Source: Deltaproteobacteria bacterium
GTDB taxonomy: Bacteria > Myxococcota_A > UBA9160 > SMWR01
Direction: 5' to 3'
DNA: 44,448 bases
Assembly: GCA_002729515.1 (NCBI GenBank)
Contig: PBYF01000018.1
Span: 1 to 44,448 of the forward strand
The translations under genes and the position numbers were made by a program. The notes under the pieces are model-generated. The model did no database searches. It had not been told where the DNA came from and was given only the letters and a program-made list of their open reading frames with translations. Each line of letters begins with the position of its first letter. Positions within the stretch are counted from its first letter, which is position 1. This document shows positions 1 through 44,448 of this stretch, in pieces.

Positions 1-153
1 TGCGCCGGTTTCGTCCCTCGAGGAGGTGTCCTCCTCGACAACCGGTGCGACGGGCTCGAGCACCATGCCGCACGAGGGACAGGCGCCCGGTCCCACCTGC
101 CGAACCTCGGGGTGCATCGGACAGGTGAAGATTGCGCCAGAATCGTCCGTCAA
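1..153 (-). CDS. N-terminus of a heavy-metal-binding-domain protein (partial)
   Basis: The reverse strand reads into the left edge with a small zinc-ribbon-like metal domain: FTCPMHPEV, then CPSCGM, about 16 residues apart, followed by an acidic linker. This 'YTCPMHPxV...CPxCGM' signature is the heavy-metal-binding domain found at the N-terminus of CopA-type copper ATPases and of some CusB-like efflux adaptors. A stop codon lies upstream in frame, and the only plausible start after it is TTG at 153, giving [14 protein letters not shown]. The start is therefore uncommon and lacks a clear Shine-Dalgarno. Only about 51 codons are visible, so ATPase and efflux adaptor cannot be separated. The domain itself is clear; the full product is inferred. 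Confidence 0.6.
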
Positions 154-227
154 GGGGCACCAGCGTACCCCAGGTCCGCCTATTCTCCGAGTTGTGTAAC
201 GCTACGCGCACGGGAACGAATGCAACC

Positions 228-1715
228 ATGGATTCCCGCGAGAACACGAGCCCGATTCGAATCGCCCTCGGCGTCGCCGCCCTCTCGGTGCTCGTTACGT
301 GCCTCATCAACCGGCCTTGGGAAGGCGTGCACCTCCGCGACGGGGCGTACTACGCCTATCTCGCGGAACTCCAGGGGCGGGGGCTCACACCCTACCGGGA
401 CGTATTCCACCTGCAGGGTCCGGTCCTCGTGTGGCTGGGCGGGATAGCGAGTTGGTTGGGCGGGCGGATCGGGCTGACGTTCCTCGGCGCGTCGATTGCC
501 GGGCTGATGACCTTCGCGGGGGTCCGGCTCGCCCTGGAGGCACACGGCCGGCGCGGCTCGGTTGCCGAACTCCTGCCCATCGCACTCGTTACCTGGGGAG
601 TAGCGACCGGCTGGCCCTTCATCGGGGCGTTCATCGTCTCCGGCTCCCGGCCGAAGTTCCTCGCCGTGGGGCTGGCCGCGCTAGGCGTGCAGCTGCTCTG
701 TACACAGCGACGGTTTGCGTCGGGAGTGGCCTTCGCCGTCGCGTGCTGGACGTGGCAGCCGACGGCGGTGATTGCCGCCGGGGCGGTGACGGGCTGGATC
801 GTGACTCGCCTCCTGGAACGAGATCCGGACGCGAAGCGGAACGTCGCCACGACGCTGGCCGGAGTCTTCCTCGGCGTCTTCTCGGTCTCGGTGGCCACGC
901 TCGCAGCGCTCGCAGCGCAGGGAAGCCTCGAAGCATTCGTCGAACAGGCGATCGGATCCGCCCCCTCCCAGATGGAGAGAACCTTCCAGGCCGGGGCCAC
1001 GCTCCACCGCATCGCAATGCTCCTGCCTCTTCCCGTCCTGATCGTGGGGGCAATCGGACTCATTGGGGGGGTGGGACAACTGGCGTCGCGAGCAAGCGCT
1101 GCCCTTCCGTCTCGCGCTCGCAGGGTTCGCGCAGCGATGCTCGGATGGCTCGTCGCCTACCTCGCGCTGCTGTCGGTAGATTTCGACTGGCGGGGCGACA
1201 CCGTCCCGCTGCTCCTGCCACTCGGGGTCTTCGCGGGAGTCGTGATGGGCCAGCTGGGGGAACGCATGTCTCGCGCGGGCGGGCTCGCGACTGCGGGGCT
1301 GCTGTGCGTCTGGCTTGCCGGCGGCGACTTGCTCTCGCCGCTCCAGCACTCTCGGCTGCCCTACCAGCAGGGCGACCGGATCCGGAGGCAAGCCGGAGAC
1401 GACACCCTCCGCACCGCCGGAGGACGCGGCGTCCTCATCTTCGCCGACCCGCTCCTCGCCCAGCAGGTGGGAGAGAACCCCAAGCACCCCTACGTGTTCT
1501 GGGAGCCCGGCAGCCTCATCACCATTCGCAGCTCTCACGCGGGCGGGATCGACGGCTTCCTGGACCCCCTCATCGAGCGGCAGTACGGAGTCGTGAGCGT
1601 CGGCCCGAGAGCCGCGGCTCTCCTGCCGCACCTGGTGCCCAAGCTGGAGCCACTCTACGTACGCGATCGGACGCTCCGGTCGCGCAACCACACGTGGGTG
1701 CTCCGCGAACCCTGA
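228..1715 (+). CDS. Polytopic membrane glycosyltransferase-like protein (GT-C fold)
   Basis: A 495-residue protein with about ten hydrophobic segments. After the first membrane helix comes HLRDGAYYAYLAELQGRG followed by PYRD (residues 35-58). The acidic DG pair in the first periplasmic loop, with a following PYRD and a Gly/Pro-rich stretch, is typical of GT-C enzymes (dolichyl-phosphate-mannose or ArnT-like, Pfam PMT_2-type) that move a sugar from a polyprenyl-phosphate donor on the outer face of the membrane. The C-terminal 110 residues form a soluble domain. The start is ATG at 228, just before the first hydrophobic segment; a longer open frame upstream has no coding character. It stands alone and converges on recA. 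Substrate unknown. Confidence 0.6.
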   Translation: MDSRENTSPIRIALGVAALSVLVTCLINRPWEGVHLRDGAYYAYLAELQGRGLTPYRDVFHLQGPVLVWLGGIASWLGGRIGLTFLGASIAGLMTFAGVRLALEAHGRRGSVAELLPIALVTWGVATGWPFIGAFIVSGSRPKFLAVGLAALGVQLLCTQRRFASGVAFAVACWTWQPTAVIAAGAVTGWIVTRLLERDPDAKRNVATTLAGVFLGVFSVSVATLAALAAQGSLEAFVEQAIGSAPSQMERTFQAGATLHRIAMLLPLPVLIVGAIGLIGGVGQLASRASAALPSRARRVRAAMLGWLVAYLALLSVDFDWRGDTVPLLLPLGVFAGVVMGQLGERMSRAGGLATAGLLCVWLAGGDLLSPLQHSRLPYQQGDRIRRQAGDDTLRTAGGRGVLIFADPLLAQQVGENPKHPYVFWEPGSLITIRSSHAGGIDGFLDPLIERQYGVVSVGPRAAALLPHLVPKLEPLYVRDRTLRSRNHTWVLREP

Positions 1716-1745
1716 ACAGAATACCGGGTGAACCCCGGCAGGCTG

Positions 1746-2813
1746 CTAAGCAGGCACCTCCTCGGCCGGCGCGGCCTCCGGCTGTGCCGGGACGGCGCGC
1801 TTCAGACCCTTCGCCTCGTAGACCGCCTGGGCCAAGGCCTCGCGCACGTCAGGGTTCTCAGTCATGAAGCGCCGCGCGTTCTCTCGACCCTGCCCGATGC
1901 GCTCGTCGGCGTAGGAGTACCAGGCACCGCTCTTTTCGACGATACCGGACTCGACGCCCAGGTCGATGAGATCTCCTTCGAAGCTGATGCCCTTGTTGTA
2001 GAGGATGTCGAACTCCGCCTGGCGGAAGGGCGGTGCCACCTTGTTCTTCACCACTTTCACACGCGTGCGGTTGCCGACTACCTCATCGCCATCCTTGATG
2101 GCGGCGATGCGGCGCACGTCGAGGCGCACAGAAGAGTAGAACTTGAGCGCATTGCCGCCGGTCGTCGTCTCGGGGTTTCCGAACATGACTCCGATCTTCA
2201 TGCGGATCTGGTTGATGAAGATGACCGTCGCGTTCGACTTCGAGACCGAGCCCGTGAGCTTGCGCAGAGCCTGGCTCATGAGCCGCGCGTGGAGGCCCAC
2301 GTGGTGGTCTCCCATCTCGCCCTCGATTTCGGCCCGCGGTGTGAGCGCTGCCACCGAGTCGATGACCACCATGTCGATCGCCCCGGAGCGCAGCAGCACG
2401 TCCACGATCTCGAGGCCCTGCTCCCCCGTATCGGGCTGGGACACGAGCAGGTCTTCGACCTTTACGCCGAGGCGGCGCGCATAGCCCACGTCGAGGGCAT
2501 GCTCGGCATCGACGAAGGCCGCCACCCCGCCGCGACGCTGCACCTGGGCCACCGCGTGGAGCGCCAGCGTCGTCTTTCCGCTCGACTCGGGACCGTAGAT
2601 CTCGACCACGCGGCCGCGCGGGTAGCCACCGATCCCGAGCGCTAGATCGAGACTCACCGAACCGGTCGGAGTCGACGCGATCTCCCGGTCGATCGCGTCC
2701 TCGGTCATCTTGAGAATCGCGCCCTTGCCGAACTGCTTCTCGATGGTCGAGACCGCCAGTTCGATGGCCTTGTGCTTGTGGCTCTCAGCGCTTCCGTTGC
2801 CCTTGCCTGCCAT
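1746..2813 (-). CDS. recA: Recombinase RecA
   Basis: RecA polymerises on single-stranded DNA, catalyses strand exchange and triggers LexA cleavage. The 355 residues show the full family pattern: Walker A GPESSGKT at 74-81, the [11 protein letters not shown]alker B segment, the MSQALRKL stretch and loop L2 with [16 protein letters not shown]. Length and an acidic, alanine-rich C-terminus are normal. The ATG is preceded by AAGGAG at good spacing. It is the last gene of pgpA-cinA-thpR-recA, an order common in proteobacteria. No clear LexA box is visible directly upstream of its own ATG; only 26 bases separate it from thpR, so it probably relies partly on the operon promoter. Confidence 0.98.
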
Positions 2814-2839
2814 GTGTCCTTCTCCTTCTTTCCTTTGAA

Positions 2840-3400
2840 TTAGGGGTGACCCAAACCCACTCGCTCGAGCGGGGTGTATCGGGCTCCGGAGCGAGACAAC
2901 TCGCTCCGGAAGAGCACGACTTCTTCGACGGGGGAGGACCCCGCGGCCGCGACGCCGCTCGGGTCGGGTCCCCCGCCCTGCCGGATGCGGCCCAACGTGA
3001 GATGGGCCCGGAAGGACCGGCCCTCGGGCTCGAAGCCCTCGCGCGTCACGCCGCGCTCGACGGCAGCCGCAAGTTCGGCGACCCGCTCCGCGGGCTTCAC
3101 GTCGAGTGCGACCACGCGCGGACGGCGCACCGATGGAAACAGGCGTGCCGCTCCCAGCGCGAGATCGAAGCGCGCAATCTCCCTCACCTCTTCACTCACA
3201 GCTCGCGCCAGCGGCGTCGCCTGCGCCCGCTCGATGTTGCCGAGGAAATGCAGTGTCACGTGCAAGCCCTCCGGCCGAACCCAGCGCACCGCGCCGCCCC
3301 CAGGCGCCTCGCGCAGCACACGCAGCACGCCCAGCGCCGACGCACGTGCCGCAGCGTCGAGATCGATCGCGAAGAAGGCCCGCACGGGTGCATCGCTCAC
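2840..3400 (-). CDS. thpR: RNA 2',3'-cyclic phosphodiesterase (ThpR/LigT)
   Basis: This 2H-phosphoesterase opens 2',3'-cyclic phosphates on RNA ends and was first described as a 2'-5' RNA ligase. The 186-residue protein carries both HxTx catalytic motifs: HVTL at 47-50 and HLTL at 133-136, with the expected RAFFAIDL opening strand. It overlaps the end of cinA by four bases (ATGA), so the two are translationally coupled, and recA follows 26 bases downstream. The cinA-thpR-recA linkage is widely conserved and supports the assignment. Confidence 0.92.
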
Positions 3401-4737
3401 CCCTTCTTCCCGGGCGCCGACGCCCCGCCCCGGGCGCGCATCAGCGTCGGGCCCAGTAGCTCCTCGCCGAGCACCGCCCGGCGCACCCAGTCGAGCCCCG
3501 CCTGGGAGACGAGCCGGCGGTGGCGGTGGCGGTCGAGGGGAAAGACGAAACGCTCCACGTGGGTTCCCTCGCGGCGCGCGAGCGCCAGGTAGACGAGGCC
3601 GACAGGTTTCTCTTCGCTGCCGCCGCCGGGTCCGGAAATACCCGTCGTTGCCAGCCCGAAGCTCGCGCCAAAGCGCCCCCGCACGCCCTCGGCCATGGCG
3701 CGCGCCACCGGCTCGGACACGGCACCGTGCTCGGCCAGCAATTCGTCGGGCACACCGAGCAGCGCCGTCTTCGACGCGTTCGCGTAGGCGACCACACCGC
3801 CCAGGAAATAGTCCGAGGCACCCGGAACTTCACTCAGGGACTCGGCCACGACCCCGCCGGTGCAGGACTCGGCCACAGCCAGCGTATGGCCGGCCTCCCG
3901 CAACAGATTCCCCACCACGACGGAAAGCGTCTCCTCTCCCTCGCCGTAGACGATGACCCCGAGACGCTCGCGGATCTGGACGCAGACGCGCTCGAGCCGC
4001 GCTTCGGCCTCCGCCGCCGTGGCGCCCCGGGCGACGGGTCGCAGGTAGTTGTCCGGGAAGGCCGTTCGGAAGCCCAGCGAGACGTCACCGGACGCGGCGA
4101 TATCCTGGAGCTCATCGTCGAGCATCGACTCGCCGGTGCCGAAGGTACGCAGAAGCCGTGCGCGCACGACCGGACCACCGCCTTTCCTCTTTGCGATTCG
4201 CGGCAGCACCTGCTCGTCCAGCATGCGCATCATCTCGCGCGGAACACCCGGCATGCAGAAGAACACCCCGCGCCACGCCTGGGCTCCGCCAAGGGCGTCG
4301 ACATCCAGCATGAAGCCAGGCGCAGTTCCAATCGGATTGGGGAGCACCTCGGCGCCTTCCGGGAAGTCCGCCTGGGTGGCGTTGTTGAGCGTCATCTCCC
4401 GGCCGACGGCCCGGAAGAAGCCGCGAATACCCTCGAGCGCCTCTTCATCGCGCACGAGCTTGCGTCCGAAGCTCTCGGCCAGGACCTGCGAGGTGAGATC
4501 GTCGCGCGTCGGCCCGAGGCCGCCGGAGACGAGCACCACGTCGGAGCGTTCAGCAGCGCGGCGGAATGCTTCGGTCATATCAGCCGGGTCGTCGCGTACC
4601 GATGTGTGCCAGCGGGTCTGAACGTCGAGTGAAAGCAACCGGTCCGACAGGAAGGACTTGTTCGAATCGACGATCTCACCCCGCAGCAGTTCGTCTCCGA
4701 TGGTGAGAATCTCGGCGATCACCCCGGCTCCGCTCAT
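3397..4737 (-). CDS. cinA: CinA-like protein (nicotinamide-nucleotide amidase/ADP-ribose pyrophosphatase)
   Basis: The 446 residues hold both CinA parts. An N-terminal molybdopterin-binding-like (COG1058) domain begins AEILTIGDELLRGEIVDSN and continues VSGGLGPTRDDLT. A C-terminal PncC domain contains LAVAESCTGGVVAESL and TTGISGPGGGSEEKPVG. In the family the first half hydrolyses ADP-ribose and the second deamidates nicotinamide mononucleotide for NAD recycling. Length is close to the usual 410-430. The gene shares ATGA overlaps with pgpA upstream and thpR downstream, marking a tight operon into recA. Confidence 0.95.
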   Translation of the reverse strand: MSGAGVIAEILTIGDELLRGEIVDSNKSFLSDRLLSLDVQTRWHTSVRDDPADMTEAFRRAAERSDVVLVSGGLGPTRDDLTSQVLAESFGRKLVRDEEALEGIRGFFRAVGREMTLNNATQADFPEGAEVLPNPIGTAPGFMLDVDALGGAQAWRGVFFCMPGVPREMMRMLDEQVLPRIAKRKGGGPVVRARLLRTFGTGESMLDDELQDIAASGDVSLGFRTAFPDNYLRPVARGATAAEAEARLERVCVQIRERLGVIVYGEGEETLSVVVGNLLREAGHTLAVAESCTGGVVAESLSEVPGASDYFLGGVVAYANASKTALLGVPDELLAEHGAVSEPVARAMAEGVRGRFGASFGLATTGISGPGGGSEEKPVGLVYLALARREGTHVERFVFPLDRHRHRRLVSQAGLDWVRRAVLGEELLGPTLMRARGGASAPGKKG

Positions 4738-5246
4738 CGGGCGAAGACTCCGACCAACACCAGCAGCACGCCCGCGCCCATCAGACCTGCGATCACGTCG
4801 TCCAACATCACCCCTGCTCCACCCGCGAGGCTGCGTTCGGCCCAGCGGGCCGGCCCCGGCTTCCAGATATCAAAGCCCCGGAATAGGACGAATCCGGTCA
4901 CGATCCAGAGCAGTCCCACGGGAATTTCGAGAATCACGAGCGGGGCGTAGGTCAGGAGCTGGCCGACGATCTCGTCGATCACGATGCGCCCGTCGTCCTT
5001 GCGCTCGAAGATCCGCTCCGCCTCTTCCGCCGCCCAGACACCGGATGAGAGCAGGGCTAGGACCGCGAGCAGGTAGAGCCAGGAGCCAAACAGGCCAATC
5101 AGGGGGAAAAGCAGGACGCCCACCGCCGAGCCGAACGTGCCAGGCGCCACGGGCGCGTAGCCCGCCCCCGCACCCGTAGCGACAAAAAGCGCCAGAGGAC
5201 TCGAAGCGACCCTGATTCCCCGAGTATTTTCAGGTGTTTGTGACAT
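4734..5246 (-). CDS. pgpA: Phosphatidylglycerophosphatase A
   Basis: PgpA dephosphorylates phosphatidylglycerol phosphate to phosphatidylglycerol in the inner membrane. The 170-residue protein has GAGYAPVAPGTFGSAVG near the N-terminus, VIDEIVGQL in the middle, and the later RGFDIWKPGPARWAE and MLDDVIAG segments, all hallmarks of the family, with three to four membrane helices. I chose ATG at 5246; the open frame runs much further upstream but that part lies opposite ruvX and has no family similarity. Its end overlaps cinA by four bases. It is the first gene of the operon leading to recA. Confidence 0.93.
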   Translation of the reverse strand: MSQTPENTRGIRVASSPLALFVATGAGAGYAPVAPGTFGSAVGVLLFPLIGLFGSWLYLLAVLALLSSGVWAAEEAERIFERKDDGRIVIDEIVGQLLTYAPLVILEIPVGLLWIVTGFVLFRGFDIWKPGPARWAERSLAGGAGVMLDDVIAGLMGAGVLLVLVGVFAR

Positions 5247-5490
5247 CTGCCCTGGCGGGACCGCGGACGGAGGAGAAACCGCAGCTGCGGAGCGACGCCT
5301 TGGTTGGGGCGGCCAGACGCCGCGCCTAGAGTACCGGCTGTGCCTTTCCAGCGTCAATGAAAAGAGGCGAAAAAAAGGGGAAAATCGACTCCCGGTGCCC
5401 GGCCGCCCCCGCCGCCGAACCCGCAATCCACAGCCAGGTGGCGCACCCCAGCCGAGCCGAGACGCGCCGACCGGACGAGCGGCCCCGCTT

Positions 5491-5498
5491 GCTAGGAT
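5491..5498 (+). promoter_or_regulatory. Extended -10 element of ruvX
   Basis: A TG-n-TAGGAT extended -10 (TG at 5490-5491, TAGGAT at 5493-5498) lies 9 bases before the ruvX ATG, with no good -35 at 17 bases. Transcription would start about 3 bases before the ATG, giving a nearly leaderless mRNA. The AGGA inside the hexamer could instead act as a Shine-Dalgarno, so the reading is not certain. Confidence 0.4.
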
Positions 5499-5507
5499 TT
5501 CGCTCCC

Positions 5508-5951
5508 ATGTCGGTCCGAGGACCCGTGCTCGCTCTGGACTTCGGCACCCAGCGCATCGGTCTGGCGGTTTCGGACGCGGCTGCAGAGTTCGCGTTTCCG
5601 CTGGCCGAACTCGAGTGCCGAGACGAGAAACGCGACCGCGAGGCAATTTGCGCCCTGGCCGCGGAGCGCGGCGTCGTCCAGCTCGTGGTCGGACTGCCGC
5701 TCCATATGGACGGGCACGCAGGCCCCGAGGCGGAGGCAGCACGCTCGTTCGCACAGGCCCTGGGTGCTGCGACGGGGCTCCCGGTGGAACTTCTCGACGA
5801 GCGGTGGACGACGCGGGAAGCACGCCGCGCTCTGCGTGACGTGCAGCCACGCCGTCGCAAGCGAGAACGCGCACGCGTCGACTCCGCGGCAGCCTCACTG
5901 CTGCTGCGAACCTTCCTCGACCGCGCTCGCCACGCCGGAGGGTGCGAATGA
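5508..5951 (+). CDS. ruvX: RuvX/YqgF Holliday-junction-resolvase-like protein
   Basis: A 147-residue RNase H-fold protein. It has the family N-terminus LALDFGTQRIGLAVSD (catalytic Asp at about residue 11), GLPLHMDG, LLDERWTT and the late RVDSAAASLLL segment that supplies the last acidic residue. Family members act in 16S rRNA 5'-end maturation and have been proposed as resolvases. The end overlaps the start of mltG by four bases (ATGA). yqgF next to mltG is a recurrent neighbourhood in proteobacteria. Confidence 0.93.
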   Translation: MSVRGPVLALDFGTQRIGLAVSDAAAEFAFPLAELECRDEKRDREAICALAAERGVVQLVVGLPLHMDGHAGPEAEAARSFAQALGAATGLPVELLDERWTTREARRALRDVQPRRRKRERARVDSAAASLLLRTFLDRARHAGGCE

Positions 5952-6958
5952 CCGCGCGAGGCGCCGCACTCGTCGCGCTGCCGGTGGCAGTACTCTCGCT
6001 GGCAGTCGCGGGCTCGCTGGTGCGCGCAGCGCTCGAGCCGGTTGCGCCGGGCTCCGTCCAGACCTCGGTCTTCGCCGTCGCCCCCGGAGAGCCCGTGGGC
6101 CGCGTCGCCACGCGCCTCAAGCGCGCCGGACTGTTGAAAAGCGCCCTCGCCTTCCGCGTGCTGGCACGCTGGCACGGTCTCGAGAGCGCGCTTCAGATCG
6201 GCGAGTTCGAACTCTCACCCGCCCAGACACCCGAGGAGTTGCTCGAGCAAATCGTCACCGGGCGAGTCGTCAGCTACGAGGTGGTAATCCCCGAGGGATT
6301 CCGCCTGGCGCAGATTGCCGACCGCCTGGCCGACGCGGGAGTGGTCGACCGCGAAGACTTCCTCGCCGTCGCGCGCTCACCCGAGACGGCGGCGACGCTG
6401 GGAGTCGAGGGCGAAACCCTCGAGGGCTACCTCTTCCCGGAGACCTATCGCGTTCCACGGGGCCTGCCTGCGCGCGCCGTGGCCCGCGTGCTCGTGGAGG
6501 AATTCCACCGGGCCTGGGCCGAGATCGCACCGCTCGCCAGGGCCCGTGACTTCTCGATGCAAGAGACGGTGACGCTGGCCTCGATCGTCGAAAAGGAGAC
6601 CGGCGCGCCCGCCGAGCGCCCGCTAATCGCTTCTGTCTTCTGGAACCGTCTCGACAGATCCATGCGCCTCGAGACCGACCCCACGGTGATCTACGGCATC
6701 GCCGACTTCGACGGAAACATCCGCCGCCGCCACCTCGAGGACCGCAACAACCCGTACAACACCTACGTCATCGCGGGCCTACCCCCGGGTCCCATCGCGA
6801 GCCCCGGCCTCGAGTCGCTGCGAGCCGTGGTGCAGCCCGCGGAGAGCGACTACCTCTTCTTTGTCTCGCGCAACGACGGAACGCACGCCTTTTCGCGCAC
6901 GTACCGCGAACACACCAGGGCCGTCGACGAGTATCAACGGCGAGGCCGCCGAAACTGA
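5948..6958 (+). CDS. mltG: Endolytic murein transglycosylase MltG
   Basis: MltG cuts nascent glycan strands at the inner membrane and so sets their length. This 336-residue protein has one N-terminal membrane helix (about 5-28), a LysM-like region, the motif GYLFPETYRVP (160-170) and TLASIVEKETG (209-219), which contains the catalytic Glu (about 215). It continues with the family stretches DPTVIYGI, NPYNTY, GLPPGPI and YLFFV. The ATG at 5948 has GGAGG six bases upstream; a GTG six bases earlier is possible but would sit on the Shine-Dalgarno. It converges on mreB with a 3-base gap. Confidence 0.95.
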   Translation: MTARGAALVALPVAVLSLAVAGSLVRAALEPVAPGSVQTSVFAVAPGEPVGRVATRLKRAGLLKSALAFRVLARWHGLESALQIGEFELSPAQTPEELLEQIVTGRVVSYEVVIPEGFRLAQIADRLADAGVVDREDFLAVARSPETAATLGVEGETLEGYLFPETYRVPRGLPARAVARVLVEEFHRAWAEIAPLARARDFSMQETVTLASIVEKETGAPAERPLIASVFWNRLDRSMRLETDPTVIYGIADFDGNIRRRHLEDRNNPYNTYVIAGLPPGPIASPGLESLRAVVQPAESDYLFFVSRNDGTHAFSRTYREHTRAVDEYQRRGRRN

Positions 6959-6961
6959 GCC

Positions 6962-7999
6962 CTAGGCGAGTGCGACGTTCTTCAGAAGCGGAAGGTTGTC
7001 CAGCGCCGCACCGGCTCCGTGAACGACGGCGGTGTAGGAATCCTCGCTGCGCAGAATCGGGAGATTGGTCTCCTGACGGAGCACGCTGTCGAGATCTCGA
7101 AGCAGCGAGCCTCCACCGACGAGCATGATACCGCGATCGACGATGTCGGCGGCGAGCTCCGGCGGCGTCTTCTCGAGTGTGAGGAGGACGGCCTCCACGA
7201 TGGCGTGGATCGGCTCGATGAGGGCATCGCGCACCTCATCGCTCGTCGCGACCACGACCTTGGGAATGCCGGCCACCAGGTCGCGGCCCTTGATCTCCAT
7301 GGTCTCGGTCTTCCCCGTCGGCGAGGCGGTGGCGATCGTCATCTTGATCCGCTCGGCGCTTCGCTCGCCCACGAGTATGTTGTACTTGCGCTTCACGTAG
7401 TTGATGATCGCATCGTCCATCTTGTCACCGCCGCAGCGGATCGAGCGGGAGGTGACGATTCCCGAAAGCGAGATCACGGCGACGTCGGTGGTTCCCCCAC
7501 CGATATCGACCACCATGTTTCCGGTCGGTGCGGTGACGTCGAGGCCGGCACCAATGGCTGCGGCCATCGGCTCCTCGATGAGATACACCTCGCGCGCACC
7601 CGCCGACAGAGCGGACTCCCGCACGGCACGCTTTTCGACACTCGTGATACACGGCGGAACGCAGATCACCATCCGAGGCCGAACCAGCTTGCGCCGGCTG
7701 TGGGCGCGATGGATGAAATAGCGGAGCATCGCCTCGGTGATCTCGAAGTCGGCAATGACGCCGTCCTTGATCGGACGGATCGCCCGAATTCCAGTGGGGG
7801 TGCGCCCGAGCATCTCCTTGGCCTCGTGGCCCACGGCCAGCACCTTCTCACCTCGGCCGGAGGCATCCTGCGCCACGGCCACCACCGACGGCTCGGAGCA
7901 GACGAGCCCCTTGCCGCGCACGTAGACCAATGTGTTGGCCGTTCCGAGATCAATGGCGAGATCGTGTGAGAACGCGCCCGCAATCGCGTCGAAGAACAT
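6962..7999 (-). CDS. mreB: Rod-shape actin homologue MreB
   Basis: MreB forms membrane-associated filaments that guide lateral wall synthesis in rod-shaped bacteria. The 345 residues carry the actin-fold signatures: LAIDLGTANTLVYVRGKG (phosphate 1), VVDIGGGTTDVAVISL (phosphate 2) and IMLVGGGSLLRDLD (adenosine), plus YLIEEPMAAAIGAGL. I chose ATG at 7999 (MFFDAIAGAFSHD), which has GGAAGG about 12 bases upstream; an earlier in-frame ATG adds only 12 unconserved residues. Oddly, mreC/mreD do not follow. Instead mreB is the last minus-strand gene after the proteasome operon, 73 bases below the small membrane gene. Confidence 0.97.
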   Translation of the reverse strand: MFFDAIAGAFSHDLAIDLGTANTLVYVRGKGLVCSEPSVVAVAQDASGRGEKVLAVGHEAKEMLGRTPTGIRAIRPIKDGVIADFEITEAMLRYFIHRAHSRRKLVRPRMVICVPPCITSVEKRAVRESALSAGAREVYLIEEPMAAAIGAGLDVTAPTGNMVVDIGGGTTDVAVISLSGIVTSRSIRCGGDKMDDAIINYVKRKYNILVGERSAERIKMTIATASPTGKTETMEIKGRDLVAGIPKVVVATSDEVRDALIEPIHAIVEAVLLTLEKTPPELAADIVDRGIMLVGGGSLLRDLDSVLRQETNLPILRSEDSYTAVVHGAGAALDNLPLLKNVALA

Positions 8000-8072
8000 C
8001 GTTGTCGGTCCCTTCCGCGCTGACGAGAGGCGCAAGCACCGTATCGGCAGTTCATGGGAAGGAATTGAGCAG

Positions 8073-8405
8073 CTAATCGCGTGGCGAAGAATCCGGGTCC
8101 TGGTTCACCAGATGGATCAGTTCGGCCGCGGAAACGCGGACGGCTTCGAGATGCTGCCGGTGAGCGGTGAGCGCCGCTTCGGCCGTCCCGAGGTCGGCCT
8201 CCAAGCCCGTGACTCGCGCCTCGAGTTGGTCCGCGCGGCGGGCTTCGACGCCCAGCCCGATCAGAGCCAGGAGCAACAGGCCGAGCAGCAACCAGGGCGT
8301 CCAGTGACGGAAAGCCTCTGGCCGGTCCGGGGCCTCCGACCCCTCCGGCACGTCGGACCCGGCGCCGCCCGGCACCACCTCGAGCTTCGGGCCGGCCTCG
8401 GCCAC
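8073..8405 (-). CDS. Unknown single-pass membrane coiled-coil protein coupled to pafA
   Basis: I do not recognise this 110-residue protein. Residues 1-33 are Pro/Glu/Gly-rich and probably disordered. Residues 37-53 (PWLLLGLLLLALIGLGV) form one membrane helix. Residues 55-100 form a heptad-rich coiled coil (ADQLEARVTGLEADLG and onward), and the last ten residues are polar. The start is GTG at 8405, one base after the pafA stop, so it is almost certainly translated with pafA, and mreB follows. The layout resembles small membrane coiled-coil scaffolds such as FtsB/FtsL in shape only. Position suggests a link between the pupylation/proteasome machinery, whose Arc also has an N-terminal coiled coil, and the membrane; this is inference. 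Confidence 0.7.
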   Translation of the reverse strand: MAEAGPKLEVVPGGAGSDVPEGSEAPDRPEAFRHWTPWLLLGLLLLALIGLGVEARRADQLEARVTGLEADLGTAEAALTAHRQHLEAVRVSAAELIHLVNQDPDSSPRD

Positions 8406-8406
8406 G

Positions 8407-9813
8407 CTAGCTCTGGATCACGAGCTTCGAGAGACTCGTCTTCCGCAGATTCGTCTTCTGGATGGTGCGCACCAACTCCGCAACCTTTTCGATGTCCGTC
8501 TCGAAGGGATTGTTGCAGATGACGCGCACGTTCAACAGGTTACCTAGGCGGATGTTCGACCAGTCGAGATCGTATTGGATCGAGTTCTGCCGGGCCAACT
8601 TGATGAACTCGCCCCGCATGCGCGCCCGCGTATCCGTCGGCGGCTCGGTCTTTGCCTTGAGGATCTCCTCATCCTCGAGCACGCGATCTACGGCGCCGGA
8701 GCGCTCGAGCAGGTAGTAGAGACCGCGGTTCATCCGAATGTCGTGGTACTGGAGGTCGAGCATGAATACACGCGAGTCGTTCCAGGTGGTTTCCCGCGAG
8801 TCGATGTAGCTTCGGATCATCGAGCGCTTGATCAACCAGTCAATCTGGCGGTCGAGCTTGCTCGGATCTGTGTCCAGGCAATCGAGCGTGTGCTGCCACA
8901 TCTGCACGGCGAGCTTCAACTCGTCGGATACCGGGTACTGCTCGATGTACTTCTGGGCCATGTCGCAGTACTCGTACTGGATATTGATCGGAGAGTACTC
9001 ACGGCCGCTGTCCAGGCGCAGCTTCCGCTTGCAGGTTGAATCGTAGGAAATGTCCTTGATCGCCTTGACCGGATTGCGGAGCGTGAAATCCTGGTTGATG
9101 TAATTGTCCTCGATCATCTGGAGGACGACCGCACACGCACCAACCTTCAGGAAGTTCGTGTACTCGGACATATTCGAATCACCGACGATCACGTGGAGCC
9201 GGCGATATTTCTCTCGGTCGGCGTGGGGCTCGTCGCGAGTGTTGATGATCGAGCGATCGTTGGTGGTGGTGCCCGATATCTTCTGATAGATGTGCTGGGC
9301 CCGCTGGCTGATGCAGTAACGCACCCCGTCCTGGGTCTGGGAGACCTTGCCCGCACCGGTGTAGATCTGACGGGTCACCAGGAAGGGGATCAACTGTTCG
9401 GCCAGGTAGTAGAAGTCGACGTCGCGGTCGACCAGGTAGTTCTCGTGGCAGCCGTAACTATTGCCCACGAAGTCCGTATTGTTCTTGAAGATCGAAAGCT
9501 TCCCGGCGATGCGCTCCTCGCGGATCTTTTCCTCGGCGTAGACCTGCAGATCCTCGAGGATCCTCTCGCCGGCTTTGTCGAAGAGAATCACCTGGCGCGG
9601 CGAGGCGCACTCCGGGGTGGCGTATTCGGGATGACAGCCGGTGTCCTGGTAGAACCGGGCTCCGTTCTCCAGGAAGACGTTCAGAAAGTGCTCGGTGGTG
9701 ATCAGCTTTTCGAAAAGGAAGCGGATCGCCTTCTCCACGGGCAGTGTCTTGCGCCCGTCAGGCGTGAAAATGATCCCGTATTCCGTCTCGATTCCGTAGA
9801 TCCGCTTCTGCAC
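8407..9813 (-). CDS. pafA: Pup ligase PafA
   Basis: PafA uses ATP to phosphorylate the C-terminal Glu of Pup and joins it to substrate lysines. The 468-residue protein opens RIYGIETEYGI (metal ligand Glu9) and has NGARFYQDTGCHPEYATPEC (50-69) with the catalytic base Asp at 57. It continues with FKNNTDFVGNSYGCHENYL and NTRDEPHADREKYRRLHV, the carboxylate-amine ligase core shared with Dop. It lacks the insertion after the first strand that marks Dop, which separates the two paralogues. The start is GTG at 9813, 23 bases after prcA. Unlike in mycobacteria, where pafA lies apart from prcBA, it directly follows prcA here. Confidence 0.97.
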   Translation of the reverse strand: MQKRIYGIETEYGIIFTPDGRKTLPVEKAIRFLFEKLITTEHFLNVFLENGARFYQDTGCHPEYATPECASPRQVILFDKAGERILEDLQVYAEEKIREERIAGKLSIFKNNTDFVGNSYGCHENYLVDRDVDFYYLAEQLIPFLVTRQIYTGAGKVSQTQDGVRYCISQRAQHIYQKISGTTTNDRSIINTRDEPHADREKYRRLHVIVGDSNMSEYTNFLKVGACAVVLQMIEDNYINQDFTLRNPVKAIKDISYDSTCKRKLRLDSGREYSPINIQYEYCDMAQKYIEQYPVSDELKLAVQMWQHTLDCLDTDPSKLDRQIDWLIKRSMIRSYIDSRETTWNDSRVFMLDLQYHDIRMNRGLYYLLERSGAVDRVLEDEEILKAKTEPPTDTRARMRGEFIKLARQNSIQYDLDWSNIRLGNLLNVRVICNNPFETDIEKVAELVRTIQKTNLRKTSLSKLVIQS

Positions 9814-9836
9814 GTCGGGTCCGCCGGACTTCGAGT

Positions 9837-10535
9837 CTAGCCCGCCAAGTGGTCCCTTACCGTATCGGTGGAAAGGCGGTGGAACTTGCGCCCGATCCGG
9901 CCCCGCTCGAGCACGCAGACTTCGAGGTTTTCGGGTGCAACCTGCGGCTGGCCCTCCGCCGCGCGCTCCAGGGCCCGGCGGCCCAGGTGCAGCGCTTGCC
10001 GGAGGGAGAAAGACTTGCGGTACTCCGACCGAAGAAATGCATCGAGATCGTCGGCGGCGCCACCAATCACGCAGTAGCCCTCGTGGTCACTGATACTGCC
10101 GTCGAACGTCACCCGGTAGATTGAGTTGTGCTCCTGGCCCACCAGTCCGGGATCCCCAACCTCGGCCACGATCAGTTCCACCTCGAGCGGCTTCAGCTGC
10201 TGGGTGAAGGCATCGCCGATGGCCTGGGAATATGCGTTCGCGAGCCCCTTCGCCCGGACGTCCTCTCGAGAGTAGGCATAGCCCTTGGTGTCGGCGTAGC
10301 GCACGCCGAGTTTCCGGAGTTGGTCGAACTCGCTGAACTTCCCCACGCCGGCGAAGGCAACACGGTCGTAGATCTCGCCGATCTTCATCAACGAGGAGAC
10401 GTTCTCGGCCATCAGGACGACCCCCCCCTCGAATTCGAGGGTGACGCTGGACTTTCCGCGGCTAATGCCCTTGCGGGCGTATTCGGCCTTGTCCGCCATC
10501 ACCTGCTCGGGTGACACGTAAAAGGGCATGCTCAT
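9837..10535 (-). CDS. prcA: Proteasome alpha subunit
   Basis: PrcA forms the two outer heptameric rings of the 20S core, which gate the chamber and receive the Arc ATPase. The 232-residue protein begins MSMPFYVSPEQVMADKAEYARKG, close to the gating N-terminus of actinobacterial PrcA, followed by ARKGISRGKSSVTLEF and YDRVAFAGVGKFSEFD. It has no catalytic Thr, as expected. The ATG overlaps the prcB stop (ATGA), so the two subunits are translationally coupled for 1:1 synthesis. Confidence 0.97.
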   Translation of the reverse strand: MSMPFYVSPEQVMADKAEYARKGISRGKSSVTLEFEGGVVLMAENVSSLMKIGEIYDRVAFAGVGKFSEFDQLRKLGVRYADTKGYAYSREDVRAKGLANAYSQAIGDAFTQQLKPLEVELIVAEVGDPGLVGQEHNSIYRVTFDGSISDHEGYCVIGGAADDLDAFLRSEYRKSFSLRQALHLGRRALERAAEGQPQVAPENLEVCVLERGRIGRKFHRLSTDTVRDHLAG

Positions 10536-11311
10536 GAGGCGCCTCGCATGATCGATCGGTAGGCATTCTCGACGTCGGCATCCGAGACACGTTCGATACC
10601 CGACTCCGTGCAGAGGCAGACGATCGGGTAGATGCCGCGCTGGAGATCAACCCCGCCCGTGGCCCGATCCTCGTCGGAAGCGTCGGTCAGGGCCTGTACT
10701 GCGGAATGAAGACCGGCGGCGGCGGACATATCGTTCGAGTGGCTTTTCTTCAGCGACTCGCCGGCGTACAGGCCACCCGAGCCCGTCGCCTCGTAGTCGG
10801 TCTCCTCGTAGCGGCCGCCGGTCATATCGAACTTCCACAGCCGACCCTGGGATCGGCGCGGGTCGTAGCCGGCGAAGAGCGGCACGACAACCATGCCCTG
10901 CATCGCGGCGGGCAGGTTCGCACGCACCATCTGGGAGAGCTTGTTGGCCTTGCCGTCGAGTTCGAGAGAATCGCCCTCGATCTTCTCGTAGTGTTCGAGT
11001 TCGATGCGCATGATGCGCGCCATCTCGATCGCGGGACCGGCCACACCGGCAATCGCCATCAGCGAGTGGTTGTCGGTAGGGTAGACCTTCTCGATGTCGC
11101 GGGAGGCGACGCGGTGGCCCTCCGTCGCCAGCCGGTCGCCCGCAACGAGCACGCCGTCGGCAAACTTGAAGGCCAGCACCGTGGTCCCATGGGGCAGTTT
11201 CGATGGATCGAAGGCGCTCGCGAGCCGGGAGAAATCCGGACGCAGCCCCGGATGATCGATGGAGAGCAACTCCGAAAAGCTCGAACCCTGGTACTTCCCG
11301 CCGACCTGCAC
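10532..11311 (-). CDS. prcB: Proteasome beta subunit (catalytic)
   Basis: PrcB is the Ntn-hydrolase subunit of the inner rings. The 259 residues include a 42-residue propeptide ending LPHG, after which the mature chain would begin TTVLAFKFADG. In mature numbering Thr1, Asp17 (AGDRL) and Lys33 (DIEKVYP), the catalytic set, are all in place, so the subunit should be active after self-cleavage. The start is GTG at 11311 with a G-rich AAGGGGGG upstream. pup lies 50 bases upstream and prcA overlaps downstream, the same pup-prcB-prcA order as in Mycobacterium. Confidence 0.97.
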   Translation of the reverse strand: MQVGGKYQGSSFSELLSIDHPGLRPDFSRLASAFDPSKLPHGTTVLAFKFADGVLVAGDRLATEGHRVASRDIEKVYPTDNHSLMAIAGVAGPAIEMARIMRIELEHYEKIEGDSLELDGKANKLSQMVRANLPAAMQGMVVVPLFAGYDPRRSQGRLWKFDMTGGRYEETDYEATGSGGLYAGESLKKSHSNDMSAAAGLHSAVQALTDASDEDRATGGVDLQRGIYPIVCLCTESGIERVSDADVENAYRSIMRGAS

Positions 11312-11361
11312 ACACCCCCCCTTTATTGCACCACTCGCACCCCAATGGCGGCGTGCGCGCC

Positions 11362-11622
11362 TTATTCTCCTCCCCGCTGGACGTAGTTCTTCACGAACTC
11401 CTCGGCGTTCTCCTCGAGGACCTCGTCGATCTCGTCCACCAGAGCGTCCATCTCTTCTTTCAGTTTCTCGCCCTTCTTGGAGAGCTTCTGCCCCCCCTCG
11501 GAGCCCCCTCCATCCTCAGCGTCTCCGCCCTTGCGCGGCTTCTGCTTCTGACTGGATTCCGCTGCCGACACGATGGGCGGCGCTCGGTGGCTTCCACTTC
11601 CGGGGATCGTGATCACTCGCAT
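11362..11622 (-). CDS. pup: Prokaryotic ubiquitin-like protein Pup
   Basis: Pup is the small disordered tag that marks proteins for the bacterial proteasome. The protein ends NYVQRGGE. The helical recognition part before it (KKGEKLKEEMDALVDEID, VLEENAEEFVKNYV) matches the region that docks into the Arc coiled coil. The final residue is Glu, so Pup is made ready for ligation and needs no deamidation by Dop, unlike the Gln form in Mycobacterium. From ATG 11622 (GGAG eight bases upstream, 19 bases after dop) it is 86 residues, longer than the usual 60-70. The extra N-terminal 30 residues are basic and Ser/Pro-rich. Confidence 0.95.
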   Translation of the reverse strand: MRVITIPGSGSHRAPPIVSAAESSQKQKPRKGGDAEDGGGSEGGQKLSKKGEKLKEEMDALVDEIDEVLEENAEEFVKNYVQRGGE

Positions 11623-11641
11623 GGCTTTCTCCGCATCGGGC

Positions 11642-13126
11642 TCAAGCCCGCAGGTTCTTCACCAGATCCGCCACCGTGGGCGACCGATCCAACAACTCCT
11701 CGACGTGCACCCGTGATCCCTTCAGCGGTTCTGCCATCATGATGCGCTTGATCGGCTCGTCTTCGACGCTGAACGAAATCGAATCCCAGTTCACTCCGAA
11801 TACGGCAGAGCCATAGCGGCGCAGACACTCTCCTCGGAAATATGCGCGAGTGTCGCCAGGAGGTGTAGTCACCGCCGCCAGGATCTCTTCGTCATTGACG
11901 ATACGCTCCACGCGTCCCTGCTTCTCGAGCATGTAGTATAGGCCCTTGTCCGGTCTCAGGTCGTGGTACTGCAGATCGAGCATCTGTACCTGGGGTGCCT
12001 GCCAATCCAAGCCCTTGCGCTCCATGAAGCTCTCGATCAGGACCTTCTTCATCACCCAATCGATGCGGTTCGCAAGTTCCATCGGATCCCGCTCCAACGC
12101 ATCGAGCACATCGGCCCACTTGTCGAGCACGTCGCGCTCCCAGGGCTCGCACGTGCGCCCCGACAGGTAGCGCTCGGCCATCTCGAGGTACTCGCGCTGG
12201 ATCTGCACCGCCGTGAGCTGGCTGCCACTCTCCATGGCCAGCGTGGCACGGCAGGTCGGATCGTGGGAGACCTCTTTGATGGCTCGCACGGGGTCGCGCA
12301 GGCTGAGCGACTTGCGGATCGCACCGTCCTCGATCATCGAGAGAACGATCGCGGTCACCCCCGTGCGCAGATAGATCGTGTATTCGGAGAGGTTCGCATC
12401 CCCCACGATCACGTGGAGCCGGCGATACTTCTCGCGGTCTGCGTGGGGCTCGTCTCGGGTATTGACGATCGGGCGTTTCACCATCGTATCGAGCGCAACT
12501 TCTGTCTCGAAGAAGTCCGCACGCTGGGAGATCTGGTAGTTGCAGGGCTGGCTGCGGTTCTCGCTCCCCGCCTTGCCCGCACCGGTGTAGACCTGGCGCG
12601 TCACGAAGAAGGGCGTCACGTGCTCCACCACCTGCTTGAAAGAGGTTCGGCGGTCCATGAGAAAGTTCTCGTGAGCGCCGTAGCTATTTCCCTTGCGGTC
12701 GCTGTTGTTCTTGTAGAGGAGCAGTTGCGTTCCCGCCGGAAGCAGCGCGTTCGACTCGCGGCGGCTCATCTCCATGATTCGCTCACCCGCCTTCTCGTGT
12801 ACCACGAGGTCGCGTGGACTGGTGACCTCGGGACACGAGTACTCCGGATGCGCATGGTCGACGTAGTAGCGCGCGCCGTTGATGAGAGTCTTGTTCCGGG
12901 CGATGTTCTCCTGCTGGTTCGGGGTGTACTTCTCCCCGTCCACCTGAAACCCCCGAGCGTCGGCGAGCGGGTTCTCCTGGTCGTAGTCCCAGAGAATCTC
13001 ACCCGCGTGGTCCTCGCGATACGCGTTGACCAGCAGCACGCAGCTCGAGATCGGATCGAAATCGGGATCGCCTTTCACAGTGATCCCGTACTCGATTTCC
13101 GTACCCATCACCTTCGGAATGGCCAT
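11642..13126 (-). CDS. dop: Deamidase/depupylase Dop
   Basis: Dop removes Pup from substrates and, in species with Pup-Gln, also deamidates it. This 494-residue paralogue of PafA begins VMGTEIEYGI. It carries the Dop-specific insertion with WDYDQENPLADARGF (46-60), then NGARYYVDHAHPEYSCPE (83-100) with the catalytic Asp at 90. The rest shares YKNNSDRKGNSYGAHENFL and NTRDEPHADREKYRRLHV with PafA. Because Pup here already ends in Glu, depupylation is the likely main job. It sits 27 bases after arc and 19 bases before pup. Confidence 0.97.
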   Translation of the reverse strand: MAIPKVMGTEIEYGITVKGDPDFDPISSCVLLVNAYREDHAGEILWDYDQENPLADARGFQVDGEKYTPNQQENIARNKTLINGARYYVDHAHPEYSCPEVTSPRDLVVHEKAGERIMEMSRRESNALLPAGTQLLLYKNNSDRKGNSYGAHENFLMDRRTSFKQVVEHVTPFFVTRQVYTGAGKAGSENRSQPCNYQISQRADFFETEVALDTMVKRPIVNTRDEPHADREKYRRLHVIVGDANLSEYTIYLRTGVTAIVLSMIEDGAIRKSLSLRDPVRAIKEVSHDPTCRATLAMESGSQLTAVQIQREYLEMAERYLSGRTCEPWERDVLDKWADVLDALERDPMELANRIDWVMKKVLIESFMERKGLDWQAPQVQMLDLQYHDLRPDKGLYYMLEKQGRVERIVNDEEILAAVTTPPGDTRAYFRGECLRRYGSAVFGVNWDSISFSVEDEPIKRIMMAEPLKGSRVHVEELLDRSPTVADLVKNLRA

Positions 13127-13153
13127 CAGATCACCGGCGCGTTCTGCGCCCCC

Positions 13154-14998
13154 CTAGAGATACTGGCCCGAGGTGACGTTCTCAATCGACTGCTCCTTGC
13201 GATTCATGCCCGTCATGAGCGTGCGCACGTTGATGATACGCTCACCTTTCCGACCGGAGATGCGGGCCCAGTCATCGGGATTCGTAGTGTTCGGAAGATC
13301 TTCGTTCTCCTTGAACTCATCGGTCACGGACTCGATCATGTCGTCGAGCCGGATTCCGCGCTCGCCGTGGTCGATGGTGCGCTTGACCGCCTTCTTCTTG
13401 GCACGCGCGACGATGTTCTCGACCATCGCACCGCTGGCGAAGTCCTTGAAGTAGAAGATCTCGCGCTCGCCCTTGGCGTAGGTGACTTCCAGGAATTTGT
13501 TGTCATCGTCTGTGCGGTACATGCGGTCGATCGTGTCTTCGATCATCCGAATGACGATCTGATCCGGTTCTCCACCGTACTGCTGCACCGCCTCCTCGTG
13601 GAACGGGAGATCCGCGGTGAGATACTTGGAAAAGATCTCACGCGCCGCATCTCGGTCGGGTCGGTTCACCTTGACCTTCAGATCGAGACGGCCGGGTCGC
13701 AGCACCGCGGGATCGATCAGGTCCTGCCGATTGCTGGCCCCGATGACGATCACGTTGTTGAGCGACTCGACACCATCGATCTCCGCCAGGAATTGGGCGA
13801 CGACGGTGGCCTCCATATCCGACGAAATTCCCGAGCCCCGCATACGGAAGAGCGAGTCCATTTCGTCGAAGAAAATCACGACGGGCACGTCTTCGCTGGC
13901 CTTGTCCCGAGCCTTCTTGAAGACCTCGCGCAGCTTGTGCTCCGTCTCGCCGACGTACTTGTTGAGCAGTTCCGGTCCCTTCACGTTCAGGAAGTACGCG
14001 CTCGTCTCCTTGCCGGTGCGCTTCTCGATGCTCCGAGCCAGACTGTTCGCGACGGCCTTGGCGATGAGCGTCTTCCCGCAGCCCGGAGGCCCGTAGAGAA
14101 GGATGCCCTTCGGCGGCCGCAGCTTGTGCTCGGCGAAGATCTCGGGATGCACGTAGGGAAGTTCGACCGAGTCTCGCAATGTCTCGATCTGCTCCGCCAG
14201 ACCCCCGATCTTCTCGTAGGTGACATCGGGAATCTCCTCGAGCACCACCTCTTCGACCGCCGACTTCGGAAGCTTCTCGAAGGCGAAGTGGGTGCGCGGG
14301 TCGAAGAGCAGGTGGTCCCCGACCTTGAGCTTCTCGCTGCGCAGCGGCTCCGCCAGGGTCACCACGCGTTCGTCGTCCGTATGACCGAGAACGATCGCGC
14401 GGTTGTCGGCGAGCAGATCGACTACCGAAGCAATCTCACCGCGGGGAACATAGCCCGACCCCTCGATTACGTTGAAGGCCTCGTTGAGGACGACCAGTTG
14501 ACCTTCTTCGAATGTAAAGGCATCGAGATTTGGGTGAACGTTTACGCGCATCTGGCGACCGTCCACCAAGATCTCCGCTGTACCGTCTTTGTTCGCGCAG
14601 TTGAAGATGCCGTAGTTGTTCGGCGGCGCGCAGAGCTTGTCGACCTCCTCCTTGAGAAGTTCGATCTGTTGTTTGGCCTCCTGCAGCACCGACACGAGGC
14701 GCTCGTTCTGACGCTCGGCATCCGCACACTGCTCCCGGGTGAGCTGGTAGCGGCGCCGCAGCGCTTCGAATTCGGCGACCAGGCGATCGAGTCGGCGCCG
14801 GAACTCATCGGAGTCACTGCCGAACAGCCGCACCGCGTCCTGGAGGTCTTCGACCTCATCGCGGTACGAGCGCGCGTCCCCGCGCTGTTCCGGACTTCCC
14901 TCAGAACCATCTTCGTCCGACGGCGCAGACGACGAGATCCGCCGCATTACGTCGTGGACGAAACCCCTCCTGCCCGATCCCGAATCGAACTCGCTCAT
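13154..14998 (-). CDS. arc: Proteasomal AAA+ ATPase Arc/Mpa
   Basis: Arc (Mpa in Mycobacterium) is the hexameric ring that binds Pup, unfolds tagged proteins and feeds them to the 20S core. In order, the 614 residues show a disordered acidic start, a coiled coil (about 45-122) that captures Pup, two OB folds (about 125-250), and an AAA domain with GPPGCGKT at 303-310 and FFDE at 376-379. The C-terminus is GQYL (611-614), the tail that docks into PrcA pockets and opens the gate. The start ATG has GAGGAG upstream. It is the first gene of the operon. Confidence 0.98.
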   Translation of the reverse strand: MSEFDSGSGRRGFVHDVMRRISSSAPSDEDGSEGSPEQRGDARSYRDEVEDLQDAVRLFGSDSDEFRRRLDRLVAEFEALRRRYQLTREQCADAERQNERLVSVLQEAKQQIELLKEEVDKLCAPPNNYGIFNCANKDGTAEILVDGRQMRVNVHPNLDAFTFEEGQLVVLNEAFNVIEGSGYVPRGEIASVVDLLADNRAIVLGHTDDERVVTLAEPLRSEKLKVGDHLLFDPRTHFAFEKLPKSAVEEVVLEEIPDVTYEKIGGLAEQIETLRDSVELPYVHPEIFAEHKLRPPKGILLYGPPGCGKTLIAKAVANSLARSIEKRTGKETSAYFLNVKGPELLNKYVGETEHKLREVFKKARDKASEDVPVVIFFDEMDSLFRMRGSGISSDMEATVVAQFLAEIDGVESLNNVIVIGASNRQDLIDPAVLRPGRLDLKVKVNRPDRDAAREIFSKYLTADLPFHEEAVQQYGGEPDQIVIRMIEDTIDRMYRTDDDNKFLEVTYAKGEREIFYFKDFASGAMVENIVARAKKKAVKRTIDHGERGIRLDDMIESVTDEFKENEDLPNTTNPDDWARISGRKGERIINVRTLMTGMNRKEQSIENVTSGQYL

Positions 14999-15019
14999 GC
15001 CGATGTCTCCTCGTTCGTC

Positions 15020-15037
15020 CTCCCCCCTTCGGGGGAG
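15020..15037 (-). promoter_or_regulatory. Stable hairpin in the arc leader
   Basis: Arms CTCCCCC and GGGGGAG (7 bp, four-base loop) lie just upstream of the arc Shine-Dalgarno on the minus-strand transcript. No U-tract follows, so this is not an intrinsic terminator; it could influence ribosome access or mRNA stability. Confidence 0.45.
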
Positions 15038-15047
15038 CAGGCTTCGG

Positions 15048-15227
15048 CTAAACGAGAAAGCAAGACCCGTGCCGCACGCACCGAGACGGACCCTCTAACA
15101 GGGCTCCCGAAACCACGCATCCCTCTCCGGAAAGGGAGCCAGCGCTTCGAGTCCCGTGGAAAAAGAACCACTCCCGCTGTAGTGAGAGTCCGTTGAGCGG
15201 CGAGGTCATGAAGCCATCGCTCATCAT
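15048..15227 (-). CDS. Possible leader ORF of the proteasome operon
   Basis: A 59-codon frame starting ATGATG at 15227 lies in the arc leader with a strong GGAGGGG about five bases upstream, and ends 49 bases before the arc ATG. The peptide (MMSDGFMTSPLNGLSLQ to start, ending in HGSCFLV) matches nothing I know and its codon use is unlike the neighbours. It may be a regulatory upstream ORF or a chance frame behind a G-rich tract. Low confidence. Confidence 0.2.
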   Translation of the reverse strand: MMSDGFMTSPLNGLSLQREWFFFHGTRSAGSLSGEGCVVSGALLEGPSRCVRHGSCFLV

Positions 15228-15328
15228 CTGGTCCCCTCCCCCTACACCCTACACCTGCATTCCGGTTCTGGGAGGAGTGCGCGGAAAAGCGTAGAACCTC
15301 GCGGAAACACAAACTTTTTAGGTATCCG

Positions 15329-15356
15329 AGTCTAGCCGAGGGCCTCGGGGTGTCAA
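15329..15356 (-). promoter_or_regulatory. Sigma-70 promoter of the proteasome operon
   Basis: On the minus strand TTGACA (15356-15351) is followed after 16 bases by TAGACT (15334-15329), a perfect -35 and a good -10. Transcription would start near 15322 and leave a leader of about 320 nt before arc. It is the best promoter match seen between lolA and arc. Confidence 0.7.
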
Positions 15357-15703
15357 CCGGCATCCCGCGTGCACAGCCGATGGCAAGTCCTTGCACAGGC
15401 GACACTCCCACGACCTTTGACACCGATCCCGCGTTCGGGATCCATCTCGGTTCTCCCGAGGTAACCGAGCCGCCGCTGGCCGAACTTTCCGGCCCGGCTC
15501 CCGCTGCGCTCGGTGTGCCGCCTCGCAATGCAATGCTGCACTGGAGTTGCCGGAGAGTTGACAGTATTCCCCTCCCCAGCGCCGGCGATTTGACAGCCCC
15601 CGACCCCCGCGAAACTCGGTGCTGCTGCTTTTCCAAGGGTGATTCATTTCCTTTTTTCTGTAGATTCCACCCTCTTGAGCTTCAGTTCGGAGGGTCTTGA
15701 GCT
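15357..15703. other. Non-coding gap between lolA and the proteasome promoter
   Basis: No gene is supported here. Three further TTGACA hexamers lie on the plus strand (15417, 15558, 15590; the last two 32 bases apart), none with a convincing -10. A perfect palindromic hairpin GATCCCG/CGGGATC with a four-base loop lies at 15425-15442. A 213-codon minus-strand frame crosses the gap into arc but has atypical codon use and no recognisable motif, and most of it lies upstream of the promoter. Confidence 0.5.
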
Positions 15704-15716
15704 TCAGTTCGGAGGG
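15673..15716. repeat. 22-bp tandem duplication over the lolA stop codon
   Basis: Two exact head-to-tail copies of a 22-base unit (15673-15694 and 15695-15716). The proximal copy contains the last codons and the TGA stop of lolA on the minus strand; the distal copy repeats the same end downstream. The copies are identical, which suggests a recent duplication. Confidence 0.95.
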
Positions 15717-16378
15717 GCCAGTTCGATCACCTCGACGCCCTCCGGGGCATCGAAGCGAAACAATGCCGAATCCGGTGACGTGTTCACGCGCATGTCAGTG
15801 AAGGCCACTCGGGTCTCGTTGCCGAGCAGATCCACGACCTGAGTCTCGAGTATCTCCCCGGTCTGCGGATCCACGGCAACGCGCAATCGCTCGTACGCCG
15901 CCGGTTGGAGCGGTGTCAGTACGACGCGCACGCGGGTCGCCTCACACGCCTCCTCGCGCACGGAAAAGGTCCCGGCGATGTCCGCCTCGCCCAGCAGGAG
16001 CGGAATCGCTGCGCCGGAGAGCGCTCCCCCGGCGACCGAGAGCTTCTGGGCCTCACCGCTCCCGATCTCGTGGATCCACATCCACTCGCCGTCACTCACG
16101 ACGAGGCTTCGCTCCGGCTCCGTGTAGGTCCAACGCATCCGGTCTGGCCTGGCGAATACGACCTTGCCCTGGCTCCGGGTCACGGCACCGGGACCCCCGA
16201 ACGCCACGGAGCGCGATTCCTGGCTGAACCGGGCGCTGAGGTCCTCAACGCTCGCGTAGAGCTGTTTCACTGCCTCGACGGCACGCTCCGCACACTGGGA
16301 TGCGTTCTCATCGGCGCCCGCGGGCAACGCCGCCAGGAGCACGAGGGCCAACAGGGTGTGCGGAGCACGAAACCTCAC
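15704..16378 (-). CDS. lolA: Outer-membrane lipoprotein carrier protein LolA
   Basis: LolA ferries lipoproteins across the periplasm from LolCDE to the outer membrane. The 224-residue protein has a signal peptide (APHTLLALVLLAALPAGADE), then the family features: LYASVEDLSARFSQESRS, QGKVVFARPDRMRWTYTEPE, SLVVSDGEWMWIHE and a C-terminal FRFDAPEGVEVIEL. The start is GTG at 16378; the frame runs upstream opposite the end of ftsK without coding sense. It follows ftsK by 31 bases, the classic ftsK-lolA arrangement, and implies an outer membrane with lipoproteins. Confidence 0.92.
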   Translation of the reverse strand: MRFRAPHTLLALVLLAALPAGADENASQCAERAVEAVKQLYASVEDLSARFSQESRSVAFGGPGAVTRSQGKVVFARPDRMRWTYTEPERSLVVSDGEWMWIHEIGSGEAQKLSVAGGALSGAAIPLLLGEADIAGTFSVREEACEATRVRVVLTPLQPAAYERLRVAVDPQTGEILETQVVDLLGNETRVAFTDMRVNTSPDSALFRFDAPEGVEVIELAPPN

Positions 16379-16409
16379 CTCTCGTTCGACGACCCGGAGC
16401 CGGCGGCAT

Positions 16410-18797
16410 TCACGCGTCGATCGCGCTGACATAGACCTCGCGGGGCTTGGTGCCCTCCTGCGGTCCCACGACGCCCTCGTTCTCCATGTGCTCCACCATG
16501 CGCGCTGCCCGGTTGTATCCGACCTTGAGGCGCCGCTGGATGTAGGAGATCGAGGCATTGCGCGTCTCGGCCACGATGGCCACGGCGCGATCGTACATCT
16601 CGTCCACGTCCTCGTTCGATCCGGACTCCCTGGCCTCGCCTTCCTCCTGGGCACGGATCAGTGCGTCGTCGAAGTGCGGCGCCCCCTGCTGCCGGAGCTG
16701 GCTCACGAGCTCCGCGACCTCCTCCTCCGTCACGAATGCACCGTGAACACGCTGGAGTTTCGACGTGCCCGGCGGGAGGAAGAGCATGTCCCCCATCCCC
16801 AACAGCTGTTCGCCGCCGTTCTGATCGAGAATCGTCCGCGAGTCGGTCCGCGAGGAAACCTGGAAAGAGATGCGGGCTGGAAAGTTCGCTTTGATGACGC
16901 CGGTGAGGACGTCGACGCTGGGTCGCTGGGTCGCCAGCACGAGGTGAATACCCGCCGCCCGAGCCATCTGGGCCAGACGCTGGAGCGATTCCTCCACCTC
17001 GCGTGCAGAGACAACCATCAGGTCCGCAAGCTCGTCGATAACGACCACGATGTACGGGAAGTGGCGGAAGGGCACCTCTTCGCCCTCCTCCTCTCCGGGC
17101 TTCGGCCTCAGACGGAAGGTCTTCTTGCCGGCGTCGAGTTCCTTCGCCACCCGGCCGTTGTACTGATCGATGCTGCGCACGCCGAGCGCCGCCATCATCT
17201 GGTAGCGCTCCTCCATCTTGTGCACGATGCCGTTCAATGCCGCAGCGGCTTGCTTCGGGTTGGTGACGACGTCCGCGATGAGGTGCGGAATTCCCTCGTA
17301 GATCGAGAGCTCGAGGAGCTTCGGGTCGATGAGCAGCAGCTTGAGATCGTTGGGGGGCGTCCGGCAGAGGATCGAGCAGAGGAGCGAATTGAGAAAAACG
17401 CTCTTGCCGGTTCCCGTGGCCCCAGCGACGAGCAGATGGGGCATCCGAGTAAGGTCCGCAAAGGTCGGGTTTCCGAAAATATCCTTGCCGAGCGCAATGT
17501 TGAGCCGAGTACCGTCTTCGCGGAAGGCCTCCGAGTCCACCAGGTCGCGGATACAGACGGTTTCCCGCTCCTGGTTGGCCACCTCGATCCCGACCACCGA
17601 TTTTCCGGGAAGCGGCGCAATGATGCGCACTGACAGCGCTCGCAGGGCCAGCGCGAGGTCGTCGGAGAGACTGACGATCCGGTTCACCTTGACGCCCGAG
17701 GCCGGCTCGAACTCGTACATCGTGATCACAGGTCCCGGGTGGACCGTGATGACGCGCCCCCCGACACTGAAGTCGGCGAGCTTCTTCTCGAGGATGCGCG
17801 AGTTCATGATCAAGCTGTCGCGGTCGTAACTGCGCTTCTGCGAAGTCGGCTTCTGGAAGAGCGTGACGTCGGGCAGCCGGTAGGGTCCGGAGGAAGCGGT
17901 ATCCTCGAAGCTGAAGGCCTCCTGGTGCTCGGTGCGCTCGCGCGCCCTGTCCGCGGCGTGATCCACGATCATCGGGGAGCCGGTTGCGGCGGGACGCTTC
18001 GGGGACGCCGCCTCAACGGATGCGGACGCGGGATCGCTCTCCGGTCTCTCCGCCTCCGCAACCCGCGCCCGCCGACGGCGCTGCTCCCGCCAAACCCCGA
18101 GTCGCGCGAAACCACGCGCCAGGCCCATGCCGAGCTGGCGGGTCGCACGCTGCGCGCGGCCCGCCAGCGCGCTCACGCTCTCGAAAAGCCAGATGGCGAC
18201 AGCGGCGAGTGCGCCGCCGACCCACCCGAGGGCAACGCCGATCGCACCGAGCCCGGCACCGGTGGACACCCCGGTCCAACTCAGCGCGCCGATGGAAACG
18301 ATCACCGCGTTGAGGAGGAGCGCGCCCCAGGCCCCGACAAATCGACCCTCGGCACTCGCGAGGCTCCGCCCCAGCCAACCGACCGGCACACCCGCCGCAC
18401 GGCCGGGGAATGCCTCTGCGACGAGCGGCGGCAACGTGGCTGCCGCGAGTATCAGGAGAACCGCGCCCACCCAGAAACGCGATGTGGGCGGCGGGACTCC
18501 CCGAGCCAGGAGCAGTCGGAGCCCGACGTAGCCGAGCGCCACAACGAATACGACGGCCCCGAGCCCGAGCGTGCCGAAAAGGACGGCGGCGGTGGTGGCC
18601 CCGAACACGCCCGCACGGTTTTCCACGTTCCCCGCCTCGAAAAGGGCATCGTCGGGCGAAAACGTCCAGAGCCCGAGCGCGAGCAATAGCGCGAGCCCCA
18701 CGAGGGCTACGCCGACGCACTCCCGCACCACCCGCGAAGTCACCTTTGCGGAGCGGGTCTCCTTGGACCTGCGCCGTCCGGCGGCGGCCCTAGCCAT
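16410..18797 (-). CDS. ftsK: DNA translocase FtsK
   Basis: FtsK anchors at the division septum and pumps the chromosome terminus so that dimers can be resolved at dif. The 795 residues have four or five membrane helices (about 27-210), a short Arg/Ala-rich linker (210-300), the alpha/beta RecA-like motor with GATGTGKS at 459-466 and LLLIDPKLLELS, and a C-terminal winged-helix gamma domain (about 725-795, YDRAVAIVAETRNASISYIQ) that reads KOPS sites. The linker is much shorter than in E. coli. ATG 18797 has GGGAAGG upstream. lolA follows in the same unit. Confidence 0.97.
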   Translation of the reverse strand: MARAAAGRRRSKETRSAKVTSRVVRECVGVALVGLALLLALGLWTFSPDDALFEAGNVENRAGVFGATTAAVLFGTLGLGAVVFVVALGYVGLRLLLARGVPPPTSRFWVGAVLLILAAATLPPLVAEAFPGRAAGVPVGWLGRSLASAEGRFVGAWGALLLNAVIVSIGALSWTGVSTGAGLGAIGVALGWVGGALAAVAIWLFESVSALAGRAQRATRQLGMGLARGFARLGVWREQRRRRARVAEAERPESDPASASVEAASPKRPAATGSPMIVDHAADRARERTEHQEAFSFEDTASSGPYRLPDVTLFQKPTSQKRSYDRDSLIMNSRILEKKLADFSVGGRVITVHPGPVITMYEFEPASGVKVNRIVSLSDDLALALRALSVRIIAPLPGKSVVGIEVANQERETVCIRDLVDSEAFREDGTRLNIALGKDIFGNPTFADLTRMPHLLVAGATGTGKSVFLNSLLCSILCRTPPNDLKLLLIDPKLLELSIYEGIPHLIADVVTNPKQAAAALNGIVHKMEERYQMMAALGVRSIDQYNGRVAKELDAGKKTFRLRPKPGEEEGEEVPFRHFPYIVVVIDELADLMVVSAREVEESLQRLAQMARAAGIHLVLATQRPSVDVLTGVIKANFPARISFQVSSRTDSRTILDQNGGEQLLGMGDMLFLPPGTSKLQRVHGAFVTEEEVAELVSQLRQQGAPHFDDALIRAQEEGEARESGSNEDVDEMYDRAVAIVAETRNASISYIQRRLKVGYNRAARMVEHMENEGVVGPQEGTKPREVYVSAIDA

Positions 18798-18848
18798 GCC
18801 GATGCCTTCCCACGCCCCTCACCCCCTGGGACGGGTCGTGACGTCAGT

Positions 18849-19178
18849 TTAACCCAGCCGGTGCGGGGTGGCCCCTGGGCTCTCCTCCGTGCGGAATTCC
18901 GGATCGAAGCCGGCCGCGATCGCCTCCCGGACGGGTCGGCCGGCGCGAGCACCCGGCCGAAGACGCAAATCCATGCCAGCGCGCGCTCGGCGACGAACTT
19001 TCACGGGACCCGGGCGTGTGGTTGTCGAAGACACCGTGGGGCTTGCGCCCGCTGCGGTCGAAGGGAAGAGCAAAACCCCGATGCTCGCCCAAACCATGGT
19101 GCAGATACCGATCACCGGATACCGCGCGCGGCCCAGAGCCGGCGGAAATCTGTAGAAGACGTGAACAACCGTTAACAT
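18849..19178 (-). CDS. Small hypothetical protein with N-terminal hydrophobic segment
   Basis: A 109-codon frame between ssb and ftsK, 51 bases upstream of ftsK. Residues about 20-42 (VIGICTMVWASIGVLLFPST) look like a signal peptide or membrane helix. The rest is Arg/Pro-rich and then acidic, ending FDPEFRTEESPG and PHRLG. I recognise no family. The start is uncertain: ATG 19178 has no Shine-Dalgarno, and an internal ATG (MVWASIGVLL) is equally possible. It may be a real secreted peptide or a chance frame in GC-rich DNA. Confidence 0.35.
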   Translation of the reverse strand: MLTVVHVFYRFPPALGRARYPVIGICTMVWASIGVLLFPSTAAGASPTVSSTTTRPGPVKVRRRARAGMDLRLRPGARAGRPVREAIAAGFDPEFRTEESPGATPHRLG

Positions 19179-19204
19179 GGAACGAGGTTCTATTCGCTTC
19201 TGGC

Positions 19205-19233
19205 TTGACGCCCGTTCGTCGGGAAGGGATGAT
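19205..19233 (+). promoter_or_regulatory. Promoter of ssb
   Basis: TTGACG (19205-19210), a 17-base spacer, and GATGAT (19228-19233) fit a sigma-70 promoter 35 bases upstream of the ssb ATG. Confidence 0.5.
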
Positions 19234-19268
19234 CTCAAGACACCCCCGATCCCGACGGAGAGGCCTTC

Positions 19269-19718
19269 ATGGCAAGCGTCAACAAAGTGATCTTGATCGG
19301 CAACCTCGGTCGCGACCCGGAGCTCCGCTATACGAAGGGCGGAATGGCAGTCGCCAATTTTACCCTGGCCACCAACGAACGCTGGCGAGACAAACAGGGC
19401 AGCAGCCAGGAGCGGACGGAGTGGCATCGCATCGTGGTGTGGGACAAGCAGGCCGAGAACTGCGCCCAGTACCTGCAGAAGGGGCGCAGCGCCTACATCG
19501 AAGGGCGCCTCCAAACCCGCGAGTGGGAGGACAAGGAAGGGAACAAGCACAGGACCACGGAAGTCGTGGCGCAGCAGGTGACCTTCCTCGGAGGACGCGG
19601 CGACGGCGTCGGCCGCAGTGGCGGCGATGCGCCTCCCCCGCCCGGTCCGGCCGATGGCCCGCCCGGTCCGGCCGATGGCCCGCCCGGTCCGGCCAGCGGC
19701 GACGACATTCCGTTCTGA
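19269..19718 (+). CDS. ssb: Single-stranded DNA-binding protein
   Basis: SSB coats single-stranded DNA as a tetramer and recruits repair and replication partners through its acidic tail. The 149 residues open [21 protein letters not shown]. They carry the OB-fold motifs [48 protein letters not shown] and [14 protein letters not shown], and end DDIPF, the partner-binding tail. The linker between them contains three heptad copies (GPADGPP) made by a 21-bp tandem repeat. AGGCCTTC-rich sequence precedes the ATG. It stands alone between divergent and convergent minus-strand genes. Confidence 0.97.
19637..19699 (+). repeat. In-frame 21-bp tandem repeat in the ssb linker
   Basis: Three head-to-tail 21-base units (19637-19657, 19658-19678, 19679-19699). 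The first two are identical and the third differs near its end. Each adds GPADGPP or a variant to the intrinsically disordered linker, with the frame kept. Confidence 0.95.
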
Positions 19719-19750
19719 CGCACTGCGACGGCTGCGCGACGCCCGGCGGC

Positions 19751-20134
19751 CTAGCCGGGTGATGCGACGCGGAGCTTCCGCACCAACTCGTTGACGCGCT
19801 GACGGGTCTCGGGAGAAAGTTCACCGAACTCGATTCCCATGCCGGACGGCTCGCCCCGAGAGCCATCGGCCACGTGAACGACCACGCCGCTGGCTCGAAC
19901 GGGCTCCTCATCGCAGGGCAGACGGAACCGAAGATCGATCTGCGTCCCCGGAACGGGCGGAATTTCGGTCTTCACGAAGATTCCGCCCTCGTTGACGTCG
20001 CGGGAGAACTCCGAGAACAGCTCGTCGACGGTCCGGTACTCGACCTGCACCACCAAATCGGCCCGGTCGGCCTTGCGTCGCTCGTACCCTCGGACTGCGC
20101 ACTCGAGCGCGTGATCGCCGCTGAATCGGGTCAT
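19751..20134 (-). CDS. PilZ domain protein
   Basis: A 127-residue single-domain protein with the c-di-GMP binding signatures of PilZ: an Arg-rich start (YERRKADRADL, RxxxR at about 20-24) and DVNEGGIFV (46-54) in place of the common D/NxSxxG. It resembles the myxococcal TIGR02266-type PilZ paralogues, which are found in motility and development loci. It probably acts as a cytoplasmic c-di-GMP sensor, but the Ser-to-Glu change in the second motif leaves ligand binding open. It lies downstream of radC with a 75-base gap and converges on ssb. Confidence 0.85.
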   Translation of the reverse strand: MTRFSGDHALECAVRGYERRKADRADLVVQVEYRTVDELFSEFSRDVNEGGIFVKTEIPPVPGTQIDLRFRLPCDEEPVRASGVVVHVADGSRGEPSGMGIEFGELSPETRQRVNELVRKLRVASPG

Positions 20135-20209
20135 GGGAAACCTCCCCAGCGGGTATCGGCAACCCGTCGAGCCAGCTTGAGCCCTGGGGCAAACAGATGT
20201 CCGGGCCGC

Positions 20210-20875
20210 TCAAACGCCCGGCCACTCCGCCAACTCCTCCCTCAGACTCGCATAGCCGCGTTCGGCCACGACCACGTGGTCGAGCACGGGAATGCCAAGG
20301 AGATCGCCGGCGCGCACCAGCCGCTCGGTGATCTCCCGGTCTTCCCGGCTGGGCGTGGGGTCGCCACTGGGGTGGTTGTGCACCAGGACCACGGCGGCTG
20401 CGGGCTCGCGAAGCGCCGGCCGGAAGACCTCGCGCGGGTGAACCAGGCTGGCGGTGAGCGTACCCCGCGACACGAGCGCATGACGGATCACGCGGTGCCG
20501 TCCGTCGAGGAGCACGGTGATGAAGCATTCCTGGGCCGCGTGGCGCAGGTGCGGGTGAAAATGGGCGTGCACGTCGGCGGGACCGCGCACAGCGATCCCT
20601 GCGTCGAGCCGGCGTTCGGCGAGGCGGCGGCCCAACTCGAACGCGGCTCCCAACGTGGCACTCTTTGCCGGCCCGACACCCGGTACCGCCGCAAGGTCCG
20701 CGGCCGCGGCTCGAGCCGTACCCGCCAGACCGCCGCTCGCCGTCAGCAGCTGCACCGCCACGGCGACCGCGTCGAGACCCCCACCACCGGTGCGAAGCAG
20801 TAGCGCCACGAGTTCCACATCGCTCAGGGCCTCGGCACCAAGTGCCTCCAGGCGCTCGCGAGGACGGTCTCGCAT
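20210..20875 (-). CDS. radC: RadC-family JAMM/MPN protein
   Basis: The 221 residues contain a helix-hairpin-helix-like N-terminus (RERLEALGAEALSDVELVA; LAAVPGVGPAKSA at 61-73) and a C-terminal JAMM metal site HNHPSGDPTPSRED (His166, His168, Asp179 region) typical of RadC/YsnA proteins. Once linked to DNA repair, the family has no settled function and is often found near mobile or competence genes. The metal ligands are intact, so a Zn-dependent hydrolase is possible. It is followed by pilZ and preceded by the PEGA-like secreted protein. Confidence 0.92.
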   Translation of the reverse strand: MRDRPRERLEALGAEALSDVELVALLLRTGGGGLDAVAVAVQLLTASGGLAGTARAAAADLAAVPGVGPAKSATLGAAFELGRRLAERRLDAGIAVRGPADVHAHFHPHLRHAAQECFITVLLDGRHRVIRHALVSRGTLTASLVHPREVFRPALREPAAAVVLVHNHPSGDPTPSREDREITERLVRAGDLLGIPVLDHVVVAERGYASLREELAEWPGV

Positions 20876-20933
20876 TGAAACTCCGCGGGACCGCGGTCCA
20901 AAAAGAATAGCGCGTGCCGGGGGCGAGGCTGCG

Positions 20934-22175
20934 TCAGCTCGCGCGGGCGAGGCAGAGCCGCTCGGCCACCTCGCTCTCGTCGAGGATCGCGTCGAAGTCA
21001 GACGGACCGACCTCGGGCGCGATCAGCCCGCGCAGCGTCTCACGCCGGTAGGACTTGTCTTCGAGCTCGGTCACGAACCGCCGCAGCAGTGCCAGGTACC
21101 CGCGCACCTCGGCCGCCTGACTCGACGCCGCCGAGAGCTCGATCGGCAGGTCGGTCCGATAGGTGGTCCCGTCTGCCAACACCACGGCCGCGCCGGGCGA
21201 GACCGCACCGAGGCGCCGCATGGCGGCACGCAGATAGGGGTCCGTGAAGGAACCGCTCGGTGTGAGAGCGCGCGCCAGGCCCGCCGCGTCGAGCTTCTTG
21301 CGCAGGGTTTCTTCGTAACGCAGCGCGCACCCGCTGACGTCAGCAACTCGGACCCGCGCAAGTGCTGCGTGTGCACGCTGCACCGAACTCGCGCTCGGAT
21401 TTTTCGGAGCAATATCGATGGAGAAGCGGTTGAGCCGCCGCACGGCGTCGTAGGATTGCCGCTGGCGCAGCTCCATCTCGCCCTCGCGTGCGACCTCGGT
21501 CAGCTGGAGGCGAACGACGAGGTCCTGGCCGAGCTGCTGAGGTACGAGGCCCGCCACGAGTGCGTCGTTTGCCGCTCCGAGCGACTCGGACGCCGCGGGC
21601 GTGACACCCGTCTCGAGCAAGATGAGGGAATATCCGTCCGGCGTTTTCTGCACGCGGAACGTGGCGTGCTCTTCGGTGAGAAAGCTGATGGAGGCGCGGT
21701 CGGCAAAGTAGAGGTGGGTGACCCCGACGAGCGAGTTGGCCACGGGTTCGAGCTCGATCAGGATCTCTTTCTCGTGACCCCGAACGTCGATGCTCACCTC
21801 CTTCTGCCGATATCCATCGTGGAACGCGCGCACCTTGAGCGTGTCATGGGGTCCGGCCTCGAAGGGGCTGGGCAGCACGACCTTGCTGGGAGCGTCTCCC
21901 TGCTCGAAGCCCCTCTGGAAGCTCCGCCTCACGTAGAAAAAATCGAGGGCAGCGCCCGGTGGTGTGGTCCGCACCACGATCTCGCGCTGTGAATACCAGT
22001 GGGCGGGTCCACCGCGGAAGAGACTCGTGATCGGAGAAAACAGAGAGGTCGGACTCCAACTCGCCCGCTTGTCCGGGATCAGCTCGACCACCTCGAGCTC
22101 CTCCTCCGAGCGCCCTTCCAGCGACGGGGCGAAGGCGAGCAAGAAGGCGAGCAAGAGCGTTGTGATCCGGTGCAC
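20934..22175 (-). CDS. Secreted hypothetical protein with PEGA-like domain
   Basis: A 413-residue protein with a signal peptide (RITTLLLAFLLAFAPSLEG). Residues about 65-125 look like a PEGA carbohydrate/peptidoglycan-binding fold: IVVRTTPPGAALDFFYV, then an S-K-V-V-L-P turn, then KVRAFHDGYRQKEVSIDV. The later 280 residues, with VTHLYFADRASISFL and LARVRVADVSGCALRY, match nothing I know. The start is GTG at 22175. It lies 121 bases below the sigma/anti-sigma pair, so it may belong to that regulon; this is inference. Confidence 0.6.
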   Translation of the reverse strand: MHRITTLLLAFLLAFAPSLEGRSEEELEVVELIPDKRASWSPTSLFSPITSLFRGGPAHWYSQREIVVRTTPPGAALDFFYVRRSFQRGFEQGDAPSKVVLPSPFEAGPHDTLKVRAFHDGYRQKEVSIDVRGHEKEILIELEPVANSLVGVTHLYFADRASISFLTEEHATFRVQKTPDGYSLILLETGVTPAASESLGAANDALVAGLVPQQLGQDLVVRLQLTEVAREGEMELRQRQSYDAVRRLNRFSIDIAPKNPSASSVQRAHAALARVRVADVSGCALRYEETLRKKLDAAGLARALTPSGSFTDPYLRAAMRRLGAVSPGAAVVLADGTTYRTDLPIELSAASSQAAEVRGYLALLRRFVTELEDKSYRRETLRGLIAPEVGPSDFDAILDESEVAERLCLARAS

Positions 22176-22296
22176 GAAACCTCGTCACTGCAGATCCAGC
22201 GCAGGGTACGGGGGCTCGCAGCGTCGGGCAAACGCCGCCGGCGCGCTCAGAAAACGCTCGCTGTGCACGGGGGCTTGCGCCGCCTGGCAGATCCGA

Positions 22297-22911
22297 TCAG
22301 CGGCGCTCGGACCCCTGAGAGAAGCTGGCGAGGACGACGTCACCGGCCGGTTCCATCTGCGACGCCAACCAGGCGGAGTGCGGATGGCCGGCCCCCCGAA
22401 GCCTGCGCATCATCTGCAAGCGTTGCGATTTCAACATCCGCGGAGAAGAGCCTCCGAGCGGGCGGACACTCGGAGTCTGCGGGCCACCCATTTCGCCGGC
22501 GACCGTAACCGCGGAAACCGGCGAATCGACCCCGGCAATCGGTGTGCCCGGCGCGGACCCGACACCGGTCAGGACCGCCGGCGGCGTACCGATGAAAACG
22601 AGCAGGGCAACGGCCGAGACCGTGAGTGGAACTGCAAACGTCGGCTCGAACAGGCGGTGGAGCCAGTCCCGCCAACGGACCGGGTCTGCCTCCCCGGCCC
22701 GGATACGTGCTACGACGCGCTCGGCCAGGGCGGGCGGGGCTTCGGGCTGGGGCAGCCCACGCAAAAGGCTCACGGTCGCCTGCAATCCGCGGAGCTCCTC
22801 GCGAAGCTCGGAATTCGCCTCCAAGGCGGATTCGATCCGGATCGCTTCGCGGGCACTGACGTCCCCTTCGAGATAAGCGCTCAGCCGAGCGCGGACTCGG
22901 TCTGTTTTCAC
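22297..22911 (-). CDS. Membrane anti-sigma factor (zinc-less)
   Basis: A 204-residue protein that overlaps the sigma-factor stop by four bases. Its N-terminus (RVRARLSAYLEGDVSAREAIRIE, then ANSELREEL) follows the anti-sigma pattern 'LSAYLDGEL...R.EL', but the His/Cys zinc ligands of classic ZAS proteins are replaced. One membrane helix (about 93-112, FAVPLTVSAVALLVFIG) separates it from a periplasmic Pro/Ser/Met-rich part. It most likely holds the adjacent ECF sigma at the membrane; the signal is unknown. Confidence 0.75.
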   Translation of the reverse strand: MKTDRVRARLSAYLEGDVSAREAIRIESALEANSELREELRGLQATVSLLRGLPQPEAPPALAERVVARIRAGEADPVRWRDWLHRLFEPTFAVPLTVSAVALLVFIGTPPAVLTGVGSAPGTPIAGVDSPVSAVTVAGEMGGPQTPSVRPLGGSSPRMLKSQRLQMMRRLRGAGHPHSAWLASQMEPAGDVVLASFSQGSERR

Positions 22912-23642
22912 GACACCTTTCCTCCCCTGCCGGCGGCTACGAACGAGCGCAACTCTTCGCGCAGAGCGTTTCGAGCCCGGTGAATCCGCGATTTCACGGT
23001 GCCCTCCGGAATCCCGAGGGACCGGGCGATGTCGCCGTAGGACTGCCCCTCGAGGTCGTATAGGACGAGTGTCAACCGCAAGTCGTCGGGTAGCTCGAGC
23101 AGGGCCCGCTGCACCCGTGCCTGTGCCTCGACACCCACTGCGGCCGCCTCGGGATCGCGGGGGCTCTGGGGCCGGTCGAAGCCGGCCTCCTGCCGCCGGG
23201 CGAGCGCCTGCTCGCGGCTGCGCTTGCGTCCGAGGCTGCGGCGGCGGTTGAGCGCCGCATTTGCTGCGACGCGGTAGACGAAGGTCGAGAAGCGCGCCTC
23301 GCGGCGGAAGCGATGGCCGTGGCGGTGGAGGCTCAGAAAGGTCTCCTGGGACACATCCAAAGCGTCGTCGCGATTGCCCAACATCCGCATCAGCAATCCG
23401 AATACCCGGCGCTCATGGCGGCGGACGAGCGTCTCGAAGGCCGCCTCGTCCCCGGACTGCCAGCGCTCGACCAGGGCGGCATCCGGATCGTCGATCGTCC
23501 GGAGGGGCAACCCACGGGCGTGCCCCGAGACAACAGTTGCCGGGTGTGCTTCGACCATCGGTACCGTCACTTTCCGCCTCGAGTATGTGGGACACCGGTC
23601 CGAGAGCTCCGGTTCCGCCCTTTCGTCGCTTTCTCCACTCAT
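22908..23642 (-). CDS. ECF sigma factor (RpoE-like)
   Basis: A 244-residue sigma-70 family member with regions 2 and 4 only. Region 2 has [39 protein letters not shown] and [18 protein letters not shown]. Region 4 has [39 protein letters not shown]. The start at 23642 overlaps the moaC stop (ATGA), favouring coupling; an ATG at 23558 ([10 protein letters not shown]) would give a length nearer to the family and is a fair alternative. The anti-sigma follows with the same overlap. It probably responds to envelope stress. Confidence 0.92.
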
Positions 23643-24169
23643 GCACTACCGCGCTGGCCCGACCCCGCGGGAACAGCCGACTCGGGTTCGTCGGCTCGCC
23701 GCCACTCACCGCTCTTTCCACCGCTCTTCGAGACCAGGCGCACGCCCTCGACGCTCATGCCGCGGTCGATGGCCTTGCACATATCGTAGAGTGTGAGCGC
23801 GGCGGCCGAGACGGCAACCAGGGCCTCCATCTCGACCCCGGTCCGGGCATGGGCCTCGACCCTGGCCTCGATCCGAATGCCGGGACCCGTCGGATCCGGC
23901 TCGAGTTCCAGAACCACGGAATCGAGCGGCAACGAGTGGCAGAGCGGAATCCACTCGTCGGTTCGCTTGGCCGCCTGGATGCCCGCGATGCGCGCCGTAG
24001 CCAGCACGTCCCCCTTTGGAATGCGACCCTCGGCGATACGTGCCAGCGTCTCGCCGGCCATTCGCACCTGGCCCCGGGCCACGCAGACGCGGTGAGTCAC
24101 CGACTTCTCACCGACGTCGACCATGCGCGCGCGGCCTTCGGAGTCGAGATGGGTCAGCCGCTCCGGCAC
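23639..24169 (-). CDS. moaC: Cyclic pyranopterin monophosphate synthase
   Basis: MoaC converts the MoaA product to cyclic pyranopterin monophosphate in molybdenum cofactor synthesis. The 176 residues hold the family motifs LCHSLPL (76-82), TGVEMEAL (110-117) and [10 protein letters not shown] (126-135), plus SKSGGKSG near the end. The start is GTG at 24169, directly abutting the hydrolase stop. No other mo-cofactor gene is in the window, so moaC seems to have been carried into this unit. It overlaps the sigma gene. Confidence 0.95.
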
Positions 24170-25012
24170 TCAATCGGCCTCCCGCTCGCGCATCCATTCG
24201 ACGCACTCGATCGCTACGCTCTCCCATTCGGGCTCGTTCAGGATCTCGTGTCGCAGTCCGGGGTAGATCCGCAGATCGCTGCCGGGAGAGCCGAGCGCTG
24301 CGTAGAATGCGCGACTCCCCGTCGGAAGGACAAGCGGATCTTCGCCCCCGTGGAGCAGTAGCACCGGGAGCGAAACATCGGGAGCCGCTTCCAGCGTGCG
24401 GCGCGCGCCGTCGTAGACAGCCCAGGCGAGCGAGAGCGTCATGAACTGGAAGACGAGTGGGTCCGCTCTGTAGCGGCGCCCGACCTCCGGATCGCGCGAG
24501 AGCGCATCCTCGGCAATCGGCCGGCTCAGCCGCAGGCGCGGCAGGAGCAGCCGCAGCAAGCGCAGCGCCCAGATCTGCAGCTTCGGGGGCAGTTCGGCCG
24601 GATGCAGGGCAGCACCGCTCGTCACGACCCCCGCCAGCTCCGGGGCACGCAGGGCCGTGAGGCCCAGGACGATCAGGCCTCCCATGCTGTGACCGAATAC
24701 GAAGAGCGGTTTGCCAGGATGCTCTCTGCGCACCCAGCCGACAAAGGCCTCGGTGTCTTCGACCAGGGCGGTGAAGGAAGCGGCGTGCCCACGGGGTCCT
24801 TCCGAGCGGCCATGGCCCTGAAGGTCGCAGCCGTGGACAGCGCAGCCCCGCTCGGCGAGCCAGGTCCCCAGGCGCTCGTAGCGGCCCGTGTGCTCGGCGA
24901 AGCCGTGGACGAGCGTCACCGCGCGCTCGGGCACCTCGGGCAGCCAGCCCCGCGCAAACAGCGCCCGCCCGCCGCCCCCGGGGAAGTGGGACTCGACGCG
25001 GCGGATCACCAC
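24170..25012 (-). CDS. Monoacylglycerol-lipase-like alpha/beta hydrolase
   Basis: A 280-residue serine hydrolase of the Hydrolase_4 (monoglyceride lipase/lysophospholipase) type. It has LVHGFAEHTGRYERL (oxyanion region), GCDLQGHGRSEGPRGH, the nucleophile elbow GHSMGG (Ser109), the acid in HGGEDPLV and the late LRHEILNEPE with the catalytic His. That set and order are diagnostic of the MGLL group. The start is GTG at 25012 (GTGGTG). It follows the SLT gene by 22 bases. Substrate is probably a lysolipid or monoglyceride. Confidence 0.9.
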   Translation of the reverse strand: MVIRRVESHFPGGGGRALFARGWLPEVPERAVTLVHGFAEHTGRYERLGTWLAERGCAVHGCDLQGHGRSEGPRGHAASFTALVEDTEAFVGWVRREHPGKPLFVFGHSMGGLIVLGLTALRAPELAGVVTSGAALHPAELPPKLQIWALRLLRLLLPRLRLSRPIAEDALSRDPEVGRRYRADPLVFQFMTLSLAWAVYDGARRTLEAAPDVSLPVLLLHGGEDPLVLPTGSRAFYAALGSPGSDLRIYPGLRHEILNEPEWESVAIECVEWMREREAD

Positions 25013-25034
25013 GCCCGCAGGCTAGCACGTGCGC

Positions 25035-25604
25035 CTAGGAGGCGTGGCGGAGGATCGCCGCGCGAACCGCGCGAACGTTCTCCAGGTAGGCCTCACCGCG
25101 AATGTCGTTTCCCCAGAAATAGGCCAGGATCCCGCGATCCTCGCCGAGACGCCGGATGTTGTCGGCCAGGATCAGGCAACCCGCCTCGATATTCGTCTCG
25201 ATCGAGGTCAGGTTCCCGGCGACCGGCAGCCCGCCCACCACGTGGGGCATCACCTGCATCAGGCCCACCGCACCCTTCGAACTGCGCACCCAGGGTCGCG
25301 CGCTGCTCTCAGCGGTAATGACGGCGAGCACGAGCGAGGGCTCCAGCCGGTACTTCGCGCTGTACTTCACAACCGCCGCCGCGATCTGCTCCCGTTCCGG
25401 CGCTCGGAGATCCGGATTCAAACGGACCAGATAAGCGGAGACCTGCACAACGCCGAAGGTCTTGCTGCGCATTGCCTGCGCCGGGGCGGACTCGCGGGTG
25501 CCGACTCGACCGTCGCGTCCGTCGGACAGGAGCGACAGCGAGGCGAGCGCGAGTGCGACGACGTGGGTGCGAATCATTCCGAAACTTCGCCCGACTAAAC
25601 GCAC
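25035..25604 (-). CDS. Small lytic murein transglycosylase (SLT domain)
   Basis: A 189-residue exported SLT-fold enzyme. A signal-like N-terminus (IRTHVVALALASLSLL) precedes the domain, which shows LVLAVITAESSARPWV (catalytic Glu99) and GAVGLMQVMPHV (112-123), then NIEAGCLILADNIRRLG and ILAYFWG. It would cleave peptidoglycan with formation of 1,6-anhydro-muramic acid. I chose GTG 25604 because GGGAAGAC precedes it; ATG 25577 is also possible and would shorten the signal. It is the first gene of the unit running down to pilZ. Confidence 0.85.
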   Translation of the reverse strand: MRLVGRSFGMIRTHVVALALASLSLLSDGRDGRVGTRESAPAQAMRSKTFGVVQVSAYLVRLNPDLRAPEREQIAAAVVKYSAKYRLEPSLVLAVITAESSARPWVRSSKGAVGLMQVMPHVVGGLPVAGNLTSIETNIEAGCLILADNIRRLGEDRGILAYFWGNDIRGEAYLENVRAVRAAILRHAS

Positions 25605-25726
25605 GTTTGTCTTCCCGGAAATGTGACCTCGAGCACACGGGGACCCCACGGGGCGCCGAAACCGGCTTAATGCGGTGTCTCCTTGGCTGCAATGGGAATT
25701 TGAGAGAGGTAATTAGGTTTCCGACG

Positions 25727-25756
25727 TTGACCGTTCTGAAAAATCAGTGTTAGGAT
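25727..25756 (+). promoter_or_regulatory. Promoter for the histidine-kinase leader
   Basis: TTGACC (25727-25732), an 18-base spacer and TAGGAT (25751-25756) lie in a locally AT-richer stretch. The start would be near 25763, giving a leader of about 136 nt. Confidence 0.5.
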
Positions 25757-25762
25757 TTGTGC

Positions 25763-25907
25763 GGCAGGTGGGGGCGGAGTTCGAGAGAGCCGGGAGGCTT
25801 CCAAAATCCGAGTGTTGCGTGCCCGCAGTAGGCCAGTCTGCGATAGGGCACGAGCGCAGAGGGAATGGAGTCTCCTGTAGCGGAGATAGCCCCAGCTAAT
25901 GACTGCC
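25763..25907 (+). ncRNA. Candidate structured leader or small RNA before the histidine kinase
   Basis: Downstream of the promoter the sequence can fold into nested elements. The outer arms are GGCAG (25763-25767) with CTGCC (25903-25907) and TGGGG (25769-25773) with CCCCA (25890-25894). Inside are a hairpin GTGCCC+GCAG (25819-25828) against CTGC+GGGCAC (25838-25851) and a hairpin TCTCC (25871-25875)/GGAGA (25882-25886). The kinase ATG (25899) would lie in the internal loop of the outer stem. No known riboswitch or 6S consensus is recognised. GC-rich DNA folds easily, so this is a candidate only. Confidence 0.3.
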
Positions 25908-26693
25908 CCCCCGCAGCCCCGCAAGACGCCATCGAGTACAGATCGAGTCCATGCGCTCATGATAGAGCTGGGACGGCCGTCCCCGGGGGATGCGCTGGCC
26001 GATCTGACGCGCCGCAACGCCGAACTCGAGCACTGCATCAACACGCTGGCCCACGACCTGCGCTCACCCCTGGTGGCGCTGCTGGGCTTTTCGCGCCTGC
26101 TGCGCCAGGACTACGCCGATCGGCTCGACGACACCGGCACGCATTTCGTCGACCGCATCGAGCAGGCGGGCCAGACGATGGAGATGCTGATCCACGACCT
26201 CCTGGAGCTCTCGCGCATCGGCCAGACGGGCGAGTGCCCGGCGCTCGTCGATCCCCGCTGCGTGCTCGCCCAACTCGCGGCGGAGTTGAAGCCCCAGCTC
26301 GATGCGGAGCAGATCCAGCTGGTGGTCCCCGAGAACCCTCCCCTGGTCTATTGCGACCGCACCCGCCTCTATCAGGTCTTTTCCAACCTGATTGGAAACG
26401 CGGTGAAGCACATGGGCGAGTGCGAGCCCCGAAAGATCAGCGTGGCGATCCGCGACGAGGCTGGCCTGCACCAGATCACGGTGCGCGACTACGGCCGAGG
26501 CGTAGACCCGGAACACCACGAGCGGATTTTCGAGCCCTTCGAAAGCCTCACCCGGGACCGGAACGGCCGCAGCGGGACCGGCATGGGACTCGCAATCGTG
26601 CGCAAGATCGCCGAGACGCACGGCGGCCGTGCGTGGGTCGAGAACCCGCCCGGCACGGGCGCCTCCTTCCACGTCACGCTTCCTCAGACCTGA
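25899..26693 (+). CDS. Soluble sensor histidine kinase without input domain
   Basis: A 264-residue kinase with HisKA and HATPase_c domains only. The H-box is LAHDLRSPLVALLGF (His52), the N-box NLIGNAVKH (about 163-171), the G1 box DYGRGV (197-202) and the G2 box GTGMGLAIVRKI (227-238). No membrane helix or PAS domain is present; residues 1-40 are probably disordered or a short coiled coil. It resembles the catalytic part of phytochrome-type kinases. No response regulator is adjacent, so it is an orphan. Its 3' end overlaps the lgt end by 10 bases (convergent). Confidence 0.93.
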   Translation: MTAPPQPRKTPSSTDRVHALMIELGRPSPGDALADLTRRNAELEHCINTLAHDLRSPLVALLGFSRLLRQDYADRLDDTGTHFVDRIEQAGQTMEMLIHDLLELSRIGQTGECPALVDPRCVLAQLAAELKPQLDAEQIQLVVPENPPLVYCDRTRLYQVFSNLIGNAVKHMGECEPRKISVAIRDEAGLHQITVRDYGRGVDPEHHERIFEPFESLTRDRNGRSGTGMGLAIVRKIAETHGGRAWVENPPGTGASFHVTLPQT

Positions 26694-27421
26694 CGGCGGT
26701 AGTAGAACCAGCCCCCAACCCCGAAGACGATCAGACCGATCCCGATCCACTGGGGTTCGGTCATGCCGAGCGCCAGCTTCGGATTCACGCGCCAGTTCTC
26801 GATGACGAGCCGCCCGAGCCCGTTGAGCGCCGCATATTCGCCGAAGAGAAACGGACTGCGCCACCGCCGGCTCCAGAGAAGGCCCGCCACCGGCAACAGC
26901 CAGGCCATCTCGTAGAGTTGGGTTGGGTGGACGAGATCATTCGTGGGCGGCATGCCTTGGGGAAAAGCAACGCCCCACGGCACGTCGGTAACCTTCCCGT
27001 AATCGTCACCGACCAGGAAGCAGCCGACACGCCCCATCGCCTGGCCAACCGCTGTCGAAACCGCGCAGCAATCCATGAAGATCTTCACCGGAACGCCATG
27101 GCGCCGGCAGCCCCAGGCGCCAACGAGGATGGCGCCGATCAAGCCGCCGTAGAAGGTGATGCCCCCCCTCGAGAACAGAAAGCCGGTGAACGGGCCTCCC
27201 GTGCGCAGCCACATATCGACGGCGAAATAGAGCTTCGACCCGCCCACGCCGCCGATCATGACGTAGAGCAGCAGCGTCCAGGCGAGTTCTGGATCGAGAC
27301 CCTTCTCGCCCATCTGGCGGCCTGCGAGCCATGCTCCGGTCAGAAAAGCCAGTGCCAGCATCACGCCGAAGCTGCTGATGGCAAAACTGGTGCCCGGGAC
27401 GGTGAAGATCTCGGGGTACAT
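26684..27421 (-). CDS. lgt: Prolipoprotein diacylglyceryl transferase
   Basis: Lgt transfers diacylglycerol from phosphatidylglycerol to the lipobox Cys of prolipoproteins. The 245-residue membrane protein has SFGVMLALAFLTG, the FYGGLIGAI segment, the signature GRVGCFLVGDDYGK and HPTQLYE, in seven membrane helices. The signature has Cys-Phe in place of the E. coli Asn-Phe, a form I associate with deltaproteobacteria and planctomycetes. It lies 5 bases after the unknown TPR-like gene. Together with lolA it indicates a lipoprotein-rich envelope. Confidence 0.94.
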   Translation of the reverse strand: MYPEIFTVPGTSFAISSFGVMLALAFLTGAWLAGRQMGEKGLDPELAWTLLLYVMIGGVGGSKLYFAVDMWLRTGGPFTGFLFSRGGITFYGGLIGAILVGAWGCRRHGVPVKIFMDCCAVSTAVGQAMGRVGCFLVGDDYGKVTDVPWGVAFPQGMPPTNDLVHPTQLYEMAWLLPVAGLLWSRRWRSPFLFGEYAALNGLGRLVIENWRVNPKLALGMTEPQWIGIGLIVFGVGGWFYYRRQV

Positions 27422-27426
27422 GGGGC

Positions 27427-28350
27427 CTAGACCTTCTCCCCGCCGAGCCGCGCCACGACGCTGGCGGCAGCCTCGACGAGTTCGGGATCTTCGGACAGCC
27501 GGTCCATCCGCGAAAGCGCAGCACAGGCCTGATGCACGAGCTGAGTTTCGCGCGCGACATCAGCGGCTGCCCAGCGTGCGACGGACTCCACACTCGACGC
27601 ATACTCGCCGCGCATATAAGCGGCCATACCCGCGGCGTAATCCGAGAGCGGTGAGAGCTGCGCGCGGCAACCGCCACGCTCGAGCGCTTCGCGAAGCGCC
27701 TCGCCGGCCTCTTCGAAGTATCCGCTGCCGACGTACGACCGACCCGCCAGCTCCCAACCCGCCGCTTCGCTGCCGTACACGGTTTCGAGGATCTGGGCGA
27801 GGCCGCGGCCCAGTGCCGCCTCGACCTGCTCCGACTGCTCCACCAGGTAGCGCGCCACGTGGCCCTCGCCCCGGTACTGGGCAAGCAGGTCCACGAGCTG
27901 CTCGCGGCTGCGCTCGAGCAAAGCCTCCGTCTCCGCGGCACCCGCGTCCAATGCGTCGGCACCCGCCTCAAAGATCTTCTCGAACTCGCCAAAGAGCGCC
28001 TCCGCGCCCGCTTCCCGTTTCAGCTCGCGCACACGCGGTCCGTAGACGACACGCTGGTAGAAGTTCTCTCTGAACTTCATCGCTTCGTGAAAGAGCGACC
28101 CAACCGCCAGATCGAAAAGTACCTCCCGATGCCGGACGATCCGCCCGTCCTCCGTCTCGGAGCGGAAGAGCGCGTGGGATCGCTCCTTCAGACGGAAGAG
28201 CGGACTCCTCTCCTCATCGGCGACGAGTGCACGCACCTCATCCCATTGCAATTCGCCGCCCCGATAGCGGCTCACCAGGTCGCACAACGCCCGATCGGCG
28301 GCGATGAAGTCCCGCACGATATCGACGAGTCCCGAAGTGTGTCCACCCAT
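27427..28350 (-). CDS. Hypothetical helical protein upstream of lgt
   Basis: I do not recognise this 307-residue protein. It is almost wholly helical and soluble, rich in Glu/Arg/Ala, with stretches such as DLVSRYRGGELQWDEVRAL, LFDLAVGSLFHEAMKFRENFY and, near the C-terminus, GSGYFEEAGEALREALERGG, which resembles a tetratricopeptide repeat. I chose ATG 28350 (MGGHTSG); the frame extends upstream opposite the MFS gene. It is divergent from that gene with a 52-base gap and is followed by lgt 5 bases on, so the two are probably co-transcribed. Confidence 0.7.
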   Translation of the reverse strand: MGGHTSGLVDIVRDFIAADRALCDLVSRYRGGELQWDEVRALVADEERSPLFRLKERSHALFRSETEDGRIVRHREVLFDLAVGSLFHEAMKFRENFYQRVVYGPRVRELKREAGAEALFGEFEKIFEAGADALDAGAAETEALLERSREQLVDLLAQYRGEGHVARYLVEQSEQVEAALGRGLAQILETVYGSEAAGWELAGRSYVGSGYFEEAGEALREALERGGCRAQLSPLSDYAAGMAAYMRGEYASSVESVARWAAADVARETQLVHQACAALSRMDRLSEDPELVEAAASVVARLGGEKV

Positions 28351-28402
28351 CGCGGCGATTATAGGCTTGCATGAGCTTCTGCGTGCTACCCTGCGCGCCC
28401 CG

Positions 28403-29665
28403 ATGAGTGGACCCGAGCCGCCCGACGCGGTGCAACCGGCGTTCGAAGCGCCGGGAACGCCCGGTCCCACCCGTCCCCGGGCCGTCCTGTTCATCGTCTT
28501 CCTCACGATCCTCATCGACTTCATCGGCTTCACGGTCCTGATCCCGGTACTGCCGCTCTTCGCGGAGCGGCTCGGGGCCTCGGATTTCGAGGTCGCGCTC
28601 ATCCTGTCGGTCTACGCGCTGGCGCAGCTCGTCTTCCTGCCGGTGTGGGGCTGGGTCTCCGACCGGATCGGGCGCCGGCCGGTGATTCTCGTCTCCCTCC
28701 TCGGAACCGTCGGCTCCTTCGTCATGCTGACGTTCGCGGACTCGATAGAAATGATCTACGCGGCCCGTGCCCTGGCGGGGTTTTTCGCCGCGAGCATCGG
28801 AACCGCCCAGGCGGTGGTCACCGACGTGACGTCGCCGTCCGAACGGGCGAGCGGAATGGGAATCATCGGTGCCGCCTTCGGCGCCGGGATGATCGTCGGC
28901 CCGATACTGGGGGGGATCACCGCCGAGATCGACGAAAAGGCGCCTTTCTACTCGGTGGCGGCGCTGGCGGCGGTGAACTTCGTGCTGGCCTGGGCGTGGC
29001 TCCCCGAATCTCGACCGGTAGAACTCGAACCGCCGAACTGGAAGGAGCTGCGCCAGACATTCATCCCCACGCCGGTGCGGGTGATGATGATGGTCCACGA
29101 CCGCCGCATCGCCCTGTACCTCTACTTTTTCTTCCACCTCTTCAGCGCATTTGCAGTGCTCGAGGCCTTGATCACGCTCTACGCCGGCAAACAGTTCGGA
29201 AAGCAGGCGCTCGACATCAGCTACCTGTTCGCGTGGATTGGTGTCGTGCTCTTCGTGACCCAGGGCGTGCTGCTGCGGCGGCTCGTAGCCGCAGTGGGGG
29301 AGAGCCGTCTCGTGGCCCTGGGCATGTTCACCATGGCCATCGGCCTCGCAACGGTGGCCTGGGCACCTAGCTTCGTCTGGCTATACCCCGTGGGCACGCT
29401 CCTCGCGTTCGGCAACGGCGTCACATTCCCGACCTTCACGAGCCTCTACTCCAGGGCCTGCGAAGCGGACAACGCCGGCGAACTGCTGGGCCAGAGCCAG
29501 GCCATGGCCACGACCGGCCGCATCGTGGGGCCCGCGCTCGGGGGGCTGGTAATGGAGCGATGGTTCCTGGGAGGGCCCTTCGTGATCGCGGGCGGCATGA
29601 TGCTCGTTGCGCTGGTCATGTTCTGGATCTTTCGCAGGGCGCTCCTTATCTCCGAAGCCCACTGA
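28403..29665 (+). CDS. MFS drug-efflux-type transporter
   Basis: A 420-residue, 12-helix major facilitator of the TetA/DHA1 type. Motif A GWVSDRIGRRPVI lies between helices 2 and 3. The helix 5 glycines (GAAFGAGMIVGPILGG) form the antiporter motif C, and a second half-repeat covers the C-terminal domain. A disordered Pro-rich tail of about 25 residues precedes helix 1. The ATG 28403 is chosen from the distance to helix 1; a TGCTACCCT element sits ten bases upstream. Family members export drugs or metabolites by proton antiport; the substrate is unknown. Confidence 0.9.
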   Translation: MSGPEPPDAVQPAFEAPGTPGPTRPRAVLFIVFLTILIDFIGFTVLIPVLPLFAERLGASDFEVALILSVYALAQLVFLPVWGWVSDRIGRRPVILVSLLGTVGSFVMLTFADSIEMIYAARALAGFFAASIGTAQAVVTDVTSPSERASGMGIIGAAFGAGMIVGPILGGITAEIDEKAPFYSVAALAAVNFVLAWAWLPESRPVELEPPNWKELRQTFIPTPVRVMMMVHDRRIALYLYFFFHLFSAFAVLEALITLYAGKQFGKQALDISYLFAWIGVVLFVTQGVLLRRLVAAVGESRLVALGMFTMAIGLATVAWAPSFVWLYPVGTLLAFGNGVTFPTFTSLYSRACEADNAGELLGQSQAMATTGRIVGPALGGLVMERWFLGGPFVIAGGMMLVALVMFWIFRRALLISEAH

Positions 29666-29740
29666 GCCGCGCTATCGTCCGCGGCGACTTCGCGCCCCGA
29701 AGCCCCCCTTCCCCACGCGCTGCGACCGGAGGTCGTCCAG

Positions 29741-31441
29741 ATGAGCCAACCCATCGAACGCGAGAGCATGGAGGTCGACGTCCTCTACGTCGGCGCCGGC
29801 CCCGCGACCCTCGCCTCGGCAATCCACCTGATGAATCAGGTCGCGGCGTTCAACGAAGCAGCCGAAACCCGTGGGAGCAGACCGATCGAACCTCCGACCG
29901 TGCTCGTGCTCGAGAAGAGCGCGGGCGTGGGAGACCACATGCTTTCGGGGGCCTGCATGAACCCGAAGGCGATCGCCGAACTCGTGCCAGATTTCGAAAA
30001 CCAGGGTTTCCCGACTGAAAATATCTGCAATAGCGACTGGCTCTATCTCTTCACGAACAAGCACGCGCTTCCCGTGCCAGCCATATTCGCGCCGCCTTTT
30101 CACAAGCGCGGCTACCACGTCATCTCATTGTCGAACGTCGCCAAGTGGCTCGGCGAGCGCGCCGAGGCGGCCGGCGTCGACATCTACCCGGGATTCGCCG
30201 GGGACGAGATCCTGACCGAGGGGGGCCGCGTAGTCGGCGTACGCACTGGCGACATGGGCGTCGACAAAGACGGCAAACCGAAGGGAACATTCGCGGCCGG
30301 TATGGACATCTTCGCCAAGGTCACCGTGATCGGCGAAGGCGTGCGCGGAACGCTGGCGAAGCAGCTCATCGAGCGCTTCGACCTCCAGGGTGCAAACCCG
30401 CAGACCTTCGAGACCGGCGTCAAGGAGATCTGGAGGATCGACCCGAAGAAACACAAGCCGGGACGCGTGATCCACGGAATGATGTTGCCCGAACTTCTGA
30501 AGCACAAGTTCGTCGGCATGTTCATGTACGACATGGGCGACAACCTGATTTCGTACGGCTACGTCACCGGACTCGACGGCGAGAGCCCGCACACCGACCC
30601 GCACCTCGAGGCGCAGAAGTTCAAGACCCATCCCTGGATGCGCAATCTCCTCGAGGGTGCCGAACTGGTGCGTTATGGCGCGAAATGCCTGCCCACCGGC
30701 GGGCTCTACGCCCAGCCGAAGCTCTACCACGACGGTGCGATGCTCGTCGGAGACTCTGCCTCGATGTGCAACGCCGCGCGCCTGGCAGGCGTCCACATGG
30801 CGATGAAATCGGGCATGCTGGCTGCGGAGACGATCGTCGAGGCGCTCGACGCACAGGATTTCTCCTCGAAGACGCTGGGCGGCTACGCCGAGCGCGTGCG
30901 CGGGAGTTGGATCTACGACGAGCATGCGGCCGATCGCAACTTCCACGGCTCCTGGGAGAAGGGCACCTTCTTCTTCCTCCAGAACATCCCGCTCACCTTC
31001 GTGACGGGCGGCCGCGGCCTCGTCGACGAGATCGGAGTACGTGCCGGGCACACCCACATGAAGAAGCTCTCCGAACTGCCGCCGAACGAGCGCGAGAAGG
31101 AAGCGTTCGAATTCGATGGAAAGCTCACGTTTTCGAAGGAACACCTCGTGGGCTTCAGCGGCACGGCCCACGAGGCCGACCAGCCTTCGCACCTGGTAGT
31201 CGCGGACACCGACCTGTGCAGCACCACCTGCGCCGAGGAGTACGGCAACCCCTGCGAGAGCTTCTGTCCGGCGGCCGTCTACGAGATGGTGAACGACACC
31301 GAAAGTCCGGGCCGAAAGAAGCTCTTCATCCACCACGAGAACTGTGTGCACTGCAAGACCTGCGACATCGCAGATCCGTATCAGATCATCACCTGGACGC
31401 CGCCCGAAGGCGGCGAGGGACCTGACTACACGCGGATGTAG
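29741..31441 (+). CDS. Electron transfer flavoprotein-ubiquinone oxidoreductase
   Basis: ETF-QO carries electrons from ETF, fed by acyl-CoA dehydrogenases, to the membrane quinone pool. The 566 residues begin with an FAD-binding VDVLYVGAGPATLASAIHL, continue through GDHMLSGACMNPKAI and GDSASMCNAARLAGVHMAMKS, and end in a 4Fe-4S domain with CSTTCAEEYGNPCESFCP and CVHCKTCDIADP. Length and order match mitochondrial and bacterial ETF-QO. ATG has GGAGG eight bases upstream. It fits functionally with the acyl-CoA dehydrogenase at 38.9 kb. Confidence 0.96.
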   Translation: MSQPIERESMEVDVLYVGAGPATLASAIHLMNQVAAFNEAAETRGSRPIEPPTVLVLEKSAGVGDHMLSGACMNPKAIAELVPDFENQGFPTENICNSDWLYLFTNKHALPVPAIFAPPFHKRGYHVISLSNVAKWLGERAEAAGVDIYPGFAGDEILTEGGRVVGVRTGDMGVDKDGKPKGTFAAGMDIFAKVTVIGEGVRGTLAKQLIERFDLQGANPQTFETGVKEIWRIDPKKHKPGRVIHGMMLPELLKHKFVGMFMYDMGDNLISYGYVTGLDGESPHTDPHLEAQKFKTHPWMRNLLEGAELVRYGAKCLPTGGLYAQPKLYHDGAMLVGDSASMCNAARLAGVHMAMKSGMLAAETIVEALDAQDFSSKTLGGYAERVRGSWIYDEHAADRNFHGSWEKGTFFFLQNIPLTFVTGGRGLVDEIGVRAGHTHMKKLSELPPNEREKEAFEFDGKLTFSKEHLVGFSGTAHEADQPSHLVVADTDLCSTTCAEEYGNPCESFCPAAVYEMVNDTESPGRKKLFIHHENCVHCKTCDIADPYQIITWTPPEGGEGPDYTRM

Positions 31442-31470
31442 GCGCGGCGAACAGATGCCGCCGAGCCGAG

Positions 31471-32295
31471 TCAGGCCTGCGCGGCGGCCGCTGCAACCTT
31501 CAGGACGGCGAGGTCTTCGTCGTCGGCCGCAACGAGGAGCGTGCTCGCCGGCTCGCGGATCTCCTCGGGAAAGGGCTGTCCGTCTGCGCCGCAGACCCGC
31601 GCGCCCGCCTCGCGGGAGATCAGCGCCCCGATGCGGCCCCGGACGCTCACCGAGCCGCCGCGCACCAGGCGGATCCCGGCCCGCACGCCGGGGATCAGCG
31701 GTGCCACCGAGATAGCGCCACCGCTCGCCGGTGCGACCTCGAAACCTGCGGCGAGCAGCACCCCGACCGCGGAGCGGGGTAGATCGTGGGAGACCAGCAC
31801 CCGGTGACCTTCGCGAGAGCAGCGCAGGGAAGTCGGCTCCGAGTTGGAGCGGGCAATCCGGGCACCCTCGCCGCGGAGCGCATCCAGGAAGAGATCCTCC
31901 CGCGGCAGCGCCACCAGAGCCCCGCTGTAGACGCCCTCTGACGCCAGTCCGGCCATGATGGCATAGGGACCGAGACCCTCCAGGTAGAAGCGGAGCGTGC
32001 CGTCGATGGGGTCGATCACCACGAGGGTGGGGCCAGCCTTCGCGAAGTGGGCCGCGGTGGGCGTGTCCTCCTCCGCCTCCAGGGCCACACCCGGAAGATC
32101 GGCGCGAAGCGCGCCCAGCAACGTCTCCTGGACGACCATATCCGCCGCCGTGAGCGCGGCCTTCACCGGACTCTGCTCCCCGGTCTTCGGTCGGTTGGCC
32201 ACTCGACCCTCGAGATCACGGGCGAGCGCCGCAGCAGTGCGCAGGGCGGGTGCAAGAGATGCGATGAAGTCAGCGGGGTGCGGCTGGTTTTGCAT
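31471..32295 (-). CDS. Inositol-monophosphatase-family protein lacking a metal ligand
   Basis: A 274-residue member of the FIG/IMPase fold. The first metal motifs are present (EAEEDT, and IDPIDGT at about 94-100), but the canonical WDxAAG segment near the C-terminus is replaced by VRGRIGALISREAGARV, so the Asp ligand is missing. Activity may be altered or lost. I chose ATG 32295 (MQNQPHPADF); an earlier ATG is possible. It converges on ETF-QO with a 29-base gap. A second, intact family member lies at 37469-38233. Confidence 0.75.
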   Translation of the reverse strand: MQNQPHPADFIASLAPALRTAAALARDLEGRVANRPKTGEQSPVKAALTAADMVVQETLLGALRADLPGVALEAEEDTPTAAHFAKAGPTLVVIDPIDGTLRFYLEGLGPYAIMAGLASEGVYSGALVALPREDLFLDALRGEGARIARSNSEPTSLRCSREGHRVLVSHDLPRSAVGVLLAAGFEVAPASGGAISVAPLIPGVRAGIRLVRGGSVSVRGRIGALISREAGARVCGADGQPFPEEIREPASTLLVAADDEDLAVLKVAAAAAQA

Positions 32296-32354
32296 GCGCA
32301 AGGTCTCGTGACGTTGGACCGGCATTGGCACCCGCGGGTGCACGAGCAAGTCCT

Positions 32355-32410
32355 GCGCCTTCAGTCCTCACCTGAAGACGCCGAACAGACCGGGAACGAC
32401 CCGGATTTTG
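32355..32410 (+). promoter_or_regulatory. Two hairpins upstream of the secreted hypothetical gene
   Basis: The first hairpin pairs GCG+CTTCAG (32355-32364) with CTGAAG+CGC (32372-32381). The second pairs CCGGG (32390-32394) with CCCGG (32400-32404) and is followed by ATTTT, a weak terminator-like shape 11 bases before the next ATG. It could modulate that gene or be an attenuator. Low certainty. Confidence 0.3.
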
Positions 32411-32420
32411 AGGGACGCAT

Positions 32421-32822
32421 ATGTACAGAATACTCGCACTTCTCCTCGCGATCGCAGCCCCGGCTTGGGCGGGCTCCCCCGCCGCGATCCCTGATTCCGG
32501 GCGCCACCAAGCCGAGGTCTCGTTTCAGGAGTTCGCCACCACCTGGATGGGCAAGGTCCGGAAACTCGAAATGAAAAACCGGACCAAACCGACCGTGATC
32601 CGCAGCGCCGCCGACCCGTTGCTGACCTACCGCGGCTATGGCGACGACTACAGCGTGGAACTACAGACCACGGGGCACCCCCAGGCACCCTACCTCGGAC
32701 TGCTCAGATACACCGAACACGTCTACAGTTGTAAGGGCATCGACGCGATAGAGTGCCGCATCGCCTCCACGATCCCGATCACCGAAATCTTCCGCTTCCA
32801 GTACGGCCGCTGGAACTACTAG
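32421..32822 (+). CDS. Small secreted hypothetical protein
   Basis: A 133-residue protein with a clear signal peptide (MYRILALLLAIAAPAWAG, cleavage near 18). The mature part is hydrophilic with FQEFATTWMGKVRKLEMKN, PLLTYRGYGDDYSVELQTT and a C-terminal TEIFRFQYGRWNY. Two Cys (CKGIDAIEC) may form a disulfide. I know no family. ATG has GAGGG six bases upstream. It is isolated between the IMPase-like gene (divergent) and nrdJ (convergent). Confidence 0.7.
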   Translation: MYRILALLLAIAAPAWAGSPAAIPDSGRHQAEVSFQEFATTWMGKVRKLEMKNRTKPTVIRSAADPLLTYRGYGDDYSVELQTTGHPQAPYLGLLRYTEHVYSCKGIDAIECRIASTIPITEIFRFQYGRWNY

Positions 32823-32962
32823 CCCAACGGCGATCGGCAGCTCCAGCATCGAGCTCTGAAACGCAGAAGCGCGGAGTATTCTGAGCGCCATGCGCCAGAA
32901 CCCTCCGCGCTCCCCGGCGCCCCTTACCCCCCGATCAGGTGCACCGTCGATCTGCGTGCGAC

Positions 32963-35704
32963 TCAGCTACAGCCGCTTGTGCTCCCGCAGTTGGGACATT
33001 TGTAACAAGCACCGTTGCGGATCATGATCGAGCCGCAATCGCTACAGCTCGGTGCGTCGGCCTGGTTGATCATGGCGTAGGCTCCCACCGGATCGCCTGC
33101 GCCACCGGCCACAGCCGCCAGCTCCGGCCTTCGATCGGACTCGCCATCGAGTCCCGCCGCCTCCGCGTCGGTCTCCTGCTCGTCGTCCACCACCGGCTCA
33201 CCCTGGAGAAAACGGTTTCCGAGGAACCGAAAAACATAGTCCATCACCGACTTGGCGATCGGGATCTCGCGGTTGTTCGTGAAACCTGCAGGTTCGAAGC
33301 GGGTGTGACTGAACTTGTCCACCAGCGTCTTGAGCGGAACGCGGTACTGGAGCGCGATTGACGTCATGGTCGCGATCGTGTCCATCAGGCCGGAGACCGT
33401 GCTGCCCTCCTTCGCCATGCGCAGGAAGATCTCACCGGGCTGCCCGTCTTCGTAGAGGCCCACCGTCAGATAGCCCTCGTGACCTGCAATCGAGAACTTG
33501 TGGGTGACGGCGCTGCGCTCGTCGGGGAGCTTCAGTCGCACCGGCCGGAGGGCGTCGGTTTCGGTCTTCTTCTCTTCATTCCTACCGGCGTTGAGCGGCT
33601 GGGTGCGCTTGCTGCCATCGCGGTACACAGCCAATGCCTTGAGGCCGAGCCTCCAGCCTTCGATATAAGCCTGGGTGATGTCGTCGACGCTGGCGTCTTC
33701 CGGCAGGTTCACGGTCTTGCTGATCGCTCCCGACAGGAAGGGCTGCACGGCGCCCATCATCCGCAGGTGACCCATCCACTTTATGCTGCGGCTCCCGTTG
33801 ACGGGGCGGAACGCACAGTCGAAGACCGACAGGTGCTTTTCGTGCAGCCCCGGTGCTCCCTCGATCGTCTCGTGCTCGTCCAAGTAAGCGGTAATCGCGT
33901 CGACCTCGTCCGCGGCGTAGCCGAGGCGACCGAGCGCCATCGCAACCGTATTGTTCACGATCTTGAGCAACCCGCCGCCAACGAGCTTCTTGTACTTGAT
34001 GAGAGCGATGTCCGGCTCCACACCGGTGGTATCGCAGTCCATCATGAACGCGATCGTTCCCGTAGGAGCGAGAACCGTGACCTGGGCATTCTTGAAGCCG
34101 TGCCGGCGCCCTGCGGCGAGGGCCGCCGCCCAACTCTCGCGGGCCGCGTCGAGCAGATCCACCTGCACGCCGGAGCTGGGAACCGCGTCCGCCGCGGCCT
34201 TGTGCATACCCACCACTTCCAGGAAGGATTTTCGGTTGACCCGGTAGCGCGAGAACGGACCCATCGCCTCTGCAATTTCGGCCGAGGCCAGGTAGGCCTG
34301 TCCACACATGAGTGACGTCAGCGCAGCCGCCACGTTCCGGCCGGCGTCACTGTCATAGGGCAGGCCCGACGCCATCAGCAGGGCCCCGAGATTGGCATAG
34401 CCGAGACCGAGCGTGCGGAACAGGTGACTGTTTCGCTCGATCGCGGGAGTGGGATACGCGGCGTGATCGACCATGATCTCCTGGCTGAGGATCGTGATGG
34501 CCACCGCCCGCCGGTACGATTCCACGTCGAATCGACCGTCCTCGTCGAGGAACTGCATCAGGTTCAAGCTCGCCAGGTTGCACGCCGTGTCGTCCAGGAA
34601 CATGTACTCGGAACAGGGATTGCTCGCGTTGATGCGACCCGAAGCCTTGACCGTGTTCCAGCGATTGATGGTGGTGTCGTACTGGACACCGGGATCTCCG
34701 CAGACGTGGGTCGCCTCGGCCATCGCATGGAGGATTTCCCGCGCCTTGTAGTTGTCACAGGAATTGCCTGTCAGCACCTCGTGAGTCTGCCAGTCGCCGT
34801 CCGAGAGCACGCCGTGCATGAACGAGTCGGTGACCCGCACCGAGTGATTGGCGTTCTGGAAGAACACCGAGTCGTAGGCGCCGCCCGGAGCGTTGAAGCC
34901 ACCGTCGTAGCCCTGGTCGATGAGCGCCCAGGCCTTCTTCTCCTCCGCGGCCTTGCAGTGGATGAACTCCATGATGTCCGGGTGATCGGTGTCCAGGATC
35001 ACCATCTTCGCGGCACGGCGGGTCTTGCCGCCGCTCTTGATCACGCCGGCAAAGGCGTCGAAGCCCTTCATGAAAGAGACCGGACCCGACGCAACTCCGC
35101 CGCCCGCGAGATTCTCCTTCGAGGAGCGGATCTTCGAGAGGTTCGACCCTGCGCCCGAGCCGCCCTTGAATAACATCGCCTCGGTCTTGGCGAGATCCAT
35201 GATCGAAGTCATGGTGTCGTCTACCGAGTTGATGAAGCAGGCACTCGCCTGCTGGGGTGTGTCTTCGATCCCGAGGTTGAACCACACGGGACTGTTGAAG
35301 GCCATCCGCTGCGTCACCAGGATGTGCTTGAGCTCATCGCGGTAGGCGTCGCGATCCTCATCCGTACGGAAGTAGCCCGAAGCCTCGCCCCACTCCACGA
35401 TGCGGCCGACCACGCGCCCGATGAGCTGCTTGACGCTGTATTCGCGCTCAGGTGTACCGATGTGACCGCGGAAGTACTTGGAGACGACGACATTGGTCGC
35501 GAGTTGGGACCACGCCTTCGGAACCTCGACGTCGGTCTGCTCGAAGACGACCTCGCCCTGATCATCGGTGATCCTGGCATTGCGCAGTTGCCACTCGACC
35601 CCATCGAACGGGTCCTCACCCGACCGGGTGAAATGTCGGGGAATCGAAAGCCCCTTCGGCTTGCGTTTCTCGCGGCGACGACCGCTCCTCGCGGTGGCAC
35701 TCAT
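32963..35704 (-). CDS. nrdJ: Adenosylcobalamin-dependent ribonucleotide reductase (class II)
   Basis: Class II NrdJ makes deoxyribonucleotides with or without oxygen, using vitamin B12 to form the thiyl radical. The 913 residues carry the RNR barrel segments FNSPVWFNLGI, ACFINSVDDTM, FKGGSGAGSNLSKIRS, NPCSEYMFLDDTACNLASLN and APTGTIAFMMDCDTTGVEPD. They end in a zinc-ribbon (CSDCGSIMIRNGACYKCPNC) typical of long NrdJ proteins. ATG 35704 was chosen, with AGGAG about 11 bases upstream. No nrdAB or nrdD is in the window. The leader of about 600 bases is discussed separately. Confidence 0.97.
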   Translation of the reverse strand: MSATARSGRRREKRKPKGLSIPRHFTRSGEDPFDGVEWQLRNARITDDQGEVVFEQTDVEVPKAWSQLATNVVVSKYFRGHIGTPEREYSVKQLIGRVVGRIVEWGEASGYFRTDEDRDAYRDELKHILVTQRMAFNSPVWFNLGIEDTPQQASACFINSVDDTMTSIMDLAKTEAMLFKGGSGAGSNLSKIRSSKENLAGGGVASGPVSFMKGFDAFAGVIKSGGKTRRAAKMVILDTDHPDIMEFIHCKAAEEKKAWALIDQGYDGGFNAPGGAYDSVFFQNANHSVRVTDSFMHGVLSDGDWQTHEVLTGNSCDNYKAREILHAMAEATHVCGDPGVQYDTTINRWNTVKASGRINASNPCSEYMFLDDTACNLASLNLMQFLDEDGRFDVESYRRAVAITILSQEIMVDHAAYPTPAIERNSHLFRTLGLGYANLGALLMASGLPYDSDAGRNVAAALTSLMCGQAYLASAEIAEAMGPFSRYRVNRKSFLEVVGMHKAAADAVPSSGVQVDLLDAARESWAAALAAGRRHGFKNAQVTVLAPTGTIAFMMDCDTTGVEPDIALIKYKKLVGGGLLKIVNNTVAMALGRLGYAADEVDAITAYLDEHETIEGAPGLHEKHLSVFDCAFRPVNGSRSIKWMGHLRMMGAVQPFLSGAISKTVNLPEDASVDDITQAYIEGWRLGLKALAVYRDGSKRTQPLNAGRNEEKKTETDALRPVRLKLPDERSAVTHKFSIAGHEGYLTVGLYEDGQPGEIFLRMAKEGSTVSGLMDTIATMTSIALQYRVPLKTLVDKFSHTRFEPAGFTNNREIPIAKSVMDYVFRFLGNRFLQGEPVVDDEQETDAEAAGLDGESDRRPELAAVAGGAGDPVGAYAMINQADAPSCSDCGSIMIRNGACYKCPNCGSTSGCS

Positions 35705-35956
35705 CCCCTGGTTCGCTCCTACCGTGCCCCGCGATTCCGTGGTCGGCGTCCCGTTCACCTTTCCCCCTGGCGTGGAAGTCCTTCTGACCGCCACTTTTGT
35801 CCGCCCTTGGATCGAATCTCGGTGCCCCACCTGGCCACCGATAGCTATGTGCCCTCCCGAATGCGCGAATCTGCGATGGGCGCCTCAGACACGCGCCGGC
35901 GTTGGAGACGAAACGCCCACCCCGGTGCGACTTCTGTTTGCCGCAAAGGGTCGGGC

Positions 35957-35999
35957 AAAAAATCCCGGAGACGAGAGAGGCCCCGGTACGTCCGGGGCC
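35957..35999 (-). terminator. Overlapping hairpins with U-tract in front of nrdJ
   Basis: On the minus strand a perfect 8-bp hairpin GGCCCCGG/CCGGGGCC (35999-35979, five-base loop) overlaps an alternative stem CCCGGA (35996-35991)/TCCGGG (35969-35964), which is followed by ATTTTTT (35963-35957). The two stems exclude each other, an attenuator-like arrangement. It may instead simply terminate transcripts coming from the F420 reductase gene 300 bases upstream. Confidence 0.4.
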
Positions 36000-36151
36000 C
36001 CCGAGCGAGGTTCAGGTCCTCCATCCCGTTCCAAGCTCGCTTCCCTCCAACGACCGCCTGTTTCAAAGAAACCCCCCAGGCCGCCAGAGGGACATGTCTC
36101 ATCCCCAACCGGGCTTCTTACAACCGGCAGTCGGGGGTGTCAACACGAAAC

Positions 36152-36167
36152 CCACAAAATATGGCGG
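36152..36167 (-). promoter_or_regulatory. NrdR-box-like site
   Basis: The minus strand reads CCGCCATATTTTGTGG, 11 of 16 matches to the NrdR consensus acaCwAtATaTwGtGt with the CnATATnTTGTG core kept. A second site of similar strength (TCTCCATATCTTATGT) lies at 36272-36287, 120 bases away, not the usual 31-32. NrdR represses ribonucleotide reductase genes, so the place is right, but the match is imperfect. Confidence 0.3.
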
Positions 36168-36302
36168 TTCAAGGACGTGAAGGGCACAACCCCTTGAGTC
36201 TCATACCGATTCCAGAATACCGGTTCTCGAAACCCGCTGCAGCCGGTGTGCCCCGGAATTGCCCAGCAGCAACATAAGATATGGAGAAATAAGGGGTTTT
36301 GC

Positions 36303-36995
36303 CTATCTGCTCGAGTCGCTGTCCGGCAGGCCCGTGATTCGAATTCCGAGGCCCTCGGAGACCTTGTAGCGAGCGTTGAGACCGATGAGCAGCGCGGTGA
36401 TCGCCTCGACGATGCGCGCATTTGCCAACGGCCCCGCGTTTACGGCCCTCAGGCCCGGAACCAGTTCGCACAGTTCCATCACGCGCTCGCGGGGCACCCT
36501 GGCGCCGGAGACCAGCACGTCGCAGTCGACTTGCTCCGCCAGGTGCTGAAGACGCTGCGCCGGGACATTCTGGAAGGCCGAAACGACCTGAACCCCGGCG
36601 GGAACCAGGCTCTTCACGAGTTCTGCGCACGAGCCCTGCCAGATTCCAACGGTGCGAACGGCACCGTCGCCGATCGCGGTCGCCAGCGGCACGCCCATCG
36701 AGACGACGATCTGACCCTCGGCCAGGTTGTCGCGGATGCCCTTCACCGTGCTCGCGAAATGCTCGAAGGGGACCGAGAGGATCACGATGGGTGCGCGTCC
36801 AGCAGCGTCCTCGTTGACCAGGCCCTCGACTTCGCCGTCCGGGATCTCCTTGCGAACCGCAGCGGCGGCCTCCTCGGCACGCTCGAGTTTCCGGGAGCCG
36901 ATCACGACCGGGCGGCCCGCCTTCGCAAAGCGCAGGGCCAGACCGAGCCCCTGGTCCCCCGTCCCGCCGAGGATGGCAATGGCGTCCTGACGCAT
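36303..36995 (-). CDS. npdG: NADPH-dependent F420 reductase
   Basis: A 230-residue Rossmann protein of the FNO/NpdG family, which moves hydride between NADPH and coenzyme F420. It starts AIAILGGTGDQGLGLALRFA (nucleotide site), then VVIGSRKLERAEEAA, which recognises the NADPH 2'-phosphate, VILSVPFEHFASTV, VVSAFQNVPAQRL, CDVLVSGARVPRERVMELC and NAGPLANARIVEAITALLIGLN. The ATG 36995 has GGAG seven bases upstream; the longer frame opposite DUF971 is rejected. It implies F420 use by this organism. Divergent from the DUF971 gene by 33 bases. Confidence 0.9.
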   Translation of the reverse strand: MRQDAIAILGGTGDQGLGLALRFAKAGRPVVIGSRKLERAEEAAAAVRKEIPDGEVEGLVNEDAAGRAPIVILSVPFEHFASTVKGIRDNLAEGQIVVSMGVPLATAIGDGAVRTVGIWQGSCAELVKSLVPAGVQVVSAFQNVPAQRLQHLAEQVDCDVLVSGARVPRERVMELCELVPGLRAVNAGPLANARIVEAITALLIGLNARYKVSEGLGIRITGLPDSDSSR

Positions 36996-37028
36996 GCCGT
37001 TCTCCGAGAAAGGGTGCAGACTAGCGCA

Positions 37029-37352
37029 GTGGACCAGCAGCTGGCGCACGACGATCCGCGGTATCGGCCCACGCAAATCCGGCAGACCGGGCCCCGCACC
37101 CTGGCGATCGTCTGGGGCGACGAACGCGAGAGCCGGTACGCGGTGCGCACCCTGCGCCTCGCGTGCGCCTGTGCGAACTGCGTCGACGAGTGGACCGGCG
37201 CGAACCGCCTCGATCCGGCGAGCATTCCCGAAGACGTGCACCCGGTCCGCATTGAGCCCATCGGGCGCTATGCGATCCAGATCCACTGGAGTGACGGCCA
37301 CGACACGGGGATCTATGCCTATCGACGTTTGCGGGAGCTGGACACGAACTGA
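37029..37352 (+). CDS. DUF971 domain protein
   Basis: A 107-residue protein with the DUF971 fold, named for its similarity to the N-terminus of gamma-butyrobetaine hydroxylases. It shows PTQIRQTGPRTLAIVWGD, LRLACACANCVDEWTG (Cys46, 48 and 51) and PIGRYAIQIHWSDGHDTGIY, all family marks; the Cys set probably binds zinc. Stand-alone members often sit near Mrp/ApbC iron-sulfur genes, but none is visible here. GTG 37029 is the only start close to the domain. The role is unknown. Confidence 0.85.
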   Translation: MDQQLAHDDPRYRPTQIRQTGPRTLAIVWGDERESRYAVRTLRLACACANCVDEWTGANRLDPASIPEDVHPVRIEPIGRYAIQIHWSDGHDTGIYAYRRLRELDTN

Positions 37353-37468
37353 CGCGAATCGAGCCGAACCGCGTGGATGGCCCGGAGCCACCCGCGGACA
37401 CCGTGCACCAGCGAGTTCGGCGAGAGACACGTGGCCCTCACGGGAATGCGATTCTAAGCTCGGTGGCC

Positions 37469-38233
37469 ATGGCGCTCGACTTCGAAGCGATCTGCGTCGC
37501 AGCCGAGGCCGCCGCCGACGCGGCGCGGGGTGAGACGCTGCCGCGCTTCCGACGCGTCGGCTTCGAGACCAAGGCCGACGGGTCGCCGGTCACCGAGGCG
37601 GACAAGGCGGCCGAACGTGCCATCCGGGCGACCCTCGGGGCTGCCTTCCCAGATTTTGGGATCCGGGGCGAGGAGTACGGCGGAGAGGCCGGGGGCGACC
37701 GTCCGCAGTGGCTGGTCGATCCCATCGACGGAACCATCGGCTTTTCCCGCGGCATCCCGCTCTTCACGACGCTGATCTCACTCATCGACGAGGGCGAACC
37801 GGTATTCGGGCTCATCGACTGCCCGGCGCTGGACGAACGCTACGTCGGCTGGAAGGGCGGCGGCTGTCGCCGCAACGGCGAGCCGACGCGCGTTTCCGAC
37901 GAATCGGATCCGCGCCGAGCGATCGTCTCCCACGGCGACCCGTTCTGCTTCGAACTCTGGGGCGCGATGCCCGTCTTCGAGCGTATGGCCCGCGAGTGCG
38001 CTCTGCTGCGGGGCTACACCGACGCCTTCGGCCACGCCCAGGTGCTCGGCGGGGGCATCGCCGCCATGGTCGACCTCCACTGCAACGCCTGGGACCTCGC
38101 TCCCGTCCAGGTCCTCGCTCCGGAAGCCGGTGGCCGCTGCGTCACCCTCCCCGAACGCGACGGCAAGCTCGGCGTCGTCTTCGGAAATCCCGAACTGGTC
38201 GAAACCCTGGCCGGCTGGTTCGAGGCCGGATAG
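37469..38233 (+). CDS. Inositol-monophosphatase-family phosphatase (histidinol-phosphatase-like)
   Basis: A 254-residue Mg-dependent phosphatase with all the fold motifs: IRGEEYGGE (Glu68/69), VDPIDGTIGFSRGIP (Asp84, Asp87) and NAWDLAPVQVLAPEAGG near the end, with the third Asp intact. The sequence VDPIDGT followed by F-S-R-G, and the length, are closest to HisN-type histidinol-phosphate phosphatases, though inositol or PAP phosphatase cannot be excluded. ATG 37469 has GGTGG four bases upstream. It lies 116 bases after the DUF971 gene. Confidence 0.85.
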   Translation: MALDFEAICVAAEAAADAARGETLPRFRRVGFETKADGSPVTEADKAAERAIRATLGAAFPDFGIRGEEYGGEAGGDRPQWLVDPIDGTIGFSRGIPLFTTLISLIDEGEPVFGLIDCPALDERYVGWKGGGCRRNGEPTRVSDESDPRRAIVSHGDPFCFELWGAMPVFERMARECALLRGYTDAFGHAQVLGGGIAAMVDLHCNAWDLAPVQVLAPEAGGRCVTLPERDGKLGVVFGNPELVETLAGWFEAG

Positions 38234-38251
38234 CACGGACTGCTCGCCGGA

Positions 38252-38371
38252 TTCGCGGCCCGGGCACCCGTTGCGTGCTTCGCGGCCCGGGCACCCGTTG
38301 CGTGCTTCGCGGCCCGGGCACCCGTTGCGTGCTTCGCGGCCCGGGCACCCGTTGCGTGCTTCGCGGCCCGG
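38252..38371. repeat. 27-bp tandem repeat, 4.4 copies
   Basis: Four identical head-to-tail 27-base units (38252-38278, 38279-38305, 38306-38332, 38333-38359) and a 12-base partial fifth. There are no spacers, so this is not CRISPR. Each unit contains the palindrome GCCCGGGC. It lies between the ends of the phosphatase gene and the cupredoxin gene, which converge, and could act as a transcription barrier; it is not coding. Confidence 0.97.
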
Positions 38372-38422
38372 CGAAATACCCGATCGCAGGGCCGATGAAC
38401 GAAAGAACCCGCCCGCCGCGGT

Positions 38423-38872
38423 CTAATCTTCGACCACCAGCAGCCGAGCGCTGCGGTGGGGCGGATGCAGCTGGCAATGGACCGGGTAGATCCCGGGCTG
38501 CATAGCCGGCAACTCGACCCGGTGCTCCTCCCCAGCCGGCAACACCGCGTGGATCTCGGCCGCGTCGATAGCGAAACCGTGAGGTGTATCGGTCGTGTTG
38601 AAGATCGAGAGCGTCTGAGGCTTCCCGGCCCCCACCACGATCGTCGAGGGGATGAAGACGTTCTTCCCCTGCACGTTCGTGCTCACGATCTCGACCACGT
38701 CCGGAGCACCCTGCGACTGGCCAGCTGCGCTCTCGCGATGTTCCGCCGCCGCAGGCAAAGCGACGAGGCACACCATCTGGACGACGAGGCACACCATCTG
38801 GACGACGGGGCACACCATCTGGACGACGAGGCACACCATCTGGGCACCTGCGATGAGTGAACTGCGGATCAA
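38423..38872 (-). CDS. Secreted cupredoxin with repeat-expanded signal peptide
   Basis: A 149-residue periplasmic blue-copper-like protein. The mature domain has NVFIPSTIVVGAGKPQTLSI, DTPHGFAI (His98), then PAMQPGIYPVHCQLHPPHRS with Cys133, His136 and His139, the type-1/CuA-like ligand cluster. The start is TTG 38872, with GGAAGG seven bases upstream. Removing the repeats leaves an ordinary signal peptide (MIRSSLIAGAQMVCLVAL then PAAA). Here a 7-residue unit QMVCLVV is present four times (residues 11-38), making the hydrophobic core about 35 residues. Whether this is still cleaved or becomes a membrane anchor is open. It is divergent from the acyl-CoA dehydrogenase. Confidence 0.8.
   Translation of the reverse strand: MIRSSLIAGAQMVCLVVQMVCPVVQMVCLVVQMVCLVALPAAAEHRESAAGQSQGAPDVVEIVSTNVQGKNVFIPSTIVVGAGKPQTLSIFNTTDTPHGFAIDAAEIHAVLPAGEEHRVELPAMQPGIYPVHCQLHPPHRSARLLVVED
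38759..38842. repeat. 21-bp tandem repeat inside the cupredoxin signal peptide
   Basis: Four head-to-tail 21-base units. Those at 38780-38800, 38801-38821 and 38822-38842 differ by one base (Leu to Pro in the middle copy). The unit at 38759-38779 is slightly diverged at its outer end. All stay in frame with the gene on the minus strand. Confidence 0.95.
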
Positions 38873-38939
38873 TCGGATGCCTTCCGGTTGCGTTGGGCGC
38901 CACGCTATCTTACGCCACCCCCCGCAGGAAGGATTCCCC

Positions 38940-40589
38940 ATGACCGCACTTCCCACAGCCGACGAGGCCCGCCCGCTTCTCGAAGCCGCCGAATCCCTCG
39001 TTGCCCGGGCAGTGGAACAGGGGTCGGAAATCACCGGTGCCGGCCGCGCCATCGACGACCACCAGGTGCTCTCGGAGCGAGTTGCCTACGCCGCCACCCA
39101 GGCGCGCGCCGCCCGAGAGCTACTCCACTTCGCCGACGAGGCAAAACGCGAGGGCCGGGGGGGAGAGCTGCTCGAAGGTCTCGCCGCGGTGGGCGTCGCC
39201 GAGCAGGTGCGCGGCCTGCGCAACCGCCTGGAGCCCGCGATCGAAGACCTCGGACTCGACGACGCCGCCCTCGAAGAGAGCTTCTGTGCAGAGGTGCGCA
39301 CTCTGCTGCGCCGGATCGGTCACGAGTCGGTACTGCGCGAACTCGGACGCCGCGTCTGTGCGGCCCGGGGCCGCGAGACGCTGCCCCTCGAAGATCTCTT
39401 CGAGCAGGTGCGCCAGACGGTGCGCGATTTCGCAGAAAATGAGATCGCACCGCACGCCGAGCGCATCCACCGGCGCGACGAGCTCATCCCCGAGGAGTTC
39501 ATCTCGAAGATGGCCGAGCTGAGCTTCTTCGGTCTGTCCGTTCCCGAGGAGTACGGTGGCTCCGAGATGGGCAACCTGGCGATGATCCTCACCACCGAGG
39601 AGCTCTCCCGAGCCTCGCTGGCCGCGGCGGGCTCTCTCATCACGCGCCCGGAAATCCTGACGAAGGCCTTGCTCCAAGGGGGCACGGACGAGCAGAAACG
39701 GGCCTGGCTGCCCCGCATCGCCGCCGGCGAGGTAATGGTCGGGATCGCCGTCACCGAGCCGGACATCGGCAGCGACGTCGCCAGCGTGAAGTGCCGTGCG
39801 GAGCGGCGACGTGTCGAGGAACGCGACGTCTGGGTGATCAACGGCCCGAAGGCCTGGTGCACCTTCGCGGGACGCGCCGACGTGCTGGCAGTCCTGTGCC
39901 GCACCGATCCGGACCTCTCGCTCGCGGCGAAAGGTCTCTCCCTCTTCATCGTCCCAAAGGACTCCTTCGGGGGCCACGATTTCGAGATGAAGCAGTCCGG
40001 CGGCGGCCGGCTCGTCGGCAAGGCCGACGCGACGCCGGGCTATCGCGGCATGCACTCGTTCACCCTCAACTTCGAGGACTACGAGGTCCCGGCAGAAAAC
40101 CTGGTCGGCGGCGACGCGGGCGTCGGTCGCGGTTTCTACCTCCAGATGGCGGGCTTCGCGGCCGGGCGGCTCCAGACCGGCGGCCGAGCCTGCGGCCTGG
40201 CCCAGGCGGCGCTCGAAAAGACCGCGGAGTACGTGGTCGACCGCAGCCAGTTCGGCCGCGCCCTCTCCGAGTACCAGCTCACGCAATACACCCTGGGCCG
40301 CATGGCCGCCCTGCTCGCCGCGGCGCGCGCCATCACCTACGCGGCGGCGGCCGCCTTCGATGAAGACGAGCGCAAGGCCGCTCCGCTGGCAGCCCAGGCG
40401 AAGCTCCTGGCCTGCGACGTGGCGGTCGAGACCACGCAGCTGGGACAGCTCATGCACGGCGGCTGGGGCTACGCCGAGGAGTACCCCATCAGCCGCTACG
40501 TGGTCGACGCCCAGGTGCTGCCGATCTTCGAGGGCGTGAAGCCGATCCTGGAGCTGAAGGTCGTCGCGCGCAGCCTGTTCTCAGGCTGA
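38940..40589 (+). CDS. Acyl-CoA dehydrogenase with N-terminal extension (methylsuccinyl-CoA dehydrogenase-like)
   Basis: A 549-residue flavoenzyme. The acyl-CoA dehydrogenase core starts near residue 152 (FEQVRQTVRDFAENEIAPHA) and includes FFGLSVPEEYGGSEMGNLAM, GIAVTEPDIGSDVAS, INGPKAWCTFAGRADVLAV and QLGQLMHGGWGYAEEYPISR. The helical extension of about 150 residues and the total length are those of (2S)-methylsuccinyl-CoA dehydrogenase of the ethylmalonyl-CoA pathway. No other pathway gene is near, so the substrate is inferred. ATG has AGGAAGG upstream. Its electrons would go to ETF and the ETF-QO at 29.7 kb. Confidence 0.8.
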   Translation: MTALPTADEARPLLEAAESLVARAVEQGSEITGAGRAIDDHQVLSERVAYAATQARAARELLHFADEAKREGRGGELLEGLAAVGVAEQVRGLRNRLEPAIEDLGLDDAALEESFCAEVRTLLRRIGHESVLRELGRRVCAARGRETLPLEDLFEQVRQTVRDFAENEIAPHAERIHRRDELIPEEFISKMAELSFFGLSVPEEYGGSEMGNLAMILTTEELSRASLAAAGSLITRPEILTKALLQGGTDEQKRAWLPRIAAGEVMVGIAVTEPDIGSDVASVKCRAERRRVEERDVWVINGPKAWCTFAGRADVLAVLCRTDPDLSLAAKGLSLFIVPKDSFGGHDFEMKQSGGGRLVGKADATPGYRGMHSFTLNFEDYEVPAENLVGGDAGVGRGFYLQMAGFAAGRLQTGGRACGLAQAALEKTAEYVVDRSQFGRALSEYQLTQYTLGRMAALLAAARAITYAAAAAFDEDERKAAPLAAQAKLLACDVAVETTQLGQLMHGGWGYAEEYPISRYVVDAQVLPIFEGVKPILELKVVARSLFSG

Positions 40590-40856
40590 GCCACCCTTCT
40601 CGCGCTCCTCGCGGCGCTCGCGAATACCGCGAACGGTGAACCAGAGCGCGGCCAATGCGACGACCGGAAAGCCGATCCGGTTGAACCACAGGGTGCCCGA
40701 CTCGAGCATATGCTCGTCGGTGTTGATCCAGCCGTCATAGCCGAACCAGACCGCGAAGATCCATAGCAGCACCGGAAGGAACAACGGGTTATCGAAGGGA
40801 GTCTTCGGAGGCCCTTTCTCCTCCGGGTCTTCTTCACGCGACGCGCCGTCGGTCAT
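40581..40856 (-). CDS. Small two-helix membrane protein
   Basis: A 91-residue protein. An acidic N-terminus (MTDGASREEDPEEKG) is followed by helix 1 (PLFLPVLLWIFAVWFGYDGW), a short loop with NTDEHMLESGTLWFNR, helix 2 (IGFPVVALAALWFTVRGI) and a charged Arg/Glu tail. I recognise no family. ATG 40856 lacks a good Shine-Dalgarno; a GTG at 40892 would overlap the upstream permease. It follows the permease by 13 bases and overlaps the acyl-CoA dehydrogenase end by nine bases. Confidence 0.6.
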   Translation of the reverse strand: MTDGASREEDPEEKGPPKTPFDNPLFLPVLLWIFAVWFGYDGWINTDEHMLESGTLWFNRIGFPVVALAALWFTVRGIRERREEREKGGSA

Positions 40857-40869
40857 AGCGTCAACATAG

Positions 40870-41979
40870 CTAGACGACCGGACCTGATCCACCGGTGTAC
40901 AAATCCGACGTGCGGTAGGAAGCGATGAGTTCGCGCACGAAGACCTGCGCCACGGCTGCGACCGGCACGGCGACGAGCAACCCGAGGAAACCCAGGAGGT
41001 TTCCTCCGATCAGCAGCGCCACGATCACCGTCATCGGGTGCAGACCGACGCTGCTACCGACGATCCGGGGAGTCAGCACGAAGCCCTCCAGGTTCTGGAC
41101 CAGGACGTACCAACCCAGCACGCCGGCGAGACGCAGGCCGACACCGTGCTCGAAGAGGCAGAGGGCAGAGGCGAGCCCAAGGGCCAGGGCACTTCCGACG
41201 TAGGGGATGAAGGCAACCGCGCCAGCCACCAGGCCGATCAGCATCGCCATCGGCACACCGAGGGCCGCAAAGCCCAGCGCATAAAGCACTCCGAGAATCA
41301 CGCACACCGTGATCTGGCCGCGCACGAAGCCCGAGAGGAGTTCGTCGACCTTCCTCCAATGCGACACGACGGTGTCGCGGTAGCGCAGAGGGACCATCGA
41401 GACGAACCCGTCCTTAACCGCGCCGAACTCCGCGAGCATGTAGTACGCAATCACCGGAATCACGAAGATCCCGACGACGGCGCCGATGGTGCCGGAGGCC
41501 GTTCCCAGCAGCTTCTGAGCCCAGCCGCCAAGCCGCTCGATGCCGATGCTCTGACGCACCTGGTCGAAGGCCTCGGTCCACGAGGTCGGCACGTCGACAC
41601 CGAGGGATTCGACGTGCGGGAGCACCCAGCGAAGCGCGGCGTTGAGGTACCCGGGGAGGCTCCTCGCCAGCTCGGCCAGCTGTCCAACGAGGACGGGCAC
41701 CAACACGAAGAGAACGAGCGCCAGGATGCCGACGGCGATCAACATCAGTACGAGAACGCCGAATCGGCGGCGCACACCGTGTCTCTCTAGCAGGCGTACG
41801 ACGGGGTCGAGGAAGTAAGCGATGCCCAGCGATACGGCCAGTGGCGTGAGCGCGCCCTTCAGGACGTAGAGGAGGGCGAAGACCACCGCAAGTGAGGTTG
41901 CAGCCACGATCGCGATGCGAATCGAACGGTCGATGAAGGCGCGGTCGTCGCTGGGCCCCGCAGCCGAACCGTCACTCAT
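40870..41979 (-). CDS. AI-2E family (PerM-like) permease
   Basis: A 369-residue, seven- to eight-helix membrane protein of the AI-2E/PerM family. It shows PLAVSLGIAYFLDPVVRLLERHGVRR near the start, an amphipathic middle (LPGYLNAALRWVLPHVESLG), IPVIAYYMLAEF, FVRGQITVCVILGVLYALG and, late, PRIVGSSVGLHPMTVIVALLIGG, which are diagnostic. Members export AI-2, act in sodium antiport or have unknown cargo. The ATG overlaps the end of the M18 remnant by four bases. Confidence 0.93.
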   Translation of the reverse strand: MSDGSAAGPSDDRAFIDRSIRIAIVAATSLAVVFALLYVLKGALTPLAVSLGIAYFLDPVVRLLERHGVRRRFGVLVLMLIAVGILALVLFVLVPVLVGQLAELARSLPGYLNAALRWVLPHVESLGVDVPTSWTEAFDQVRQSIGIERLGGWAQKLLGTASGTIGAVVGIFVIPVIAYYMLAEFGAVKDGFVSMVPLRYRDTVVSHWRKVDELLSGFVRGQITVCVILGVLYALGFAALGVPMAMLIGLVAGAVAFIPYVGSALALGLASALCLFEHGVGLRLAGVLGWYVLVQNLEGFVLTPRIVGSSVGLHPMTVIVALLIGGNLLGFLGLLVAVPVAAVAQVFVRELIASYRTSDLYTGGSGPVV

Positions 41980-42344
41980 GACGCGTAGAACAGCCTGCGT
42001 ACCTCGACCATCGGAGCCACGTCCCCGATACCGGCCAGCTCACCGCAGGAGTTCATCGAGAGCCTGGGGTTCGCGACATCCGGCTCGAGCCGCAGCTCGG
42101 GCGAATCCGTGTGGGTACCGACAGCGCGGGATCCACCCGCTGACGGCGACTCGATGCCGACCTCAGAGGCGACGAAGCGCCCCTCCCCACGGACGGTGTA
42201 ACGACGGGCGACGGGTGAGAAGTCCCGGACCGGTCCCTCGCAGAAACCCGTGGCATCGAGGCGCTGCACGCACTCGGCCACGGCGGGGTCGGGCGCCGGT
42301 GAACAATCGCTGGAGGCGAGGAGTTCCGCGAACGCGTCCGGCAT
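41976..42344 (-). pseudogene. M18 aminopeptidase collapsed to its two ends by internal deletion
   Basis: A 122-codon frame reads first like the N-terminus of an M18 (aspartyl-type) aminopeptidase (AVAECVQRLDATGF, then GTHTDSPELRLEP with the first metal His at 78). At about residue 94 it jumps to what looks like the family C-terminus (LSMNSCGELAGIGDVAPMVE; usual form SMHSxRE). About 300 central residues with the other metal ligands are missing, and the late His is Asn. The stop still overlaps the permease start. It cannot be an active peptidase. ATG 42344 lacks a clear Shine-Dalgarno. Confidence 0.65.
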
Positions 42345-42442
42345 GGCGACAACACCATAGCAGTGGTGCGGGAACTCGGACCGTGATTCGATTCCCAGAT
42401 AAAGCAATCTTCGAGACCCGCTGCGCGGGGTGAAACGAAGCC

Positions 42443-42724
42443 GTGGACGACTTTGCTCTGAACGACCTGACGCTGGCCAACATCGCGACGCAGAGCATCC
42501 CTCACGCTGCCGGAGAAGTCTGGGCGTCGCTGCTCTGGGAGGTCCACTGGGAGTTCGTGCGGGCCTGCGAGGAAGAGTTCGTCCAGCTCTTCGCGGGCAC
42601 TGCAGCGGGGGGCTCGATCGACCTCGTCGCAGAAGGCACGACGCTCCAGGTGATCACTTCCGCCGGCCAGACTGCCGCGCAGCTCGCCGCCAACGTGGCA
42701 GCGGCAACATGCGCTGCGGCGGCT
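42443..42724 (+). pseudogene. Remnant with M36 metallopeptidase C-terminal motif
   Basis: From GTG 42443 the frame gives [20 protein letters not shown] then SLLWEVHW, close to the C-terminal helix motif of M36 (fungalysin/MepA) peptidases. It next reads [20 protein letters not shown], a pattern seen in surface repeat proteins, before running antisense into murQ. The catalytic HExxH part is absent and a TGA sits 12 bases upstream in frame. I read it as decayed fragments rather than a gene. Confidence 0.4.
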
Positions 42725-43552
42725 CTAGCGACTGGCCAATTCCACCGCCCGCCCGATGTCGCCTCCGGTGCGTTCGAGCAGGCTCGCAGCGCCTTTGCGG
42801 TCCACTTCGGCCAGTATCATGACAATGCGCTCGCCGCGCTCTCGCAGCTTCCGCGACACCGGCCGCACGCACGTCATCAGGTTCCCCGAGACGCAGCCGA
42901 GCCGCACCATCACCGTGGTGGAGAGCAGGTGCAGGATCATCTTCTGGGCGAGCCCGCCCTTCATGCGGGTCGAGCCGGCAATCACCTCGGGTCCCACCGC
43001 GGGAGCAATGCTGATCGCGGCGGCCCGAGCCAGAGGCGAACAGGCGTCGCAGGTGATCCCGATCGTGTGCGCACCCAGCGCGCGGGCGGCCTCCAGACAA
43101 CCCAGGGTAAACGGGGTCGTCCCCGAGGCGGAGAGCGCCACCACGGCGTCTCCCCTCGCGAGGCCCCGCTCGCGCAGCGCGGTGGCCCCGGATTCCGCGT
43201 CGTCCTCGGCGCCTTCCACGGCTCGTGAGAGCGCGGGGAGGCCCCCGGCGATCACCGCCTGCACGCGCCCCGGCGGCACCCCGAACGTCGGCGGGATCTC
43301 CGCGGCGTCGAGCGCGCCCAGGCGCCCCGAGGTTCCCGCTCCGACGTTGAACCAGTGACCCCCTCTCCCGAGCACGCCCGCGAGCACATCCGCCGCCGCC
43401 GCGACCTCGGCCAGCACTTTCCCCACCCCAAGCCACGCCTTGTGGTCTTCGGCATGAATCGCCTCGATGATCTCCGCCACGCTGCGGCGGTCGAGGTCCC
43501 GCGTATCATCGTGCACCGCCTCCGTGGACGGCGCGCACATTTTGAGTTCCAT
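42725..43552 (-). CDS. murQ: N-acetylmuramic acid 6-phosphate etherase
   Basis: MurQ splits the lactyl ether of MurNAc-6-phosphate when wall sugars are recycled. The 275 residues follow the SIS-fold family: [30 protein letters not shown] in two contiguous parts, [41 protein letters not shown] and GNLMTCVRP. It is some 20 residues shorter than E. coli MurQ at the C-terminus. ATG 43552 fits the family start; the longer frame lies opposite mutS2. An inverted repeat overlaps the start. Confidence 0.94.
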
Positions 43553-43589
43553 GTCGATCGTGAGTGACCCAGAATGCTCAAAATGGAAC
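43538..43589. promoter_or_regulatory. Inverted repeats around the murQ start
   Basis: CATTTTGAG (43538-43546) is matched by CTCAAAATG (43577-43585), and GTTCCAT (43546-43552) by ATGGAAC (43583-43589). Two overlapping inverted repeats thus span the murQ start codon and the space to mutS2. A repressor operator for murQ is a fair guess; no murR-type gene is visible in the window. Confidence 0.35.
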
Positions 43590-43603
43590 GAATCGGTGCG
43601 GTC

Positions 43604-43609
43604 TAGAAT
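43604..43609 (+). promoter_or_regulatory. -10 element of mutS2
   Basis: TAGAAT ends seven bases before the mutS2 ATG, so transcription would start at or within a base of the ATG. No Shine-Dalgarno precedes the ATG, which fits a leaderless mRNA. The -35 region is not recognisable. Confidence 0.4.
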
Positions 43610-43615
43610 GTGCAA

Positions 43616-44448
43616 ATGAGCTTCGAGATCTCGCAAAAGACGCTCGAACGGCTGGAATGGGCACAGGTTCTCGAACGTCTGGCGGTGCACGCGCGCACCC
43701 CGCAGGCGCGCCGGGAGATCGTGGGCCGCGACACGGACGCTCTTCCGGGCGCCGCGATCTTCTCTCCAGACGACACCGGAATGCGCGAGAGCCTCGCCGA
43801 GACGCGCGAGGCCCTCGCGGTCCTCGCAGACGCACCGGCGCCGCTCTCCGGCGCCTCGGACCTTTCGCAGAGCCTCGACCGGGTCCGGAAGGGTGGAGTC
43901 CTCGACGTCGAAGCGCTGCGCCGCGTGGCCAGCACCCTGGGCGCACTGCAGACAGCCGCGCGCTTCCTGGGAGAACGCTCCGACAAGGCGCCGCACCTCG
44001 CCGCCCTCGCCGACCAGATCGCCCCGAACACCCCTCTGCGCACCCAGATCGAAGCGGTGATCGAAGAGAGCGGCGAGGTGCGGGAGACCGCGTCGGCCGA
44101 ACTGGCCGAAGCGCGCCGAGATTCGCGCCGACTGACTGGTGAGATCCAGCGCCACGTCGAGCGCCTGCTCGGAAGCCCTGAGGTGTGCAGCCACCTCTCC
44201 GACAACTGGGCCACGCTGCGCAACGACCGCTACGTCCTGCCGGTCCGGGCGGATTCGCGGGGCGCCGTGCCCGGTATCGTCCACGACGCCTCACGCTCGG
44301 GAATGACGCTATTCATCGAGCCCCAGGCGCTGGTCGATCTCAACAATCTCCACAAGCGCGCGGAACTCCAAGCGGCCCGGGAAGTGCGCCGCGTGCTCGG
44401 AGAGCTCTCTGCCGCGGTGGCCGATGCGGCCGACGAGATCGAGGCGGG
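43616..44448 (+). CDS. mutS2: Endonuclease MutS2 (N-terminal part)
   Basis: The frame is open to the right edge for 277 codons. It begins MSFEISQKTLERLEWAQVL and has ETREALAVLADAPAPL. The diagnostic core-domain stretch LRNDRYVLPVRADSRGAVPG is followed by IVHDASRSGMTLFIEPQ and LVDLNNLHKRAEL. MutS2 acts against recombination, or rescues collided ribosomes in Bacillus, through a C-terminal Smr domain that lies beyond this window, as does the ATPase. Confidence 0.95.
   Translation, partial: MSFEISQKTLERLEWAQVLERLAVHARTPQARREIVGRDTDALPGAAIFSPDDTGMRESLAETREALAVLADAPAPLSGASDLSQSLDRVRKGGVLDVEALRRVASTLGALQTAARFLGERSDKAPHLAALADQIAPNTPLRTQIEAVIEESGEVRETASAELAEARRDSRRLTGEIQRHVERLLGSPEVCSHLSDNWATLRNDRYVLPVRADSRGAVPGIVHDASRSGMTLFIEPQALVDLNNLHKRAELQAAREVRRVLGELSAAVADAADEIEA

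Follow-up and report, generated by a model that had tools for sequence, protein, structure and literature searches.

Does a Pup-proteasome operon in a Gram-negative-type lineage work as its actinobacterial counterpart does, and did it come from there? The usual account places the origin of bacterial proteasomes in Actinobacteria, followed by transfer to Gram-negative lineages. The window, a 44,448-nucleotide stretch of contig PBYF01000018.1 from a bacterium of the Myxococcota, carries arc, dop, pup, prcB, prcA and pafA head to tail on the minus strand from 14998 to 8407, as given by the ORF coordinates (Table 1). An earlier note, made from the letters alone, had described this set as complete and compact with every catalytic and docking residue visible. 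The NCBIfam and Pfam matches, which agree with each other on all six genes, and the coordinates bear this out, and each of the named residues is present in the translations. The intergenic gaps are 27 nt (arc-dop), 19 nt (dop-pup), 50 nt (pup-prcB) and 23 nt (prcA-pafA), while prcB and prcA overlap by 4 nt.

Table 1. Features of the Pup-proteasome locus and its surroundings, in window coordinates.
Feature	Position	Strand	Details
ftsK	16410..18797	-	FtsK_SpoIIIE, alpha and gamma domains (Pfam); conserved neighbour upstream
lolA	15704..16441	-	TIGR00547 115 bits, cut-off 112; conserved neighbour upstream; start only approximate
Predicted sigma-70-like promoter	15329..15356	-	TTGACA-16-TAGACT; 10/12 consensus matches; upstream of arc
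arc (Mpa/ARC proteasomal AAA ATPase)	13154..14998	-	614 aa, C-terminus GQYL; TIGR03689 735 bits, cut-off 505
dop (depupylase/deamidase)	11642..13126	-	494 aa; TIGR03688 593 bits, cut-off 492
pup	11362..11622	-	86 aa, C-terminus GGE (RGGE); TIGR03687 57 bits, cut-off 41; PF05639
Pup N-terminal leader	11563..11622	-	20 residues ahead of A-E where normal-length Pup begins; motif ...PIVSAAESSQKQ
prcB (20S beta subunit)	10532..11311	-	propeptide, then T43; TIGR03690 291 bits, cut-off 192
prcA (20S alpha subunit)	9837..10535	-	TIGR03691 282 bits, cut-off 139
pafA (Pup ligase)	8407..9813	-	TIGR03686 543 bits, slightly below cut-off 551
Small ORF	8073..8405	-	110 aa; 1 nt after pafA; one membrane helix by eye
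mreB	6962..8035	-	TIGR00904 505 bits; conserved neighbour downstream

Arc combines OB domains and an AAA domain (Pfam) with the GQYL tail, the feature set of an ARC/Mpa ATPase, and among solved structures it is closest to chains that carry the name proteasome-associated ATPase. Dop scores 538 bits against solved Dop, and GARYYVDHAHPEY was found in its translation; the catalytic Asp lies in the motif GARYYVD in Dop and GARFYQD in PafA. PafA reaches 543 bits on the PafA model versus 407 on the Dop model, and 353 bits against solved PafA versus 333 against solved Dop. Its nearest named PafA proteins share 81-92% identity, and in a joint PafA/Dop tree the two window proteins fall within their respective halves. 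PrcB matches solved proteasome beta chains at 226 bits; the solved mature chains begin at query residue 43, so that T43 aligns with their residue 1, and D17 and K33 are present in the mature chain. On the HslV model it scores 21 bits (cut-off 137), against 291 on the bacterial 20S beta model, and thus is not of the HslV type.

The window system shares with that of Actinobacteria (Mpa/ARC, Dop, Pup, PrcBA, PafA) all six components, their order, the GQYL tail, the catalytic residues and the GGE/GGQ end. Unlike the actinobacterial system, its Pup has a 20-residue leader, its genes lie between ftsK-lolA and mreB, and its genome also contains an HslV-type gene with a neighbour that looks HslU-like by eye. 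No match to the Bpa family was found in this genome, but likewise none in any control genome. A further operon type, found in Nitrospirota and Poribacteria, has arc-dop-pup-prcB-prcA plus a second ligase/depupylase-type gene in the window order (four loci examined). Its proteins have diverged strongly: its PrcB scores 120-144 bits to the window PrcB, versus at least 214 in other loci, and its tags (L180, L181, L196, L197) end in RTGE and lack GGE, whereas the window tag is an ordinary Pup ending in RGGE. We take these operons with an R-T-G-E tag to be UBact-like. A Gram-negative proteasome has been reported before, the Pup-proteasome of Nitrospirota having first been described from Leptospirillum (De Mot 2007, cited by PMC5666114 and PMC3511204). 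Nitrospirota loci resemble the window in being compact operons of a Gram-negative lineage, and all 13 of their five-gene loci share its gene order, but none of their 11 Pups has a leader, and they form a separate clade in the PafA and Dop trees. Plesiocystis, like the window bacterium a member of the old Deltaproteobacteria, has a locus with Pup and the PafA family; according to PMC2588565 it has no adjoining proteasome genes, whereas the window locus has them all.

A distinctive feature of the window operon is the Pup leader. A standard Pup has about 60-70 residues, whereas the window Pup has 86, of which residues 25-86 align with the best solved Pup chains. The leader has a motif of the type L-P-I-Y-x-A-A-E; the window reads IVSAAES at the junction. 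Inspection by eye recognized a leader in 31 of the 33 class loci, and the pattern matches 25 of the 33; the pattern is also present in all five sister-phylum loci but in only 1 of 85 Pups elsewhere (the pattern counts omit L179, L199 and L201 and use L138, the nearly identical copy on contig C115, in place of the window). Among the 120 best homologues, chosen by similarity to a leader-bearing Pup, 118 have the pattern. Two class loci (L008, L126) and one homologue (P0176) have no leader, and it is therefore not indispensable. An AlphaFold2 model of Pup places one helix at residues 44-82 and gives the leader no secondary structure, with a mean pLDDT of 61.8, a low confidence that makes it weak evidence on the leader. 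In the literature searched, which mostly excluded subscription papers, we found no description of such a leader or of a class-wide proteasome in Myxococcota.

On balance, we think it probable that the six genes form a complete Pup-tagging 20S proteasome, predicted to act as in Actinobacteria, and that the Pup leader serves as the handle that Arc grips first. PafA would join the GGE end of Pup to a target lysine; given that the window Pup already ends in GGE, deamidation would be unnecessary. Dop would take Pup off the target. Arc would attach to the helical segment of Pup, draw in the Pup N-terminus, with the leader presumably threaded first, and unfold the target, which the PrcAB cylinder, matured by cleavage ahead of T43, would break down. 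The mycobacterial structure assigns the threading role to the disordered N-terminus of Pup, whose first 15 residues occupy the channel of the ATPase (PMC8755798). As such, the leader would be a natural variant of the threading end of the tag, the part pulled first by the ATPase, and could help to explore which properties make an initiation site effective for a proteasome.

Other roles, such as a processing signal or an adaptor site, may apply. If the leader were a propeptide, a protease would cut before A-E and leave the N-terminus that ordinary Pup has once its start Met is removed, and tagging would be controlled by processing. The motif indeed stops where ordinary Pup starts (M-A-E-R-E-Q in several acidimicrobial Pups versus A-A-E-S-x-Q-K-Q here), and across the 118 homologues the portion after it is constant at 65-67 residues, against leader lengths of between 18 and 33 (median 21). 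The conserved aromatic residue and Pro need not belong to a cleavage motif, however, and we consider this reading rather unlikely. Very improbable is a true Pup start further in, with the upstream frame being untranslated mRNA. Although in 12 of 35 class Pup frames a Met does occur near the usual start, 66-70 residues before the end, the window has none there (IVSAAES), and its leader ATG is preceded at 6 nt by GGAG. Moreover, codon positions in the leader act like coding sequence: in the two Ala codons of the motif, positions 1 and 2 are nearly fixed (at most 0.40 bits) and position 3 is variable (1.92 and 1.60 bits; 25 loci), which shows that the leader codons are under protein-level constraint.

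The operon is nearly universal in its class. Matches to prcB over the cut-off were found in 77 of 90 class genomes and, in a phylum sample of 282, in 54 of 59 class genomes versus 0 of 223 others. Nine of the 13 class genomes lacking such a match are less than 90% complete, and one genome (G003) has a partial match; the other four (G055, G070, G073, G087) are listed as at least 90% complete, so losses are likely. Where five full genes are present, all 24 class loci have the same order, and the synteny check proposed in the earlier note showed that the flanking ftsK, lolA and mreB recur as well in 21 of them. This usual site, between ftsK-lolA and mreB, suggests that the operon was present in the class ancestor and has mostly been inherited vertically since. 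The all-in-one order itself, which had been taken as unusual, proved to be the rule: 98 of 99 five-gene loci compared share it, and the order has already been described as rigidly conserved (PMC3511204). Compactness, with no gap over 600 bp, was seen in 53 of 54 non-actinobacterial versus 23 of 45 actinobacterial loci (both counts exclude pup itself and the duplicates L138, L179, L199 and L201).

The recurring layout also speaks against a chimeric contig, which the earlier note had named as a ground for doubt, or a contaminant operon. The assembly does have a contamination estimate of 7.7% and a doubled contig, but the same neighbours flank the operon on both sides in those 21 loci from other assemblies, and we consider this explanation extremely improbable. 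Over the 20 kb compared, the C115 copy differs by 4 mismatches (99.98% identity) and was taken as assembly redundancy; two genuine operon copies in this genome were rejected for that stretch.

The published view derives Gram-negative proteasomes from Actinobacteria (PMC7947786; De Mot 2007 as cited in PMC5666114), and an old transfer of the whole operon from there to a common diderm source is a possible, if not a probable, history. With PafA and Dop serving as each other's outgroup, both trees unite the 20 actinobacterial taxa in a single clade (100/100), place Rokubacteria-type sequences next to it and leave the window lineage outside; the Arc tree agrees in favouring a non-actinobacterial root. 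On the side of an actinobacterial origin, the free PrcA+PrcB tree (43 loci and the window) and a PrcB tree rooted on the second-type operons nest non-actinobacterial sequences inside paraphyletic Actinobacteria; against it, holding Actinobacteria together improved the PrcA and PrcB likelihood over the free tree by 4.2 units. On the deepest root, the prcB trees tend the opposite way to PafA, Dop and Arc. In AU tests, which were designed after the first PafA/Dop tree was known and were thus not blind, grouping with Acidimicrobiia-type sequences (a set including L156 and L159, which group there) was rejected for all four proteins tested, namely PafA, Dop, PrcA and PrcB (p ≤ 0.0031), and a clade of the window lineage and all Actinobacteria that shuts out every other sequence was rejected for PafA (p 0.0003) and Dop (p 0.0015). 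A split of Actinobacteria versus all others was not rejected (PafA p 0.32, Dop p 0.22), as an actinobacterial origin would allow. The trees thus do not all nest the operon inside one actinobacterial donor. Of the earlier suggestion that the operon was acquired as a unit or is ancestral, a donor of acidimicrobial type can be set aside, and an ancestral form is favoured by PafA, Dop and Arc but not by the prcB trees.

Sampling differed among these trees. The first PafA/Dop tree contained 51 chosen loci and the window, where 147 PafA and 141 Dop sequences were available. In a later one, L059, L143, L171 and L173 were dropped because they had been flagged as long, together with L168 and L169, from the same group as L171, and L046, the partner of L059; L167 was kept despite the same flag. 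Second-type operons were left out of the PafA/Dop and PrcA+PrcB trees, and L175 does not figure in the trees of Arc, of PrcB with the second root or of the concatenated sequences. Mutual rooting of PrcA and PrcB was discarded: its root branch carries 5+5 changes per column, the halves disagree on the basal actinobacteria, and the better tree keeps Actinobacteria together.

A broader proposal, which we put forward tentatively, is that the class and its small sister phylum have a two-part Pup, whose selected initiation leader (grip or pro-segment) would control entry to the Arc pore as a regulatory layer missing from mycobacterial Pup, and that the branch from which the operon stems lies outside Actinobacteria and predates the actinobacterial clade. 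If the branch is indeed older, Actinobacteria would have received the system or be a sister group, rather than having supplied Gram-negative lineages with proteasomes. A near-universal, mostly single-site system that falls outside Actinobacteria in the PafA and Dop trees makes the actinobacterial-source account directly testable.

The surroundings fit a Gram-negative-type lineage, as had been claimed: lolA, a diderm marker, supports it, and mreB was confirmed together with ftsK, while lgt was not met in the 40 Pfam-scanned ORFs of the 251 listed. The window gave no Rfam match, and a tRNA scan found none. A strong single promoter had also been proposed. Within the window, two promoter-like sites were found versus 1.4 expected, which is not above chance; the claim of a promoter gains support from the class loci, of which 11 of 14, counting the window, have a similar site ahead of arc at an approximate distance of 350-500 bp (counted without a shuffle control on other loci), the exceptions being L006, L120 and L129. 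Across 14 upstream regions matching a looser pattern, from at most 18 tried, no conserved untranslated RNA was seen between the putative promoter and arc beyond the hexamers and a few following bases. Directly behind pafA, the small ORF has no Pfam or NCBIfam match, and weak relatives of it occur in some class loci.

The catalytic and docking features that the earlier note had claimed for the operon were all found, in the translations and in a comparison of the mature beta start with solved chains. PafA scores 8 bits below its NCBIfam cut-off, yet groups with PafA in the PafA/Dop tree; according to PMC7947786, the two NCBIfam profiles do not cleanly separate these paralogues. The promoter proposed before arc fared less evenly: the sigma-70-like site in the window is by itself no better than chance, but a similar site recurs 5' of arc in 11 of 14 loci of class UBA9160 of Myxococcota_A (the window counted). 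A looser pattern allowed an alignment of 14 upstream regions, in which conservation was confined to the hexamers and a few following bases.

Features of the operon in the window
Feature	Coordinates	Strand	Basis
sigma-70-like site (putative promoter)	15356-15329	minus	pattern match
arc	14998-13154	minus	NCBIfam and Pfam profiles
dop	13126-11642	minus	NCBIfam and Pfam profiles
pup	11622-11362	minus	NCBIfam and Pfam profiles
prcB	11311-10532	minus	NCBIfam and Pfam profiles
prcA	10535-9837	minus	NCBIfam and Pfam profiles
pafA	9813-8407	minus	NCBIfam and Pfam profiles

The assembly (4.4 Mb, 149 contigs) contains the window and, on contig C115, a copy that matches it at 99.98% identity across 20 kb. 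PafA proteins of the 12 nearest loci among named genomes, all labelled Deltaproteobacteria or Myxococcota bacterium, are 81-92% identical to that of the window; several of these genomes presumably belong to class UBA9160 as well.

By match to the 20S beta profile over cut-off, a proteasome is present in 77 of 90 class genomes; nine of the 13 genomes that had no such match are less than 90% complete. Of 282 genomes sampled from the phylum, 54 were over the cut-off, every one of them a class member. Counted by hand, this amounts to 54 of 59 class genomes versus none of 223 others, where the genomes listed include the 59 class members and 151 unlisted, matchless genomes are taken to lie outside the class because the listing is ordered by kinship. 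Weak matches (approximately 20-33 bits) in 55 of the 223 are probably HslV and its kin. Beta subunit and Arc occur in all five genomes of a sister phylum, and the same profile found proteasomes in 29 of 60 sampled Actinomycetota, 24 of 61 Nitrospirota, and 34 of 50 Rokubacteria, NC10 and kin. One class genome (G004) has two non-identical prcB loci, L120 on contig C7 and L121 on contig C43, each with an operon running into the contig end; they may represent two strains or a genuine duplication.

When duplicates are excluded, 24 class loci have five genes at full length; gene order was the same in all, no gap exceeded 600 bp in 23, and ftsK, lolA and mreB were also present in 21. mreB is absent from the stretch compared at L013, L014 and L135, and lies a few kilobases further on at several other loci. 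Vertical inheritance from a class ancestor would predict such a site common to its families. The all-in-one order itself, which the earlier note contrasted with that of Mycobacterium, proved ordinary: it occurs in 98 of 99 five-gene loci, and PMC3511204 terms it rigidly conserved. Compact loci make up 53 of 54 outside Actinobacteria and 23 of 45 within them; compactness is thus the usual condition of non-actinobacterial operons, and the spread-out arrangement of mycobacteria is one loosened form. Two orientation departures were seen, in the acidimicrobial-type loci L057 and L078, where pafA lies on the strand opposite dop-pup-prcBA.

PafA and Dop are old paralogues, and each can root the other. 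In a careful tree of 90 rows, 20 actinobacterial taxa formed one clade in both the PafA and Dop halves (100/100 each). Three Rokubacteria-type taxa are placed next to that clade (100/99 and 96/84), and outside it stand the class and the five-genome phylum, grouped with each other (100/99 and 97/95). The Arc tree agrees when rooted, with a long-branch warning, on divergent second operons of Nitrospirota and Poribacteria. The free PrcA+PrcB tree, contrary to these, roots among Actinobacteria, as does the PrcB tree rooted on the second operons; the former rooting is not firm, because holding Actinobacteria together gave a tree 4.2 log units better. The five-genome phylum groups with the class in the trees of PrcA, Arc, PafA and Dop and in the concatenated tree, but not in that of PrcB. 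Phylogeny, the check proposed in the earlier note, places the root differently for different proteins and speaks against an acidimicrobial-type donor. Acidimicrobiia were once proposed as donor for Nitrospirae, according to PMC3511204. AU tests rejected grouping the class with Acidimicrobiia for PafA, Dop, PrcA (p 0.0019) and PrcB (p 0.0031), and on these sequence comparisons an acidimicrobial-type donor is excluded. Grouping the class with all Actinobacteria was rejected for PafA (p 0.0003) and Dop (p 0.0015); a simple split of Actinobacteria from everything else was not (p 0.32 and 0.22).

Pup in the window has 86 residues, and the alignment of the best solved Pup chains begins only at residue 25. 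A leader precedes the normal-length Pup, which starts at A-E and spans 65-67 residues in all 118 homologues measured; the leader has 18-33 residues (median 21; 20 in the window). It ends in a motif of Pro (94 of 118), Ile (91), Tyr/Val/Phe (107), any residue, Ala (117), Ala (117) and Glu/Asp (116). The 118 leaders were counted among 120 homologues, a set biased towards the leader by its leader-bearing query. In a less biased census, restricted to loci in which Pup was found, the class showed a leader in 25 of 33 loci by pattern and 31 of 33 by eye (the exceptions being L008 and L126), and the pattern matched all five sister-phylum loci versus 1 of 85 in other phyla. Across 25 loci, the two Ala codons vary at their third positions (1.92 and 1.60 bits) but hardly at their first two, the pattern that a translated and selected sequence should show. 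GGAG stands 6 nucleotides before the leader ATG in the window. AlphaFold2 gave the leader no predicted secondary structure, at low confidence.

In the mycobacterial complex, as described in PMC8755798, Pup lies antiparallel on the ATPase coiled coils, its disordered N-terminus is directed into the pore and is threaded first, and its first 15 residues were observed inside the channel. By homology, the Arc pore loops would meet the leader before the rest of Pup. The stretch that follows contains many Gly, Ser and charged residues; the hydrophobic, aromatic, proline-bearing patch of the leader would offer the pore loops a grip. The main rival reading, that the motif is a processing signal, draws on its ending exactly at the start of ordinary Pup.

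The Pup-proteasome system and its gene order were already known, and its Gram-negative occurrence has been known since 2007, as cited in later papers. What is new, as far as literature searches show, is that the class as a whole retains the system at one site and that its Pup has a leader. The second operons (L180 and L181 in Nitrospirota, L196 and L197 in Poribacteria) are very divergent, keep the same order, encode a tag ending RTGE and lie in genomes that also carry an ordinary Pup-proteasome operon; we take them to be UBact-like. Leptospirillum ferrooxidans has two such operon copies, according to PMC3511204. Between dop and prcB, no Pup-like frame that ends as expected was seen in the dop-prcB-prcA loci of Methylomirabilota L021, L025, L027, L042, L182-L192 and L195, or in those of Nitrospirota, L166, L167 and L170; several of these are cut by contig ends, and the tag may be elsewhere or divergent.

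One base after pafA, between it and mreB, lies a 110-residue ORF (8073-8405, minus strand) in which a membrane helix and a tail resembling a coiled coil can be made out by eye; it matches no family, and some class loci hold weak relatives. The large chain of a Class II (B12-dependent) ribonucleotide reductase lies at 32963-35830 (minus strand). Elsewhere in the source genome, contig C124 (L003) carries a gene of HslV type (80 bits to the Pfam proteasome family) with, by eye, a XerC-like ORF before it and an HslU-like ORF after it; the genome therefore likely has HslUV alongside the 20S proteasome.
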